Origin: Acidobacteriota bacterium
GTDB taxonomy: Bacteria; Acidobacteriota; Blastocatellia; Chloracidobacteriales; JADJPF01
Assembly: GCA_016213785.1 (NCBI GenBank)
Contig: JACQZQ010000035.1
Coordinates: 1-64,000 of the forward strand
Length of the DNA: 64,000 nucleotides
Direction of reading: 5' to 3'
Position 1 is the first letter of the stretch, and the number at the start of each line of letters is the position of its first letter. This document shows, piece by piece, positions 1-64,000 of this stretch. Both the position numbers and the translations under genes were made by a program. The notes below the pieces were generated by a model that did no database searches, was not told where the DNA came from, and saw only the letters and a list, made by a program, of their open reading frames with translations.

Positions 1-141
1 CTAAAAAAGGGAGAAGGTCGCTCTGATGCTCTAAGCCAAACTCAACTTCTACTACTTAGGTCTAAGACTTATAATCATCCTTATTATTGGGCAAGTTTTA
101 TTCAATCTGGTGAATGGGCGAATCTTGATGGTAGTCGCTAA
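1..141 (+). CDS. C-terminal end of a CHAT-domain protein (5' truncated by window edge)
   Basis: Frame 1 is open from the first base to a TAA at 139-141 and encodes 46 residues. The tail reads HPYYWASFIQSGEW, the hallmark closing segment of CHAT (caspase HetF-associated with TPRs) peptidase domains, in which the last strand and helix contain H-P-Y-Y-W-A-x-F-I-x-x-G-x-W. The catalytic His-Cys pair lies upstream, outside the window. In many bacteria CHAT domains follow TPR arrays and are encoded beside ECF sigma factors; the next gene here is such a sigma factor. The family call rests on this tail alone, so the N-terminal architecture is unknown. Confidence 0.7.
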   Translation, partial: LKKGEGRSDALSQTQLLLLRSKTYNHPYYWASFIQSGEWANLDGSR

Positions 142-291
142 ACAGAAACTTGAACTTGACTTAAAATCATTGAACCTTACTTATAAGGAGAATTCTGCTA
201 TATCTCTTAATAATATTAAAAGTTATGAGAAAATAGATAAGTCATTTTTATTTTTTTTGACACTTAATATTATAGAAGGGCTTTTTTATTA

Positions 292-915
292 ATGAGCTTT
301 TTCAGGTATCTAAAAAAGGTATTACAAACAAGAGACGAAGAAAGTCTAAGTAAAAAAACAGATAATGAATTGATTCAGACATGGATAGAGAACAAAAATG
401 AAAATGTTTATATGGAATTAACTTATCGATATGAAAACATAATATTTAATTATGTAAGTAGGCGTGTAAAAGATAAGAGTTCATCTCAAGATTTAGTTCA
501 AGAATGCTTTTTAGCTTTCTTAAAAACACCAGAAAATTTTTTAAATAAGGATGATGTTAAAAGTTATTTTCTTGGAATTGCTAGGCATGTATTAATCAAA
601 AATAATAAAAATAATAAACAAGATGTTAGTGTAAGCATAGATGATAGAGAAGCAACGAATATAGCTAATGAAGTAAATATTCTAGATGAAACTCTTTGGA
701 ATAGTTCTCTTGACTTAGTGACAAAAATAATGGACGAGTTTAGCGAGAGAGATAGACATATATGTGATTTGTACTATAAAGAAGGATATAAACCTAGCGA
801 AATAGCAAAAAACCTTGATATGGATAGTAAAAAAATTAGAAATATTATTTATAACTGCGAAACATACATCAAAAAGTGTTTGGCTCAAAAGTTAGGGAAA
901 AACGATGACAGATAA
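292..915 (+). CDS. ECF-like RNA polymerase sigma-70 family factor
   Basis: This 207-residue protein has the two-domain layout of extracytoplasmic-function sigma factors. Region 2 lies at about residues 28-105 (ELTYRYENIIFNYVSRRV, then DLVQECFLAFL). Region 4 lies at about 145-200, with a helix-turn-helix around YKPSEIAKNLDMDSKKIRN. There is no region 1.1 or 3. The start has a GAAGGG-type ribosome site about 12 bases upstream. Its last 11 bases overlap the next gene, a membrane protein, an arrangement typical of a sigma factor with a co-translated partner. The upstream neighbour is a CHAT protein. Which promoters it drives cannot be read from the window. The DNA is more AT-rich and lysine/asparagine-biased than most neighbours. 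Confidence 0.85.
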   Translation: MSFFRYLKKVLQTRDEESLSKKTDNELIQTWIENKNENVYMELTYRYENIIFNYVSRRVKDKSSSQDLVQECFLAFLKTPENFLNKDDVKSYFLGIARHVLIKNNKNNKQDVSVSIDDREATNIANEVNILDETLWNSSLDLVTKIMDEFSERDRHICDLYYKEGYKPSEIAKNLDMDSKKIRNIIYNCETYIKKCLAQKLGKNDDR

Positions 916-1918
916 GAGTAAAGAAGTGCATATGAAGGAAGATGACTTAGAATTACCGAAACTAGACCCCGTTTTTTATAAAAGAATGGAGCAGTATTAT
1001 CAACAAACTTCCACAAAATCACCACCAGAATTGCAGAAAAAACTGCTAGAATTAGCCCGTAATCATAAAAAAACATTGGAGAGAGAAGGTAGGCCTAATA
1101 ATAGTGATTTGGATAAACGGTTAGACTTTATCATAAATCCAATTAAAGATCTGAAAAGCTTATTTACTTTGGATAGTTTTGTTATTAGCAATTTGAGGGT
1201 AGGAATAGCTTTATTAATTGTAATAACTATTATTAGTGGAATCTCTTATCTGCTTTACCAATACCAGCTTATCAAAAACCAAAATAATATTGCTAATCAA
1301 CAAACTCCAACAATAAAAGAAACTCCTAACCCAAATTTGACTCCTAACAAAAATATAATCCCAACACCTTCTCTTGAGACAAATAATAAACAAGAAGATA
1401 ACAACAAATTAGATACTATTAATAATCCTAATGATCAAAAGATAGCTAAAGAAAAACAGCCTAAAGTTAATTCTGATAAAATAAGAAATAAGACACCAGA
1501 TAAAACCATTCATAATCAGCAAATAGCAGCCAATACTAATAATAATTCTATCCCAAATATTGCAGAAGTTTCTAAAGATATGGTAAGAGGAGTAATAGTA
1601 GATTTAAATCTACTAGAAATAAAACAGTTTTATGTTGCTGGTTTTGGAGATAACCCAGAGAATAAACTCTTAAAACAAGCTTTAATTGAACAGCTTAAAA
1701 ATGCAGATTTTGAAGTGTTGACACCTACTCAAGCTGTAAGTATTGGTACTTATGGTAAGATAGTAAAAAAAGATGATGTTATTCAAGTAACAAATTCTAG
1801 CAATAATTCTATTTTGTGGTATAAACGTATACAAGAGCAAACAGGCTCTCCAAAGGAAATAGCAAAAAAAATAGTTGATTCCCTTTTAGAAGATATTAAA
1901 AGCCAACAAAACAAATAA
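905..1918 (+). CDS. Single-pass membrane protein, candidate partner (anti-sigma-like) of the upstream sigma factor
   Basis: This 337-residue protein has a charged cytoplasmic N-terminus (about 1-95) and one transmembrane helix at about 98-120 (VGIALLIVITIISGISYLLY). A low-complexity Asn/Pro/Lys/Thr linker follows (about 121-225), and then a folded C-terminal domain of about 100 residues. The C-terminal domain starts YVAGFGDNPENKLLKQALIEQL and later has SILWYKR, a pattern reminiscent of small envelope alpha/beta domains, but I do not recognise the family. The ATG at 905 overlaps the sigma gene by 11 bases and is preceded by AGGGA. An internal ATG at 932 is an alternative. No zinc-finger (ZAS) motif is seen, so an anti-sigma role is inferred from position and topology only. 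Confidence 0.7.
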   Translation: MTDKSKEVHMKEDDLELPKLDPVFYKRMEQYYQQTSTKSPPELQKKLLELARNHKKTLEREGRPNNSDLDKRLDFIINPIKDLKSLFTLDSFVISNLRVGIALLIVITIISGISYLLYQYQLIKNQNNIANQQTPTIKETPNPNLTPNKNIIPTPSLETNNKQEDNNKLDTINNPNDQKIAKEKQPKVNSDKIRNKTPDKTIHNQQIAANTNNNSIPNIAEVSKDMVRGVIVDLNLLEIKQFYVAGFGDNPENKLLKQALIEQLKNADFEVLTPTQAVSIGTYGKIVKKDDVIQVTNSSNNSILWYKRIQEQTGSPKEIAKKIVDSLLEDIKSQQNK

Positions 1919-2025
1919 ACCTATATTATCAAAACATTGTGTCGCCATAGTATTTTAGTCCTTTTAACTCTAAACCTAGCGAAAATTGCTGGCATCTTAG
2001 CCTAGCTATTTGGATAATCTAGGGC

Positions 2026-3051
2026 ATGATTTTTTCTTTTAACTTTAAATCCTTTTTTAATCATAAATTATCAAAGCTTGTACTTTTGCTTATTTCTATT
2101 GGTTTTTTGGCTATTAGCTTTGTTTTTGCACAAAAAAATAAATCTATTGATGCTCGAATAGTTTATGAAAAACCACAAAATGAAAGAGTCTTAATTGGAG
2201 ATAGATTAAAACTCGTTATTACTGTTTTGCATAATGTAGGGCAAAAATACGATCTAAAACTTGATAAAGAAGGAATTAAGTTTTTTGAAATCTCAGGCAA
2301 CCCAATTATAGAAACTTCTCAAGATGGTATTGTTGGACGTACTCAAATAGAAGTTAAATTAACTCCTTTTAAGACAGGAAAACTCCCTATTCCTCCGCTT
2401 CTTGTCGTTAATAATTTTAATGAAGAGCTACAAACACCTGCTCTAGAAGTAGAGGTAGAATCATTAGTTGAATCTCCTGATGCTCAAATTAAAGATATTA
2501 AGCTAATCCCCTTAGGTGTAAATAATGGATGGCTTGAACCAGTAGTTTTAAGCTTATTGCTTACATCTATTGGATTTTATCTAACTTTACGTCTACTTAA
2601 TCCTCCTATTACACGATTTCTTTTAGCCTATTGGGGAAAATTTTTTCTCAAGCGTCAGTCTGATAAACCAATCATTTTAATTGAACAAATATCTTTAGAA
2701 GATAAAACAATTGCAGAGCTAAAAGAGTTACTTAATTCAGATTTAGTTTATAAAGACTTAAAAGAGTTTCACGTGAAACTATCAGAGATTATGGTAAATT
2801 ATGCAATTGTACGTTATGGAGTTGAACAGCAAGAATATACAACTTCAGAATTATTAGCGCTATTTCGTGAAAAAGCAGTTCCTTTATTGGTTATTTCTAC
2901 TTTTGAGCAAGTATTAGGTGTTTGTGATATGGTGAAATTTGCTAAATTTCACTTAGATATTGAGTCTGCACGATTAAGTGTAAAACAAGCTATAGACCTT
3001 TTTAAGTCTCTTAATTATCGAGCTAGTCTAAAAACAGATACAAAACAATAG
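2026..3051 (+). CDS. BatD-like exported/membrane protein
   Basis: This 341-residue protein has a hydrophobic signal or anchor at about 16-36, a beta-rich extracytoplasmic domain (about 40-150; the stretch LTPFKTGKLPIPPLLV is typical of BatD Ig-like repeats), a second membrane helix at about 169-190, and a soluble C-terminal domain of about 150 residues. BatD proteins normally accompany VWA proteins BatA/BatB and a MoxR ATPase. Here the VWA gene follows after 3 bases and MoxR/DUF58 lie 4.4 kb downstream. It is shorter than classical BatD, with one rather than several Ig-like repeats. The precise function of Bat proteins is unsettled; roles in envelope stress and cell-wall integrity have been proposed. 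Confidence 0.7.
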   Translation: MIFSFNFKSFFNHKLSKLVLLLISIGFLAISFVFAQKNKSIDARIVYEKPQNERVLIGDRLKLVITVLHNVGQKYDLKLDKEGIKFFEISGNPIIETSQDGIVGRTQIEVKLTPFKTGKLPIPPLLVVNNFNEELQTPALEVEVESLVESPDAQIKDIKLIPLGVNNGWLEPVVLSLLLTSIGFYLTLRLLNPPITRFLLAYWGKFFLKRQSDKPIILIEQISLEDKTIAELKELLNSDLVYKDLKEFHVKLSEIMVNYAIVRYGVEQQEYTTSELLALFREKAVPLLVISTFEQVLGVCDMVKFAKFHLDIESARLSVKQAIDLFKSLNYRASLKTDTKQ

Positions 3052-3054
3052 TTT

Positions 3055-4080
3055 ATGGAAAGTTTTCAATTTAGAGAAAGCTATTATTTATATTTACTTC
3101 TAGCAATTTTACCCCTAGGATGGCTACTAAGCTTTTTACTTGAGCGTCGTAGACAGGCACTAATTACCTTGATGGGTGAAACTGTTATTAATAAAGCAAA
3201 TAAACTAAATAAATATTATAAAACTAGAGCAATTTTATTATTTCTTGTAATGATTTTAAGTATAGTTGCGCTAGCTAGGCCACAGTGGGGAAAAACTAAA
3301 AAGGTAGTTGAAACAAAAGGCATAGATACGATTATTGCTATAGATGTTTCTTTAAGTATGCTTGCTAACGATGAAGCCCCTTCACGCCTAGCTCGTTCCC
3401 GTAGACTTGCTATAGATTTAATGGATTCTCTAGTAGAAAATCGCATTGGAGTAATTGCTTTTGCTGGGAATAATGTTGGGGTGATGCCACTTACTTTAGA
3501 TAAAGTTGCTCTAGAGGGATTTATTGATTCTCTAGATGTTCAGCTTGCTAGCAGTAATTCTGGAACGTCCATTGAGCAAGCTATTTCACAAGCTACTGAG
3601 AGCTTAAAAAATGCTGGTAAAGACTTAAGAGTATTAATTTTAGTCTCTGATGGTGAAGAGCAAAGTGATGACCCAGAAAGCGCAGTTAGAAAAGCTGCAC
3701 AGCAAGCGGCTGAAAACGGAATTATAATTTTAACTGTAGGTGTAGGTAGTGCAACAGGAAGTAAAATTCCTTTAGAATCTATTGGAAAACCTGGCTTTAA
3801 GCTTGATCAAGATGGTAAAGAGGTTATTACTAGTCTTCAAGAAAACCTCCTTCAAGTAGCAGCAGAAACAAGCGCAGGTATTTATTTACACACCCAGCCT
3901 GATAGTAGCGAGGTTAAAAAAATTACTGAGTTTATTAGTAAATTTAGTAAAGGCGAAGTTCGTAGTTTAGCTATAGAAGATCGTGAAGAAAAATTCCAAT
4001 ACTTTCTAGCTTTAGCTATCTTATTAATATTAAGTGATTTCTTTTTATCTGCGCTTCTACTAAAAAAATTTCAATCCTAG
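3055..4080 (+). CDS. BatA-like membrane protein with von Willebrand factor A domain
   Basis: This 341-residue protein has two N-terminal membrane helices (about 10-28 and 58-75), a VWA domain (about 90-290) and a C-terminal helix (about 315-335). The MIDAS metal site is intact: D97-x-S99-x-S101 (DVSLS), T171 in SSNSGTS, and D199 in VSDGEE. This is the topology of BatA/BatB (Bacteroides aerotolerance) proteins. RARPQWG-like sequence (LARPQWGK) before the VWA domain is also characteristic. It follows the BatD-like gene by 3 bases and is probably co-transcribed. Only one VWA gene is present, whereas many clusters carry BatA and BatB in tandem. Confidence 0.85.
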   Translation: MESFQFRESYYLYLLLAILPLGWLLSFLLERRRQALITLMGETVINKANKLNKYYKTRAILLFLVMILSIVALARPQWGKTKKVVETKGIDTIIAIDVSLSMLANDEAPSRLARSRRLAIDLMDSLVENRIGVIAFAGNNVGVMPLTLDKVALEGFIDSLDVQLASSNSGTSIEQAISQATESLKNAGKDLRVLILVSDGEEQSDDPESAVRKAAQQAAENGIIILTVGVGSATGSKIPLESIGKPGFKLDQDGKEVITSLQENLLQVAAETSAGIYLHTQPDSSEVKKITEFISKFSKGEVRSLAIEDREEKFQYFLALAILLILSDFFLSALLLKKFQS

Positions 4081-4247
4081 GAATTTAATTTAATTTTCTA
4101 TTATCCTTAATCTCGCATTGCTTTATCAAAGTAGGTTATAATTGCTTACTAATAAGATAAGAGAACCATTAATTTAGCCTTAAATATTTACTTAAATCTT
4201 CTAAATAAGCTTACGTGAAATTTCTATAATTAGAAAGGATTATAACT

Positions 4248-5972
4248 GTGGACTATATAAAGTCGCAATTAAAATTTTTTATAGAAAAAATCTCTCAACG
4301 TCCTGATAGTGTGCCTAAAGAGCATTATCGTTATTTTGTATTAACAAACTATCTTTACATATTAGCTTTTTTAGCACATGGGGGGCTGCTTTTTTCTTTT
4401 GCCTTAGTTGGGGTAAATATTTTGGCTCTTTTTAATGTTGGAAGTTGTTTGCTTTTTATTATTGCTTTTTTTACTAATCAAAGAGGTTATCTTGCTCTTA
4501 GTATTGCTATAGGTGCTTTTGAAGTTATTGCTCATGCTATAGTCTGTGTTTATGTTTTAGGCTGGTCATCAGGCTTTCAATATTATATTTTAGGCTTAGT
4601 AATCACATTTTTTTCATCTCCATTAAAAAATCTAAACCTTAAAGTATTTTTAGCTGCTTTAATGGCTATAATCTATATATCATTAAATTACTATACTCAA
4701 AATGCTTTACCTATAACAACTCTAGCCCCTATTTTGCTTAATAGTTTTAATGTAATTAATTTGTTAGTTTGTATTTTTGCCCTTTCATTCTCGATTTTTG
4801 CTAGCGATAAAGCAGCAGCAAAAGCAGAACGCCAGCTTGCAGAAGCACTTGAAGAGGTAAAGAAAGCTAATCTTGAAACAGAAAAGAAAAACCAAGAGCT
4901 TGCAAGTAAAAATGAGCAAATGGAAAAGAAAAACCGAGAGCTTGCAAATAAAAATGAAGAATTATCTAACTCTTATAAACGAGCAAATTTAATTTTCTCT
5001 GCTTTGTCTGAAGCACTCCCAGGTACAATATTAGAAGCTAAATATCGCTTAGATGATAAAATTGGGGTTGGGGGTTTTGGTGCTGTTTTTAGCGCTACTC
5101 ATTTAATTACTAAACGGCGTGTAGCCGTAAAAGTCTTTCAACCAATGAGTTCTAACGCTACAGCAGAAGGCTTAGAACGTTTTCAACTAGAAGCTATTTT
5201 AGCTTCTAGGGTTAATCATCATAATGCAATTGAAGTTATTGACTCAGGTGTCTCTGGCGGAATAGCTTTTATAGTTATGGAACTACTTAAAGGTAGCCCT
5301 TTATCTGAAGAGCTAAAAAAGAAAAGTATTATGTCAGCTAAGCGGGCTGCTGAGATTATTTTACCTGTATGCGATGTTTTAGCTAAGGCACATTCAGCAG
5401 GCATTATTCATAGAGATATAAAACCAGAAAACATATTTTTACACTACTGTGAAGAAGGAGAAGTTATTAAAGTTGTTGATTTTGGCATTGCTAAGTTACA
5501 AGGTGAGATTGATGGAGTAAGAGATCAAAACTTAACAGGTGGTGGCGGACTTTTAGGAACACCCACCTATATGTCTCCTGAAAGATTAATGGTTAATAAT
5601 TGTGATGCCCCATCAGATATTTATAGTGTAGGAATTATGCTTTATCAAATGCTTGCAGGGCATCCACCTTTTCAGTCAAGTGATTTATGGAAAACTATAC
5701 AAATGCACCTTAATGATTCTCCTGCTCCTATTAGAGAGAAAAACCCTGATGTGTCACTAGAAGTAGAAGAAATAGTTATGAGAACACTAAGAAAAGAACC
5801 TAATGAGCGGCCTACTGCTAGAGGTTTGGCAGAAGAAATTGCTAAAGTCTTAAATATTGACTTAAAAAAACAAGAAATTAAAGGACAAACTCAAATGCTA
5901 AGTTCTGAGGTCGTAGATACAAATCCAACTAAATCTACTACTTCTACTCCTATAAGGACAAAACCTCTTTAA
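4248..5972 (+). CDS. Membrane Ser/Thr protein kinase with N-terminal multi-pass domain
   Basis: This 574-residue protein is built as an N-terminal membrane domain of about six helices (30-190), a heptad-rich coiled coil (about 190-245, repeating KKN-E-L-A-K-N), and a Hanks-type kinase domain (about 265-540). Kinase motifs are complete: glycine loop GVGGFGAVF, VAVKVF lysine, HRDIKPEN catalytic loop, DFG, GTPTYMSPE activation segment, and DIYSVGIMLYQML. The GTG start is chosen because it gives a well-placed N-terminus and has AAAGGA about 10 bases upstream. The membrane domain resembles those fused to cyclases and GGDEF proteins, suggesting a sensor. It sits inside the Bat/MoxR cluster, between the VWA and DUF6599-like genes, which hints that it regulates that system. 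Confidence 0.9.
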   Translation: MDYIKSQLKFFIEKISQRPDSVPKEHYRYFVLTNYLYILAFLAHGGLLFSFALVGVNILALFNVGSCLLFIIAFFTNQRGYLALSIAIGAFEVIAHAIVCVYVLGWSSGFQYYILGLVITFFSSPLKNLNLKVFLAALMAIIYISLNYYTQNALPITTLAPILLNSFNVINLLVCIFALSFSIFASDKAAAKAERQLAEALEEVKKANLETEKKNQELASKNEQMEKKNRELANKNEELSNSYKRANLIFSALSEALPGTILEAKYRLDDKIGVGGFGAVFSATHLITKRRVAVKVFQPMSSNATAEGLERFQLEAILASRVNHHNAIEVIDSGVSGGIAFIVMELLKGSPLSEELKKKSIMSAKRAAEIILPVCDVLAKAHSAGIIHRDIKPENIFLHYCEEGEVIKVVDFGIAKLQGEIDGVRDQNLTGGGGLLGTPTYMSPERLMVNNCDAPSDIYSVGIMLYQMLAGHPPFQSSDLWKTIQMHLNDSPAPIREKNPDVSLEVEEIVMRTLRKEPNERPTARGLAEEIAKVLNIDLKKQEIKGQTQMLSSEVVDTNPTKSTTSTPIRTKPL

Positions 5973-6073
5973 TTGCTAATTACAAGGCTTGGCATTTTGG
6001 AAACTTTTTTCTCTACCTGGTGTCTTAACTATTGTTTTACACCAAAATGTGGCCTTTTGGTAAGGAGAACGCT

Positions 6074-7384
6074 TTGAAAAAAAATAGCTTTTATCTTACA
6101 ACAATACTTTTAATTATTTTCTCTCTAGGATTTACTCAAGTTTCTTTAGCCCAACATAAGCAAGAGACTAAGCAAGAGACTAAGCAAGAGACTAAGCAAG
6201 AGACTAAGCAAGAGACTAAGCAAGAGACTAAGCAAGAGACTAAAGTAGAAAACTCTATCCAAAAAGATGTTTTTGCTCAAATTGCAGGAATAAAACCCCA
6301 AAATATAGAGACTTTTATTTTTTCCCAAACCCAAGAACTTAATAAAGACTATTTAGTTTATGGAAAAGAATATGGTGCAGAAACTTTAGATACTGCTACT
6401 TACGGGGATTTTCAAGTTCAAGTCTTTTCTACAAAATATCCTAATCAAGCCTATGGTCTTTATACTTTCTACCGCGATCCTTTAGATAGCCCAATAGATT
6501 TTGCTACAGAAGGTGATTTAGATGTAGTAGGAGGTAGTATAATTTTTTGGCAAGGAACTAGATTTGTTAAAGTAGAAGCTAAAAAAACAGGGTCAAATAT
6601 AGAGACAATGATAAAACTTTCTGAGGGACTTTCAGAAAAAATTCTGGCTCTAGATAAAAAAACTATGGTAGACCCTGATATAGAGCTAGCAAAAAAACTC
6701 CCTAGCGTAATTCGCAATTTACCAGAAGGATCACTAAAATTACGTACTGCTAGGTATATTCTAGGGCCAGAAGCATTAAAAAATATTTTAGGTCGAGATG
6801 TTTTACAATATGATTTTTATCCTAATTTAGGAACAGAAATAGCTTATGCAAACTATGAGCAAGATAATGGGAAAATGTCATTTTTAATTATTGAACACCA
6901 TACTCCACAGCAATCTATTGCTGCTTTTAAGAAGCTTACTGATTACAAAAATTCTTTACCAGAAACAGAAAAAAATAAAACTATACTAAAAAGAGAAGGT
7001 AACTATATTATTGAAGTAGATAATGTTGCTACTACTGAAGAAGCTAAAAAACTAGTTGAAGATGTTAAATATGGCTACGTAGTAAAATGGCTACATCAAG
7101 ATGTTCCTATAAGTGATGGTCGGACTGTAGCAAGTGAAGCAGCAAAGACAGCAAAAATCTTAGTAAGTGTGTTTGGTTTAATTGGAGTAGGTTTAGTGTT
7201 TGCTGTTCTTGGTGGTGCTAGTTTAGGTTTTCTTGTATTTTATTTGCGTCGTCGTAATAAACTAGATGTGGAAAGCTATAGCGATGCTGGCGGAATGATG
7301 AGGCTTAATTTAGATGGTATTTCAATCCAAATTTTGCCAAAAACACAAGACGACAAAAATTTAATAGGGGATGGGCGGTCATAG
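6074..7384 (+). CDS. Exported DUF6599-like protein with (QETK)7 tract and C-terminal membrane anchor
   Basis: I place the start at TTG 6074: GGAG lies 6-9 bases upstream and the product then begins MKKNSFY with a clean signal peptide (cleavage near SLAQ). The frame is open back to a possible ATG at 6032. After the signal peptide come seven exact QETK repeats, then a domain of about 270 residues resembling DUF6599 (YGAETLDTATYGDFQVQVF, YPNQAYGLYTFYRD), a membrane helix near residues 375-400 and a short cytoplasmic tail. DUF6599 proteins are mostly acidobacterial and of unknown function. It is followed 70 bases later by moxR, so a role in the Bat/MoxR envelope module is possible. Confidence 0.8.
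   Translation: MKKNSFYLTTILLIIFSLGFTQVSLAQHKQETKQETKQETKQETKQETKQETKQETKVENSIQKDVFAQIAGIKPQNIETFIFSQTQELNKDYLVYGKEYGAETLDTATYGDFQVQVFSTKYPNQAYGLYTFYRDPLDSPIDFATEGDLDVVGGSIIFWQGTRFVKVEAKKTGSNIETMIKLSEGLSEKILALDKKTMVDPDIELAKKLPSVIRNLPEGSLKLRTARYILGPEALKNILGRDVLQYDFYPNLGTEIAYANYEQDNGKMSFLIIEHHTPQQSIAAFKKLTDYKNSLPETEKNKTILKREGNYIIEVDNVATTEEAKKLVEDVKYGYVVKWLHQDVPISDGRTVASEAAKTAKILVSVFGLIGVGLVFAVLGGASLGFLVFYLRRRNKLDVESYSDAGGMMRLNLDGISIQILPKTQDDKNLIGDGRS
6161..6244 (+). repeat. 12-bp in-frame tandem repeat, 7 copies
   Basis: CAAGAGACTAAG is repeated seven times without interruption; only the last base of the last copy differs (A for G). It encodes Gln-Glu-Thr-Lys seven times, immediately after the signal peptide of the DUF6599-like protein. 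Because the unit is a multiple of three, slippage would change linker length without breaking the frame. Confidence 0.97.
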
Positions 7385-7454
7385 AAAGCAAAACTATGTT
7401 CCTTGTCTCTAGACAAACACATAAATTTACCGTCGATTTTTAGAACATAAACAT

Positions 7455-8465
7455 ATGGATGTGCAACAGTTAACAGCAGTAGTTGGTCAACAATCATCAA
7501 AAATAAATGCATTAGTCTCAGAAATACGTAAGCGTGTAATAGGTCAAGGGATTTTATTAGAACGATTACTAATAGGAATGCTAACAGGTGGACATATTTT
7601 ACTAGAAGGTGTTCCTGGACTAGCTAAAACCCTTACAATCAAAACTTTATCAGAATGCTTAGACCTAGAATTTCATCGTATCCAATTTACTCCAGATCTT
7701 TTACCTGCCGATTTAATTGGTACATTAATTTATAACCAAAAAAGCGGAGAATTTATTGCTCGGCGTGGGCCGGTTTTTGCCAATATGGTTTTGGCAGATG
7801 AGATTAATCGCGCTCCTGCTAAAGTACAAAGTGCACTACTTGAAGCAATGCAGGAAAGACGAGTAACTATTGGAGATACTACCTATTCTTTACCCGAGCC
7901 TTTTTTAGTTTTAGCTACACAAAATCCTGTAGAACAAGAAGGAACCTACCCCTTACCTGAAGCACAAGTAGATAGATTTATGCTAAAAGTCGTAGTTGAT
8001 TATCCTTCGCGTAAAGAAGAAAGAGAAATGTTAGATAAACTTATTTCAACTGCTGTTCAAGGTGATGGAGCAGATGCTAGCTCAATTGCTGTAGAAAAAG
8101 TTTTATCTAAAAGTGATTTAGTAACTCTACGGTCTACAGTAAATAAGATTTATGTTGATGAGAGAATAAAGGATTATTCTTTAGATATTGTTCAAGCTAC
8201 AAGAAACCCTAGTTTAATCAAGCTTGATGAGCTAAAAAGCTTAATACGTTATGGTGCTTCGCCTCGTGCCACAATCTATTTAACTTTAGCTGCAAAGGCT
8301 TACGCTTATCTAAAGGGTCGCGCTTATGTTATTCCAGATGATATTAAAACGATCTGCTATGATGTGCTAAGGCATAGATTACTATTGACTTATGAAGCAG
8401 AAGCCGAAAATGTTACATCAGATGAGTTAATTAAGCGTATTTTAGATAGGGTTACAGCTCCTTAA
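7455..8465 (+). CDS. MoxR-family AAA+ ATPase
   Basis: This 336-residue protein has a Walker A at 52-59 (GVPGLAKT), a Walker B with D115-E116 (LADEINRA), the MoxR signature EAMQERRVTIG, sensor residues in ATQNPVEQEGTYPLPEAQ-DRF, and a C-terminal lid domain. Length and motifs match full-length MoxR/RavA-type chaperone ATPases. The DUF58 gene begins 6 bases after the stop, the standard partner arrangement. MoxR ATPases act as metal-insertion or assembly chaperones, often on VWA proteins, so the VWA protein encoded at 3055-4080 is its likely client. That client assignment is inference. Confidence 0.93.
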   Translation: MDVQQLTAVVGQQSSKINALVSEIRKRVIGQGILLERLLIGMLTGGHILLEGVPGLAKTLTIKTLSECLDLEFHRIQFTPDLLPADLIGTLIYNQKSGEFIARRGPVFANMVLADEINRAPAKVQSALLEAMQERRVTIGDTTYSLPEPFLVLATQNPVEQEGTYPLPEAQVDRFMLKVVVDYPSRKEEREMLDKLISTAVQGDGADASSIAVEKVLSKSDLVTLRSTVNKIYVDERIKDYSLDIVQATRNPSLIKLDELKSLIRYGASPRATIYLTLAAKAYAYLKGRAYVIPDDIKTICYDVLRHRLLLTYEAEAENVTSDELIKRILDRVTAP

Positions 8466-8471
8466 TTTTTT

Positions 8472-9359
8472 ATGGGTCTTTTACCTCCAGAATTAGCACA
8501 GAAAATTAAGCTTTTTGAAATTCATAGCCGCAAGCTTATTGTAAGTGGTTTTGCTGGTGAATATAGGAGCGTTTTTCGTGGTCAGGGTATGGAGTTTGAT
8601 GAGGTAAGACCTTATGCCCCTGGCGATGATGTTAGATTAATTGATTGGAATGTGTCTGCTCGAACAGGCGAGCTTTATATAAAAAAACATATTGAAGAAC
8701 GCGAGCAAACAGTTTTATTAGTTGTTGATCTTTCAAAATCAGGAGACTTTACTAGTGCAACTCGAACTAAGCGAGAAATAGCCGCAGAAATATGTTGTAT
8801 TTTAGGTTTTGCTGCATCCACAAATAATGATCGCGTAGGGCTACTTTTATTTACCGACCAAGTAGAAAAATATGTCCCACCACAAAAAGGTTTACAACAC
8901 GCATTAAGAATTGTTAGGGATTTATTGCTTACAGAACCCCATAGCCCTAAAACTAATATTAGTAATGCACTTAGCTACTTAAATAAAATTTTACGTCGTC
9001 CTGCAATAATTTTTTTAGTCTCAGATTTTTTAGATAAAAATTTTGAACGTGCCTTAAAAATTACTAGCCATAGACATGAAATAGTTGCCATTGAGCTAAC
9101 TGATCTAAGAGAAAAACTTTTACCTAAAGTTGGACTTATTGAGATAAAAGACTCTGAAACAGGGGAAACTCTGCTCTTAGATAGCAATAGTAAATTGTTT
9201 CAAGAAAATTTTAAGCGCATTATTGAAGAGGAAAAATCGTTTTTAAGAAAGCTTTTCGCACAACTATCTATTGATCATATAAATTTAACTACAAATCAAG
9301 CCTATGAAGCTAGTTTAAGAAAGCTTTTTGCAATGCGGTCAAAACGTTTAATTAGGTAA
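8472..9359 (+). CDS. DUF58 family protein (degenerate VWA-like), MoxR partner
   Basis: This 295-residue protein carries the DUF58 signature RPYAPGDDVRLIDWNVSARTG at about 47-66, followed by VVDLSKSGDF, a partial VWA-like MIDAS (D-x-S-x-S). There is no membrane helix, unlike some DUF58 proteins, so it should be cytoplasmic. It starts 6 bases after moxR, and the next gene starts 3 bases after its stop, so moxR, DUF58 and the zinc-ribbon gene form one transcriptional unit. Function is unknown beyond co-operation with MoxR ATPases and Bat-type VWA proteins. Confidence 0.92.
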   Translation: MGLLPPELAQKIKLFEIHSRKLIVSGFAGEYRSVFRGQGMEFDEVRPYAPGDDVRLIDWNVSARTGELYIKKHIEEREQTVLLVVDLSKSGDFTSATRTKREIAAEICCILGFAASTNNDRVGLLLFTDQVEKYVPPQKGLQHALRIVRDLLLTEPHSPKTNISNALSYLNKILRRPAIIFLVSDFLDKNFERALKITSHRHEIVAIELTDLREKLLPKVGLIEIKDSETGETLLLDSNSKLFQENFKRIIEEEKSFLRKLFAQLSIDHINLTTNQAYEASLRKLFAMRSKRLIR

Positions 9360-9362
9360 ATT

Positions 9363-9764
9363 ATGTATTGTCCTTCTTGTAGTTTAGAAAATAAAGATAG
9401 TGATTTTTGCGAAAACTGTAATACTAATTTGGTAATAGTTAGACAATTTGTACTTAGGTCAGATTCTAGGGCTAGGCGTAGTAAGTTAGTTAGTCGCTCT
9501 GGGCTTGTGTCTATAACAGTTTCAGAAGGCTTTGCTTGGACTCTATCAGCTTTAGCCATATTTGTATTAATAATTTCTTTAGCCTCTCTATTTCTTTCTA
9601 AAAATTCTGATGATAATACACAAACCTATATGGCTTTTGCTATTTTAATTGCACTTATAGCTTTTTGTGGCATTCCTTTACTTTTTGGCTTAGTTTTGCT
9701 TATAAAAGATATTACAGAAGTAAGACTAAAAAAATCTTCCTCAGATAGTCAAAATGACGGCTAA
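9363..9764 (+). CDS. Small zinc-ribbon membrane protein
   Basis: This 133-residue protein begins MYCPSC with a four-cysteine zinc ribbon (C3, C6, C16, C19; spacing CxxC-x9-CxxC). A basic linker (residues about 25-45) and two membrane helices (about 53-73 and 83-108) follow. The gene starts 3 bases after the DUF58 stop and is probably translated with it. Zinc-ribbon-plus-membrane proteins are common at operon ends and I cannot assign a role. The ribbon could mediate protein contacts with the MoxR/DUF58 module. Confidence 0.75.
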   Translation: MYCPSCSLENKDSDFCENCNTNLVIVRQFVLRSDSRARRSKLVSRSGLVSITVSEGFAWTLSALAIFVLIISLASLFLSKNSDDNTQTYMAFAILIALIAFCGIPLLFGLVLLIKDITEVRLKKSSSDSQNDG

Positions 9765-9885
9765 TTTAGTTAATAAGTTTGGCTATCTTTTTGATATTAT
9801 ATTGCTTTCATAATAAACTCTGCATAGATTTAATTTTCTTTAAGTTAACAAGCTTTTTTGAAATTTTATTTGGAGGACTTGGGTT

Positions 9886-12132
9886 GTGTCATTTGATAAA
9901 GATAAATTTGTAAAATCTGCTGAAAAATACTTACAACAAGGCAAAATCCCCGCAGCCATCAGCGAATACCACAAAATCTTAGACCTAGACCCTAATGATA
10001 TTAATACCATTAATACCTTAGGCGACCTTCATGCTCGTATAGGTCAAAATCAAGAGGCAATAGAATGTTACTTAAGAGTAGCAAATAACTACCGTAAAAA
10101 TAATGATACAGTTAAAGCTATTGCAATGTATAAAAAGACCCAAAAAATAGATGCTTCCAATATAGATGTTTGTCTAAACCTAGCCGAACTCTATTCTCAT
10201 CAACATCATAATGTTGAGGCTAAACAACAATATAATATTGTCTTAGATTCTTATAAACGCGATGGCAAAACAAAACTCGCTCTAAAAATAATGAAGGCTA
10301 TTTCTGACCTAGATCCAGATGATATTAATTTAAGAGTTGAAATAGCAAAATCTTATAGAGATGAAAGCTTAAATAAAGAAGCTAAAGAAATGTTTACTTC
10401 TTTAGGTAATGACTTACTTGATAAAGACCGGATAAATGAAGCTATATTTTCTTTCCAACAAGCTTTAACTCTTGATTATAGCTATAGACCCGCCTTCAAA
10501 GGTCTAATACAAGGCTATTCTAGTAATAATGAACTAGATAAAGCTTTTGCAATGCTAAATGATGTATTAAGTAAAAGCCCTCAAGATACAGAATATTTGG
10601 ATTTATTAGGAAATATTTATCTTAAAGCTAAAATGCCAGAACAAGCAGAAGCAACATTTAATTATCTTTACCAATCGGATAAAACCTACTACATAAAACT
10701 ATTAGATACTGCTAGAGTCTTTTTAGAAAAAGGGTTTACTGATCAAGTTGTCACTGCTGTAGATCGTTGTTTAGAGTATTTACTAGAAATTAGAGAGGAA
10801 AGCCTAGCTACAGCAATATTAACTGACATCTTAAAGATAAATTCCTCTCATATGCAAGCCCTTCGTCGTTTAGGCTATATCTATATGAGCACACAAAAAA
10901 CAGATAATTTAATTTCTACACTAAAATTATTTGTTCAAGCTGCTCTTAGCCAAGGAAATAAGGCTGAAGCCTTTATGGCACTTCAACAACTCTTAACCAT
11001 TGAGCCAAATCAAGAAGAGGCTAAAGCCCAACTAGTTGATCTAAAAGAGTCTGACCCAAGTATTGATAATGGTATTGCTAGAGATCCGCTACTACAAACT
11101 TTTAATCCTTTAACAACTTCTACTGATGCTGATATTACACCACCTAAGCAGGAAGCTAAAAAAGCTCCACAAGGAAGTACTAAAACCTCAGCATTACTTG
11201 CAGGAATGGCTAGTCAAAACCCTGAAATAGTAGAAAGCCAAATTAAATTATTAGAAGAAATGGTAGTCTCTTATCCTGATTATATTGAAGCTAGAGTAAA
11301 ACTAAAAAATAGCTATATGCAGCTTGGTATGAAGGAAAAAGCCGCAGAACAGTTTTTAATTTTAGGAAAAATGTACGAAACTCAAGGTAATAAAGAATTA
11401 GCTCGCGAGATGTTAACAGAAGGTTATAAGCTTAGTATATTAACAGGTGGTATTACTTCTGCTCCATCTTCTAACCCATTAAATAGGACAGGTGCATTTA
11501 ATAGAGCTACAGGTGCACAACCTATTGTATCAACACAAGCTCCACCTAATAATAAAGGGCTAGTTCAAAAAGCTATAAACTCAAATAGTGGAGCATTTCA
11601 AAAAGCCACAGGTAATCTAACAGGAGGTTTTCCTGGCTCTTTTAGTAGAAACGCTACAGATATTTCTAATAGATTATTAACTAACAAAGTTCTAAAAAAA
11701 GAATGGCGTAGAGCTTCGCGTTATAGCAGATTAATAGCACTAATGGTTATTAAAGTGGATGATTTTGCTTCTTATATAGAAACTTTTGGGCAGGAAATGG
11801 CAGAAAATTGCTTTAAGAAAATTGCTGACACACTTACAACAGAACTAAATAGACCAGGAGATGAGCTAATAGTTTATCCTGGAGAAGGTTTTGCAGTTAT
11901 ACTCCCAGAAACTCCTTCTGATGGTGCTACAATTGTAGCAGAACGCTTAAGAACTTCTATTGAGGCTTTATCAATTCCTCATGTTAATGTTAATCAATGG
12001 ATTACAGTTAATTTTGGTGTAGCAGGTACTTCACCTACTCGTAACTCTACACCTGATGAGCTTATAGAAACAGCTTGCGCAGCCCAAACCCAAGCTTCAA
12101 TTGGTGGAGGAAATAAAGTAGTTTCCTTATAA
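9886..12132 (+). CDS. TPR protein with degenerate GGDEF domain
   Basis: A GTG start at 9886 is supported by GGAGG nine bases upstream. The 748-residue product has roughly a dozen tetratricopeptide repeats (about 5-385), a Pro/Thr/Asn-rich linker with another TPR pair (about 430-510), a second low-complexity linker (about 515-590), and a C-terminal GGDEF-like domain (about 600-745). The catalytic signature reads PGEGF where an active diguanylate cyclase has GGDEF or GGEEF. The usual first metal Asp is Lys (KVDDF), and the substrate-binding Asn is Ile. The domain is therefore probably catalytically dead and may act as a scaffold or nucleotide sensor. No signal peptide is seen. It is monocistronic, with a hairpin 33 bases after the stop. 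Confidence 0.88.
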   Translation: MSFDKDKFVKSAEKYLQQGKIPAAISEYHKILDLDPNDINTINTLGDLHARIGQNQEAIECYLRVANNYRKNNDTVKAIAMYKKTQKIDASNIDVCLNLAELYSHQHHNVEAKQQYNIVLDSYKRDGKTKLALKIMKAISDLDPDDINLRVEIAKSYRDESLNKEAKEMFTSLGNDLLDKDRINEAIFSFQQALTLDYSYRPAFKGLIQGYSSNNELDKAFAMLNDVLSKSPQDTEYLDLLGNIYLKAKMPEQAEATFNYLYQSDKTYYIKLLDTARVFLEKGFTDQVVTAVDRCLEYLLEIREESLATAILTDILKINSSHMQALRRLGYIYMSTQKTDNLISTLKLFVQAALSQGNKAEAFMALQQLLTIEPNQEEAKAQLVDLKESDPSIDNGIARDPLLQTFNPLTTSTDADITPPKQEAKKAPQGSTKTSALLAGMASQNPEIVESQIKLLEEMVVSYPDYIEARVKLKNSYMQLGMKEKAAEQFLILGKMYETQGNKELAREMLTEGYKLSILTGGITSAPSSNPLNRTGAFNRATGAQPIVSTQAPPNNKGLVQKAINSNSGAFQKATGNLTGGFPGSFSRNATDISNRLLTNKVLKKEWRRASRYSRLIALMVIKVDDFASYIETFGQEMAENCFKKIADTLTTELNRPGDELIVYPGEGFAVILPETPSDGATIVAERLRTSIEALSIPHVNVNQWITVNFGVAGTSPTRNSTPDELIETACAAQTQASIGGGNKVVSL

Positions 12133-12164
12133 GTATTTTGGGATAAAAGAAGATTTAATTTTAG

Positions 12165-12190
12165 AAATAAGCGGTTATGGCCGCTTATTT
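12165..12190. terminator. Bidirectional hairpin terminator between convergent genes
   Basis: A perfect 10-bp stem (AAATAAGCGG / CCGCTTATTT) with a TTATGG loop lies between the TPR-GGDEF gene (plus) and the thioredoxin-like gene (minus). T-rich flanks on both sides allow termination in either direction. Confidence 0.75.
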
Positions 12191-12657
12191 TACGGCTTAT
12201 TAGCTGATAATACACGGTTTAGTGCAGAAAAAAGCATATCTAGCCCTCTTTCACCCGCAGCAAAACTTCTTAATTTACCCTCTTGATCAAATAAATAGTA
12301 GGCAGGAACAAAACCCTGATCGTTAAGAAAAGCATCTCTAAGCTTATGTAAATTATCTACAGCACAATGTTCAACAATACCAAATTTTTCAACAACTTCT
12401 TTTACAGCAGTTAAATCTTGATCTTCAGGGTAGCGAGGCATATGAACTGCAACTACTTTTAAGCCATCGTCTTTATATTTATCTCGCCATTCAGAAATTC
12501 TAGGTAGGTTAGTTTTACAAATTCCACAGCTAACAGCCCAAAAATGAATTAAAGTTGGATGCCCTTTTATATCAGTAGAAGCTTCTACTAAATTACCGTT
12601 AATCCATTCTGTCGCACCCTCTAATGATGGAAGCAAAGTTCCTATTCTCATTGGCAT
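12190..12657 (-). CDS. TlpA/ResA-like thioredoxin-fold protein, apparently cytoplasmic
   Basis: This 155-residue protein has one thioredoxin fold with the redox-active pair C44-G-I-C47 preceded by LIHFWAVSC, the TlpA/alkyl hydroperoxide reductase-TSA pattern. The cis-Pro segment FVPAYYLFDQEGKL is present near 115-130. There is no signal peptide or membrane anchor, which is unusual for TlpA/ResA proteins that work outside the membrane. A cytosolic thiol reductase role is therefore likely. It lies on the minus strand just downstream of the peroxiredoxin gene, separated by a palindromic hairpin, so it may be served by its own promoter or by read-through. It could supply electrons to that peroxiredoxin, which is inference from position. 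Confidence 0.85.
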   Translation of the reverse strand: MPMRIGTLLPSLEGATEWINGNLVEASTDIKGHPTLIHFWAVSCGICKTNLPRISEWRDKYKDDGLKVVAVHMPRYPEDQDLTAVKEVVEKFGIVEHCAVDNLHKLRDAFLNDQGFVPAYYLFDQEGKLRSFAAGERGLDMLFSALNRVLSANKP

Positions 12658-12692
12658 AAATGTGCCCTCAACCTATTAGATTTTTTAGTAGA

Positions 12693-12720
12693 ATAGCCCA
12701 GTGTTTAAACACTGGGCTAT
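12693..12720 (-). terminator. Perfect 28-bp palindrome, probable terminator of the peroxiredoxin gene
   Basis: An 11-bp stem (ATAGCCCAGTG / CACTGGGCTAT) encloses a self-complementary TTTAAA, giving one continuous 28-bp palindrome 38 bases after the peroxiredoxin stop. The downstream U-run on the minus strand is weak, so termination may be partial. Confidence 0.6.
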
Positions 12721-12757
12721 TTATTTTGACCTGATTATTTTACTTAAATCTTAAATA

Positions 12758-13303
12758 TTAGCCAACTTTTATAGTTTGTTGACCTGGTCGCCAATTGGCT
12801 TGACATAGACCGCCTGTTTGTAATGCTTGAATTACTCTTAGGGTTTCATCTGCTGAACGACCAATATTTAAGTCATGAATTACGCTATAACGAAGTATTC
12901 CTTCAGGGTCAATAATAAAAAGACCTCGTAGAGCAATACCTTTATCTTCTATTAAGACACCATAATTACGGGATACTTCTTTAGTAAGATCAGAGGCAAG
13001 CGGATATTTTAAGTCTGCTACACCACCTTCATTGCGAGGGGTTTTAAGCCATGCACGATGAGAATAAACTGAGTCTGTAGAAACCCCAATAATATCTGCT
13101 CCAATACCTTGAAAATCATCATAACAATCGCTAAAAGCTGTTAATTCTGTTGGGCAAACAAATGTGAAATCTAAAGGATAAAATAAAAGGACTGTCCAAC
13201 GACCTGAATGATCTTCAGATTTAACATTCTCATTGAGTTTTTCTATGTTTTTAGTTGATGGCATATCAAACTTTGGGGCTAAATGACCGACTTTTGCTGA
13301 CAT
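12758..13303 (-). CDS. ahpC: Typical 2-Cys peroxiredoxin (AhpC/Prx1 subfamily)
   Basis: This 181-residue enzyme reduces H2O2, organic peroxides and peroxynitrite. The peroxidatic Cys50 sits in FYPLDFTFVCPTE and the resolving Cys is C167 in GGLCQANWRPG, so it is a typical 2-Cys enzyme of the AhpC/Prx1 group. Its GGVADLKYPLASD region matches the family's oligomer interface. The start is preceded by GGAGG. A PerR-type operator overlaps its predicted -10 box, and the same operator occurs at the catalase promoter 5.7 kb away. No AhpF is encoded nearby, so its reductant may be the TlpA-like protein or a thioredoxin elsewhere. Confidence 0.93.
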   Translation of the reverse strand: MSAKVGHLAPKFDMPSTKNIEKLNENVKSEDHSGRWTVLLFYPLDFTFVCPTELTAFSDCYDDFQGIGADIIGVSTDSVYSHRAWLKTPRNEGGVADLKYPLASDLTKEVSRNYGVLIEDKGIALRGLFIIDPEGILRYSVIHDLNIGRSADETLRVIQALQTGGLCQANWRPGQQTIKVG

Positions 13304-13354
13304 AATACCTCCAAGTATTAATTTTAATTTTTAAAATTACTTCAAATTTGCGAA

Positions 13355-13385
13355 TTAGAATAATTCTGATTCTTAAAAGTGTCAA
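13355..13385 (-). promoter_or_regulatory. Peroxiredoxin promoter with PerR/Fur-type operator
   Basis: Reading the minus strand, TTGACA (complement of 13380-13385) is followed after 17 bases by TATTCT (complement of 13357-13362) as the -10. The operator TTAGAATAATTCTGA (13355-13369) is a 7-1-7 inverted repeat with one mismatch, matching the PerR/Fur box pattern and covering the -10. Binding there would block RNA polymerase. An almost identical box lies at the catalase promoter. Confidence 0.8.
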
Positions 13386-13474
13386 TGACCTGTTCCGGGA
13401 GCTAAAAAAACTTTAGTTAATTTTAATTTAATCTAGTTATAAGATAAGTGAACTATTTGATTAGTAAGAGGTTA

Positions 13475-13501
13475 GGAGAAGCTGGAGAAGTTGGAGAAGT
13501 T
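13475..13501 (+). repeat. 9-bp direct repeat, 3 copies
   Basis: GGAGAAGCT-GGAGAAGTT-GGAGAAGTT in the intergenic space between the beta-oxidation operon's end and the peroxiredoxin promoter. It has no coding context and no evident function. Confidence 0.85.
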
Positions 13502-13510
13502 AGTATGTTA

Positions 13511-13543
13511 AATAGTAATGGCAAAACGATTGCCATTACTATT
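13511..13543 (-). terminator. Terminator of the beta-oxidation operon
   Basis: A perfect 14-bp stem (AATAGTAATGGCAA / TTGCCATTACTATT) with loop AACGA lies 17 bases after the stop of the fadJ-like gene. A short T-run follows in the minus-strand direction. Confidence 0.75.
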
Positions 13544-13559
13544 ATAAAATTATTATTTA

Positions 13560-15680
13560 TTATTTATTTGGAAAGAAAGTTTTTCCTGACTCAGCCATAT
13601 CAACTAGGATTTGAGCAGGCTTAAAACGCTCACCAAACTTTTCTTCTAGCTTACGTAAGTTTTTGACTACTTTGTCTAAACCTGTTTTATCAGCAAAATA
13701 GAATGGCCCGCCTAGGTTTGGAGGAAATCCAATCCCCATAACTCCACCTATATCGCCATCATTTGGATTACGCAATATATTTTCTTGTAGACATAAGGCA
13801 CTTTCATTAACAAAAGCATAAAGATAACGGTCTGCAATTTCTGCTAAATCAGCAGGTTTACGATCATAAGCATGAGGAATAAAGCTATAGACTGTATGGT
13901 CAACACCGCCTTTTTTACCATCATTATAAATATAAAAACCCTTGCCATTTTTACGACCAAAACGACCATCAGCAACAACTTTAGAAACTAAGTCAGGGCC
14001 TTTCATACGGCTTCCAAAAACCTGTTCAACAACTTTGCCAGCCTTTTCTGCTACATCAATTCCTACTTCATCTGTGAGAACTACTGGCCCAACAGGGAAC
14101 CCAACTTTAGTTGCTGCTAAGTCAAGTTCTTCAATCTTATAACCTTCTGCAAGCCCACAATAAGCCTCCATAATATAACGGCCTATTACGCGTGAAGTAT
14201 AAAATCCAAACCCATCATTAACTACAATAGGAGTTTTTCCATATCGTTTAGTGATTTCTACAGCAGTAGCAATAGTTTCAGGAGAAGTTTTTTCTGTCAC
14301 AATAATTTCAACTAATGGCATTTTATGGACAGGTGAGAAAAAGTGCATTCCAATAAATTTTTCAGGACGTTTACTTGCTTGAGAAAGTAAAGTAATTGGA
14401 ATTGCTGAAGTATTAGAGGCAAAAATCGCATGTTCAGACATTTCTGCTTCAACTTCTTTAATTACTTTATGTTTTAGCGCAACATCTTCAAATACTGCTT
14501 CAATTACTATGTCAACATTCTTAAAACCTGAGTAATCAGTAGTTCCAGAAAGCTTATCTAGGCGTTTGAAAACATCTATATGGCCGCCTTTTCGTTTACC
14601 ATATTTTTCATTAATAATTTCAGAGGCATATGCAATACCTTTACCAACAGAAGCCGTGTCACGATCTTTCATCCTTACAGCATAGCCAGCATCAAGACTT
14701 ACACCTGCAACTCCAGCACCCATAAGGCCAGCGCCTAAAATACCAATTTTTTCAACCTTTATTGGCTTAACCCCAGCAGGTACAGAAGTATTTTTCTTAC
14801 ACTCATTACTTGTAAAAAATAAGTGGATTAAGCTATGTGCTACTGGGTTAACTACTAATTCACCAAATCCCCTTGCTTCGGCCTCAAAGCCAGCCTCTAA
14901 ACCTTTAGTTAAGCTCTCTTCAACTGTATGAAGGATTTTATAAGGTGCTGGATAGATACCTTTAGTTTGTTTATCTACCATATCTTTAGCACCTTTTAAG
15001 ATTGCTGTTAATGCCCCACCTTGTGGAATAGGCCAAGTTGGACGATTAACTTTTAAAGTCTTATTAGCTAGTTTTAATGCTCGGTCTTCAGCAGCTTTAC
15101 GTAAATATGATGGAGGGGTAACTTCATCAATTAACCCTACAAGTTTAGCACGAGGAGGATATACATTTTTACCTACGAGCATACATTCTAGAGCCATTTC
15201 TAAAGGAATTAAGCGAATTAAACGGTTAGTTCCTGTTGCTCCTGGTAAAAGTCCTAGCTTAACTTCTGGCAGTGCAAAAGTTGTTTTAGGGTGATCTGTA
15301 GCAATTCTATAATGGCAATTAAGAGCGATTTCTAGTCCTCCTCCTAAACAAGCGCCATTGATTGCAGCAACTACGGGTTTACGGTTGTCATAGAGACGAG
15401 AAAATAATTTATGAGCAGTACGGCTACCTTGATAACCATCTTCAGCAGTTTTTAAGTCAGCAAACATAGTAATATCTGCACCAGCTAGGAAATTATCTTC
15501 TTTGCCACTAATTAAAACTAATGCTCGGATATTATCGTCTGTTTCAAATTTAGTAATAATTTGTTCAAGTTCTTCTAGAGCTTGGCGTTTAAGTACATTA
15601 AGTTTTTCGCCTGGTAGGTCAATAATAATTGTGCCTACACCATCTTTATTTACTTCTAAAGTAAGAATGTTTTTTTCCAT
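13560..15680 (-). CDS. fadJ: Fatty-acid oxidation multifunctional protein: enoyl-CoA hydratase / 3-hydroxyacyl-CoA dehydrogenase
   Basis: This 706-residue enzyme carries out the hydration and NAD-dependent dehydrogenation steps of beta-oxidation. The N-terminal crotonase domain (about 1-200) shows the oxyanion-hole segment SGKEDNFLAGADI and the catalytic Glu region GGGLEIALNC...LPEVKLGLLPG. The dehydrogenase domain (about 310-490) has the Rossmann motif GILGAGLMGAG and the catalytic His in HFFSPVHKMPLVEI. C-terminal 3HCDH domains follow (KVGFPVGPVVLTDEVGID, FGRKNGKGFYIY). The length is nearer FadJ (about 714) than FadB. SD AAGGAG precedes the ATG. It is the third gene of the acyl-CoA dehydrogenase-thiolase-fadJ operon, with gaps of 14 and 12 bases. 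Confidence 0.95.
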   Translation of the reverse strand: MEKNILTLEVNKDGVGTIIIDLPGEKLNVLKRQALEELEQIITKFETDDNIRALVLISGKEDNFLAGADITMFADLKTAEDGYQGSRTAHKLFSRLYDNRKPVVAAINGACLGGGLEIALNCHYRIATDHPKTTFALPEVKLGLLPGATGTNRLIRLIPLEMALECMLVGKNVYPPRAKLVGLIDEVTPPSYLRKAAEDRALKLANKTLKVNRPTWPIPQGGALTAILKGAKDMVDKQTKGIYPAPYKILHTVEESLTKGLEAGFEAEARGFGELVVNPVAHSLIHLFFTSNECKKNTSVPAGVKPIKVEKIGILGAGLMGAGVAGVSLDAGYAVRMKDRDTASVGKGIAYASEIINEKYGKRKGGHIDVFKRLDKLSGTTDYSGFKNVDIVIEAVFEDVALKHKVIKEVEAEMSEHAIFASNTSAIPITLLSQASKRPEKFIGMHFFSPVHKMPLVEIIVTEKTSPETIATAVEITKRYGKTPIVVNDGFGFYTSRVIGRYIMEAYCGLAEGYKIEELDLAATKVGFPVGPVVLTDEVGIDVAEKAGKVVEQVFGSRMKGPDLVSKVVADGRFGRKNGKGFYIYNDGKKGGVDHTVYSFIPHAYDRKPADLAEIADRYLYAFVNESALCLQENILRNPNDGDIGGVMGIGFPPNLGGPFYFADKTGLDKVVKNLRKLEEKFGERFKPAQILVDMAESGKTFFPNK

Positions 15681-15692
15681 TTGCTCGTCTCC

Positions 15693-16979
15693 TTAATTGC
15701 CTCTTTCTAGAATAATGGTTGCGCCTAAAGCACCACCAGCGCAGATTGTAACCATTCCAAGCCCAACGTCTCTACGGTTCATTTCATTAGCGAGTGTAGT
15801 AAGTAGTCTTGCTCCAGTAGCGCCAAAGGGATGACCTAAGGAAATTGAACCACCATAGACATTAAATTTTTCCATATCCATTTCACCAATAGCTTCGCTA
15901 CGGTTTAAGCGCTCTTGAGCAAATTTATTGCAAGCAAAAGCCTTTAAGTTACAAAGAATTTGACCTGCAAAAGCCTCATGCATTTCAATTAAATCCATAT
16001 CTTTTAAGCTTAATTTGGTTTGAGCAAAGGCTTTAGCCGTAGCAAAAGCAGGGCCTAAAAGTAGCCCGCGATCAGGGTCAAGGCCAGCAAAAGCACAGTG
16101 TTTAATATAAGCTAGAGGTTTATAGCCTAAAGCTTTAGCTTTTTCCTCAGACATCAGTAAAACAGCTGAAGCACCATCAGTTAAAGGACTAGAATTAGCA
16201 GGAGAAACTGTCCCAAACTCTTTGTCAAAAGCAGGTTTAAGCGATGCAATTTTAGCGCGGTCTGGGTTTTTACGTACAATATCATCCTCAGTAACAGCTT
16301 TATAAGCTTTTGGTGCATAGACTGTAGCTATTTCTGCTGAAATATGGCCTGCATCAATACCACGACCTGCATAAAGGTGGCTACGAAAAGCATATTCATC
16401 TTGATCTTGTCGAGAGACTCCCCATTCACGATTTAAGAGTTCACAATGTTCACCCATTGTTAAGCCTGTATATGGCTCAGAGATTGAAATACCTGAAGGC
16501 ATAATATCTTGAAGTTTAACCTGCATTATTGTGTACATTTTTTCTTCTTGAGTCTTTTTACCATTGGCTTCCATCAGGATTCTACGAAAAGGTTCTGAAA
16601 CAGTCATAGGTACATCAGAAAGTGATTCTGCTCCGCCTGCTATTGCTACGTCAGAGTTTCCAAGGGCTATTGATGCAGCAGCCGAAGCAATAGCTCTAGC
16701 TCCAGTGGCACAAGCCATCTGGACTGTATGGCCTGGGGCTGAATGTGGAATGCCAATAGTTAAAGCTACTTCACGAGCAATATTTGCTACAGAGGGTTTG
16801 CTAATGGCTGTACCATAGACAATTTCATCTACTTCTTTAGGACTAATATCTGTGCGGTTAAGTAACTCCTTAACACAGGCTTTACCAAGGTCTAGTGCCG
16901 TCATATCATTAAATGATCCACTTGCTTTTACAAATGGAGTACGGCAACCAGCTATTACTGCTACTCGATTTAAGCTCAT
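15693..16979 (-). CDS. fadI: Acetyl-CoA C-acyltransferase (3-ketoacyl-CoA thiolase)
   Basis: This 428-residue thiolase cleaves 3-ketoacyl-CoA with CoA, releasing acetyl-CoA. The acyl-accepting nucleophile is C90 (VQMACATGARAI). The His of GHPFGATGAR and the second Cys of CAGGALGATIILE complete the active site. Length and sequence (EMHEAFAGQIL rather than the NEAFA of FadA) favour the FadI type, the usual partner of FadJ. TAAGGAG precedes the start. It sits between the acyl-CoA dehydrogenase and the hydratase/dehydrogenase, 12-14 bases from each, so one mRNA should encode the full cycle. Confidence 0.93.
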   Translation of the reverse strand: MSLNRVAVIAGCRTPFVKASGSFNDMTALDLGKACVKELLNRTDISPKEVDEIVYGTAISKPSVANIAREVALTIGIPHSAPGHTVQMACATGARAIASAAASIALGNSDVAIAGGAESLSDVPMTVSEPFRRILMEANGKKTQEEKMYTIMQVKLQDIMPSGISISEPYTGLTMGEHCELLNREWGVSRQDQDEYAFRSHLYAGRGIDAGHISAEIATVYAPKAYKAVTEDDIVRKNPDRAKIASLKPAFDKEFGTVSPANSSPLTDGASAVLLMSEEKAKALGYKPLAYIKHCAFAGLDPDRGLLLGPAFATAKAFAQTKLSLKDMDLIEMHEAFAGQILCNLKAFACNKFAQERLNRSEAIGEMDMEKFNVYGGSISLGHPFGATGARLLTTLANEMNRRDVGLGMVTICAGGALGATIILERGN

Positions 16980-16993
16980 AAAAAATAATCTCC

Positions 16994-18802
16994 TTAATCA
17001 AATGGGTAAGATTCTCTATCAATAATTTTATCTGCAATTTGTCGGCGGGCTGCAACCGTATTAATAGGTTGCCATTGTAATAATCGTTGAAGTGATTTTA
17101 GTGAAGCCCCTAACTCTGCACCTTCAGCAATCACAGCTAATGTTTTACGTGCAGTAATTTCCAAACGCATAACTGCATCATTTAGAAAGACTTGCATCAT
17201 AGTAATATGGTAAGTGCTAGATTCCTCGCCTTTGGTTTCAATATGTTTAAGAGTACGTAAATAAGTACTTTCTGCTGCATAAGTCTCCATTATACAATCA
17301 CTTATTGCAGCAACAACTTCTTGTTCTTCAGCAAGAGCAATCATCCACTTTTGTGCAGCTTGCCATAGCAACATAATGGAGGCTTTTTTCATATTGCTAA
17401 TAAGGGTTTTTTCTTTACTAAATGGGCTACTATCTTTTTGGTCAGGATCTATTTGTGGAAGCGGGCCAGTATCATAAACATCTTTAATAATTTGCTCACC
17501 TGTACTAACTATTGGAAGCGTGCCGCTCATAGCACGTTTAATTAACATATCAACAATTAACATTCGGTTAATTTCATTTGTACCTTCAAAGATTCTAGAA
17601 GGACGAGCATCACGATAATCACGCTCAGCGGGATATTCTTTACTATAACCATTACCTCCAAAGATTTGTAACGCTTCATCTACGCCATAACCTTGAGCCT
17701 CTGAGCCATAAACCTTCATTATTGAGCTTTCAATAGCATATTCTCTTAAAACTTCCATTGAACGAGCTAAATAGTCTGATGAATCAGGATCTAGACTCTG
17801 TAACTGATCATCAATTAATCCAGCAGTACGAAAAGCCATTGATTCTACTGCATAAGCTTTTATTGCCATTTCAGCTAGCTTATGTTTGATTAGACCAAAA
17901 TCAGCAATAGTCTTTCCAAATGCTTTACGTAATTTAGCATATTTAACAGAAATGCTAATTGAGCGTTTAAGCTGTGCATAAGAAGAAGAACCTATATTCA
18001 TTCTACCCATATTTAGCGCATTAAAAGCTATATGATGACCCTTTCCAATTTCACCTAAAATATTTTCTATTGGGACTTTTACATTATCAAAAAACACTGG
18101 ACGAGTTGATGAACCTGTTAAACCCATTTTCTTTTCTTCTGCACCAAGAGTTATTCCTGGAGTGTCTGCTTCAACTATAAACATAGTAAATTTCTTTCCA
18201 TCAACTTTTGCTGCTACATTAAATAAATTTGCAAAACCAGCATTTGTAATCCACATTTTGCTTCCATTAATAATATAGTGTTTTCCATCTTCAGAAAGAG
18301 TTGCTGTAGTACGTATTGCCATTGCATCTGAACCACAATGAGGTTCAGTTAAACAGTAAGCAGCAATCCATTCTCCAGAAAGCAATTTTGTCAAATACTG
18401 TCTTCTTTGTGCTTCTGTACCAAAGTAAACAATAGGAATCATGCCTACAGAAGTATGCACAGCAATACAACCAGAAAAAGAAGATTGTTTTGTATGGCTT
18501 TCACCTACTAATAAAGCTGTAGATTTTTTTTGTCCATAACCGCCCATTGCAGTAGGAACTTCTAGCCCAAGCACCCCAACATCACCAGCCTTGCGCATAA
18601 GCTCGCGAATAGTGTCGGCATTAAGGCTCTCAACTTCTTCAGCACGAGGTATAACTTCTTTTTCAAAAAATTCTTTAATTGCACTAGCTATTTGATATTG
18701 AATTTCTTCTAAATCATCACGAGTAAAAATAGAATTAGGATTAGCATCAGTGATGAGAAACTCACCACCTTGCACCATACGCTTTGTTGCTACTGATGTC
18801 AT
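16994..18802 (-). CDS. Acyl-CoA dehydrogenase, long form with C-terminal extension
   Basis: This 602-residue FAD enzyme performs the first oxidation of acyl-CoA. The N-terminal and middle domains carry YCLTEPHCGSDA and WITNAGFANLF (FAD/substrate signatures). The C-terminal helical domain has the catalytic-base region SRIFEGTNEINRMLI, where the Glu of FEGT is the expected base. About 170 further residues follow the canonical fold, as in mitochondrial VLCAD/ACAD9-type enzymes, suggesting long-chain substrates and possible membrane association. TAAGGAG lies upstream of the ATG. It is the first gene of the beta-oxidation operon. No electron-transfer flavoprotein genes are in the window. Confidence 0.93.
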   Translation of the reverse strand: MTSVATKRMVQGGEFLITDANPNSIFTRDDLEEIQYQIASAIKEFFEKEVIPRAEEVESLNADTIRELMRKAGDVGVLGLEVPTAMGGYGQKKSTALLVGESHTKQSSFSGCIAVHTSVGMIPIVYFGTEAQRRQYLTKLLSGEWIAAYCLTEPHCGSDAMAIRTTATLSEDGKHYIINGSKMWITNAGFANLFNVAAKVDGKKFTMFIVEADTPGITLGAEEKKMGLTGSSTRPVFFDNVKVPIENILGEIGKGHHIAFNALNMGRMNIGSSSYAQLKRSISISVKYAKLRKAFGKTIADFGLIKHKLAEMAIKAYAVESMAFRTAGLIDDQLQSLDPDSSDYLARSMEVLREYAIESSIMKVYGSEAQGYGVDEALQIFGGNGYSKEYPAERDYRDARPSRIFEGTNEINRMLIVDMLIKRAMSGTLPIVSTGEQIIKDVYDTGPLPQIDPDQKDSSPFSKEKTLISNMKKASIMLLWQAAQKWMIALAEEQEVVAAISDCIMETYAAESTYLRTLKHIETKGEESSTYHITMMQVFLNDAVMRLEITARKTLAVIAEGAELGASLKSLQRLLQWQPINTVAARRQIADKIIDRESYPFD

Positions 18803-19087
18803 GGTAGGAAACTCCTTATTTTCATTTGCGGGGAAGGCTAAACTATATCGCGAAATTAATAAGCAATCAAGCTTTGCTTTGAATGACGGGTCAGTTAATT
18901 ACCGGTCAAAACTTAAGGCAAATAAATGCCCTTAAACCATAAAGTTATAGTTACAGTAAATCATTTCTAGCTCTTGCTTTCACTCCTCATTTTAAAGCAT
19001 TTTATCTGTAGTAAAGATATTTCCAGTTCTCTTAGAATACATTCCAAATTACTATTGGATAGGAAAATATAATTTGTAAAAATTTGC
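18803..19087. other. Intergenic region between divergent beta-oxidation operon and catalase
   Basis: These 285 bases upstream of the catalase promoter hold no convincing ORF or RNA gene. They must contain the minus-strand promoter of the acyl-CoA dehydrogenase operon, but I cannot point to a clear -35/-10 pair. The PerR-type box lies beyond it at 19109-19123. Confidence 0.5.
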
Positions 19088-19123
19088 TTGACAAAAATAA
19101 ATTTATAATTAGAATAATTCTAA
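19088..19123 (+). promoter_or_regulatory. Catalase promoter with perfect PerR/Fur-type operator
   Basis: TTGACA (19088-19093) and TAGAAT (19110-19115) form a sigma-70-type promoter with a 16-base spacer. The operator TTAGAATAATTCTAA (19109-19123) is a perfect 7-1-7 inverted repeat that matches the PerR-box pattern and covers the -10. The box is the same as that at the peroxiredoxin gene apart from one base, so both genes are probably co-repressed and induced by peroxide. No PerR/Fur gene is in the window. Confidence 0.85.
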
Positions 19124-19154
19124 ATTTATTAAAAATCATAAAGGAGAAATATTA

Positions 19155-20612
19155 ATGACAGAGAAAAAACACTTAACAAATGCATCTGGAATACCTGTAG
19201 CCGACAATCAAAACTCACTTACAGCAGGAGCAAAAGGCCCTGTTCTTTTACAAGACTATCAACTGATAGAAAAACTAGCTCATTTTAACCGAGAAAGAAT
19301 ACCTGAGCGTGTAGTTCATGCAAAAGGAGCAGGAGCTTATGGTTATTTTGAAGTAACAGAAGATATAACTAAATGGACTAAAGCGGAATTTTTGTCTGAA
19401 GTGGGCAGAAAAACAGAAGTTTTTGTAAGGTTTTCAACTGTCGGTGGGGAAAGGGGTTCGGCTGATACTGATAGAGATCCAAGAGGATTTGCAATCAAGT
19501 TTTACACAAAAGAAGGTAATTATGATATTGTTGGAAATAACACTCCTGTATTTTTCTTACGTGATCCAATGAAGTTTCCAGATATGGTACATACACATAA
19601 GCGCAACCCAGCAACTAATTGTAAAGATGCAAATGCATTTTGGGATTTTCATTCACAAGTTCCAGAATCCCTTCATCAATTAACGATTTTATTTTCTAAT
19701 CGTGGTACACCAAAATCCTATCGTCATATGCATGGATTTGGGTCACATACTTTTAAGTGGGTAAATAACGAAGGAAAAGCTGTTTGGGTTAAATATCATT
19801 TTAAGACAGAAACAAGTATTGAAAATTGGAAAGCTTTAGATGCAGGTAAACTCTCAGGTGAAGACCCAGACTATGCAACTCGTGATTTATATAATCACAT
19901 AAAAGATGGTGGTGAAGCCGCTTGGAAAGCTTATGTTCAAATTATGCCTTTAGAAGATGCCAGTACCTATAAATTTAATCCTTTTGATGTAACTAAAGTC
20001 TGGTATTACAAAGATTATCCATTAATTCCTATTGGTCGATTAGTATTAAATCGTAATCCAGAAAATTATTTTGCTGAGGTAGAACAAGCAGCCTTTTGTC
20101 CAGCTAATATAGTTCCAGGAGTAGAACTTTCACCAGATAAAATGTTACTAGGCAGAGTTTTTGCTTATGCCGATGCTCAGCGTTATCGTTTAGGCGCTAA
20201 TTACCAACATTTACCAGTTAACAGCCCTCATGCGGCTCAGATAAGGAATCATCAAAGAGATGGAGCAATGCGTTTTGATGGTAATGGAGGAGGTTCTCCA
20301 AATTATGAACCAAATAGTTATGATGGGTTAAAAGAAGCACCTTCTTATAAAGAACAACCTATTGAGCTTTCAGGCCAAGCCGATCGCTATGCTCAAACAG
20401 AAAATAGCGATTTCGAGCAACCTGGAGCTTTATATGAACTTTTATCTGCAAGCGAAAAAGATGATTTAATTCGCAATCTAGCCGGTCATCTTGGACAAGC
20501 TCAAAAAGAAATCCAACTAAGACAAACAAAGCTATTTTATCGTGCTAATAAAGACTATGGTCAAAGGGTAGCTAGCGCTCTAGGTTTAGATATAAGTTTG
20601 GTTGAAGCCTAA
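19155..20612 (+). CDS. katA: Monofunctional haem catalase, small-subunit type
   Basis: This 485-residue enzyme dismutates H2O2 to water and oxygen in the cytoplasm. The catalytic His55 is in [39 protein letters not shown] and the Asn of [12 protein letters not shown] follow. The proximal haem-ligand Tyr338 lies in [14 protein letters not shown]. Length matches clade 3 small-subunit catalases. AAGGAG lies 7 bases before the ATG. A PerR-type operator covers the promoter and a strong hairpin ends the transcript, so it is monocistronic. Confidence 0.97.
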
Positions 20613-20663
20613 GAAAATAAAGAAATAAGCCTACAATGGCATTTGATAATTTGATAGTATTTG

Positions 20664-20695
20664 ATAGTAGCCCAGTCTTTTGGCTGGGCTACTAT
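20664..20695 (+). terminator. Terminator after katA
   Basis: A perfect 12-bp stem (ATAGTAGCCCAG / CTGGGCTACTAT) with an 8-base loop, followed by TTTAA, lies 52 bases after the catalase stop and 16 bases before the end of the converging efp gene. It may also stop transcription from the other side. Confidence 0.8.
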
Positions 20696-20710
20696 TTTAA
20701 GATGAAAAAC

Positions 20711-21280
20711 CTACTTTCCTCCACGAGAAATAAATGTATGTGTGCGAGTATCTACTTTAACAATTTCTCCTATTTCAATATAGGGAGGTACTTGGATTTG
20801 TAGACCTGTTTCTACAATTGCAGATTTAGTTTGTGCTGATGCTGTAGCACCTTTTAGGGCTGGCTCTGTTTGTGTTATTTCAAGCTCAATAGAGTTAGCA
20901 AGCTCTATTCCTACTGCTTCACCATTATAAATTTGAATGCGTAAATCCAGCCCATCTTTAAGAAAATAAATACTATCCCCAAGAGTCTCTTCGGTTAAAT
21001 TAAATTGCTCATAAGTACTTAAGTCCATAAAAACTAAGCTATCACCTTCTCTATAGAGAAATTGGCCTGGGTTAGTTTCAAAATTTGGTTCATCGACTTT
21101 ATCGCCAGAGCGGAAAGTTTTTTCTAAAGTTTGTTTATTAAGCATGTTTCTTAGTTTAGCTTTAACTAGCATATTAGCCCCTCGTGCTGATGGGGTTTGG
21201 TGAGCGACATCTATAACTAAATAAGGAACTTTGTCTAGTTCAATCATCATGCCTTTTTTAAGTTCTGCTGAGGTAAACAC
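20711..21280 (-). CDS. efp: Elongation factor P family protein, EfpL/YeiP-like
   Basis: This 189-residue, three-domain ribosome factor relieves stalling at polyproline-type motifs. The KOW-like N domain ends in a tip loop reading TPSARGAN with Arg33 at the tip. This matches the SPTARGA loop of E. coli EfpL (YeiP) rather than the PGKGQ loop of EF-P, which has a modified Lys34. The C-terminal region KGATASAQTK...GLQIQVPPYI also resembles EfpL. An Arg tip would not be beta-lysylated; EpmA/EpmB are not needed for such proteins. Whether this is the only EF-P paralogue cannot be told here. It converges on katA and follows the TPR gene, separated from it by a terminator. Confidence 0.9.
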   Translation of the reverse strand: MFTSAELKKGMMIELDKVPYLVIDVAHQTPSARGANMLVKAKLRNMLNKQTLEKTFRSGDKVDEPNFETNPGQFLYREGDSLVFMDLSTYEQFNLTEETLGDSIYFLKDGLDLRIQIYNGEAVGIELANSIELEITQTEPALKGATASAQTKSAIVETGLQIQVPPYIEIGEIVKVDTRTHTFISRGGK

Positions 21281-21374
21281 TTTTGTACTCCTAAAAAATT
21301 CAAAAAATTAAATGTGAAAATATAAAGATTTTAAGTTTGCGATTTTAGATTGATTAGAAAAATTTGCAAACCAA

Positions 21375-21405
21375 AAAGCCCAGCAAATAACTTATGCTGG
21401 ACTTT
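21375..21405 (-). terminator. Terminator after the exported TPR gene
   Basis: On the minus strand AAAGTCCAGCA pairs with TGCTGGGCTTT (11 bp, one G-U) around a 9-base loop, and is followed by further T residues. It sits 34 bases after the stop of the TPR gene and upstream of efp. Confidence 0.75.
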
Positions 21406-21438
21406 AATTAGGATAATTAAATTTTAACTATAATAAAG

Positions 21439-22455
21439 TTATTTTTGTTTTAGTTTTTCTAATTCTTTTTTAACTACTTCTGTATATGGGTTTTCTTTAG
21501 AATTTTCTTTAAGAAAATTCTCTAGTTGCTCTATTGCTTCTTTAGAACGAGAAGTTCGCTTATAAATTTCCGCTAAATAGAGCCTAGAGAGAGGTATTTT
21601 ACTAGCGGCCATACCTACAGTAGTTTCAAATTCCATTTGTGCTTGAGTAAAATCGCTAAGCTGAAATGAAGATATACCTAATTCAAAATGGGCTAGGGGA
21701 TTGCGAAAATCTAGCTCAATGGCTTTATTTAGATATTGTTTTGCTTCAGCAAACTTCTTTTTCTGATTTAGAATAATTCCCATATTAAGATGACTTAAAG
21801 AAGAATTCCCGTCTAGTTTTAAGGCTGTTTCTAAATATTGTGTTGCTTCATCATAGCGATTTAGCCTCATATACTCAACAGCTAAGTTATTGATTGCATT
21901 GAAGTAAGTAGGATAGTGTTTAATAGCTTCTTGAAATGCTTTAATAGCTTCTTCAGATTTTCCTTGCTCAGATTTACTTATGCCTTTTTCAAAAGCTTTT
22001 CTAGCATCTTTAGGGATTTCTATAGTTGAACTAGATGTTCCTGGAGCGGCTAAAGTTCCTGGAGCAACGCTTTCTCCTGCCATTTTTATTTTTGTTTTCA
22101 TCAAGGCATTTACTTGTTTAAGTAATGAAAATGCACCTCTTAAAGAAACACGCTCAGTATAATTTTCTACTACTTTCTCATTGTCTACAGTAATGGTAAC
22201 AAGATATTCTCCATTTTGTAATTGGTTAAACTCAGTTCGAGTGTCACGGATTAAAGTTTTAGTTAATAATGGTAGCCCTGTACGTTCGGTATCTAGTTTA
22301 ACTTCTATTAACTGGGGTGTTGCAATACCTTCAGGTAAAATAACATTAACAATTAAACGATGAGCAACGGGGCGTTGTTGTTGAGCAATAGAAGGAATTA
22401 GCAAAAAACTTAAAACAAAAAAGAAACTAAAACATATTTGTAATAACACTTTCAT
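21439..22455 (-). CDS. Exported TPR protein
   Basis: This 338-residue protein starts with a signal peptide (about 1-24, ending IPSIAQ). A beta-rich domain of about 100 residues follows (LIVNVILPEGIATPQLIEVKL, then FNQLQNGEYLVTI), perhaps carboxypeptidase-regulatory-like. At least four TPRs then occupy about 150-330 (KAFEKGISKSEQGKSEEAIKAF; NLAVEYMRLNRYDEATQYLETAL; LNMGIILNQKKKFAEAKQYL; FELGISSFQLSDFTQAQMEF). It is probably periplasmic and a protein-protein interaction scaffold. The gene has its own downstream terminator and is divergent from a Ser/Thr kinase, so the two may share regulatory DNA. Confidence 0.82.
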   Translation of the reverse strand: MKVLLQICFSFFFVLSFLLIPSIAQQQRPVAHRLIVNVILPEGIATPQLIEVKLDTERTGLPLLTKTLIRDTRTEFNQLQNGEYLVTITVDNEKVVENYTERVSLRGAFSLLKQVNALMKTKIKMAGESVAPGTLAAPGTSSSTIEIPKDARKAFEKGISKSEQGKSEEAIKAFQEAIKHYPTYFNAINNLAVEYMRLNRYDEATQYLETALKLDGNSSLSHLNMGIILNQKKKFAEAKQYLNKAIELDFRNPLAHFELGISSFQLSDFTQAQMEFETTVGMAASKIPLSRLYLAEIYKRTSRSKEAIEQLENFLKENSKENPYTEVVKKELEKLKQK

Positions 22456-22760
22456 GACGACTTACTCCTAAGATTAGAGTAATTAATTAAAATTAAACTA
22501 TTGATAAGTTTAGTTGTTACTGAAATTTCTTGATTTAGGTTAATATGTGCAAAAACTGTAGATAATTTCTATTTAGTATAATAGAAATTTTTTATTTAGG
22601 CGAGTAGTAGAAAGTATTTGCCTTGTAAAATTTACCGCCTGATAGATTTGCTTTCTTATAAGATTTATAAAGCTTATAACTAATGCTAACAAAAGTAGAG
22701 TTTACTCTAGACATAGTATTTTCTATTGTCTATCATTGCGCGGGTTAGAGGAAAATTTTT
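22456..22760. other. Divergent intergenic region with AT-rich hairpin
   Basis: These 305 bases separate the exported TPR gene (minus) from a kinase gene (plus). No ORF is convincing. A 9-bp inverted repeat AATTTCTAT / ATAGAAATT (22564-22589, 8-base loop) followed by T5 could be a weak terminator or an operator shared by the divergent promoters. Confidence 0.45.
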
Positions 22761-23660
22761 ATGTACAGTGCTGAGCAATTATTAGGTTTTACCCTAGACC
22801 GCAAATATAAAATAATTCGTCAATTAGGTGATGGTGGTATGGCTTATGTCTTTGCTGCTGAACGTCTCCATATTGGCGACTTAGCTGCTATTAAGCTCCT
22901 TCATCCTGAACTTGCCCAAGACCCTTTGAAAAAAAGACGCTTTCAACTAGAAGCCTATACTACTGCGGCTGTTAAACACCCAAATGTCATTAGTATTTAT
23001 GATTATGATGAAACTGATAGCGGACAACCCTATCTAGTTCTTGAACTCTTAAATGGCGCAACTCTATCAAACTATATTAAACGTGGTCGAATGTTGCCTA
23101 TACCTAGAGTAGTAGAAATCATTACACCAATTTGTGGTGCATTAAATTTAGCTCATCAAAAAGGTATTTTGCACCGCGATCTTAAGCCTAGCAATATTGT
23201 TCTTCATCGCTTAGAAGACTCAACGGAAGTAGTAAAGTTAATTGATTTTGGTATTGTTAAAATGCTAAATGATGAAAGTAGCCCATTAACCCAACAAGGC
23301 TTTGTAGTAGGAACACCAGAATATCTTTCTCCTGAACGCTATATGGGACAAGTCTTAGATGCTCGCTCAGATATATATAGTTTGGGAGTTTTAGTTTATA
23401 GACTTTTAACAGGTAAAGTTCCTTTTAATGGACAAACAGCTACAGAAATTCTACAAAAACATATTAAACAACCAGTACCACCACTAAGATTACTTAATGC
23501 AGCTATTTCTGAAGAAGTTGAAGCCGTTGTACTTAAAGCACTATCTAAAAAACCTGCTGATAGACAATCAACAGCTATGGTGTTTGCTAATGAGCTTGGA
23601 GAAGCCCAGATTAGCTCTGGAGATACCTTAGATCACTTTTCTAGCTCTACAGAAGGATAA
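22761..23660 (+). CDS. Soluble Hanks-type Ser/Thr protein kinase
   Basis: This 299-residue protein is essentially a bare kinase domain. It has the glycine loop GDGGMAYVF (23-31), the ATP lysine K45 region LAAIKLL, HRDLKPSN with catalytic D140, DFG at 162-164, the activation segment GTPEYLSPERYMG, and DIYSLGVLVYRLL. No membrane helix or sensor domain is present, only about 15 residues after the kinase fold, so it is cytoplasmic and perhaps regulated by partners. It ends 4 bases before the converging BNR-protein stop. Substrates cannot be inferred. Confidence 0.93.
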   Translation: MYSAEQLLGFTLDRKYKIIRQLGDGGMAYVFAAERLHIGDLAAIKLLHPELAQDPLKKRRFQLEAYTTAAVKHPNVISIYDYDETDSGQPYLVLELLNGATLSNYIKRGRMLPIPRVVEIITPICGALNLAHQKGILHRDLKPSNIVLHRLEDSTEVVKLIDFGIVKMLNDESSPLTQQGFVVGTPEYLSPERYMGQVLDARSDIYSLGVLVYRLLTGKVPFNGQTATEILQKHIKQPVPPLRLLNAAISEEVEAVVLKALSKKPADRQSTAMVFANELGEAQISSGDTLDHFSSSTEG

Positions 23661-23664
23661 AAAT

Positions 23665-26526
23665 TTAAGGTATAAAATCAACAGCTTTCGATCTTAATCC
23701 AGTGGTTTTATTAAAAATAGTTATAACTACTTTTTTACCTGGAACCAAAAGCTGTTTAAGTAGATTATCTTTGCTTTGTAAACGGCTTAATGTGCCATTA
23801 GGTAGTTGGAATTTTTTAGGATATTTAGTTATAAGCATCTGACCATTGATTTCAATTACCGAGTCATTAGTAAAGAAATTATTTCCTGAGATTATTAATT
23901 TTCCAACTTCTACCTTAAATTGTGCTGTATCAATCAGGGGACGAAGAGGAGCAATAATTGTAAAATCACGCAAGGTTGCAGATTTTCCAATGTTTCCAGC
24001 CCCATCTTTTGATGTAATTTGTAATCGAGCACGAGTTGTAGATATTTCTGGTACAACCCAGTTAAATGAACGGCTTTGTCCAGAAAGCGCTCTTGCTACT
24101 TGAAGAGAAAATGTTGCTCCACTATCAGTAGAAAGATTTATTTCTTGTAATGTTACCTCTACATCATCGTTTGCTTGCCAACGAATTGATACCATATCGC
24201 CTGAATTAAAAGATTCACCTCCCCTAGGTTCAACTACTGTTACTTTTGGGCTAATCTGGTCATCTTCTCCATCTAAAGCTAGTGAATAAACGCCTCGTCC
24301 ATGAGTTGCTGCTAGAATGACTCCAGTTTGTCTATTTAGCTTAAGGTCAAAAACAGCAACATTTGGAAGCCCTGTATTTAGAGCTTGCCAGCTTTTTCCA
24401 TCATTACTACTAATAAAAACTCCTATATCAGAGGCTAAATAAATACGTCCAGAAATAGCTGGATCTAAGGCTATGCTGTTAATAGGAATATCAGGCAAAT
24501 TATTACTAATATTTGTCCAAGTTGTACCACCATTTTCAGTCTTAAAAATATGGCCTGAACCAAAGCCAGAAAAGCTAACATAAGCCACTTGAGGGTTTTT
24601 ATCATTAATTGCAAATGCAGAAACAAAACGGTTAGGTAGCCCATTTGTAATTACTTGCCAAGTCGTCCCGCTATCAGTAGTCCTCATTACATTAGCATCT
24701 GAAGAGCCTACATAAAGAGTTTGGGAATTACTAGGTGCTATAGCAATAGCTGAAATTGCACCACTTCCACGAGTTAAATCACTGCTTATTGCTGACCAAG
24801 TTTCACCACGATTAGTAGTGCGGTAAAGCCTTATTGCACCTGTATATAGTGTAGTGCTCTGATTTTGATCAAGTGCTAAAGGGGCATAAAACAAAGTTCT
24901 TTCAAGTGTTTCGCCCGAGCTATTTACTGGCAGACCTGCGATTTTTATAACAAATTTTTCTCCTGAATCATCTGAGCGAGCAAAAAGAAGTTGAAAAAAG
25001 AAATGATAAAAAGTTTTAGGTTGATTAGGATCAATTGCTGTTTGACCTCCATCACCACTATCTATATTAAGCCACTCAGATTTACCTGTAAAAAGCAGTG
25101 TTCCATTATCTTGAGTTCCTCCAATAGCCAAATCTTTATTAGTTGGGTGAGGTGCAACAGATTGGAATTGAAGTGTTGCTAAGCCTTCATTAAGTGGTCG
25201 CCAATGATCGCCTAAATCGCGGCTACGAGCAATTCCTCCATCATTAGCAACATAAATTGTATCACTATCATTAGGGTCAAAGGCTATATCGTGCTGATCT
25301 GCATGTAGTCCTGGGCCAGAGTCTTGAGAAATAGAGATATTTGAATAAGTCTCTCCTCCATCAGTTGAGCGAAGTAGCGGAACACCTCCAAGATATACTA
25401 ACTTAGGGTCTTTAGGATGAACTGCAATAAAATTATTATAAAAACATTGTGGACGACAATAATCAGGCGTTCTTATTATTTTCCAGGATTCTCCACCATC
25501 TACGCTTTTATAAACATTTAGTAATGTTCCTGTATTAGCATTAGAAAAAGAAATAAAAATTTCATTGCTACTTGCTAAAGACCTAGCTATTGCTATACGC
25601 CCAATATTCGTTCCATTAGGGAGTGAGCTTATTAATTGCCAAGAGTTGCCACCATTATTAGTTTGATAAAGCCCATTAAGTGAAGCGCCATTAGGATCGC
25701 CTAGTGCTGCAAGTAGATTATTGGAATTTCTAGTATCAATATTTATATCTGTTGCCATACCATCTAGTATTTTTGTCCAGCTAGCCCCACCATCAATGGA
25801 CTTAAAAACTCCAAGATCGCGTAGTTGATTAGAAGACGCTGAGGTAGTTGTAAGGTAAATTATTTGTGAATTATTTGGATCAAAAATTATACGTGAGATT
25901 CTAGCTCTAGTTGGTAAATCTCCAAGTTGTGCCCAAGTTTCCCCGCTATCAGTAGACTTAAAAACTCCTGCACCATAATAGCTATCGCCTGAAAAATTAG
26001 CTTCGCCTGTACCAAGTAAAATTATATTAGGATTTTTAGGATCCATTGCTAAAGCACCAATAGCTAAAGAAGGTAAATTATCAGTTAATGGTTGCCAACT
26101 TTTGCCACTGTCTCTTGTAAGCCATAAGCCTCCCTGAGCAGTGCCTAGAAAAATCCTGTTAGAATCATTAGGTGCTACGATAATTGCTGTAGCTCGTCCG
26201 CTAATATTAATTGGAGGGCTGTTTTGTGGATCAAGCGGCTGACCGTTAAAAACAGCACTTGGGCCAATTGCTTGCCATTTTCTTACTTCAAGTGCGGCTA
26301 GAGGTTGTAAAGAAAAATCCTCTGTTAATTTTTTGAGTGCGAGTTCTCTAGCTCCTTTAGGAATTTGCTTAAAGGGATAAGTACGCTTTTGATAAAAAGC
26401 ATTTTCTCTTAAAAAAATTTTTTCTGTCTCAGCAATTTTTCTTAAATCTGTTTTTAGTAAAGCAATACTGCTAGCAAAGCTAATTAATATTATTAAAAAG
26501 GATAAAAACCAAATAACGCGAGACAT
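23665..26526 (-). CDS. Exported BNR/sortilin-like beta-propeller protein
   Basis: I choose the ATG at 26526 because GGAG lies about 8 bases upstream and the product then starts MSRVIWFLSFLI, a signal or anchor; the frame extends 10 codons further. The protein of about 953 residues contains more than ten BNR/Asp-box repeats of the form S-x-D-x-G-x-T-W (KSTDSGETWAQL, KSIDGGASWTKI, KTENGGTTWTNI). These form one or two VPS10/GH74-like propellers up to about residue 730. An Ig-like domain (VTVVEPRGGESFNSGDMVSI) and an IPT/TIG-like domain follow. No catalytic Asp pair for xyloglucanase activity can be assigned. It is probably a secreted or periplasmic binding protein. Confidence 0.85.
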   Translation of the reverse strand: MSRVIWFLSFLIILISFASSIALLKTDLRKIAETEKIFLRENAFYQKRTYPFKQIPKGARELALKKLTEDFSLQPLAALEVRKWQAIGPSAVFNGQPLDPQNSPPINISGRATAIIVAPNDSNRIFLGTAQGGLWLTRDSGKSWQPLTDNLPSLAIGALAMDPKNPNIILLGTGEANFSGDSYYGAGVFKSTDSGETWAQLGDLPTRARISRIIFDPNNSQIIYLTTTSASSNQLRDLGVFKSIDGGASWTKILDGMATDINIDTRNSNNLLAALGDPNGASLNGLYQTNNGGNSWQLISSLPNGTNIGRIAIARSLASSNEIFISFSNANTGTLLNVYKSVDGGESWKIIRTPDYCRPQCFYNNFIAVHPKDPKLVYLGGVPLLRSTDGGETYSNISISQDSGPGLHADQHDIAFDPNDSDTIYVANDGGIARSRDLGDHWRPLNEGLATLQFQSVAPHPTNKDLAIGGTQDNGTLLFTGKSEWLNIDSGDGGQTAIDPNQPKTFYHFFFQLLFARSDDSGEKFVIKIAGLPVNSSGETLERTLFYAPLALDQNQSTTLYTGAIRLYRTTNRGETWSAISSDLTRGSGAISAIAIAPSNSQTLYVGSSDANVMRTTDSGTTWQVITNGLPNRFVSAFAINDKNPQVAYVSFSGFGSGHIFKTENGGTTWTNISNNLPDIPINSIALDPAISGRIYLASDIGVFISSNDGKSWQALNTGLPNVAVFDLKLNRQTGVILAATHGRGVYSLALDGEDDQISPKVTVVEPRGGESFNSGDMVSIRWQANDDVEVTLQEINLSTDSGATFSLQVARALSGQSRSFNWVVPEISTTRARLQITSKDGAGNIGKSATLRDFTIIAPLRPLIDTAQFKVEVGKLIISGNNFFTNDSVIEINGQMLITKYPKKFQLPNGTLSRLQSKDNLLKQLLVPGKKVVITIFNKTTGLRSKAVDFIP

Positions 26527-26580
26527 TAAAAGCACTCCTAAAAAAATATTCTTCAAATGTTTCTTTCAGCTTAAGAATTA

Positions 26581-28404
26581 TTAAACTTCAGGTAGAAAGA
26601 TCTTAAAAGTTGTGCCAACTTCTGTGGTAGACTCAAATTCAATACGCCCATTATGTAGTTGAATTGTTCTAAAGGCGTTCGCTAGTCCTATACCATTTCC
26701 ATTAAGTTTTGTTGTGTAATAGAGTTGAAAGATTTTCTCACGTACTTCTTCAGGAATACCAACCCCACGATCAGAAACAGAGAGTATTGCATAGCTACTA
26801 GTTCGTTTAGTCCTTATGGTTAAAGGGCCTCCTCTAGGCATTGCTTGACACCCATTAATAATAATATTTAAGAATGCTTGTTTTAATAAATCCGCATCAC
26901 CATTAACTCGCAAAAATTCAGGGCTAAGTTCTTCTAAAATATCTACTTTATTTGCTGCTGCTTCGGCTGCGGCAAGTCTTGTTACTTGATGCACAAGATC
27001 ATTTAGGTCTATTGGTACTAAGTTAACTTTTAATGGTCGAGTAAAATTTAAGAATGTTTGGACTACACGGTCTAGACGTTTAATTTCAGAGCTTAAAATA
27101 TCTAGTTGTGGGGTGATGTCTGCATTAGGTTGAGATAGTTTTGCTCTTAGGATTTCTAGATGTATTACCATTGCATTAAGTGGATTTTTTACTTCATGAG
27201 CAACGCCTGAAGTAATACGACCAAGTGCGGCTAGTTTATCAGAATAATCAAGCTGTGATTGAAATTGTCTAAAAGAATCAAAATCTCTTAAACTTACTAA
27301 AATTCCAATTGGGCCAGATTTATCTTCAATATATTGAACTAAAGCAAGTATTTGTCTAGGTTGTTCTCCAATTTGCTTAATTAACATAACATTTTCTACA
27401 GAAGCATGAGATTGATCAACACGGTCAACTAGTTCTATTAAAGGGTGAGAAGAACCTAAACGATCAGAAAGTTTTGCTCCAACAAGGTTAATTCCTGCAA
27501 CTCCTAGTAAATGGTCAACTTTTGGACTCATTAAAACTACTTGTTTATCAGGGTTAAGCATTAAAAGACGTTCTTCAATCTTACCAATAATTTGTGTTAA
27601 TTGGCCTCTAGTTACTTCTAGTTCAGTACGTTCTCCGGCCATTCTGCTACCTAATAATTGTAGTTTAAGTTGAAGGCTTCTAGGCATAGTTTGAGCACCA
27701 GAATTTTCTTCTTCAATATCTAGATTCCCTTTTTCTAACTGTTCTAATTGTTTAGATAGAGCTTCAATAGGTTTATTAATTAATTCTGCTGAGCGAGAAG
27801 AAATTATTAATGAGGCAAAAATACTTGTAACAAAAAGAATTAAATTAGACAGTAAAACATCTGAAAACATACCTCGTATTTCAGATGCAGATACTCCAAA
27901 AAGTAGCTTTACACCGTAACCTTGGCCTGTTTCATCACGACCCAAGTTTATAAAAAACGACTGATTAAAATTATGCTTACCCCAAAGCAAAGTAATAAGT
28001 TGGATAAGGCGATTTTTCTCTTTTAAGTTCTCTAGCCCAGAATCAGAGAAATTTAGTGCACTTTCTTCATCAAGGGAAACTACTCTTAAAGGCTCACCAG
28101 ACTCATTTAAAATGGCAATATATTTAACCACCATAAGTTTATCTAGAGTAGCTTGAAGAGTTGTTTGTAGGTTAAGATCAGAAGCAATAATAGCTGCAAA
28201 AGGTTTTTCTTTATCTCGCTTAATGGCTGCTTCTATTACATCAGAAATATCTTCTTTTTGAAGAATAATTTTAGTTTCAACTTCTTCAATATTTGATTCG
28301 GCTATATAAGTAAGATTAAGTAGAAGTATTAGCCCAGCCACAGTGGCAACTAATAAAGTAATTAGTTGTAATTGACGAGATACGACTTTTGGAGTTGAAG
28401 CCAT
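26581..28404 (-). CDS. Membrane histidine kinase, NtrB/ZraS-like
   Basis: This 607-residue sensor has two membrane helices (about 15-35 and 183-203) flanking an extracytoplasmic domain of about 145 residues. A HAMP-like segment (about 205-235), a PAS domain (about 275-375), a HisKA domain with phospho-acceptor H403 in VAHEVKNPLN, and an HATPase domain (NIIINGCQAM, DRGVGIP, NGIGLANAF) follow. The gene follows its response regulator by 9 bases on the same strand, forming an operon. The N-P-L-N after the His is typical of NtrB/AtoS-type kinases that pair with sigma54 activators, as here. The stimulus is unknown. Confidence 0.93.
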   Translation of the reverse strand: MASTPKVVSRQLQLITLLVATVAGLILLLNLTYIAESNIEEVETKIILQKEDISDVIEAAIKRDKEKPFAAIIASDLNLQTTLQATLDKLMVVKYIAILNESGEPLRVVSLDEESALNFSDSGLENLKEKNRLIQLITLLWGKHNFNQSFFINLGRDETGQGYGVKLLFGVSASEIRGMFSDVLLSNLILFVTSIFASLIISSRSAELINKPIEALSKQLEQLEKGNLDIEEENSGAQTMPRSLQLKLQLLGSRMAGERTELEVTRGQLTQIIGKIEERLLMLNPDKQVVLMSPKVDHLLGVAGINLVGAKLSDRLGSSHPLIELVDRVDQSHASVENVMLIKQIGEQPRQILALVQYIEDKSGPIGILVSLRDFDSFRQFQSQLDYSDKLAALGRITSGVAHEVKNPLNAMVIHLEILRAKLSQPNADITPQLDILSSEIKRLDRVVQTFLNFTRPLKVNLVPIDLNDLVHQVTRLAAAEAAANKVDILEELSPEFLRVNGDADLLKQAFLNIIINGCQAMPRGGPLTIRTKRTSSYAILSVSDRGVGIPEEVREKIFQLYYTTKLNGNGIGLANAFRTIQLHNGRIEFESTTEVGTTFKIFLPEV

Positions 28405-28413
28405 AGTATAGTT

Positions 28414-29790
28414 TTAGTCCAATTTGTCATCAGCTTCACGATAAGATTTTAGTTTATTATGTAAAGTCTTTAAGCTGATTTGCAAAATTTCTGCCGCACG
28501 TGTTTTATTATTATCTGTTTTAACTAATGTATTTAAGATAACTTGTCTTTCCACTTCCTCTAAAGGGACACCTACAGGGATAGACAATATATCTTTAGGA
28601 TATTCAGGTTCTTTTTCCATGAGGTGGGGAGGCAAGTGGCGTTTTTCAATTTGTTCTTTATCACAAATAATTACTGCTCGCTCAATTACGTTTCTTAGTT
28701 CTCTTACATTCCCAGGCCAACTATGTGAAAGTAACACATTAAGTGCATCAGAGGTAATAAATTTCGTTGGACGGTGATGCTTACGAGCAAGTTCGTCTAT
28801 CATATGTTGAACCAGCAAAGGAACATCATCTTTTCTTTCTTTAAGAGAAGGTAGTTTTATTGGGATTACATTAAGACGATAAAGCAGGTCTTCTCTAAAT
28901 TCATTTTTACGAACTGCTTCCATAGGGTCTTTATTAGTAGCTGCAATTACACGAACATCTACAGCAATTTCTTTAGAACTACCTAAACGCCTTACATGTC
29001 TTTCTTCAAGGACTCTAAGGAGTTTTGCTTGAAGCAGTGGAGGCATTTCCGCAATTTCATCTAAGAGAAGTGTTCCAGTATGAGCTAGCTCAAAACATCC
29101 CATACGCTTTTCATAAGCGCCTGTAAAGCTCCCTCTTTCATGACCAAAGAGTTCAGACTCCATTAAACTTTCAGGAATTGCTGAGCAGTTTATTGCTACA
29201 AAGGGGGCATTTTTACGAGGGCTTAAATTATGTATAGTCCGCGCTACCATTTCCTTTCCAGTTCCAGACTCTCCTGTGATTAAAACAGAAGCCGAACTAG
29301 GGGCTACTTGTTCAATTAGAGTATAAACTTCTCTCATTGGCAGAGATGCGCCTACTAAGCGATCAAAAACACCATAGTCAGAGAGTTGACGGCGCAAAGA
29401 CTCGTTTTCTTGGCGAGTTGAAGCATAATCAACCGCTTTAGAGAGAACAACTTTAAGTTTTACAGGGTCAATAGGTTTTTCTAGATAATAAAATGCACCC
29501 TCTTCTTGAATAGCTCTAACAGCCATTTCAATATTACCTTGACCTGTAAGTATAATAATTGTCATATTTGGCATAACATCACGAATTTCTCTAAGCAGGC
29601 CAAAACCATCTAAGCGGGGCATAATTACATCTGTGATTACCACATCAGGTTTAACTGATTGAATAAAGTGATAGGCTTCCATACCATCGACAGCTTGAAA
29701 AGTTTCATAGCCCCAAGCTGCAAGGAGTTCGCTTAAACCTTGTCTTGAGCTTGCTTCATCATCAACTATCATTACCTTGGGTCTAGACAT
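28414..29790 (-). CDS. Sigma54-dependent response regulator, NtrC/AtoC family
   Basis: This 458-residue regulator has a receiver domain (about 5-118; acidic D10-D11, phospho-acceptor D54 in [12 protein letters not shown]), an AAA+ domain and a C-terminal Fis-type HTH ([19 protein letters not shown]). The AAA+ domain has Walker A GESGTGKE, the sigma54-contact loop GAFTGA, Walker [11 protein letters not shown] and the arginine-finger region. It is the first gene of the two-component operon. It is divergent from the TPR-sigma54 activator across 357 bases. Targets are unknown, and I see no clear sigma54 -24/-12 element in the intergenic DNA. Confidence 0.95.
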
Positions 29791-30147
29791 AACTTCACCG
29801 AAAAATTAAATAAAATGTTTCTTAACAAACAATTAACAGACTAAAAATAAAATAAACTTTGCCTTTAACTAAAAAATTGTTGTAATGTGTTATTAAAGTA
29901 ATAATGACTTATATCAAAGTGTAACACAAAAGCTACTAGATAAGGTTTCGGAAAAATCTTGAAATGCAAAAAGGAGGGTTGCATAATTGTTAAAAATATA
30001 AAATGTTCCTCTAATAATCTTAGTCTTAAAAACCAACAAGCTCCAAAATCTCTATAGTTTTAAGTAACTCTTACAGGTCTTACTGGTTAATCCACTAAAC
30101 AGATAATAACCTAAGACAATAACTTAGCTAGTACGTTTGAGGTCTAG
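29791..30147. other. Divergent regulatory region between two sigma54 activators
   Basis: These 357 bases contain no ORF or RNA gene that I can support. They must hold the start sites of the NtrC-like operon (minus) and the TPR-sigma54 gene (plus). The sequence is AT-rich. No good TGGCAC-N5-TTGC element is visible, so both genes probably use sigma70-type promoters. Confidence 0.5.
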
Positions 30148-33100
30148 ATGACAACAACAGGACGATGGGCAGTACTAACAACAGAATTAACTGAAAAACT
30201 AGCAGCCGGACGCACCGCAATTAAAAGCGGAGATAGCGAAAGAGCTATCTCACTACTTAGTGAAGTCCTGGTTACGGGTAGAATTACATCTGAGCAGGAA
30301 GTAGAAGTTCGTACTCAACTTGCTGAACTCCTAGAAAATGCAGGCCGTTACCAAGAAGCCTTAAAAGCAATTTCAAAATATGAAGCTAGCGTAGCTTTAC
30401 TTGATGTTCCACGCCCAGCAATGGCTCAAGTTTTATTTCGCTTAGCTAGTCTTTATCGTTGGCTAAATGAACCTCCTAAGGCTATTTCTTATGCTAATAA
30501 CAGCTTAAGAATATTCTCACAGCAACATTATGATCCTGGAATTGGTGCTGCAAATGCTTTACTTGGCTATGTTTATTGGATGATAGATGAATATTCTATC
30601 TCTAGAGACTATCTACTTACTGCTTTAGAATCTCAAAGAATTGTTAATGATGTAAGGGCACTTGCTCAAACTTATTGGAACCTCTCCTTAGTTGATAGTA
30701 TTGAAGGCCATCAAGAAGAAGCTAAAAAAGATTGTATGATGGGGCTTAGCCTTCTTGAAGAAGAGAATAATCAACAACTTAGCTCACAAGACCATTTAAT
30801 CCTAGGAAAACTCTTTAGTAATCTTGCTTTTATTGATACTGAAGAAGGAAATATACATAAGGCTGTACAAAAGTATGAACGCGCAATAGAACATTGGTCA
30901 CATGTTGAAGATAAAAACTTTAGTGCCTTAGCCTATAATAATTTAGCCGATGCACTGCTTTTTATTGGTGATTGGTCAAGGGCTGAATCTACAATTCAAT
31001 CAGCAATGCGCCTCTTAAAAGGAGGTCAAAGCAAAAGAGATGAAGCTGCGGTATTTAATACATTAGGAAAACTACATTTTCTACAAGGTAGATTTGAACT
31101 AGCCGAAACAAGCCTAAAACGCTCTGTTAATTTGTCTTTAGAAAGCGGAGCAAAGTCTTTAGAAGCTGCTGCTTGGCTTGCAGTAGGGCAATTAATGTTT
31201 ACTAAAGGCGATTTTGGTGAGGCTGTAAAACATATCCAACATTGTTTAGCTATTGAAACTAAAATAGGTCGTATTGTAGATATGGCCGAAACCTATAGCT
31301 ATTTAGGAGAATCTCACATAGGATTGCGTGAATTTGATCAAGCCGAAGATTGTCTAAAACAAGCACAAAGACTACTTAAAGATAGCCCTAATCTCTATCA
31401 TTCAGGCTTAGTTTCTCGTCTAGAAGGTAAATTAAAATCTCAAAACTCAATCCAAGAAGAGGCCATTTCACTTTTAGCTCAAAGTATTTCTATTTTAGAA
31501 TCAATTAGTTATAACTATGAAGCAGGGCTTTCACATTTTGAAATGGGAGTCATTTTAGCACAAACAGCCGATAGACAACGGGCTAGAGGTCATCTAGAAA
31601 AAGCTCTTAAGATTTTCTCTGAGCTTCGTGCTGAACCTGCGCGGGCTAAAACCGTTGCATCTGTTGAAGATATGCGACGAACTTCGCTTTCAGGTAGACT
31701 CTATTTACCTGTTTTAACCCTTGATGCTTTAGTTGTAGAACGTTTAATTGTTGCTGCTTCTTCTCATGACTTACTATTAAGAGAACTTGCTACTATAATC
31801 CGTGATGAACTAGGCGAACAAGCCGTAGTTTATGAACTTGCCCTAGATAACAACTTAAAGCTAATTACAGCAAGGGGTGCTGATCAAACAAAAGTAGATA
31901 AGATTACAGAACAAGTACAAGCTTTTCTTAATAAAGGTGGACAATTAGCTGAAGGAGCAAAAGTAAAAATCCTTTCAGATAACATAAATCAGCCAGATAC
32001 TCCTGCGCGTCGCTTTATTCTTTACACTACAATAGATAAATCTAAAAACCCTGCACGTGTTGGACATTTTGAGTCTTTAATAAAACTAGTAGAACAGGGT
32101 TTAGAAAATTGTTCTTTACGTGGGTTAGTTCGTACTACAACAAGCCAAACCATAGTGTCTCCAACAAAAGCTACTAGCCAAAAAGCTTTTAGTACCTTTA
32201 TTAGTAGCACTCCAGCCATGCAAAAAGTGTTGGAGCGAATACAAAAAATTAGGTCTTCTGATGTAACAGTCTTAATTACAGGCGAGTCAGGAGTAGGAAA
32301 AGAATTAATTGCACGTAGCATTCATAATAATAGTAAAAGACATGAAAAACCATTTTTGCCTTTTAATTGCGCTGCTGTACCTGCTGATTTAGTAGAAAGT
32401 CGTTTGTTTGGGCATCGGCGAGGAGCATTTACTGGGGCTGATAAAGATAGCCTAGGTATTGTTCGTGCTGCAACTGGAGGAACACTTTTTCTAGATGAAA
32501 TTGGTGAACTAGCAATGCATATACAGCCTAAACTCCTGCGTTTTCTCCAAGAACATGAAATACACCCAGTAGGCGATGATCGCCCAGTAAAAGCTGATGT
32601 AAGAATAGTTGCTGCTACTAATAGAGATTTAGAAAAATGTGTTACTGAAGGCACTTTTCGTGAAGACTTATTTCACCGCTTAAATGTAATTCGTATTCAT
32701 ATTCCTTCACTTCGTGAACGTAAAGATGATGTTCCTCCTTTAGTAAACCATTTTCTTCAGGACTTTGCTAAAAAATGTGGTAAACAACTATCGCTTTCTC
32801 CTCAAGCAATGGAAGCACTTGTAGCTTTTCCTTGGCCGGGAAATGTTAGACAACTTAAAAATGAAATGGAAAGAGTTACTGCACTTGCTGAAGACGGAAC
32901 ACTAATTACTCCAGAAAACCTTTCTCCAGAAATACTTAGACCTAAAGCAAGCTTTTCTTCTAGTGGTATGTGGCAAAGCTTTATAGATTTTACTTCTAAT
33001 ATAGCCCTTTCAGAAGCTGTAGACGGACTAGAACGTTATATGATAGAAAATACTCTAAAACGCCATGACGGAAATATTACTCGCGCTGCTAAGGATTTAG

Positions 33101-33174
33101 GTCTAACTAGACAAGGGCTAATATTAAAGAAAAAACGCTTAGGCATTTCAATTGCAGTAGATGAAAATGAGTAG
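30148..33174 (+). CDS. TPR-GAF-like-sigma54 activator fusion protein
   Basis: This 1008-residue protein begins with about a dozen TPR-like repeats (about 10-515, LAQTYWNLSLVDSIEGHQEEA and similar). A GAF-like domain follows (about 525-660), then a sigma54-interaction AAA+ domain (about 690-920: Walker A GESGVGKE at 712-719, GAFTGA at 759-764, FLDEIGEL). A Fis-type HTH ends it (about 965-1000). Receiver and HAMP modules are absent, so control is probably through protein partners bound by the TPRs and a ligand in the GAF-like region. It is divergent from an NtrC-like operon. The cysteine-rich protein follows 9 bases downstream, so the two may be co-transcribed with nadK. Confidence 0.92.
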   Translation: MTTTGRWAVLTTELTEKLAAGRTAIKSGDSERAISLLSEVLVTGRITSEQEVEVRTQLAELLENAGRYQEALKAISKYEASVALLDVPRPAMAQVLFRLASLYRWLNEPPKAISYANNSLRIFSQQHYDPGIGAANALLGYVYWMIDEYSISRDYLLTALESQRIVNDVRALAQTYWNLSLVDSIEGHQEEAKKDCMMGLSLLEEENNQQLSSQDHLILGKLFSNLAFIDTEEGNIHKAVQKYERAIEHWSHVEDKNFSALAYNNLADALLFIGDWSRAESTIQSAMRLLKGGQSKRDEAAVFNTLGKLHFLQGRFELAETSLKRSVNLSLESGAKSLEAAAWLAVGQLMFTKGDFGEAVKHIQHCLAIETKIGRIVDMAETYSYLGESHIGLREFDQAEDCLKQAQRLLKDSPNLYHSGLVSRLEGKLKSQNSIQEEAISLLAQSISILESISYNYEAGLSHFEMGVILAQTADRQRARGHLEKALKIFSELRAEPARAKTVASVEDMRRTSLSGRLYLPVLTLDALVVERLIVAASSHDLLLRELATIIRDELGEQAVVYELALDNNLKLITARGADQTKVDKITEQVQAFLNKGGQLAEGAKVKILSDNINQPDTPARRFILYTTIDKSKNPARVGHFESLIKLVEQGLENCSLRGLVRTTTSQTIVSPTKATSQKAFSTFISSTPAMQKVLERIQKIRSSDVTVLITGESGVGKELIARSIHNNSKRHEKPFLPFNCAAVPADLVESRLFGHRRGAFTGADKDSLGIVRAATGGTLFLDEIGELAMHIQPKLLRFLQEHEIHPVGDDRPVKADVRIVAATNRDLEKCVTEGTFREDLFHRLNVIRIHIPSLRERKDDVPPLVNHFLQDFAKKCGKQLSLSPQAMEALVAFPWPGNVRQLKNEMERVTALAEDGTLITPENLSPEILRPKASFSSSGMWQSFIDFTSNIALSEAVDGLERYMIENTLKRHDGNITRAAKDLGLTRQGLILKKKRLGISIAVDENE

Positions 33175-33183
33175 TTTAGATTT

Positions 33184-33795
33184 ATGCATAAATTCTCAGA
33201 AACAAAAGCTTTAGTCCAATTACGCCGTGTAAAGCAAGGCTTTTCTAATTATATTTCGCAAAACTATGCGGCTAAAGCAAAAGATTGTCGTACTTGCACT
33301 ATAGTATGTTGCCAAGACTCTGATTTTGTTAATGTTAATATTACTCGCTTAGAAGCTCTTGCTATTTGGCACACACTAAAAAATAGTTCTAGAGTTAACC
33401 CAGAAAAATTTCAAGAAATTATCAAAAGAACTCGTAAGGCAATAACTAAATATAATCTTAAAGCTACAGGTGATACTTTTAGTCAAACTTATAGTTGCCC
33501 TTTATTTGAAGAGGGTATAGGCTGTTTAGTCCATTGGAAAGCAAAACCTGCTCCTTGTATTCAACATGGTTGTTATGAGGATTGGCACGATTTACCAGAT
33601 ACTAAAGAGTTTGCACAAGTAGAACATAAAGTAGAAACCTTAAATAAGCGTGTTTACAATGCCCAAGAAGCAGAAAATTATGCTACTATTCCAATTTGGT
33701 TAATAAGAATCGCCGAGGAAATGTTAGCAAGAGAACTTGCTAATAACAAAGAAGATAAAGAAGTTTATACCGATGATGAAAACAAATCCTCCTAA
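33184..33795 (+). CDS. Cysteine-rich protein, possibly metal-binding (YkgJ-like)
   Basis: This 203-residue protein has a cluster C35-x2-C38-x3-C42-C43 (DCRTCTIVCCQDSD) and a second group in SCPLFEEGIGC...APCIQHGC. This eight-cysteine layout is reminiscent of the YkgJ/UPF0153 zinc- or iron-binding family, which has CxxC...CCxxxxxxx-type clusters. The match is by eye and not firm. It starts 9 bases after the TPR-sigma54 activator, and its 3' end overlaps the nadK start region by 23 bases, so all three genes probably share an mRNA. Function is unknown. Confidence 0.75.
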   Translation: MHKFSETKALVQLRRVKQGFSNYISQNYAAKAKDCRTCTIVCCQDSDFVNVNITRLEALAIWHTLKNSSRVNPEKFQEIIKRTRKAITKYNLKATGDTFSQTYSCPLFEEGIGCLVHWKAKPAPCIQHGCYEDWHDLPDTKEFAQVEHKVETLNKRVYNAQEAENYATIPIWLIRIAEEMLARELANNKEDKEVYTDDENKSS

Positions 33796-34648
33796 AACTA
33801 TTGCCACAGTAGTTAAACCAAATATAAAGAATGCTTGGACACTAGTAGCAGACCTAAGTAAATGGTGTGTAAGAAAAAATATTGAGCTACTAGTAGAAGA
33901 ATCTACCAAAAAGTTTCTTAATCATAACAATCACCTTACTTTTGTTAGCCGTGAAGAAATAGCACAAAGAGCAGAATTAATAGTTGTCTTAGGTGGTGAT
34001 GGCACTATGCTAGCCACTGCTAGACTTCTTGGAGGGCGTTGTGTTCCTGTTATAGGGGTAAATTTTGGGCTACTTGGTTATTTAACAGAGTTTTCTGTAG
34101 ATGAATTATTTCCACTCCTAGAGCGTGTACTAACAGGAGATTTTTATATTGAAAAACGAGTCCAACTATATGCTTCCGTAATAAGAAATGGAAGCTGTGT
34201 TACTAGAGGGACAGTCCTTAATGATGTAGTAGTAAATAAATCAGCTTTAGCTAGAATGATAGATTTAGAATGTTGGATAAATGGACAGCTTATTAATAGA
34301 TTTAGAGCAGATGGTTTGATTATTTCGACTCCAACAGGCTCAACAGCCTATTCTCTTTCTGCCGGAGGGCCACTAATTCACCCAAGTATTCATGCAATGT
34401 TAATTACTCCTATTTGTCCGCATACTCTTACTAACCGTCCTTTAGTAGTTTCTGATGAAAATCCTATAGAACTAGTTTTAGTAACTCCTCGTGAAGAAGT
34501 GACTTTAACTTTAGATGGGCAAATAGGCTTTTCCTTAAAGCATTTAGACCGTATAAGCGTGCGTAAGAGTGAACATTATTTTCAGTTAGTTCAAGCTACA
34601 AATAAAAATTACTTTAGTGTATTAAAAAATAAATTAAGCTGGGGATAA
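33773..34648 (+). CDS. nadK: NAD kinase
   Basis: NAD kinase phosphorylates NAD to NADP using ATP or polyphosphate. The family motifs are complete: GGDGTMLATARLLG (ATP/NAD site), NFGLLGYLTEF, NDVVVNKSALARMIDLE and TPTGSTAYSLSAGGP. The C-terminal beta domain has the expected PICPHTLTNRPLVV. The frame is open back to a TTG at 33737, but homologues start close to the adenine-nucleotide fold, so I favour ATG 33773 (or 33776), giving about 291 residues. It overlaps the end of the cysteine-rich gene. An AT-rich hairpin follows directly. Confidence 0.93.
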   Translation: MMKTNPPKTIATVVKPNIKNAWTLVADLSKWCVRKNIELLVEESTKKFLNHNNHLTFVSREEIAQRAELIVVLGGDGTMLATARLLGGRCVPVIGVNFGLLGYLTEFSVDELFPLLERVLTGDFYIEKRVQLYASVIRNGSCVTRGTVLNDVVVNKSALARMIDLECWINGQLINRFRADGLIISTPTGSTAYSLSAGGPLIHPSIHAMLITPICPHTLTNRPLVVSDENPIELVLVTPREEVTLTLDGQIGFSLKHLDRISVRKSEHYFQLVQATNKNYFSVLKNKLSWG

Positions 34649-34670
34649 AAAATATCTTTTTGATATTTTT
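34646..34670 (+). terminator. AT-rich hairpin after nadK
   Basis: AAAAATATC (34648-34656) and GATATTTTT (34662-34670) form a 9-bp stem around TTTTT and end in a T-run. The first bases overlap the nadK stop codon. The stem is weak because it is almost all A-T. Confidence 0.5.
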
Positions 34671-35025
34671 AGATCAAGTCTTTCTTATGGATGGGATATA
34701 TCTGCTAAGAATAACTAGTAGATAGGAAAAGTATCTTACTTTTTTCTTGACATATTTCTCCTTAGTAGATAGTATAGCCGCCAAGTTGTGTGACGCAGAT
34801 TTTATCGTCAAAAGTATTGGTTTTATAGGTAGTTTGTTTTGTGCAGTACCGCTATCATATTAAAAAAAAGTAAGAGAGTAGCCGCCAAAGAAAGAAACAC
34901 TTTCTTTAGGCGGCTATTAGTTTGCTAATCAAGAAATAGCTATTTGACACCAAACACGCCGAACCTTCTTCAGACTTCAAAGAAGTTTGTGGCACACCCA
35001 TTATCAGAGGAGGAACGCAGTTTCA
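34671..35025 (+). promoter_or_regulatory. Cold-shock gene upstream region with strong hairpin
   Basis: No ORF is convincing in these 355 bases. The key element is a 16-bp stem with one bulged base at 34879-34916: the arms begin TAGCCGCC and end GGCGGCTA, with an AAAGAAAG/CTTTCTTT lower stem. It lies about 110 bases before the start codon. A second copy of TAGCCGCCAA occurs near 34774. If transcribed, this could be a long structured 5' leader, as cold-shock mRNAs often have; otherwise it is a terminator. Confidence 0.5.
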
Positions 35026-35235
35026 ATGTCAAGAACCCAAGGAAAAGTTAAATGGTTCAATAATAGCAAAGGCTATGGTTTTATCGAACAACCCGGTGGA
35101 AGCGATGTATTTGTACATTATTCCGCAATCAAAGAAGACGGCTATAAGTCCTTAAATGAAGGCCAAATGGTCGAATTCGAGATTACACAAGGCCCTAAAG
35201 GACCACAAGCTGAAAACGTAATTAAAATAGCCTAA
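35026..35235 (+). CDS. cspA: Cold-shock protein (CspA family)
   Basis: This 69-residue protein is a single cold-shock domain that binds single-stranded RNA and DNA. The RNP1 motif is KGYGFI and RNP2 is [15 protein letters not shown] opens the fold. The frame extends upstream to 34987, but ATG 35026 is the start because GAGGAGGA lies 11-20 bases upstream and the product then begins [12 protein letters not shown] at the usual place. A very strong intrinsic terminator follows 20 bases after the stop. The gene is monocistronic. Confidence 0.97.
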
Positions 35236-35255
35236 TAGAAATTAGCGCTACTGCT

Positions 35256-35295
35256 AAAAAGCCCTGGCATTGCTACCGAAATGCCAGGGCTTTTT
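35256..35295 (+). terminator. Strong intrinsic terminator of cspA
   Basis: A perfect 15-bp stem (AAAAAGCCCTGGCAT / ATGCCAGGGCTTTTT) with a 10-base loop, followed by CTTTT. This is the clearest rho-independent terminator in the window. Confidence 0.95.
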
Positions 35296-35310
35296 CTTTT
35301 AATATGTGTC

Positions 35311-35390
35311 AAACACATAGGTTTGAGGACAAACACATAGGTTTGAGGACAAACACATAAGTTTGAGGACAAACACATAGGTTTGTCCCT
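35311..35390 (+). repeat. 20-bp tandem repeat, 4 copies, internally palindromic
   Basis: AAACACATAGGTTTGAGGAC is repeated four times end to end. Copy 3 has one change (AAG for AGG) and copy 4 ends GTTTGTCCCT. Within each unit and its neighbour, CAAAC and GTTTG flank ACATAG, so each can form a hairpin; the last reads GGACAAACACATAGGTTTGTCC, a 22-base inverted repeat. The array starts 15 bases after the cspA terminator and runs into the stop codon of the converging gene. There are no spacers, so it is not CRISPR. Confidence 0.95.
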
Positions 35391-35988
35391 AGCTGCCTTT
35401 TGCCTTAAATTTAACTTGTCCTTGTTCTATTTCTACTGAAAAATTAACTGATGAACATTGGAGCTGTGCTTTAAGTTTTGAACTTTGTACAATAAGAATT
35501 TTATGAAATTGTTCAAATGAAAGTTTATCCGTTGGCTCTCCACAAGCCTTTTTAGCATCTATAACGCTATTATAAAGGGAAATAACCTTATCAACTTCTT
35601 GTTGAGGATCGCTACAAGTAACACTAGTAGGCCGAAAACCCTGCTTTTGAGTTGGGGGAGCAAACCCTGTTCCACTACCTGCACTGCTTGGACGTTCAGC
35701 AAAAGTACCTACTAATTTAGCATTAAGGTTTTGACCTTCCTCAAGTGCTGTCATATTTCGTCGCCATAATTCTCTAAAAGAAGTATAGCGTGCAACCAAT
35801 GTGTTATAGCGAAAGCGTTGAGCAAAACTTAAGTTACGATCATCGCTAAAGCGTTTAATCATTGCTTCAACACGGTTTTTAGTATCATAAGGAGGTTTTT
35901 TAGCACCGCCATTAAAGAAAACATCAAACTCTATTCGTAGTTTGCGCATGTCATCTTCCAAGCGGTCAAGCATTTCATCTGTTGTCAA
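35389..35988 (-). CDS. Uncharacterised soluble protein
   Basis: This 199-residue protein has an acidic, helical N-terminal half with RKLRIEFDVFFNGGAKKPPYDTK (residues about 16-38) and RFRYNTLVARYTSFRELWRRN, then a Ser/Gly/Pro linker (about 100-125) and a C-terminal helical part. There is no signal peptide or membrane helix. The N-terminal block reminds me of a domain found in myxobacterial and acidobacterial proteins (the C-terminal region of MXAN_5187-type proteins), but I cannot confirm it. The stop codon lies inside the tandem repeat. An upstream gene on the same strand is separated by a terminator. Confidence 0.7.
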   Translation of the reverse strand: MTTDEMLDRLEDDMRKLRIEFDVFFNGGAKKPPYDTKNRVEAMIKRFSDDRNLSFAQRFRYNTLVARYTSFRELWRRNMTALEEGQNLNAKLVGTFAERPSSAGSGTGFAPPTQKQGFRPTSVTCSDPQQEVDKVISLYNSVIDAKKACGEPTDKLSFEQFHKILIVQSSKLKAQLQCSSVNFSVEIEQGQVKFKAKGS

Positions 35989-36099
35989 AGTTATTTTCTC
36001 CAGCAGGCGGAGTTCTTAGATTTATGCTTTAGTGTAGCCAAACTTAAACTACTGTCAATGCGAAAAAGGCTAGCTTAGTATTTGTGCTAGAAATTAAAA

Positions 36100-36122
36100 A
36101 GTGGGTAAATTTTCTACCCACT
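36100..36122 (-). terminator. Terminator after the NADAR gene
   Basis: An 8-bp stem AGTGGGTA / TACCCACT with a 7-base loop. Read on the minus strand it is followed by TTTTTAATTT, 58 bases after the NADAR stop. Confidence 0.75.
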
Positions 36123-36179
36123 CTTTAGCGCTAAAATTAAAGATTACTTTATTTACAAGCTTATAAGTTAAATTTTATT

Positions 36180-36641
36180 TTAAGATTCGTTTTCTAGGCT
36201 ATTAGCATTGGAACTAAGCAAAGCTCTAACTTTTATAAGAATTTTGCCCAATTTGTTTAGCCCTGTCCCGTCCTTACCACATCCCCAATAATAATCAATA
36301 GGCGAATTTTCTACTAAGTTTTGATCGCCTGTTGATAAAAGAATTGTTTTGATTTCTTTGTGGGATTGGAATTTTTTTAGAACAGCGTTGTACATAATTT
36401 CATCCTTAACCTCTTCCCAATCTGACCTAATTGGCATTTCTCGACTACGGCCAAGAGTTGCTGCTATTTTGGGTTTGGGAGCCTTTCTAATTTTTTGTTG
36501 ATAGGCGTTATCAAAAAATTTTTGGGCTTGAAAATAATGTTCAACTGTTGACCACCATAGGTTTTGCATTTCTATTCCATGAGGTGAAAAATTGCTAAAA
36601 CACCCATATTTGTCTGAAGGGATGTAAAAATATATTGTCAT
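36180..36641 (-). CDS. NADAR domain protein (YbiA-like N-glycosidase family)
   Basis: This 153-residue protein is a single NADAR domain. Motifs: CFSNFSPHGIEM near the start, WWSTVEHYFQAQKF, and WGCGKDGTGLNKLGKIL near the end. E. coli YbiA acts as an N-glycosidase on riboflavin-pathway intermediates, and other NADAR proteins remove ADP-ribose from nucleic acid. Which of these applies cannot be told from sequence. It is 63 bases away from, and divergent to, a large kinase-ATPase fusion. No DarT-like ADP-ribosyltransferase is visible nearby. Confidence 0.88.
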   Translation of the reverse strand: MTIYFYIPSDKYGCFSNFSPHGIEMQNLWWSTVEHYFQAQKFFDNAYQQKIRKAPKPKIAATLGRSREMPIRSDWEEVKDEIMYNAVLKKFQSHKEIKTILLSTGDQNLVENSPIDYYWGCGKDGTGLNKLGKILIKVRALLSSNANSLENES

Positions 36642-36704
36642 ATAAGGTTTATCTTGCTAACTTGAATAATGCTATAAAATCTTATCTATTATAAAATTCA
36701 ATTC

Positions 36705-39700
36705 ATGGCTAGCCAATCAGAATTTAAGGGTACATCGCGATTTATTATCCAGCGTCAGCTTGGCTCTGGAGGCTTTGGCAATGTTTACGAGGTTTTTGAT
36801 CAAGAACGTAAAACTGTTGTAGCCTTAAAAACCCTTCACCAAACCGATGCAGAATCACTTTATAGATTTAAGCAGGAGTTTCGCGTTCTTGCCGATATTC
36901 ATCACCCTAACTTAGTTTCTCTTTATGAATTAATGTCTGATGGTGAACAATGGTTCTTTACTATGGAACTTGTTCAAGGAGTGAATTTTTTAGAATATGT
37001 TTGGGGTAGAAGCAGAGAAGATCTTGATTATATAGGTAATGCAAAGACTGTAAGAGCCAGTGATCTTGAGCAAATTATTACTCAAAAAGTAGCTGAACCT
37101 ACTTTGAAAATTGCTCGCGAGGCCGCCATAACAAATAAACGAATTGAAAAAGATACTTATGATATTGTAGCGCAAAAAATTTTAGGTGATTCTTCAGATT
37201 CTCATTTTTTAGAATTTTCCCTAGATGAAACTCGCCTAAGAGGTGCATTAAGACAGCTTGCAGAAGGAATATCTGTACTACACGACGCAGGAAAATTACA
37301 TAGGGACTTAAAACCTTCTAATGTGCTTGTTACACATCTAGGTAGAGTAGTAATCCTAGATCTAGGTTTAGCTGTGGAAGTTGCGGCTAAAGGTACTCAT
37401 GAGAGTATGCATATTGTTGGTACTCCTGCTTATATGTCTCCTGAACAAGGCACAAACCTAGCTGTTTCAAAGGCTTCTGACTGGTACAGTATAGGAGTAA
37501 TACTTTATGAAGCATTGACAGGCAGAGTTCCTTTTACAGGGTCAATGGTTGATATTTTAGTAAAACGACAAAGTAGCGAACCACCTCCGCCAAGCGAACT
37601 AGTTAAAGGAGTTCCTGCCGATCTAAATAGGTTATGCCAAGATTTACTTTATAGAGATCCTAAACTTCGCCCTACAGGCAAAGCTGTTTTACAAAAACTA
37701 GGAAAAAATGAACAAGATATTACTTTTCCTACTGTTCCTACCTCAAAAATTTCTTCTTTAAGCGGGCGAGGAAATTTACTAAAAGACTTAAAAGACGCTT
37801 TCTATAATGTTAGAGCAGGAACGGCTACAACCGTTTATTTAGAAGGTTATGCAGGAATTGGTAAAACTGCTTTAGTGAATTATTTTTTAGAAGGTCTTCA
37901 GCAAGCCGAGCAGAACTTAGTAGTTTTAACAGGACGTTGTTATGGTCAAGAAGATGTTCCCTATAAAGCTCTTGATAGCGTTATAGACGCTTTAAGCCAA
38001 TACTTAAAACGCTTGCCTCCTATGGAAGTAGAAGCTTTGCTTCCTCGTGATATGTCTGCTCTAGCTCGCCTTTTTCCAGTGCTTAAACAAATTTTAACAA
38101 TTGCTTCTAGTAGGCAGAGAGTATTAGAAATACCTAATGCACAAGAATTAAGGCGACGAGCGTCAGCAGCACTTAGAGAGCTTTTAGCTAGGCTTTCAGA
38201 TAAACGAGACTTAGTTATTTTTATTGATGATTTACAATGGGGTGATACTGATAGCGGAGTACTACTTAGTGAGTTACTTCGCCCTCCTGAACCACCAGCA
38301 ATGCTTTTAATTGCTAGCTATCGTAGCGAAGACCAAGATACTAGCCCAATACTTAATCAATTATTTGATTCTCAATCTGTAATAAGGCAATCTACTGATA
38401 CACGGAAAATTATAGTTAGCGAGCTTTCTTTAGAGGAATCAAGACAGCTTGCCTTAAATCTTTTAGGCAAAGGACATAAAAATGCTAAAACACTCTCTGA
38501 AATAATTGCTAAAGAATCTCAAGGTATTCCTTTGCTAATTGATGAGTTGGTTAGATATTCTCTTACAGATGATCGCGTAGTCAAAGATCTAGAACAAATG
38601 ACTAATGTTGATAGTAGCCGTTATGATATAAATTATTCTTTAATAAATGACGTAATTCAACGTAGGGTAATAAAGTTACCTCCAGATGCAAGACGGCTAC
38701 TTGAATTAATAGCCGCAGCAGGCCAACCAATAGAACGCTCTATAATAAAGAAATCTGCTCAGCTAGAAAATGAAGAACAAAGCGCTTTTTCTGCTCTTCG
38801 TGTTGGTCGTTTAATTAGAGTTGTTACTAGCGGAGGGAAAGAAAAAGTCGTTTGTTACCATGATGGTATTCAAAAAACAATTATTTCTCGTTTAGATACA
38901 AAAAAACTTGTAGAGTACCATCGCCGCCTAGCTGTAGCTTTAGAAGAGACTTCCCCAAAAGATGCAAAAAGCCTAGCTACTCATTTTCGTATTGCTGGAG
39001 ATATTCCTAAAGCACTTGACTATACAATAATAGCAGCAGAACAAGCCGTAAAAGCCTTAGCTTTTGATAATGCAGCACGTCTTTATAAAATTGCCCTTGA
39101 GTTAAACCCAGGTGATAAACAACATGAAATAGAGATTAAATTAGGTGAAACCCTAGCTAATGCTGGTCGTGGCGAAGAATCAGCATGTGCCTATCTTGCA
39201 GCAACTAAAGGGCTAGACTCAACTCAAGCTATAGAACTGCAACGACGTGCTGCTGAACAATTCCTAATAAATGGTTATATGGATGAAGGTCTAGCAGTAC
39301 TTCGTGAAGTACTAGGAAAAGTGAAAATAACTCTTCCTGAAACTACTAGAGCCGCTTTTCTCTCGTTTTTATTTCAACGCCTTCAGCTTTGGATTAGAGG
39401 TCTAAACTTTACGGAAAGACAAGTTGGTGAAATTCCTAGTAGCGAATTATTACGTATAGATGTTTGTTGGTCTGCTACTGTTGGCCTTGCTTATGTTAAT
39501 AGCAAGCGGGCAATAGATTTTCAAGCCCGCCACCTTTTACTTGCGCTTAATGCAGGAGAACCCTACCGCGTAGCCCGTGCCTTAGCCTTAGAAGCCGCAT
39601 ATTCAGCTAAAGATGGCGGACGTAAACGAGATCGCACGGCAACCATTTGCCATCAAGCTATGGTGCTTGCTAAACAAATCAATCATCCTCATACTAATGC

Positions 39701-40616
39701 ACTTGCTATATTAGAATTAGGTTTTTCTGCCTATATGGAAGGCAATTGGACTAAAGCTTACGAAGCTTTTAATAAAGGCGAACAAATCCTTAGAGAGCAA
39801 TGCACCAATGTAACTTGGGAACTAGACACTAAACATTACTTTTATATGCGTACTCTACTTTTCCTTGGGCGACTTACTGAACTATTAGAACAGCGCTCCA
39901 GTTTATTAAAAGAAGCTCAAGAACGAGGAGATTTATTTGTAACAACAAACTTGCGAATTTGGTCTCATATGATTTTTCTAGCATCTGATAATCCTAAAGA
40001 AGCCAAGAAAGATGTTATTGATGCTATGGCAGGTTGGGCAAGTAAGAGCTTTGACTTACAACATTACTGGAGTCTTTACACACGCTCAGAAATAGATTTT
40101 TATTGTAATGATTTTGAAAGTGCCTGGTTACGCATAGAAGAAACTTGGCCTAAACTAAATAATTCATTCTTTCTACTTACTCAGATTATTGCTATTGAAT
40201 CCTTACATTTAAGAGCAAGAGCTTGTTTAGGTTTAGCCTCAAAACTAGATAAAGACCATGAAGGAAATATAAATAGACTCCTTTCTATTGCCGAACGCGA
40301 TGCAAAAAGAATAGAGCGAGAAAAAATGTATTGGGGTAATGCCTTAGCTAATTTAGTTAAAGCGGGAATTGCTATAGTAAAAGATCAAGTAAAAACTGCT
40401 GCTAAGTATTTAATTGAAGCAGAAGTTGATTTTGAAAATACAAAAATGGAACTCTACCTAATGGCTACTCGCTATCGTAGAGGTCAATTAATTTCAGGAG
40501 AACAAGGCCGACAAATAATGCAAATATCAGTAGATTGGCTATTAAACCAAAAAATTAAAGAGCCTGAAAAAATATTTAATATGCTTGCTCCTGGTAAATG
40601 GCCTAAGCAAAATTAA
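36705..40616 (+). CDS. Ser/Thr kinase - AAA/STAND ATPase - TPR fusion regulator
   Basis: This 1303-residue protein starts with a Hanks kinase domain (about 10-335): GSGGFGNVY, K42, HRDLKPSN with D201, DLG instead of DFG at 219-221, and GTPAYMSPEQ. About 70 extra residues (about 101-172) are inserted between the hinge region and the helix before the catalytic loop. A predicted AAA/STAND ATPase follows (SGRGNLLKDL, Walker A GYAGIGKT at 381-388, Walker B LVIFIDDLQWGD near 503-514). A winged-helix-like part and a long TPR-like helical tail to the end come after. This architecture is common in Myxococcota and Acidobacteriota. It has no membrane helix. Confidence 0.93.
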   Translation: MASQSEFKGTSRFIIQRQLGSGGFGNVYEVFDQERKTVVALKTLHQTDAESLYRFKQEFRVLADIHHPNLVSLYELMSDGEQWFFTMELVQGVNFLEYVWGRSREDLDYIGNAKTVRASDLEQIITQKVAEPTLKIAREAAITNKRIEKDTYDIVAQKILGDSSDSHFLEFSLDETRLRGALRQLAEGISVLHDAGKLHRDLKPSNVLVTHLGRVVILDLGLAVEVAAKGTHESMHIVGTPAYMSPEQGTNLAVSKASDWYSIGVILYEALTGRVPFTGSMVDILVKRQSSEPPPPSELVKGVPADLNRLCQDLLYRDPKLRPTGKAVLQKLGKNEQDITFPTVPTSKISSLSGRGNLLKDLKDAFYNVRAGTATTVYLEGYAGIGKTALVNYFLEGLQQAEQNLVVLTGRCYGQEDVPYKALDSVIDALSQYLKRLPPMEVEALLPRDMSALARLFPVLKQILTIASSRQRVLEIPNAQELRRRASAALRELLARLSDKRDLVIFIDDLQWGDTDSGVLLSELLRPPEPPAMLLIASYRSEDQDTSPILNQLFDSQSVIRQSTDTRKIIVSELSLEESRQLALNLLGKGHKNAKTLSEIIAKESQGIPLLIDELVRYSLTDDRVVKDLEQMTNVDSSRYDINYSLINDVIQRRVIKLPPDARRLLELIAAAGQPIERSIIKKSAQLENEEQSAFSALRVGRLIRVVTSGGKEKVVCYHDGIQKTIISRLDTKKLVEYHRRLAVALEETSPKDAKSLATHFRIAGDIPKALDYTIIAAEQAVKALAFDNAARLYKIALELNPGDKQHEIEIKLGETLANAGRGEESACAYLAATKGLDSTQAIELQRRAAEQFLINGYMDEGLAVLREVLGKVKITLPETTRAAFLSFLFQRLQLWIRGLNFTERQVGEIPSSELLRIDVCWSATVGLAYVNSKRAIDFQARHLLLALNAGEPYRVARALALEAAYSAKDGGRKRDRTATICHQAMVLAKQINHPHTNALAILELGFSAYMEGNWTKAYEAFNKGEQILREQCTNVTWELDTKHYFYMRTLLFLGRLTELLEQRSSLLKEAQERGDLFVTTNLRIWSHMIFLASDNPKEAKKDVIDAMAGWASKSFDLQHYWSLYTRSEIDFYCNDFESAWLRIEETWPKLNNSFFLLTQIIAIESLHLRARACLGLASKLDKDHEGNINRLLSIAERDAKRIEREKMYWGNALANLVKAGIAIVKDQVKTAAKYLIEAEVDFENTKMELYLMATRYRRGQLISGEQGRQIMQISVDWLLNQKIKEPEKIFNMLAPGKWPKQN

Positions 40617-41164
40617 GGGGTAAGTTTTTTGAGCTTTAATGTCTCTCCAAAAATATCTTTACTATTTGATTTTATATATTCAGCTAGAGCCGATGATGGT
40701 TCCCTAACTTCTACTTTTTTGGAAAAACTTCCTTTTCCTGTAACCTCACCATCTAATATTCCCTGTTCTATATCTTCAGCCACTTTAATATTTTCTAGCA
40801 TAGAAATAGCAAGTTCTTGCTTATCATTTATTACATATTTTACAATAATATATCTGTGCTTTTTCTCTAGATCTTCATCTTGTAAATTCATATAAAAATT
40901 ATTTTTGATTTTAGTTGAAAACATTGTATATCTTTCATTTAAATTATAGTTATCTATATTTACTAACGTTATATTTAGAGAATTATCAAATCCTTTTTCA
41001 ATATGTATATAACCAAGTTCTTTTTTATTTGTGCTATACCAAGTTCCTAGTAGTCTTTCATCTATTTTACTATTTTTTAAGTCAGAAAGTGGGCTATTAA
41101 ATTCTGGATAACAGCCTAACATTAAAAGCCCTAAAATAAATATTAAGATATTTCTTTTAAGCAT
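40613..41164 (-). CDS. Putative small lipoprotein
   Basis: This 183-residue protein has an N-terminal hydrophobic segment ending in a lipobox-like LMLGC (Cys18), so it is probably lipidated and envelope-located. The mature part has an opening KIDERLLGTWYSTNKKELGYIHIEK, which resembles lipocalin-like lipoproteins, followed by beta-rich sequence. I do not recognise the family. Its stop codon overlaps that of the convergent kinase-ATPase gene by 4 bases. The DNA is notably A/T-rich, with many Lys/Asn/Ile codons. Confidence 0.75.
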   Translation of the reverse strand: MLKRNILIFILGLLMLGCYPEFNSPLSDLKNSKIDERLLGTWYSTNKKELGYIHIEKGFDNSLNITLVNIDNYNLNERYTMFSTKIKNNFYMNLQDEDLEKKHRYIIVKYVINDKQELAISMLENIKVAEDIEQGILDGEVTGKGSFSKKVEVREPSSALAEYIKSNSKDIFGETLKLKKLTP

Positions 41165-41196
41165 AGCGTCCTTCTTTCTATAATTATAGTCTCTTG

Positions 41197-41907
41197 TTAC
41201 AAGGTTACTATGGGTTTACTACGAGTACCAAAAATCGCAGTACCAACACGAATTAAAGTTGCTCCTGCTTGAATTGCAACCTCAAAATCCTGACTCATTC
41301 CCATAGAAAGTTCACTTAAGGCTTTTAAACAGATTTTTTGGCTATTAAGTTCACGTAATAATTCTCTTAAGCGAGAGAAATAAGGTAATGTTGCGTTAGG
41401 GTCTTCAAAAAATGGTGGAATCATCATTAACCCACGAAAGTCTAAATATTGTGCAGTTGCTAAATAAGCAGCTAAATCATTTAGCTCGCTTTCATCAATA
41501 CCATTTTTTGTAGGTTCTTTTCCTAGGTCTACTTGAATTAGTACAACAGGATGTTTTCCTAACTCTCCTGCAACACGATTTACTCTTTCTGCAAGCTTAA
41601 TACTATCAATAGAATGAATCCAATCAAAAAGCTCTACAGCTTTGCGAACTTTATTGCTTTGTAAGTGTCCTATTAAATGTTTACAAACCTTGTTGTTTGT
41701 CACTAAATCAGGAAATTTTTCTTCTGCTTCTTGAACACGATTTTCTCCAATATCAATAACACCAACACTTAAAGCCTCGTTGATCGCTTCAGCCGGAAAA
41801 GTTTTAGTAACAGCAATTAAGCGTACATCATTAGGGTTTCGGTTAGCTTTTTTACAAGCAGCATCGATTCTTGTTTGAATTTCATTAAGATTTTCTTTAA
41901 TTGGCAT
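41197..41907 (-). CDS. yggS: Pyridoxal phosphate homeostasis protein, YggS/PROSC family
   Basis: This 236-residue protein has the fold of an alanine-racemase N-terminal barrel. The PLP lysine is K35 in LIAVTKTFPAEAI. GENRVQEAEEKF, HLIGHLQSNKVRKAV, SIDSIKLAERV and GLMMIPPFFED follow in the family order, and SMGMSQDFEVAIQAGATLIRVGTAIFG closes it. The family binds PLP without known catalysis and keeps vitamin B6 and amino-acid pools balanced. The gene is monocistronic here, 32 bases downstream of the lipoprotein start on the same strand. Confidence 0.95.
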   Translation of the reverse strand: MPIKENLNEIQTRIDAACKKANRNPNDVRLIAVTKTFPAEAINEALSVGVIDIGENRVQEAEEKFPDLVTNNKVCKHLIGHLQSNKVRKAVELFDWIHSIDSIKLAERVNRVAGELGKHPVVLIQVDLGKEPTKNGIDESELNDLAAYLATAQYLDFRGLMMIPPFFEDPNATLPYFSRLRELLRELNSQKICLKALSELSMGMSQDFEVAIQAGATLIRVGTAIFGTRSKPIVTL

Positions 41908-42056
41908 AATAAAAAAACCGTTTTAGAAATCCCAGTAATTTAAGGCTGGGTAATAATTTTGAAATAATAATACTTCCAAGTAGGGTTGCAGCATATAACT
42001 ACTTGCACACATAATAGCAATTCTTTGCAAGTTTCCCAATTTGGAGTTAATCAAAT

Positions 42057-42986
42057 ATGCTAAAAGTAGGTTTACTAGTTGGTAGAGAAAGATCTTTTCC
42101 TAATGCGTTGATTGAAGAAATAAATAAACGCGATCAAGGCGTAGTTGCAGAGTATGTCAAAGTAGGAGAGATTGCTAGTAATGCTGATTGTCCTTACAAA
42201 GTAATTGTTGATCGTATATCTCATGAAGTAGCCTTTTATCAAACTTATTTAAAGACTGCATCGCTTAATGCAACTGTAGTAATTAATAACCCTTTTTGGA
42301 GAATGGCAGATGATAAATTCTTTGGGACTGCTTTAGTAGAAAAATTAGGCATTGCAATACCTAAAACTATTGTTTTGCCAATGCATAGCTACCCTGAAAG
42401 TATTACATCTGAAAGTTTAATCAACTTAAAGTATCCGTTAGAGTGGAAAGAGGTCTTAAATTATATTGGACTACCAGCGATTCTAAAACCTCATTGGGGA
42501 GGAGGTTGGAAAGCTGTTAATAAAGTCTGCTCTCTAGAAGAATTACTCTTTTTTTATAATAAATCAGAGGAACTTTGTATGATGTTACAAGAATATATTG
42601 ATTGGGAACAATATGTTCGTTGTATTTGTATTGGAAAAACAGAAATATTAATTACTAATTGGGATCCTAGAAAGCCACACTTTGAACGTTATACAGGTGT
42701 AGACCAAAATTTAGATCCAAAACTTACCGAGAGAATTAGACAAGACGCTGTAAAAATTAATGAGGCACTTGGATATGATATGAATACCATTGAATTTGCT
42801 ATTCGCAGTGGTGTTCCATATGCAATTGATTTTATGAATTCTGCTCCTGATTTTGATATTACTTCATTAACAGAAAAATATTTTCCCTGGGTAGTTGATA
42901 AAATGGCAAATCTTATTATTGGTTCTGCAAAAGAAACTGTTAATAAAAAAATAGAATATCGTTGGAATAAATTAATGAAAATTTAG
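42057..42986 (+). CDS. ATP-grasp ligase of unknown substrate (RimK-like)
   Basis: This 309-residue protein has an N-terminal alpha/beta domain (about 1-105) and a central and C-terminal ATP-grasp fold. Visible motifs are the ATP lysine K144 in AILKPHWGGGWKAV, LQEYIDWEQYVRC, and a metal-binding segment NTIEFAIRSGVPYAIDFMNSAPDFD (about 243-267), with Glu, Asp and Asn in the expected places. Such enzymes join a carboxylate to an amine or thiol through an acyl phosphate. A second ATP-grasp gene starts 37 bases downstream, so the two may act in sequence on one product. Neither substrate nor product can be named. Confidence 0.82.
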   Translation: MLKVGLLVGRERSFPNALIEEINKRDQGVVAEYVKVGEIASNADCPYKVIVDRISHEVAFYQTYLKTASLNATVVINNPFWRMADDKFFGTALVEKLGIAIPKTIVLPMHSYPESITSESLINLKYPLEWKEVLNYIGLPAILKPHWGGGWKAVNKVCSLEELLFFYNKSEELCMMLQEYIDWEQYVRCICIGKTEILITNWDPRKPHFERYTGVDQNLDPKLTERIRQDAVKINEALGYDMNTIEFAIRSGVPYAIDFMNSAPDFDITSLTEKYFPWVVDKMANLIIGSAKETVNKKIEYRWNKLMKI

Positions 42987-43023
42987 AGTGAGAATATAAA
43001 ATTTAAAGTGAAAAGGAATTGTT

Positions 43024-44370
43024 ATGATTAAGAAAGCTATTGATTATTATCATGAGTTGCTTGTAAAAAATGAATACTTAACTACAACACAACAAATATT
43101 ACAAGAAGCAACAGAAAATCGTCACTTAGCTTTTGGAAAGCGGCCTGTTTGTAGTGTATTAAGACCTTATTTTATTGATAGTAACACATATCAGTTTGTT
43201 AATAATGCTGCTCAGTTAGTTAGTTCTGGTGTAAGTTTATTAGGGCAAAGATTACTTGCTGACGATATATTACGAAAAGAGTTAGATCTAACTCCTGAAG
43301 AAGAAATAATAATTAAATTTGATCACAAATATGGTGCTCCTGATGTTAGTGGAAGACTAGATGGATTTTTAAGTCCTAAAGGAGAGTTTAATTTTGTTGA
43401 ATATAATGCAGAAAGCCCAGGAGGCTTAGCTTATGGTGATGAATTAACTGATACATTTAATAAAATGCCTATAATGCAAAAGTTTAGTGAAACTTATAGT
43501 CTAAAAACATTTGCAATTAGAAAAAAAGTTTTTGAAACATTATTGTTAGCTTATAAAAACTGGGGTGGGATAGGTTTACCAAACATTGCTATTGTTGACT
43601 GGAATGGTGTAAGCACTTATGGAGAGTTTTTGCTTTCAAAAGAATGTTTTGAGCAAAATGGCTGTAAAGTAAAGATAGTTGATCCTGATGAATTAGAATA
43701 TAAAAATAATAATCTATATGCTGAAGATTTTAGAGTAGATCTAATTTATAAACGTGTAATTATAGGAGAACTATTAAATAAATTTGGTCTAAATCATCCT
43801 ATAATGGAAGCAGCAAAAAATAATGATGTTTGTATTGCAAATGCTTTTCAAGTACAAATGTTATACAAAAAAAGCTGCTTTGCTTTACTAAGTGACCCTA
43901 TTTATCATTCAATTTATCCTAAAAAAATTGTAACTGCTTTATTAAAACATATTCCTTGGACAAGAAAAGTACGAGAGTGTAAAACTATATATCAAAATAA
44001 TAATATAGATTTAGTAGAGTTTATTGTAAATAATCAAGATAAATTAGTTTTAAAACCAAATGGAGAGTATGGCGGTAAAGGCGTAGTGTTAGGTTGGGAA
44101 TCTACTAGTGAAGAGTGGAAAGAAACATTAAAAATAGCTTTATCTAAATCATATATTGTTCAAGAAAAAGTTCCATTAGGCACAGAAGTATATCCAAGCA
44201 TAATTGATGGAAAATTGAGTTTTGATGAAAGATTTTTAGATTTAGATCCTTATGTTTGGAATGGAAATCAAATAGAAGGTTGTGGAATACGTCTTTCTAA
44301 ACTAGCTTTACTAAATGTTACTGCTGGAGGTGGCTCTGCTACTCCAATGTTTATTATTGATAATAAATAA
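43024..44370 (+). CDS. Circularly permuted ATP-grasp-like protein
   Basis: This 448-residue protein has FNFVEYNAESPGG (VEYN at about 125-128) in the N-terminal half and the ATP lysine K344 in KLVLKPNGEYGGKG in the C-terminal half, followed by SYIVQEKVPLG. The order of the metal-binding and ATP-lysine motifs is that of circularly permuted ATP-grasp enzymes, as in the synthetase half of glutathionylspermidine synthase, where VEYNADTP-type sequence occurs. The end AGGGSATPMFIID is also typical. It is 37 bases downstream of the other ATP-grasp gene, with AAAAGGA before the ATG. Substrate unknown. Confidence 0.8.
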   Translation: MIKKAIDYYHELLVKNEYLTTTQQILQEATENRHLAFGKRPVCSVLRPYFIDSNTYQFVNNAAQLVSSGVSLLGQRLLADDILRKELDLTPEEEIIIKFDHKYGAPDVSGRLDGFLSPKGEFNFVEYNAESPGGLAYGDELTDTFNKMPIMQKFSETYSLKTFAIRKKVFETLLLAYKNWGGIGLPNIAIVDWNGVSTYGEFLLSKECFEQNGCKVKIVDPDELEYKNNNLYAEDFRVDLIYKRVIIGELLNKFGLNHPIMEAAKNNDVCIANAFQVQMLYKKSCFALLSDPIYHSIYPKKIVTALLKHIPWTRKVRECKTIYQNNNIDLVEFIVNNQDKLVLKPNGEYGGKGVVLGWESTSEEWKETLKIALSKSYIVQEKVPLGTEVYPSIIDGKLSFDERFLDLDPYVWNGNQIEGCGIRLSKLALLNVTAGGGSATPMFIIDNK

Positions 44371-44372
44371 AA

Positions 44373-44867
44373 TTACTTTCTAATTAGTTTTTCTATTTTT
44401 TTTACAGCTTCATCAATAGTTAATTTAGTTACATCAATATAAAAATCAGCTTGTTGATAAAAAGATAGGCGTGAATCTAATAGTTTTTGCATTTGTTCTT
44501 GGTTTTTATTTAAAGGGCGAGAATAATCTTTAGCTAAACGAGATAAAATAATAGGTAATTCGCATTTTAACCAAATAGATATACCATGTTGTTTAATAAT
44601 ACTACGGTTTTCCTCTGCTATATATGTTCCTCCACCTAAACTAATAACTGTATTTTGACATTTAGCAATAGTATTTAGCGTTTTAGTTTCTAATTGGCGA
44701 AAATATGGCTCGCCATATTGAGCAAAGATTTCGTTAATAGTAAATTTTGATTCTTTAATAATTAGGCTATCTAAATCAATAAAATTATATGTTAGATAGG
44801 TTGCTAAAGCCGCTCCTATAGAAGTTTTTCCACTTCCCATAAATCCAACTAAAAAAATTGTTGTCAT
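44373..44867 (-). CDS. aroK: Shikimate kinase
   Basis: This 164-residue enzyme phosphorylates shikimate at O3 in the chorismate pathway. The P-loop is GFMGSGKT (8-15). DLDSLI (shikimate/Mg), the substrate Arg region EPYFRQLE, VISLGGGT, and the lid Arg SRPLNK follow. The length fits AroK. Its start codon overlaps the end of aroA by 4 bases (translational coupling). It converges on the ATP-grasp gene with only 2 bases between them. Confidence 0.95.
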   Translation of the reverse strand: MTTIFLVGFMGSGKTSIGAALATYLTYNFIDLDSLIIKESKFTINEIFAQYGEPYFRQLETKTLNTIAKCQNTVISLGGGTYIAEENRSIIKQHGISIWLKCELPIILSRLAKDYSRPLNKNQEQMQKLLDSRLSFYQQADFYIDVTKLTIDEAVKKIEKLIRK

Positions 44868-46156
44868 AGATATGTTGTAACAGATGCTAATTTAGAAAAA
44901 AAGTTTGGAAAAGAGATATCTACACACTCACTATTAATAATTTTAGTATTATTTTTAGCAATTAATCCTGCAACTGTAAAAGCCATAGCAATACGATGAT
45001 CATTCATAGAATTAATCTCAGTACCAATTAAGTTTTGTTCGCCGTTAATAGCTAAACCATCAGAATATTCTTCTACTTCTACTTTCATAGAGCGTAAATT
45101 ATCAACTATAGAACGAATACGATCACTTTCTTTTACTCTTAACTCACCTGCGTCACGAATAACTAAGCCGCCTTTAATTTGAGTAGCTAAAATAGATAGT
45201 ATAGGAACTTCGTCAATTAAGTTAGCTATAATATTTCCTTTTAAGATACGAGTGTTATCATTACTAGCTAAATTGCTAGACTTAATAAGTAAATCACTAA
45301 CTGGTTCACCGTGCTGAATATGTGTATTAATAAATTCTATATTAGCTCCAAGCTGAAGTAATACATCTAAAATTGCTCGTCGGGTTGGATTAATCCCTAC
45401 TGATTGTAGAAATAGCTCTGAATTAGGCAAAAGTATTGTTGCAGCAATAAGAAATGCTGCTGATGAAATATCGCCTGGAACATTATAATGACAAGCTGTT
45501 AATTTAGATTCACCTGAAATAGTTATAATATTTGCTTTACTAGTTATATTAGCTCCAAACTCTTTTAGCATTAACTCACTATGGTTTCTTGTTGCTGTAG
45601 GTTCAGAAATTATAGTGTTTCCTTCAGCAAAAAGCCCTGCAAATAAAATAGAAGACTTAACTTGGGCACTAGCAATAGGCATATCATATTTTATTGCTTG
45701 TAAATTGCCACCAGAAATTGTTAAAGGCGCAAAATCACTATTAGTAGCTTGAATATTTGCACCCATTTGACGAAGTGGGGTAACAATGCGCTTCATTGGA
45801 CGACGAAGAAGTGACTCATCTCCAGTAATTGTTGTTGTAAATGACTGACCTGCTAAAATTCCACTTAACATTCTTATTGTTGAGCCAGAATTACCAGCGT
45901 CTAAAGTTATTTTAGGAGTGTAGAAGCCTGTTTTATTAATTCCTTCTATAATTAGCTTATTTTTTGTTTCTTGAATAGAAACACCAAGATTGCGTAAGCA
46001 ATTAAGAGTGCTATGGCAATCTAAACTAGTAGCAAAACCTTCAATTTCTGATGTGCCATTGGCTAGAGATGCTATTAAAGCAGTGCGATGAGAGATAGAT
46101 TTATCTCCAGGTAAAGAGATAGAACCTTTAATAAATTTTGCAGGAGAAATTATCAT
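44864..46156 (-). CDS. aroA: 3-phosphoshikimate 1-carboxyvinyltransferase (EPSP synthase)
   Basis: This 430-residue enzyme joins PEP to shikimate-3-phosphate. Signatures are GDKSISHRTALIASLANG at the N-terminus, LDAGNSGSTIRMLSGIL, the catalytic region DEVPILSILA, and RVKESDRI plus NDHRIAMAF in the second domain. Two six-fold-repeated domains give the expected length. It is the first gene of the aroA-aroK pair and is followed by aroK with a 4-base overlap. The residue pattern LAGNSGST-like (AGNSGSTIR) would suggest ordinary, possibly class I, glyphosate behaviour, but that cannot be judged safely by eye. Confidence 0.95.
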   Translation of the reverse strand: MIISPAKFIKGSISLPGDKSISHRTALIASLANGTSEIEGFATSLDCHSTLNCLRNLGVSIQETKNKLIIEGINKTGFYTPKITLDAGNSGSTIRMLSGILAGQSFTTTITGDESLLRRPMKRIVTPLRQMGANIQATNSDFAPLTISGGNLQAIKYDMPIASAQVKSSILFAGLFAEGNTIISEPTATRNHSELMLKEFGANITSKANIITISGESKLTACHYNVPGDISSAAFLIAATILLPNSELFLQSVGINPTRRAILDVLLQLGANIEFINTHIQHGEPVSDLLIKSSNLASNDNTRILKGNIIANLIDEVPILSILATQIKGGLVIRDAGELRVKESDRIRSIVDNLRSMKVEVEEYSDGLAINGEQNLIGTEINSMNDHRIAMAFTVAGLIAKNNTKIINSECVDISFPNFFSKLASVTTYL

Positions 46157-46348
46157 AGGATTATTAATTTTTCCTTGGTAACGTGTTAGAGTCTTTGTTT
46201 TTAGAACAAGTGTCGGTAAAGCAATAGATTGCTTAACTTGACATTAATATAACGCATATGTTACACCAAAAGATATTTTGCCCCGGCAATAAATAACCGG
46301 AGCGACCAAATTATCCTACTATAAGAAGAAAGGGTAAGAATAATTGAG

Positions 46349-46789
46349 ATGGAGCAAAACCCTAGCACCATCGCTTTGACAATTAATAGCAGTTTTAAGT
46401 TTACTGAATTAGTCGCTTCGGTAACAGACAACATTACACAGATAGTTGGCTTTGGAGAGGAAGAAGCCCACTGGATTAGCCTTTCTGTTAGAGAGTCTGT
46501 TATTAATGCTATTAAACACGGGAATAAACTAGACAGCAATAAGGCTGTAGATGTTACGTTTCTTATCAGTGAAGAATCAATTACTATCTCTGTACGTGAT
46601 TACGGAGAAGGTTTTGACCCTAGTCATATTCCTGACCCACTAGATCCTACAAACTTACTTAATCCTAGTGGAAGAGGCATTTTTTATATGCGTACTTTTA
46701 TGGATGAAGTGGATTTTTCTAGTCACCCTCAAGGTGGTACGATAGTTAAAATGCTTAAGAAAAGAGTTATTTCTGAAACTACAGAATAA
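46349..46789 (+). CDS. RsbW-like anti-sigma factor / histidine-kinase-type ATPase
   Basis: This 146-residue protein is a lone GHKL ATPase fold of the RsbW/SpoIIAB group. The N box is LSVRESVINAIKHGNK (Glu49, Asn53), G1 is DYGEGFDP and G2 is NPSGRGIFYM. Such proteins bind a sigma factor or, as kinases, phosphorylate a STAS partner on Ser. A STAS protein is encoded 21 bases downstream, so the pair forms a partner-switch. No sigma factor gene is next to them. Confidence 0.9.
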   Translation: MEQNPSTIALTINSSFKFTELVASVTDNITQIVGFGEEEAHWISLSVRESVINAIKHGNKLDSNKAVDVTFLISEESITISVRDYGEGFDPSHIPDPLDPTNLLNPSGRGIFYMRTFMDEVDFSSHPQGGTIVKMLKKRVISETTE

Positions 46790-46810
46790 ACCAACAACAA
46801 GGAGCCAAAA

Positions 46811-47158
46811 ATGTCACTAACAATCAACCAAAGAACGGCTGGAGATGTTTGTATCTTGGATTTAAGTGGCAAAATCACTATAGGTGCGGGGAGTGTTCAA
46901 TTACGCGATACTGTACGTAAACTTATAGATGGTAACAACAAAAAAATATTGCTTAATGTAGGTGACGTAAGCTATGTAGATAGCTCAGGGATTGGCGAAT
47001 TAGTTAATAGTTTTACTAATACTAATAAAGCTGGTGGAGTTTTGAAATTACTTAATTTAACTAAGAAAATACAAGATCTTCTAGCCATAACTAAGCTATT
47101 AACTGTATTTGAAACCTTTACTTCCGAAGAGGAAGCCCTCAATAGTTTTAATAAATAG
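46811..47158 (+). CDS. STAS-domain anti-anti-sigma factor (RsbV/SpoIIAA-like)
   Basis: This 115-residue protein is a single STAS domain. The phospho-acceptor serine is S58 or S59 in [10 protein letters not shown], and FDLSGKIT-type sequence ([10 protein letters not shown]) opens the fold. In the unphosphorylated state such proteins sequester an RsbW-like kinase. AAGGAG lies 8 bases before the ATG. It directly follows the RsbW-like gene, in the reverse of the usual V-then-W order. Confidence 0.93.
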
Positions 47159-47181
47159 TTTTATCCTGCAAGTTTTTAGCA

Positions 47182-47219
47182 TCCAAACCGTGTTAAAGTA
47201 AAATTTAAGACGGTTTGGA
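47182..47219 (+). promoter_or_regulatory. Leader hairpin overlapping the ribosome site of the next gene
   Basis: TCCAAACCGT and ACGGTTTGGA form a perfect 10-bp stem around an 18-base loop. The 3' arm contains the first bases of the GGAAAGG ribosome site (47217-47223) of the gene starting at 47232. The stem could either end the STAS transcript or hinder translation of the next gene. Confidence 0.5.
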
Positions 47220-47231
47220 AAGGTCTACTCT

Positions 47232-49037
47232 ATGTTAAAAAAAAATAATCTTCCCCTCGTATTATCTTTGTCATTATTACTTACTCCAAATTTTACTACT
47301 CTTAGTGTTGCTCAAAACAACCCTTCAACAAATAACCAAATAGCTAATGTAGAAGCTATTAATCCACGTGATTACAATGTGTTAATTATTAGTGATGAAA
47401 GACTTCTAGTCACTATGTCAGCTTTAACACTTGCTGGTTATAAGTATGAAGGTACTGGTAAACTTGCTGAACTACAAGCAAACTTACGTGAAGACCTAAA
47501 AGGAACTTCGCCTGATTTAATAAAAAAACTACAGAATTTTTATAGTTCGCACAAGCTTGAAGGACGAGAGGAGGCTGCTCAAATATCGCCTTATATTGGT
47601 CTAGCCTTATCTTTAAGTGCCCCGCCTGCATTAAATAACCCTTCAGTCAAAGCAAATTTACCTCTAGATGTACAAGATGTTTTAGATTTTGGTAGCCTAT
47701 TACGTGAATTTTATAGCCGCTCTCAAGTTCGTAACTTTCTTCCCAAATATAAAGCTTTATTAGATGGATTAAGAAATGACTATGAAAATATTGCTAGTTC
47801 AGTACTTTATGAAACATTAATTTATTTACGTACTAAACCTGTATTGGAACTTCCTCCCACACCTGTTTTTTCTAGAGAGCTTGATACATATGTAATGCCA
47901 CCACCAGTTGAAGTAAAAAAAGATAAGAAAGATAAAAAAGCAACTACCGAAGAAAAGCCTAAGGAAAAAATTGAGTATGTGCCTAGAATTAGGCGTTTGC
48001 AAATATTTCCTAATCCATTTGCACCAGCAGGAACAGTACTCTCGCGAAATGATGTATTAAATGGTGCAGATAGCGAGTCTCGCCGTTTAGGTGATGATTA
48101 TTTTATTGTTATGTCAGAGCAATCTACCAGAGAGCATATTAGGCATGCTTTCTTAAGATTTGTGCTAGATCCTATTGTAGGTAAAAACTCTGTAGAAATA
48201 GCTGAATTAAAAGAAAGAATTGATCCACTAATAGCAGTCTTACCTAATGCTAAAGAAAGGGCTAAGCGCAATGTTTTTGAAGTAGTGGGTGAATCAATAG
48301 CTCGTGCCGTAGGCATACGCTTAACAGCCCGTTTAGCAGGAGGGAATGTAGGTTCTGATGAGGCAATTTCTCAGCTTAGTCAATATTATGAGCAAGGTTT
48401 TGTTTTAGTATTTCATTTTTATGATGCACTTGCTGGTCTAGAGCGCTCAGGAGTTGACGTAGGTGACTTTTTCCCTGCAATGCTTACGAGTATTGATTTT
48501 GCACATGAGGCAAAACGACTTGATGAAACAAAAGCATCCCGTGCTCGTTTTCAAGAACAGCTTAAGGAGCGAAAAGCCGCAGTAAAAGCCACTATAACCG
48601 CAGTAAAACCAATTATTGATATTGATACTCTAATTAAACAGCGTAAGTTTGACGAAGCTAAATCACAATTAGAAGTAATTTTACGAGAACAGCCCAAAAA
48701 CGCCCGTGCACTATTTGGGATGGCACAAATTATTAATAATCAGCCATCAAGAGTAGAGCTTGATGATATTAACTCTGATGATGACAAAATTGCTGCTCAA
48801 GAAGAACGCCTATCTTCTGCTGTAAAGCTTTATCGTGAGGCTATTTCTTCTGCTAGCGCAGAAGAAAAATGGTTGGTTTCACAATGTCATGTTTTAATTG
48901 GGCGAATCTATGATTTTATTGAAGAAAGAGATGCTGCAATTAGAGAGTATGACAAAGCTGTTCAATTAGGTGATATTCCTCAAGGTGCTTATAAAGAGGC
49001 TCAGGAGGGTAAAACCAAGCCATTTGCACCTAAATAG
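47232..49037 (+). CDS. Exported TPR-containing protein of unknown function
   Basis: This 601-residue protein starts with a signal peptide (about 1-28, SLLLTPNFTTLSVAQ). A helical domain follows (about 45-210), then a Lys/Glu-rich low-complexity stretch (about 230-250), a second helical region (about 250-450), and two or three C-terminal TPR-like repeats (about 475-590, DEAKSQLEVILREQPKNARALFGMAQI). It is probably periplasmic. The STAS/RsbW pair is just upstream, but the hairpin between them argues for separate expression. I do not recognise the main domain. Confidence 0.75.
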   Translation: MLKKNNLPLVLSLSLLLTPNFTTLSVAQNNPSTNNQIANVEAINPRDYNVLIISDERLLVTMSALTLAGYKYEGTGKLAELQANLREDLKGTSPDLIKKLQNFYSSHKLEGREEAAQISPYIGLALSLSAPPALNNPSVKANLPLDVQDVLDFGSLLREFYSRSQVRNFLPKYKALLDGLRNDYENIASSVLYETLIYLRTKPVLELPPTPVFSRELDTYVMPPPVEVKKDKKDKKATTEEKPKEKIEYVPRIRRLQIFPNPFAPAGTVLSRNDVLNGADSESRRLGDDYFIVMSEQSTREHIRHAFLRFVLDPIVGKNSVEIAELKERIDPLIAVLPNAKERAKRNVFEVVGESIARAVGIRLTARLAGGNVGSDEAISQLSQYYEQGFVLVFHFYDALAGLERSGVDVGDFFPAMLTSIDFAHEAKRLDETKASRARFQEQLKERKAAVKATITAVKPIIDIDTLIKQRKFDEAKSQLEVILREQPKNARALFGMAQIINNQPSRVELDDINSDDDKIAAQEERLSSAVKLYREAISSASAEEKWLVSQCHVLIGRIYDFIEERDAAIREYDKAVQLGDIPQGAYKEAQEGKTKPFAPK

Positions 49038-49360
49038 ATAGAAAAATTTAATGATCAAAGAAATAAAATTTGTCTATTCTGTAGAGTGTTGGTTATTGAC
49101 TATTTATTGTGAAAAAATGGCTTCAGGAAAAATAAAAAACTGTAAGAAAGTTTTAAGTGGGTGTCTTGCAAAAAAAATCGTTCTAAAAAAACCAGTAAAG
49201 ACCCTAAAGAGTATGAACAACTTTCTAGAGAATATACTAAACGTAAAATATTGATAGATTTATATAGGTTAAACTCTAGTTTAGAAATTTTGTTGAAGAA
49301 CTAAATTTATGATTTCCTTAAGTATAAACTTTAATGGACTTCTAATTTTCAGGAAAATTT
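49038..49360 (+). other. Intergenic stretch with a possible short ORF or gene remnant
   Basis: These 323 bases hold no clear gene. A frame at 49161-49304 (GTG start, 47 codons) has plausible composition: KKNRSKKTSKDPKEYEQ then LYRLNSSLEILLKN, like the helical tail of a small protein. No ribosome site is strong. A competing frame at 49051-49254 looks less like protein. This may be the remnant of a shortened gene. Confidence 0.35.
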
Positions 49361-50719
49361 ATGGCAAAAATACTTCGACCACCTGGGCCTAGGAAAAAAC
49401 CTCTTTGGGGGGATTTATGGGACTTTAGAAGTGATCCACTAAAATTTTTAGCTAATGCTAGAAGCTATGGAGATATAGTTTTCTTGCGTCTTGGCAATCA
49501 AGATATTTATTTGCTTAATCACCCTGATTATATTAAAGATGTTTTAGTTAACCAACCACGTAATTTTTATAAAGGGCGAGGCTTACAACGTTCTAAGCGT
49601 TTGTTAGGGGAGGGTTTACTTACTAGTGAGGAAGACTTTCATAAACGTCAGCGCCGTCTTGTACAACCAGCATTTCATCGTCAAAGAATCGCAAATTATG
49701 CAAAAGTAATGGTTGATTACGCTCTAGGCACTAGGGAATCTTGGCAGCCAGGTAAAACCATTAATATTAGCGAAGAAATGATGCGACTTACTTTAAGAAT
49801 TGTTGCAAAAACCCTTTTTAATGCTGATGTTGAAAAAGATGCAGATGAACTTGGTGAAGCAATGGGAGTTTTTGTTAAGTCTTTTGATTTTTTAACGCTA
49901 CCTTTTGTTGAAATACTAGAAAAGTTACCTCTACCAAGAGTTAGAGCTTTTAATAATGCTCGCGATCTACTAGATAAAACTATTTACAGAATGATTAATG
50001 ATCGACGGGAAAAAAAAGAGGATGTTGGCGATTTAATGTCTATGTTACTTATAGCCCAAGATGAAGAGGGTGATGGTAAGGGTATGACAGATCTTCAAGT
50101 ACGCGATGAGGTTATGACCCTTTTTATTGCTGGACATGAGACTACAGCAAATGCACTAACTTGGACTTGGTATTTACTCTCCCAACACCCAGAAGTAGAG
50201 ACTAAAGTTTGGCGAGAGATTGACCAAGTATTATATGGACACTTACCAACAGCCGCAGATTACCAAAACTTAAAATATACAGAAATGGTTTTATCTGAAG
50301 CTATGCGGCTTTATCCTCCTGCTTGGGTGATAGGAAGAAGAGTTGTAAAAGAGTGTCAAGTAGGTGGTTACACCTTGCCTAAAGATAGCATTGCTTTTAT
50401 GAGTCAATATTTAATGCATAGGGATGAGCGATATTTTCCTGAGCCAGAAAAATTTGACCCTGAGAGATGGACCCCAGAAGCTAAAGAACAGCGCCCTAAA
50501 CATAGCTATTTTCCTTTTGGTGGTGGGCCAAGACAATGTATAGGAGAACCTTTTGCTTGGATGGAAGGAGTCTTATTACTTGCAACTATTGCACAGAAGT
50601 GGAAACTGTCTCTTGCTAAAGATAGTAAAGTAGAAGTCCAGCCTATGATTACACTAAGAGCAAAAAATGATATTCCTATGATAGTCTCATTACGTGATCG
50701 CACAGGAAATTATTTATAA
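49361..50719 (+). CDS. Cytochrome P450
   Basis: This 452-residue haem monooxygenase shows the I-helix AGHETT (257-262), the K-helix ExxR in SEAMRLYPP, PERF-like FDPERW, and the haem loop FGGGPRQCIGEPFA with ligand Cys393. It lacks a membrane anchor, so it is soluble. The family is close in motif to bacterial CYP102/CYP110-like fatty-acid hydroxylases, but substrate cannot be assigned. A thioesterase gene follows after 46 bases, consistent with an acyl substrate. Redox partners are not encoded nearby. Confidence 0.95.
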   Translation: MAKILRPPGPRKKPLWGDLWDFRSDPLKFLANARSYGDIVFLRLGNQDIYLLNHPDYIKDVLVNQPRNFYKGRGLQRSKRLLGEGLLTSEEDFHKRQRRLVQPAFHRQRIANYAKVMVDYALGTRESWQPGKTINISEEMMRLTLRIVAKTLFNADVEKDADELGEAMGVFVKSFDFLTLPFVEILEKLPLPRVRAFNNARDLLDKTIYRMINDRREKKEDVGDLMSMLLIAQDEEGDGKGMTDLQVRDEVMTLFIAGHETTANALTWTWYLLSQHPEVETKVWREIDQVLYGHLPTAADYQNLKYTEMVLSEAMRLYPPAWVIGRRVVKECQVGGYTLPKDSIAFMSQYLMHRDERYFPEPEKFDPERWTPEAKEQRPKHSYFPFGGGPRQCIGEPFAWMEGVLLLATIAQKWKLSLAKDSKVEVQPMITLRAKNDIPMIVSLRDRTGNYL

Positions 50720-50732
50720 CTAGTTATCAATA

Positions 50733-50764
50733 GAATATTTTGGAGAATATTTTGGAGAATATTT
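50733..50764 (+). repeat. 12-bp direct repeat duplicating a ribosome site
   Basis: GAATATTTTGGA occurs twice and then as GAATATTTG, so GGAGAATATTT is duplicated immediately before the thioesterase start at 50766. The second GGAG is 8 bases from the ATG and is the likely functional site. Confidence 0.85.
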
Positions 50765-50765
50765 G

Positions 50766-51170
50766 ATGTCAGAAATTTCTTCTATTAATAAAAAAGGTAT
50801 TAATCCATTTGCTGATCTTATAGGTTTAAATTTTTCTGAAATAATTGAAGGTTGTAGTAAATGTAGCATTGAGATTACAAAAGACTTTTTTAATCCTAAT
50901 GGAGTTGTGCATGGCGGAGTAATGTTTTCAATGGCTGATACAGCAATGGGATTAACTGTTTATAGCTCTTTAGAAAAAGGCGAAAATTGTGCGACTATTG
51001 AAATAAAAATTAACTATTTTAAGGCCGTAAAAGTTGGAACATTGTTTTGTAGTACAAAAATTCTTAACAAAGGTAGAAGTGTTATTGTACTAGAATCTGA
51101 AATCTACAATGATGAAAGGCTAGTTGCTAAGGCTATAGGTACTTTTGCAGTGCTCAAAACAAGAGATTAG
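50766..51170 (+). CDS. PaaI-type hotdog-fold thioesterase
   Basis: This 134-residue protein is a single hotdog domain of the PaaI/DUF4442 thioesterase group. GVVHGGVMFSMADTAMGL holds the catalytic His-Gly-Gly and Asp region, and CATIEIKINYFKAVKVG gives the family's second strand signature. It should hydrolyse an acyl-CoA or aryl-CoA in the cytoplasm. ATG 50766 is chosen over the preceding TTG because of its spacing from GGAG. It follows the P450 gene and may share its mRNA. Confidence 0.9.
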   Translation: MSEISSINKKGINPFADLIGLNFSEIIEGCSKCSIEITKDFFNPNGVVHGGVMFSMADTAMGLTVYSSLEKGENCATIEIKINYFKAVKVGTLFCSTKILNKGRSVIVLESEIYNDERLVAKAIGTFAVLKTRD

Positions 51171-51193
51171 TTTCTTAAAATCTAACTCTAAGC

Positions 51194-51246
51194 CTTAAGT
51201 TCTAAATTTTAAGTTCTAAGTTTTAAGTTCTAAGCCTTACGGCTTA
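51194..51246 (+). repeat. Degenerate TTAAGTTCTAA repeats and small hairpin
   Basis: Three near copies of TTAAGTTCTAA lie in a row after the thioesterase gene, ending in TAAGCC-TTAC-GGCTTA (51231-51246), a 6-bp hairpin. The rest of the 215-base gap up to selB is AT-rich, with no ORF or tRNA seen. Confidence 0.6.
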
Positions 51247-51385
51247 AATTATAAATTCTAAAATCTAAACCCCAATCTTAAAAACAGACCTCTAGCCTTG
51301 AGATTTATTTCTAAGGCATAATCTAAAGCATAGGAATTATCAAAAAAAATTTTGTCCACTTTTTTCTTAGGCTGGTTAAATGTAG

Positions 51386-53278
51386 ATGAAGAACATCATT
51401 ATTGGTACTGCTGGTCATATTGATCATGGGAAAACCTCTTTAGTTAAGGCTCTTACAGGAATTGATGCTGACCGTTTAAAAGAAGAAAAGCAAAGAGGAA
51501 TTACTATAGATATAGGTTTTGCTGATTTAGTCATAGATGATTGTAGATTTGGTTTTGTCGATGTTCCAGGGCATGAGCGTTTTGTAAAAAATATGCTTGC
51601 AGGCGCACATGGAATAGATCTAGTAATACTGGTAATTGCTGCTGATGAAGCAGTTATGCCTCAAACAAAAGAACATTTTGATATTTGCCGGTTGCTAGAA
51701 GTTAAAACAGGTTTAACAGTTCTGACCAAAGCTGATTTAGTTGATGAGGAACTCTTAGAGCTTGCTAAAGACGAAGTTAGAGACTTTGTTTCAAACTCAT
51801 TTTTAGCTAGTGCTCCAATTATTCCTTTAAGTTGTAAGACTGGGCAAGGAATTACAGAATTAAAAGATGAGTTACTTAAACTAGCTAACAAAGTTACTAG
51901 CAAAAATACGCTGGCTGTATCAAGGCTTCCTATTGATCGTGCTTTTACTATCAAGGGTTTTGGAACTGTTGTAACAGGTACTTTAACCTCAGGAGAACTA
52001 GAAATAGGGCAGGAATTAGAAATTTTACCAGGTAAAGTTCAAACCAAAGTTCGTGGTATCCAAGTTCATAACTTGTCAGCAGAAAAGGCTTTTGCAGGGC
52101 AGAGAAGTGCAATAAATCTACAAGGCATTAGTTTAGAAGAAGTTGGACGAGGACAGGTTTTAGTTCCTGCAAAACGCTTTCAAGTGACATCAATACTAGA
52201 TGTTGAGCTAGAATTATTACCTAACTTAACAAAATCATTAACTCAACGAACTAGGGTAAGGCTCCATCATGAGACTTCTGAAATAATGGCTAGAGTGGTT
52301 TTATTAGGCGGTTCAGAGTTAATTCCTGGAGAAAAAATGTTTGCTCAGCTTAGACTAGAAGAACCAACTTTTGCTTTACCTGGAGATCGCTTTATTGTTC
52401 GTAGTTATTCGCCTCAAATTACTATTGGAGGAGGTAGAATTATAGATGCTCTACCTAGTAAACATAGATTAAAAGACTTAAAAGCCGTTGAATGGTTAAG
52501 AAAACTGGCAGACTCAAATGAAATGGAAAAAATAGCACTTTTTGTTGAAATGTCTGGAATAAAAGCAATGTCTGTAGCAGACATTAGAGAACGCACAGGT
52601 TTAACAGATACTTTATTAAATAAAGAATTAAGTAGCCTAACTAGCCTTGGCAGACTTCTTAAGTCAGACTCTCAGCAGGTTTATTTTTTAGCAAAAACAG
52701 CTTATGAACAGTTAAAAGTAGAATTTCTTAAACTTGTGCGAGATTTTCATAAACGTGAACCTTTACAAGTAGGGATAAATCGTGAAGAAGTAAGAGAGAA
52801 AATAGGTTTTACACAAGAGATCTTTAAGCTGGTTCTAGAGCGTTTAGCATTAGAAAAACTTATAGTTAGCGAAAAAGACTTATTGCGCTTAGCCTCCCAT
52901 CAAATTTCTTTATCAAGTGAAGATGAACAAGTAAAAAAACAAATGGAGACAAAGTTTAAAGAGGTCAATTTTCAAGCTAGAACTTATGACGAAGTGATGA
53001 AAGAATTTCGTCTAGATCAAAATAAATTACGCAAAATCTATCAATTACTTGTTAATGAGCAAAATCTAGTTAAGATAGCAGATTTTGTTTTTCACAAAGA
53101 AGCCATCAATGAAATAATTGAACGCATCAAAGGACAAAAAGCTAAAAATACTAAACTAGATGTTGCTACTTTTAAGGATTTAACAGGTCTTTCACGTAAA
53201 TATGCTATTCCGCTTCTTGAGTATTTGGACACTCAGAAAATTACACGTAGAGTAGGTAATGATCGGGAAATCCTATAA
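51386..53278 (+). CDS. selB: Selenocysteine-specific translation elongation factor SelB
   Basis: This 630-residue GTPase delivers Sec-tRNA to UGA codons marked by a SECIS hairpin. The G domain has GHIDHGKT (10-17), [17 protein letters not shown] (58-63) and TKAD (113-116). Domains II-III follow ([17 protein letters not shown]). The C-terminal part holds winged-helix repeats to the end ([21 protein letters not shown]), as in full-length SelB. IDHGKT and [11 protein letters not shown] separate it from EF-Tu. No selA, selD, tRNA-Sec or clear UGA-containing gene lies beside it. Confidence 0.95.
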
Positions 53279-53308
53279 GTTTAATAAGGGATTAGCATTA
53301 GGAGATAT

Positions 53309-54715
53309 ATGTTAAAAATAAGCTATGATTGGTTGGTTAAAAAAATAAAAAATATTGCCCCTAACCTATTTAACCGATTTAGTTTAGTAAGTTTGTTAGT
53401 AATTTGTTTTTTTATAGTTGGTATAAATTGTAGATCTAGGATTTATACTAAATCAAAACCTGAAGCAAATAATAAAACTGTTTCGCTTTCACCTTTAACA
53501 CCCCGCCCTAGGCCAGTTTTTGGCGCACATTTTAATTTTGCTGATCCACCAAATGAGCTTATTTTTCATATGGTTATGAAAGATAAACGACCTATTTTAG
53601 CAAAAGCTTTAAGAGATGCTGGAGTAGAAGATTTACGTATAAGTTTTCATGGTTACTATAGTCATCTTGGACATCAACAAAGCTTAAAGTTGAGAGAAAT
53701 AAATAAACTAACAAATGCTTTTCCTTGGATTCCAATAGAAGTCTTTATTTCTTTTATGAAAGATTTTGGTTTTACTTGTGTTTTAGGAGTAAATGTTGAA
53801 GAAGGCCCAGAAGTAGCAGTAGATCTTATAAAACATTTTGAAAAAGCAGGTGCCTTAAACTTAATAAACTCTGTAGAATTAGGTAATGAGCCTTTCCTAA
53901 GTGCTAGACCTTGGACACCTGAAGAATATGCTCAAAAATCAGCAGAAATAATTAAGGCACTACGTCCGTTTAAGGTAAAGTTTGCTATTGCTGTAATTGT
54001 AGGTAAAGATAATAACGGCCCTACAAAAATTCCTGGAGATGAATATTGTGATAGAACCCTAGCTACTCTAGACCCGCTTATTGACCTAAAAACAAGTGAT
54101 GATATTTATGGTGCTGTACATCTTTATAGTAGGGGTGTTACACCAGTTGCTATAGACCAGTTTAATAGCATTATCCGTAAATATTCTAAAATGAAATATC
54201 AATTAACCGAATATAATATTAGGCTTTCACTGAAGGGGAATCCTCATTTAACTAATGCTTATGCTATGGAGTTTGCACGTAAGTTAAACCATTTGATTAT
54301 GTCTCCAGATATTGTAGGCTTTTGGATACATTCTTTTCCTTACCACGCAATTAATTATTGGACAGATGGTAGAAGTGCTACTGTAATAGGTTTTAGTGAC
54401 GATAAACTTAAAGGCGAAGATTTAACCCCAGGATGGCATTTAACCCCTGCTGGTAGAGTACATTATTTTTATCAAAGTCTTGTTTGGAATGGAGATATTT
54501 TAGGTTTTTATGAGCAAGGAGACGTTCAATATTGGGTTATAAACTCACCTACAAAGGGTAAACTAGTTACTATACTTAACGATCAAAAAGAAGCCCTAGA
54601 GTCAACTTTTAGTTTTGAAGATAAAAAACTAAAAGTGCAAGTAAACCCACAACAAATTGTTTGTTATCAGCTAGATACAGCTAAAGAAATTGCATCCTTA
54701 GACTTACCCTATTAA
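53309..54715 (+). CDS. Exported clan GH-A-like glycosidase candidate
   Basis: This 468-residue protein has an N-terminal membrane segment (about 25-42, VSLLVICFFIVGINC), then a TIM-barrel-like domain. The candidate acid/base is E194 in VELGNEPF (the NEP motif of clan GH-A), and the candidate nucleophile is E301 in YQLTEYNIRL. The 107-residue spacing is reasonable for clan A. A small beta domain closes the protein. The fold is inferred by eye, and no GH family can be assigned. It starts 30 bases after selB and may be co-transcribed. Confidence 0.7.
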   Translation: MLKISYDWLVKKIKNIAPNLFNRFSLVSLLVICFFIVGINCRSRIYTKSKPEANNKTVSLSPLTPRPRPVFGAHFNFADPPNELIFHMVMKDKRPILAKALRDAGVEDLRISFHGYYSHLGHQQSLKLREINKLTNAFPWIPIEVFISFMKDFGFTCVLGVNVEEGPEVAVDLIKHFEKAGALNLINSVELGNEPFLSARPWTPEEYAQKSAEIIKALRPFKVKFAIAVIVGKDNNGPTKIPGDEYCDRTLATLDPLIDLKTSDDIYGAVHLYSRGVTPVAIDQFNSIIRKYSKMKYQLTEYNIRLSLKGNPHLTNAYAMEFARKLNHLIMSPDIVGFWIHSFPYHAINYWTDGRSATVIGFSDDKLKGEDLTPGWHLTPAGRVHYFYQSLVWNGDILGFYEQGDVQYWVINSPTKGKLVTILNDQKEALESTFSFEDKKLKVQVNPQQIVCYQLDTAKEIASLDLPY

Positions 54716-54838
54716 ATTTTCTTTAAGATTAAAAAACTATAAGTTAAACCCGGTTTTTTTTGGTCGTAAGATTGCAACCATTTGGGGATTTTGCTAATCT
54801 GCAAATGAATAAATCCAAAAAAATCGGGGAATAAATTC

Positions 54839-56731
54839 ATGCCACAAGCAGGCGAACAAATTGGGCCTTATACTTTAGTGCGCCAATTAGGAAGAGGGGC
54901 ATTTGGCATAGTTTGGCTTGCAGAACGTCGTGGTACTTTTGCTACTACTCAAGTCGCTATTAAATTAATCCTGGATGATGAGCCAGATCTAGACGCTATT
55001 GCCCAAGAATCCCAACTTTGGGCAAAACTTGGAGGCCATCCTAATGTTTTACCAATTATTGAGGCTGATAAATATGATGATCAGATTGTTATTGTTAGCG
55101 AGTATGCGCCTGATGGAACCTTAAATGACTGGCTAAAAAAACATAGTGGTGTTGCACCATCAATAGAATCTGCAATATCAATGGCTATAGGAATATTAAA
55201 TGGCTTAGAGCATTTGCATTCAAAAAAGATAATCCATAGAGACTTAAAACCTGCAAATATCCTTCTTCAAAATGAAACCCCTAGACTTGCTGACTTTGGA
55301 CTAGCTAGAGTGCTTAGAAGCAGTATGAAATCTGGCGGAGTAGCAGGAACACCTGCTTATATGGCTCCAGAAGTTTTTGATGGCGAAAGATCCGTTCAGT
55401 CTGATATATGGTCAGTAGGTGTAATTCTTTATCAGCTTTTATCAGGCCGTCTACCTTTTCCTCAAGCTGATCTTATGGCACTTCTTGGTGCAATTATTAA
55501 AAACGATGCCGCACTTTTACCTGATTATGTTCCTTTTCCCTTAGCTCAAGTAGTTGCAAATGCTTTGCAAAAAAATCCACTAAATCGCTATCAATCTGTA
55601 GCGGAAATGCGTAATACACTACAAAGTATTATTAGTAATGGAGAAATCTTATCAAAAACTTTATATAAAATAGATGATACTCCTACAGTAAGTGTAAATA
55701 CTGCAAAACAAACCAACCCAGAACAAACTATGGCTACTCTAGCTCACTTACCTTCAAGTGATTCTTCTTTAAGACAAAATGCTAATAGAACTCAAGAACA
55801 AACTCCTGCCCGCACTACACAAGAATCTATTTCTAATCTACCCCCTACCATACTGGAAATTCCTTCTACAGAAAAAATTCTTTTAAGTAAAACAGAGCCT
55901 CAGTCTGATAAAATAAATACTTCAATAGCAAATTCAGTAAAAGCATTAGGGAGTAGAAAGGTTACAGCAATCTATGTAGCTATTTTTGCTGTATTATTTT
56001 TAGCAGGACTAGCAGTTATGCTAAAAGTTTCATCAACTATGAGGGCTGAAAAAACAAATTTAGAAAAAGGGGTAAATGACCTACATAGCCCACCTGCACC
56101 ACCTTCTTCCAAAGTTGATATAACAGATAGTACTGCAATAAAAGATAGCAATAAGTTATCTATGGAGATAGGAAAAAGAATAGCCTTAATTGAAAAAGAG
56201 CTAGAAACTTTGCCTAAGGGAAAGGAAAGGTCAGAACTTCGAGAAGCCTTTGAAGAGATCCGAGATGGTTTTGAAGAAACTTCGTTAGAAGATATTAGAC
56301 CAGAGACTTTAAGACCTGTTTATGAAGGCTATATAGCTGGGCTAAATGGTTTAATGGGTATGGTAGAGCGTGCTAAGTCAAGTTCTAAAGTAAAAGTAAA
56401 GACAACCCCTGTTCCTAGTGAAGAGGCTGTAAATATTAGTAAACCTACGCTTCCAGCTAGTCCAGATATTCCTATTCCAGAACAAGCCCTTGAGCCTCAA
56501 TTTAGTAAGCCTATAGATCTTCAACCTACTGGATTAGGAATGATTCCTAGCCCAGAAGATCTTAAAGAACTAAGAAGAAGAACAAAAGAGACTAGACAGT
56601 TACTTAAAGAAGCCCAAAGAAAGATAAAGGAAGAAAAGCAATCTGATCAACCATCAGAACCGCCACCTATATCTTTACGGCGGAAATTTTTAGAAAAAGC
56701 AGCAAGAGGGCAAGAAAGAAGGCAAGAATAA
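54839..56731 (+). CDS. Membrane Ser/Thr protein kinase, paralogue 1
   Basis: This 630-residue protein has an N-terminal Hanks kinase domain (about 10-275): GRGAFGIVW, K42, HRDLKPAN with D135, DFG from D152, and GTPAYMAPEVF. A Pro/Thr/Ser-rich linker, one membrane helix (about 375-397) and an extracytoplasmic tail of about 230 residues with Lys/Glu-rich helices follow. The topology is that of receptor-like bacterial kinases. The next gene is a close paralogue in the kinase half and a diverged one in the tail, so the pair arose by tandem duplication. Confidence 0.93.
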   Translation: MPQAGEQIGPYTLVRQLGRGAFGIVWLAERRGTFATTQVAIKLILDDEPDLDAIAQESQLWAKLGGHPNVLPIIEADKYDDQIVIVSEYAPDGTLNDWLKKHSGVAPSIESAISMAIGILNGLEHLHSKKIIHRDLKPANILLQNETPRLADFGLARVLRSSMKSGGVAGTPAYMAPEVFDGERSVQSDIWSVGVILYQLLSGRLPFPQADLMALLGAIIKNDAALLPDYVPFPLAQVVANALQKNPLNRYQSVAEMRNTLQSIISNGEILSKTLYKIDDTPTVSVNTAKQTNPEQTMATLAHLPSSDSSLRQNANRTQEQTPARTTQESISNLPPTILEIPSTEKILLSKTEPQSDKINTSIANSVKALGSRKVTAIYVAIFAVLFLAGLAVMLKVSSTMRAEKTNLEKGVNDLHSPPAPPSSKVDITDSTAIKDSNKLSMEIGKRIALIEKELETLPKGKERSELREAFEEIRDGFEETSLEDIRPETLRPVYEGYIAGLNGLMGMVERAKSSSKVKVKTTPVPSEEAVNISKPTLPASPDIPIPEQALEPQFSKPIDLQPTGLGMIPSPEDLKELRRRTKETRQLLKEAQRKIKEEKQSDQPSEPPPISLRRKFLEKAARGQERRQE

Positions 56732-56875
56732 ATATTTTCTGCTAAAATCTTTGCGAAATTCAGGAATTTTATCAGAAATTTTTAGAACGGATCTTATTGT
56801 TGAGCGTTAAAATAGCATCAAACAAAAAAATCATATATAAAACCATAGCAACTAGAGAAAGTTAGGGAAAAGATT

Positions 56876-59047
56876 ATGTTGCAAGCAGGAGAACAAATAG
56901 GGCCATACACTTTAGTGCGTCAACTAGGAAGAGGGGCATTTGGTCTAGTCTGGCTAGCAGAGCGTCGTGGTGCTTTTGCTACTACTCAAGTTGCTCTTAA
57001 ACTAGCTTTAGATGATGAGCCAAATCTAGCTGCCCTTGCCCAAGAATCCCAACTTTGGGCAAAACTCGGAGTCCATAACAACGTCCTACCTATTATTGAA
57101 GCTGATAAATATGGTGACTATATGGTGTTAGTTAGTGAATATGCACCAGATGGTTCACTAGATGGTTGGCTAAAAAAACATAAAGGCGCCGCTCCATCAT
57201 TAGAAAGTGCAATAGCAATGACCATTGGAATATTAAATGGTCTAGAACATTTGCATTCAAAAAAGATAATCCATAGAGACTTAAAACCTGCAAATATCCT
57301 TCTTCAAAATGAAACTCCTAGACTTGCTGACTTTGGACTAGCTAGAGTACTTAAGTCAACAATGCAGAGTACTGGAGTAGCAGGAACGCCTGCTTATATG
57401 GCTCCAGAAGTTTTTAGCGGAGAAAGATTTGTACAATCAGATCTTTGGTCAGTAGGGGTAATTCTTTATCAGCTTTTATCAGGCCGACTCCCTTTTCCTC
57501 AAACTGATGTTATGGCACTTCTTGGTGCTATTGTTCACCGTAATCCAGATCCTTTACCTAATTATGTTCCTTCTGAACTTGTTCAAATAATTGCTTATGC
57601 TTTACAAAAAAATATCAATAAGAGATTTCAATCTGCTTCTGAAATGCGCAATGCCTTGCAACAGGTTATTAGCAAAGGAAATATAACCCTTACAAATGCA
57701 CAATTAGAAGATGATAGACCTACAGCAATACTTAATACTTTGCCTGGTATAGACTTATCAGGAATGGGACAGGTACTAGAAACTTTACCGGCGCTATCTA
57801 AAAATGCTAATAATCAGCAAACTCAAATAATTAATGAAAATACAGTTGAACAAATAAAAGTTTTTAATACTTATAAACAAGCAGAGTCTTCTACAACAAA
57901 TTTTAAACCCTTACCTAAGGTTAAAGTTGCTACTGCTAAAGGTCTTAAGATTAGTTTGCCTAAGAAAAACTCTCATAGAATGTATGAAACTCTTGCTGTA
58001 AGCGTAGTTATGGTAGTTATGCTATCAGCTACTTTTCTTAAAGCGAGTAATTATAATGGGGTGGGTGTAAGTATTAAGGATGATAAAGCCTATACTGTAA
58101 AAAATGTTGATAGTGAGACTGAATTACTTGACGAATATTCAGTAAGACATGACTTAATAGTTTTGGATGAAGAATCTGATAAAGCAAGAAATAACAATGA
58201 AGAATTAATTAAAGAAATCCAAGAAAAGTCTTCTATGTTAGAAGAATATATGAGAAAAGTATCTGAAAATAATAAGAAAAATATTGAGAAACAATATCTT
58301 AATATTCAAGAAAAACTTGCAGATGAATCATTAAATATTTTTAACCCTAATTCTACAGCGCTTTATAGAGCATATTTAATGAATCTAGACACTTTGATTA
58401 TTGCAGCAAAATCATATCTAGGAAATTCTAGCCCATCCCCTATATCTAAAAAGCTAGATAAGGCTCGTATAGAAGAAAAAAATATTCTTGATAAAACTGC
58501 TAGATTTATAGAAAAAAGAATTAGTTTTCTACCTGAGAGTAAAGAAAAAAAAGAAATAAGGGAAACTTGCTCAAATGTACGTAGTAATTTAGATAGAATT
58601 GCTTATGTATATAGTTCAGATTATCAAAACTATAAAGCTAATTTAGAAAAACTAGCTCGGCAAGTTGAAGAAATGAAATTAAAAGATCCTAAAGTAGCGG
58701 TTGTAGATGAGGTAGCTAAAACAAATAGTTCAAGTTTTGTATTTACTAATAAGCCTCCAAAACCACCTAAACCAGCACCTAAAAAGCCATTAATAGAAAG
58801 TAATGCTCTAGGCTTAGAATTTACAATTCCTTTTTCTTTAGCAGAAACGCAAATTGATGCTGAAGCCTTAAAACAACTTATGTTAATAAAAGATAAATCT
58901 AATATTCAGGTTTCTAAAGAGGGTCTTATAATTAAACTAGATAAAGCTCTTGCAGAAAAAGCTTTTGCAGATAAAAAAAGACAAGAAGCTTTTAGAAAGT
59001 TAAAAACTGATAGAAAAATACCCTTAAATCAAGCTCAAGAAAACTAA
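56876..59047 (+). CDS. Membrane Ser/Thr protein kinase, paralogue 2
   Basis: This 723-residue protein has the same N-terminal kinase as its neighbour (QAGEQIGPYTLVRQLGRGAF), with GRGAFGLVW, HRDLKPAN (D135), DFG, and GTPAYMAPEVF. It also has one membrane helix (about 369-390). Its extracytoplasmic tail is about 330 residues, longer than its sibling's, with helical segments EELIKEIQEKSSMLEEYM and PKPPKPAPKKPLIE. The tails differ, so the two may sense different signals and share substrates. Parts of the kinase DNA are nearly identical to the sibling's. Confidence 0.93.
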   Translation: MLQAGEQIGPYTLVRQLGRGAFGLVWLAERRGAFATTQVALKLALDDEPNLAALAQESQLWAKLGVHNNVLPIIEADKYGDYMVLVSEYAPDGSLDGWLKKHKGAAPSLESAIAMTIGILNGLEHLHSKKIIHRDLKPANILLQNETPRLADFGLARVLKSTMQSTGVAGTPAYMAPEVFSGERFVQSDLWSVGVILYQLLSGRLPFPQTDVMALLGAIVHRNPDPLPNYVPSELVQIIAYALQKNINKRFQSASEMRNALQQVISKGNITLTNAQLEDDRPTAILNTLPGIDLSGMGQVLETLPALSKNANNQQTQIINENTVEQIKVFNTYKQAESSTTNFKPLPKVKVATAKGLKISLPKKNSHRMYETLAVSVVMVVMLSATFLKASNYNGVGVSIKDDKAYTVKNVDSETELLDEYSVRHDLIVLDEESDKARNNNEELIKEIQEKSSMLEEYMRKVSENNKKNIEKQYLNIQEKLADESLNIFNPNSTALYRAYLMNLDTLIIAAKSYLGNSSPSPISKKLDKARIEEKNILDKTARFIEKRISFLPESKEKKEIRETCSNVRSNLDRIAYVYSSDYQNYKANLEKLARQVEEMKLKDPKVAVVDEVAKTNSSSFVFTNKPPKPPKPAPKKPLIESNALGLEFTIPFSLAETQIDAEALKQLMLIKDKSNIQVSKEGLIIKLDKALAEKAFADKKRQEAFRKLKTDRKIPLNQAQEN

Positions 59048-59113
59048 TAGAAAAGTAAAATAAACTCAAGTTATATTAGTATCAAAAATATTAGTTAAAT
59101 ATTCTACTTTAAT

Positions 59114-60400
59114 TTAGCGATAACCACTTTGTGCTAAATAATCCCTTAGCATCTTATTTTTTGCATTATTTGTTACAAGTACCCAGATCATAAATGGGAT
59201 AAATGAAAGTATGTTAAGGAAGGGTATAAAATTTATAACACAAGCAATCATACCTACCACAAAACCACCACTACCAGCGCTACTTGGATTAATTGCTCTA
59301 TGAGCCTTTTCTATGGATTTTGATAAGCCAGGAAAAGCCCTAAATATCCAATACATATTAAAAAAAGGTATGAACAAAAACCCAAGTGCTTTACCTGGCG
59401 AAGTGCTGCGGTATCGTTCAGGGACGGCTTCCCAGGTTTTATAGAGCCAAATTAAAAATAAAATCCCTGTAGGTATAGCCATTAAGATAGTTAAAACAAA
59501 TGTAACGGCTAGTACTTCTTCATCTCCTCCACTTAAGCGTCCATCAAGGGTTAGAGCCATAAAAAGTATATAAACAGGAAGAGATATAAGCCAAGTAAGT
59601 GTTCCTAATATAGCATAGCTAATAGCCAGTGCTGAACCAGGTTGTTGGATACTTCCAGAATAATCACCTTTAGGAGGATAAGCTATTGAAGGGGGTTGAG
59701 AGCTTTGATAAATGGCTTGGCCTTGGGGGTAAATTGGTTGACCTTGGGGTGAGAAGCCATAGTTAGCTTGACCTTGGGGAGTTTGAGGAGGTTGAGCAAA
59801 AGGGTAAGGGTTATTTTGCTGTTGGGTTTGAGCCGTTTGTTGATAAGGGTTTGGATTAGCATAAGGGTTATTTTGAGGCATTTGGTTTTGAGCTTGTGCT
59901 GCAAGTACACTTGAAATTCGGTTAAATACATTTTGAGCTAAAGTAGCAATAGTGTTAATGGGTAAATTTTGGCCTTCGCCTTGTGCTACATAAAACTTTA
60001 CAATTACTGTTTTTACTCTAAATAAATAAATATAGCTTGTTATTTGAGCCAGTCCCATATCAACTCTACCGCCAAAAACATAACATTCTGTTCCAACTAA
60101 AGGAACATTTTGTAGATAAGGCATATTTTCACAATTAGTTTGTAGAGTTTGTTGATGATAAGACATTGCCATATCTTCGCTAGGAAATACCCAGCGAATA
60201 TCTACTATACGCTCTATAGTTGAATTTATAGGCGCTTGCCAGGCTACTAGACCTGACCGAAGTCCTAAACACCTGCGAAAAGTCTCATCATTTGGATCTG
60301 AGCCTCTCATACGACTATCTTGTGTCAGTTGGAGTCCAGCAGGAAGTTCTCTTGCTTCTAGAAAAAGTTGTAAGTAATTTTGATCTGTAAGTGATTGCAT
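59114..60400 (-). CDS. Multi-pass membrane protein with N-terminal soluble domain and P/Q-rich linker
   Basis: This 428-residue protein has a soluble N-terminal domain of about 170 residues (SGLVAWQAPINSTIERIVDIRWVF). A Pro/Gln/Asn/Tyr-rich low-complexity linker follows (about 172-245, NPYANPNPYQQT). The C-terminal membrane domain has four helices (about 255-415) and includes LYKTWEAVPERYRSTSPGKALGFLFIPFFNMYWIFRAF. The C-terminal part resembles DUF4328-type bacterial membrane domains, which is a by-eye match. Function unknown. It has no obvious operon partner. Confidence 0.75.
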   Translation of the reverse strand: MQSLTDQNYLQLFLEARELPAGLQLTQDSRMRGSDPNDETFRRCLGLRSGLVAWQAPINSTIERIVDIRWVFPSEDMAMSYHQQTLQTNCENMPYLQNVPLVGTECYVFGGRVDMGLAQITSYIYLFRVKTVIVKFYVAQGEGQNLPINTIATLAQNVFNRISSVLAAQAQNQMPQNNPYANPNPYQQTAQTQQQNNPYPFAQPPQTPQGQANYGFSPQGQPIYPQGQAIYQSSQPPSIAYPPKGDYSGSIQQPGSALAISYAILGTLTWLISLPVYILFMALTLDGRLSGGDEEVLAVTFVLTILMAIPTGILFLIWLYKTWEAVPERYRSTSPGKALGFLFIPFFNMYWIFRAFPGLSKSIEKAHRAINPSSAGSGGFVVGMIACVINFIPFLNILSFIPFMIWVLVTNNAKNKMLRDYLAQSGYR

Positions 60401-60572
60401 ATAAATTCCTTGCTACTAGCAAAATAGATTTAGCTATAACTTGATAGACAAGATTTTAATTTTAGTAGACTTTAAGGCTTATTTTGCAAGAAAATTTACC
60501 ACAGATCCTCTTTTAAGTTAATAGATTTAATTATCATGTTGAATTTCTTATGGTTATAAAAACTTTTCTAGT

Positions 60573-63422
60573 CTATTCTAAACTTGTGTCTGGAGTTGAA
60601 GAACTAAGTTGATAAAGTCTAAGTGACCCATTACCAGGAGCAACAAGTAAACTAGTTTTTCTAGATTTACCAACTACAGCAATTATAGGATCGCTAGGAA
60701 AAGATTCTAAGCGTATTGACCAGACTAGACTCCCATCCTTAGAGTTTAAGGCTACTATTTGTCCATCAGCAGTTCCAAAAACAAACTCATCCTGACCATC
60801 AAGATTTAAGTCTATGGAAATAATATCTGTTATAGGCTGGAAAGCGGTTTTAGTGGTAAGAAGACCTGTAAAATAATCATAAATATAAAATGTATCGCTT
60901 TCTCCAAAATTACCACCAATCCTATCAAAGCTACTAGTCATACTAGTAATATCTGCTAGTCCCATTAGTAGGTCAGTTGCTTGGCGTTGGCTAGGAAGGC
61001 CATTAATTGTCTTAGCAAAATTCCAAAGTAATTTTCCTTGATCAGTAATTTTTACTACTTTTCCTGCTCCAATTAATAAAACTTCTCCATTGCCTGATAA
61101 AATTGGAGTAGAGTTAAAATCGCCTCCAAAACTAGAAACATTTATTGGGCCTACTAGTTCACGTCCTACACCTCCATCAAGAACACGATAAAGACTATTT
61201 GAGACAATATAAATATCATCCTTACCATCTTGGTTAAAATCTCTTACTGCGGCATTATTACCAAAAGTAAAAACATCTGAGCGTGACCATAAAATTGAAC
61301 CATCAGCACCAGAGAGCATAATTGCACGATCACGAGGCGTAGTAAGAAAAATATCTATTCTATTTGTAAGCCCAGAAAATCGACCTGTTGTTATAGCAAT
61401 ATTACTAGTAGCAGGAATATCAAAAAAAGTAACTCCCCATTTTTCAGCTACTTGTAAGTTTTTTGTTTCAACACTACCACGAGTTTCATAAACGCTAAGT
61501 CTTAAACGGCCATTATCATTAACTGTAGTAATAATTTGTGGGCGGTTTTTATTATTTCCATCTAAAGCTTGAATTATAGGAGTAGAGTTACCAGTAAAAG
61601 AGGCTACATTTATTAAAGTATTAGTTACTTCATCTAAGCTAACAACTAAAATTTTACCTCCAGGGCTACGAACTAAGATTTCATTAGCCCTATCCATATC
61701 AAGGTCAGCAACTCTTACTTGTGAACTAAAGTTAGAGCCTGTTGTAAAAGCAGAACCTAAGCTTAAGAGTCTTTTTCTTAAACGCTGATAAATAGCTAGC
61801 TGGCCTGTGGTTTGTCCATTAAGTTCTTGGCTGACAAGGAATTTTTCATTATTTAATGCTGTAGATAGAATTGATCTAACTAATCCAGGGCGCAGAATAT
61901 CTAGATCTACTTTAAGTTTAAGTTTTTGTTTTCCAGTTCCTTGATCCATTACAACAAATCGTTCTTGAAAATTAATTCCACCCATATCATTACTAGAGTA
62001 GGTGAGAAAACGAGGTAGAGGTGTTTCTAATATTAAGGTTTTAGTCCTAGACTCATCAGAACTACCAATATGATTAAAATTAATATTGGTAAAATTAGGG
62101 CGACTTAATAAGTACATTCCAGTAATAGGCTGAGTAGAGCTTAAAAATGTATAAGTATTATTAATTACTATAGGTCTATAGATTTTTAGTTGAGAATTAA
62201 GAGTTAAAGCAGGGCTAGCAACAGTCTCTAGGCTAGAAAGAAATTCTATGGTTCCATCATTATTTAAGTCTTGTAGATCCCAAACATAGCTATTTCTGAT
62301 AGTTGTAAGTAGTAGGGCTTGCCCTAAGTTAAAAGGGTCGCCATCGCCGCGATAAATGCGAATTTGTTGTTCTTGCCCATCCCAAAAATTAACGGCTATT
62401 TCGCTCTTGCCATCACCATCAAAGTCTTGTACCGCTTTTAATGGAGCGCGTAAGACTTGAGAAGAAGGAAAAGTTATGCCCCAAAGCTTTTTAATAAAAG
62501 GAGTTAGCTGTAAGACAGAAATTGCAGTCATTTTGTTATTTTCAGCTAAAGCAGGAATATCATCAGCAATAATAACTGCTTCTAGGGTCTTATCACCATT
62601 TACATCGGCTAAAGTAAAGAGTCCATAATGTCTTCCTTCAGGATCTCCTTCACGAAAATCTAATTGTTGTTTTAATTCGCCATTACCAGAAAAAATCATT
62701 ATTCTAGGGCGACCAACTACTACTACTTCTTGTGAGCCATCATTATCAATATCACTAATTGCAAGTTGTGGAAAATTAAGTTGTCCTCCAAATAGTTGTG
62801 TTACGAGAGCTTTAGCATAAAGACTTCCTTGGCTTGAAAAAAAGTATCCAAATGCATCTTGTTGGGTTTTTGTATGATCAGGGAAGACTACTACTTCTCT
62901 ACCAGGGCGTTCAGGCGATATATCAGCAGTTTTTATATAAATGCTAGATAAAGTTACAAATTCTGGAAACTGATATTGTGAGCGTAATAGACCATCAGCA
63001 TTTATAATTAGCAGAATGCGTTGAAATGTATCAAAGGTGATGATTTCAGGAGTAGAGTTATTATTATCAAGGTCAACAATAGAAACTATTTCTGTTAGAC
63101 CAAAAAATTTATCAATTAAAATAGTACCATCTTGACTACTTACTATTAAACGACCTTGTTGTAAATATATGATTTCAGGCAGATTATCATTATCAATATC
63201 AAAGGTTAAAGGTTGTAATGAACTAGCGCCTAGTTGAAGATCAAGAAAATTAGTAGGAGAATTTGTTGGTATTTTTGTGAGAGTATGTCCGCTTAAGGCT
63301 GCATCTCCGCGAAAACGAGGCCAATCTTGGGCATAAACCGAAGTAGTTAATAAAATTAATAGAGGTAAAAAAGCTATTTTGTTTATAAAGTTTATAAAAT
63401 TCATAATTTTGTGAATTCTCAT
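60573..63422 (-). CDS. Exported FG-GAP/VCBS beta-propeller protein
   Basis: This protein of 949 residues starts with a signal peptide (ATG at 63422, or more likely the ATG at 63404, as the protein then begins MNFINFINKIAFLPLLI and the cleavage site is near VYAQ). The rest carries many FG-GAP-like repeats with the calcium-binding pattern D-x-D-x-D-G or D-x-N-x-D (DIDNDNLPEI, DFDGDGKSEIAVNF, DVNGDKTLEAVII, DFNQDGKDDIYIVS, DLNLDGQDEFVF). Seven or more blades are likely. It should be secreted or surface-bound and calcium-stabilised. No enzymatic domain is seen. The role is unknown. Confidence 0.85.
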   Translation of the reverse strand: MRIHKIMNFINFINKIAFLPLLILLTTSVYAQDWPRFRGDAALSGHTLTKIPTNSPTNFLDLQLGASSLQPLTFDIDNDNLPEIIYLQQGRLIVSSQDGTILIDKFFGLTEIVSIVDLDNNNSTPEIITFDTFQRILLIINADGLLRSQYQFPEFVTLSSIYIKTADISPERPGREVVVFPDHTKTQQDAFGYFFSSQGSLYAKALVTQLFGGQLNFPQLAISDIDNDGSQEVVVVGRPRIMIFSGNGELKQQLDFREGDPEGRHYGLFTLADVNGDKTLEAVIIADDIPALAENNKMTAISVLQLTPFIKKLWGITFPSSQVLRAPLKAVQDFDGDGKSEIAVNFWDGQEQQIRIYRGDGDPFNLGQALLLTTIRNSYVWDLQDLNNDGTIEFLSSLETVASPALTLNSQLKIYRPIVINNTYTFLSSTQPITGMYLLSRPNFTNINFNHIGSSDESRTKTLILETPLPRFLTYSSNDMGGINFQERFVVMDQGTGKQKLKLKVDLDILRPGLVRSILSTALNNEKFLVSQELNGQTTGQLAIYQRLRKRLLSLGSAFTTGSNFSSQVRVADLDMDRANEILVRSPGGKILVVSLDEVTNTLINVASFTGNSTPIIQALDGNNKNRPQIITTVNDNGRLRLSVYETRGSVETKNLQVAEKWGVTFFDIPATSNIAITTGRFSGLTNRIDIFLTTPRDRAIMLSGADGSILWSRSDVFTFGNNAAVRDFNQDGKDDIYIVSNSLYRVLDGGVGRELVGPINVSSFGGDFNSTPILSGNGEVLLIGAGKVVKITDQGKLLWNFAKTINGLPSQRQATDLLMGLADITSMTSSFDRIGGNFGESDTFYIYDYFTGLLTTKTAFQPITDIISIDLNLDGQDEFVFGTADGQIVALNSKDGSLVWSIRLESFPSDPIIAVVGKSRKTSLLVAPGNGSLRLYQLSSSTPDTSLE

Positions 63423-63521
63423 AATTTTGACCCAACTGTTTTTTAGGATAGCGCAAAATTTAGTTTTTAAGATGCATAATGGAAGGATAAGGTTCTAAAA
63501 GGAAAAATAAAATAACTTATT

Positions 63522-64000
63522 TTAATTAATTGGATTATCTAGAGTTATTTCTGTGCTACGAATAGGTAGGGTAATAGTAAAGGTTGAACCAGCGCCATAG
63601 GTACTTTCTAAAGAAATATTTCCTTGCATTAATTGGCATAAACGTTTAGTTATGGAAAGTCCAATCCCTAAGCCATTGTAGTCGCGGGTTGTAGAGTTAT
63701 CCACACGTCCAAACTCATCAAAAATTAAGTTTAAGTGTTCTGGTTTTATTCCTATCCCTGTATCAGAAATAGCAATGGAAAAGACTTCTCTATCAATAAG
63801 TTTTACTTCAACAAAGATTTTTCCTTCACTAGTAAATTTAACTGCATTAGAGAGTAAACCTAAGATAATTTGTTGTATTTTATTTGGATCTAGGTAAATA
63901 GGGGGGAAATTCTGAGCTATAGAATAATTAATATCTATAGTTTTATCTTTTGCCCAAGTTCTTGCTTGTGTTATAGCGTTATCTAGTAAGCTAGGTAACG
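63522..64000 (-). CDS. C-terminal part of a histidine kinase (5' truncated by window edge)
   Basis: The minus-strand frame is open from the window end to a stop at 63522 and encodes about 159 residues. It starts inside the linker of an HATPase domain and shows the N-box region IILGLLSNAVKFTSEG, G1 DTGIGI, F box IFDEFGRVDNST, and G2 GLGIGLSITKRL. This is the arrangement of hybrid or orthodox sensor kinases with an HPK1-type ATPase. The dimerisation His and sensor lie outside the window. There is no receiver after it. Confidence 0.92.
   Translation of the reverse strand, partial: LPSLLDNAITQARTWAKDKTIDINYSIAQNFPPIYLDPNKIQQIILGLLSNAVKFTSEGKIFVEVKLIDREVFSIAISDTGIGIKPEHLNLIFDEFGRVDNSTTRDYNGLGIGLSITKRLCQLMQGNISLESTYGAGSTFTITLPIRSTEITLDNPIN

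Follow-up and report, generated by a model that had tools for sequence, protein, structure and literature searches.

A Tandem Pair of Standard and Circularly Permuted ATP-Grasp Genes in Acidobacteriota as a Putative Non-Ribosomal Amide-Ligase Module

Results

The Gene Pair and Its Surroundings

The window (the whole 64,000-nucleotide stretch of DNA from an Acidobacteriota bacterium that was analysed) contains two co-directional open reading frames, which encode proteins of 309 and 448 residues and are separated by 37 bp, the same spacing as given in an earlier note on this DNA. Genes of the ORF1 and ORF2 types are referred to as RIM and CP, respectively. The features of the locus are as follows, with positions numbered from the start of the window.

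42057..42986, + strand: ORF1 ('RIM'), open frame with an ATG start, encoding a 309-residue RimK-like ATP-grasp ligase
42486..42509, + strand: predicted nucleotide-binding lysine and glycine loop of ORF1, K144-P-H-W-G-G-G-W151 (conservation in alignment A2)
42828..42839, + strand: predicted metal-binding motif of ORF1, D258-F-M-N261 (D-x-x-N; conservation in alignment A2)
42987..43023, + strand: 37-bp gap between ORF1 and ORF2, with a Shine-Dalgarno-like AAGGA ahead of the ORF2 start (read from the sequence)
43024..44370, + strand: ORF2 ('CP'), open frame with an ATG start, encoding a 448-residue circularly permuted ATP-grasp protein, GspS/YgiC-like
43354..43407, + strand: R111-x-D113 and E126-Y-N128 of ORF2, predicted carboxylate/Mg site (aligned with Gss and YgiC)
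44053..44076, + strand: predicted ATP lysine and glycine loop of ORF2, K344-P-N-G-E-Y-G-G351 (K344 aligns with Gss K533)
44290..44292, + strand: R423 of ORF2, equivalent of Gss R598

Comparison with a genome of the same genus (G001) gave a dN of 0.086 and a dS of 0.63 for ORF1, and a dN of 0.096 and a dS of 0.81 for ORF2; both genes are under purifying selection. A promoter and terminator scan of the locus was uninformative, with 12 promoter-like sites compared to 13.8 expected, and therefore the designation of the pair as an operon is based on spacing, strand, and conservation.

The aroK and aroA genes lie directly downstream of the pair on the opposite strand, and so the earlier description of a locus with no other biosynthetic genes around was inexact. 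A functional tie of the pair to these adjoining shikimate genes was considered and rejected, because when the window and 53 loci were compared, the flanking aroK and yggS-like genes recurred only in G001 and G003, both members of the window's family. Elsewhere in the window, a gene for a stand-alone NADAR-domain protein (36183-36641; PF08719, 142 bits) is divergent from a gene encoding a 1303-residue protein kinase fused with an AAA_16 ATPase (36705-40616).

ORF1, a Predicted RimK-like ATP-Grasp Ligase

No Pfam match was found for ORF1. Like RimK and LysX, it matches TIGR00768 (RimK family alpha-L-glutamate ligase; 46.2 bits, residues 4-266) and TIGR02144 (LysX; 39 bits, residues 6-267) over nearly its full length, but unlike these enzymes it is far under the curated cut-offs of 143.4 and 276 bits, and therefore does not reach the curated score for the RimK family. 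A profile of the RIM alignment A2 (27 rows) matched the ATP-grasp part of the D-Ala-D-Ala ligase 3r23 with E=1.6e-6.

Residues K144, P145, and G148-W151 of ORF1 were invariant in 27 of the 27 rows of A2, as were E246, D258, and N261; the roles of K144, the GGGW loop, E246, D258, and N261 are presumed from other ATP-grasp enzymes. The usual ATP-grasp metal motif is E-x-N. The lysine, glycine loop, and acidic/Asn ligands of the superfamily are all present in ORF1, with the last in the form of D-x-x-N, which is one residue longer than E-x-N. This form was found in 66 of 66 RIM ORFs (65 as ID..N and one as VDFTN), and as a sequence character it may define a separate RIM family. The nucleotide and metal motifs that had been called intact are indeed conserved in both proteins, although the metal motif of ORF1 is not canonical.

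ORF2, a Predicted Circularly Permuted ATP-Grasp Ligase

The match of ORF2 to PF14403 (CP_ATPgrasp_2) was 29.3 bits, under the cut-off of 32, and that to PF04174 was 22.9 bits, just short of the cut-off of 23.1. A 27-row profile built on ORF2 matched PDB 3n6x, named 'putative glutathionylspermidine synthase', with E=1.9e-11 over positions 40-442 of 443. The profiles built from relatives (the matches to 3r23 and 3n6x) therefore make the ATP-grasp assignments of ORF1 and ORF2 firmer, and from these matches the two folds are predicted to be a standard and a circularly permuted ATP-grasp, respectively, in agreement with the first reading of the locus. AlphaFold models from a two-row alignment (window and L032) had pLDDT values of 40.7 for ORF1 and 32.6 for ORF2.

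To compare active sites, 63 CP ORFs were aligned with E. coli Gss and YgiC. It was found that R111, D113, E126, N128, K283, K344, and R423 of ORF2 fall on R316, D318, E330, N332, K498, K533, and R598 of Gss, seven residues that we take to be catalytic; the YgiC counterparts of the first four are R100, D102, E115, and N117. The VEYN-type motif that had been pointed out in one of the two proteins is V125-E126-Y127-N128 of ORF2. Each of the seven Gss-type residues is kept in 59 to 62 of the 63 CP ORFs: R111 in 60, D113 in 62, E126 in 59, N128 in 60, a lysine at the K344 position in 59, and an arginine at the R423 position in 60. ORF2 thus has the R-x-D, the E-x-N, the two lysines, and the C-terminal arginine of GspS/YgiC-type proteins in the same permuted order.

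In spite of the shared motif order and the seven aligned residues, the similarity of ORF2 to Gss and YgiC is very low (A1 against YgiC: 94 columns, E=7.9e-4, probability 24.8%), and the columns R47, N431, G435, and G437 of ORF2 are found in neither Gss nor YgiC. The annotation of YgiC is peptide--spermidine ligase, and it is cited as a peptide-spermidine ligase in a passage of PMC12568646.

Occurrence of RIM, CP, and GCS2 within the Class

The distribution of the genes was evaluated in 58 genomes, namely that of the window and 57 of its class. RIM was found in 51 of the 58 genomes, CP in 49, and a third ligase gene, GCS2, in 47; all 49 genomes with CP and all 47 genomes with GCS2 also had RIM. 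These numbers depend on the following exclusions. The RIM count omits a fragment in G051; a partial row in G030 was retained. The CP count omits 18 rows weaker than E=1e-50 (at most 40 bits), which lowers a raw count of 51 to 49 because G030 and G041, which have RIM and lack CP, pass only by weak matches (32-34 bits). The GCS2 count omits 17 low rows (G017 and G025 at 162-171 bits and the other 15 at 35 bits or less). The two GCS2 proteins tested against PRK13515 (carboxylate-amine ligase, YbdK-like) scored 550 and 561 bits, over the cut-off of 371, and GCS2 is also over the cut-off of TIGR02050, which places it in a YbdK/GshA-related family.

Tandem RIM-to-CP pairs with a gap of less than 2 kb numbered 31 and were present in 24 genomes (24 of the 49 relatives holding both genes); the order RIM-CP-GCS2 was found as 20 trios in 20 genomes. 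Many CP paralogues are solitary. In the neighbourhood comparison across Acidobacteriota that had been proposed, the pair recurs, and it is not an orphan as first described: besides its conservation through the class, a second, paralogous pair exists in its own genome, and it stands in tandem with GCS2 in 20 of the 58 genomes. The homologues, which might never have occurred together, were found together in every CP genome of the relatives and in 11 of 21 outside the class.

Six of the seven genomes lacking RIM are from a single family (f8), and so the co-occurrence of RIM and CP rests on few independent events; the absence from the seventh genome, G044, could be an assembly gap, because its congener G040 has all three genes in tandem. 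GCS2 was absent genome-wide from all four genomes of the window's family (G000-G003), which are the only RIM genomes without GCS2. Because two of these genomes are 96-97% complete, the absence looks real.

Occurrence beyond the Class

Among 297 genomes sampled across the phylum, CP was found in 53 and RIM in 88 at an E-value of at most 1e-20. Outside the class, CP was present in 21 genomes and RIM in 56, with both genes in 11, RIM alone in 45, and CP alone in 10; the CP-only genomes belong to families f11 and f70 and gave lower scores. Gene neighbourhoods were compared in 40 out-of-class regions, hand-picked from the RIM and CP matches in this sample. GCS2 adjoins RIM in 13 of the 15 CP-less RIM loci examined (L176-L190, all 15 from genomes without CP), and a gene of one recurring cluster lies near RIM in 6 of the 15. 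The single tested member of this cluster is an M29 peptidase (PF02073, 50.9 bits), the recurring neighbour clusters of the relatives having been annotated in part. The RIM-CP-GCS2 order was also found outside the class in two loci (L196 and L197). Because RIM-GCS2 often occurs without CP outside the class, RIM and GCS2 look like the core, to which CP may have been added.

No relatives of RIM and only distant relatives of CP were found on plasmids, no relatives of ORF1 or ORF2 in viral contigs, and no relatives of ORF1 in a phage collection, these collections being poor samples of soil bacteria. Plasmid neighbourhoods were inspected for 8 of 11 CP records, two of which (the Streptomyces records L218 and L221) have no gene table. 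On a Selenomonas plasmid, the distant CP relative adjoins genes for a GCS2-family protein and a MATE transporter, and on a Sinorhizobium plasmid, it is beside a biotin-carboxylase-like gene (ATP-grasp-type by annotation) and an MFS transporter gene. On a Pantoea agglomerans plasmid (L223), an ATP-grasp gene lies a few genes away from the distant CP relative. The Mesorhizobium, Streptomyces L224, and Paracoccus plasmid loci had no annotated ligase gene directly beside CP. The L223 context resembles a natural-product cluster; besides this ATP-grasp gene, it includes ectB and genes encoding a TauD/TfdA-family dioxygenase and a ThiF-family enzyme.

Two Paralogous Pairs and Their Trees

The window's genome contains two paralogous RIM-CP pairs, one per clade. 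In trees of RIM (61 rows, over 300 bits) and CP (60 rows, over 350 bits, by a quick method), the window pair falls outside the class-wide, GCS2-linked clade and within the same six-row clade (support 98/98 and 100), and the two trees are largely congruent on this clade. The CP tree flagged an odd composition in the window row and two of its neighbours. None of the 11 RIM genes in the wider clade of the window has GCS2 in its fetched flank, which in L098, L110, and L202 is truncated downstream of CP. Because GCS2 is missing from both the window's family and the flanks of its clade, a three-ligase pathway need not apply to the window pair.

A genome from outside the class, G081, carries a pair of the window's clade at the matching place in both trees, with its CP meeting the contig end. 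These matching positions suggest transfer as a unit, and a pair of the window type may have moved to or from G081. In two genomes (G004 and G005), a RIM belonging to the window's clade occurs without a CP from it, and in family f7, six CP genes of the clade have no RIM alongside; these unpaired genes argue against strict co-inheritance. In five f7 loci (L087, L102, L104, L106, and L107), this CP is near a conserved gene pair that, judged by eye, resembles a nucleotidyltransferase and a GHMP-type kinase.

Discussion

We think it likely that ORF1 and ORF2 form a non-ribosomal amide-ligase module, in which a short peptide or peptidyl-amine would be made by successive ligations. The sequential ligations suggested in the earlier note thus stand as the likely chemistry. 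With ATP and Mg2+, each enzyme would phosphorylate a carboxylate, which an amine would then attack. The RimK-like ORF1 would be responsible for one peptide or isopeptide bond, and ORF2 would form a second bond between the carboxylate of the growing peptide and an amine or amino acid. In the set most common in the class, the third ligase GCS2 would contribute a gamma-glutamyl-type bond, and the outcome would be a non-ribosomal peptide or peptidyl-amine of small size, with two to four units. The window's family would work without GCS2, having retained RIM-CP as two paralogous pairs, and we infer that GCS2 was lost from this family rather than never present.

The acyl-phosphate chemistry, the order of the steps, and the size and nature of the product are likewise inferred. 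A small peptide or peptidyl-amine is indicated by the partner ligase, by the M29-type peptidase gene nearby in some relatives, and by the plasmid CP contexts with a ligase and a transporter. The sequence matches of ORF1 and ORF2 point to no substrate; full-length matches to enzymes of known substrate were sought for both proteins, as had been proposed, and none extended over nearly the full length.

One alternative is a glutathione- or glutathionylspermidine-like thiol pathway, in which GCS2 would make gamma-glutamylcysteine, RIM would add a third residue, and CP would add an amine. The membership of GCS2 in a family that includes YbdK and GshA relatives, the Gss active-site set in CP, and the name given to PDB 3n6x are consistent with such a pathway, whereas none of the four genomes of the window's family has GCS2, and spermidine specificity is not a property that can be read from sequence. 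The GSH-S_ATP domain was found in 7 of the 58 genomes, in each case over the cut-off but as a partial match (best 52.8 bits), a result that replacement would explain as well as absence would; in the window's own genome (G000), the PF02955 match of 26.9 bits (cut-off 23) covers positions 26-106 of 175 and lies in an 880-residue frame. Furthermore, BshC, of bacillithiol synthesis, is present in 51 of the 58 genomes, including six of the seven that lack RIM, and so a thiol buffer is probably already in place. Because of the partial GSH-S_ATP matches and the wide presence of BshC, canonical glutathione is unlikely as the product, and we regard the thiol pathway as a whole as unlikely.

It is also improbable that RIM and CP serve separate pathways, with RIM working with GCS2, the CP paralogues having diverse substrates, and the adjacency being mainly an operon convenience. 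This would account for RIM-GCS2 without CP elsewhere in the phylum, for the absence of RIM from 10 of the 21 CP genomes outside the class, for the CP paralogues that often stand alone, and for the f7 members of the window's CP clade, which have no adjacent RIM. It fits poorly with the 31 tandem pairs, with the presence of RIM in each of the 49 relatives that have CP, and with the shared clade of the window pair in both trees, a pair that may have been transferred to or from G081 as a unit.

A protein- or peptide-tagging system resembling the Anbu/Alpha-E/transglutaminase/ATP-grasp operons is very improbable, because although in 6 of the 15 loci from outside the class a gene of the M29-type peptidase cluster lies close to RIM-GCS2, none of the 9 window neighbours had a Pfam match (E up to 1e-5) to a proteasome-like peptidase such as Anbu, to Alpha-E, or to transglutaminase, and ORF2 is below the Pfam cut-off for CP_ATPgrasp_2.

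The amide-ligase module that we favour has counterparts among known systems. Iyer et al. (2009) reportedly described amidoligase clusters, including the Anbu/Alpha-E type, that unite ATP-grasp, circularly permuted ATP-grasp, and glutamine-synthetase-like ligases with peptidases. RIM-CP-GCS2 shares with them the combination of ligases with peptidases, and the best reading of RIM-CP(-GCS2) is that it is a variant of such clusters, differing from the Anbu/Alpha-E operons in the window neighbours noted above. The clusters are cited in a passage of PMC5666114. No description of the RIM-CP-GCS2 set or of Acidobacteriota ATP-grasp pairs was found among the papers listed in the literature searches, most subscription journals being outside their scope.

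A second comparison is with the fungal Cp1B (PDB 9cjn), the ATP-grasp enzyme of E-64 biosynthesis, which gave a weak match to the ORF2 profile (E=0.0066). According to the part of PMC12568646 that deals with it, Cp1B couples trans-epoxysuccinic acid with an amino acid during the synthesis of E-64 and is a stand-alone ligase that works with a second amide-forming enzyme to give a short non-ribosomal product. The two systems differ in that the partner of Cp1B, Cp1D, belongs to the adenylating (ANL-family) amide bond synthetases and not to the ATP-grasp or GCS2 ligases, and in that the Cp1B pathway begins with an oxygenase.

The presence of the ligases in most of the genomes examined from the class (RIM in 51 and GCS2 in 47 of 58) suggests a molecule of general use and not an occasional natural product. 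Acidobacteriota abound in soil, and few of their metabolites have been characterised. It is conceivable, although we hold this only tentatively, that many of them use up to three stand-alone ligases, which as a set differ from GshA and GshB, to produce an undescribed metabolite of low molecular weight that is a functional counterpart of glutathione or glutathionylspermidine, and that the window's lineage would do so free of GCS2 and with two paralogous RIM-CP pairs. RIM, CP, and GCS2 are candidate stand-alone amide-bond catalysts. Three carriers of the trio (G006-G008) have assemblies of only two contigs, as would be expected of cultivated strains such as those of Chloracidobacterium, a genus that NCBI assigns to Blastocatellia, and so gene removal combined with metabolomics may be feasible in them.

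A longer, distant RIM-like family (418-466 residues), with the motifs KPYDGGAW and IDFANxCPD, was seen in other members of the phylum (L191-L195); of its five loci, one has GCS2 in the vicinity.
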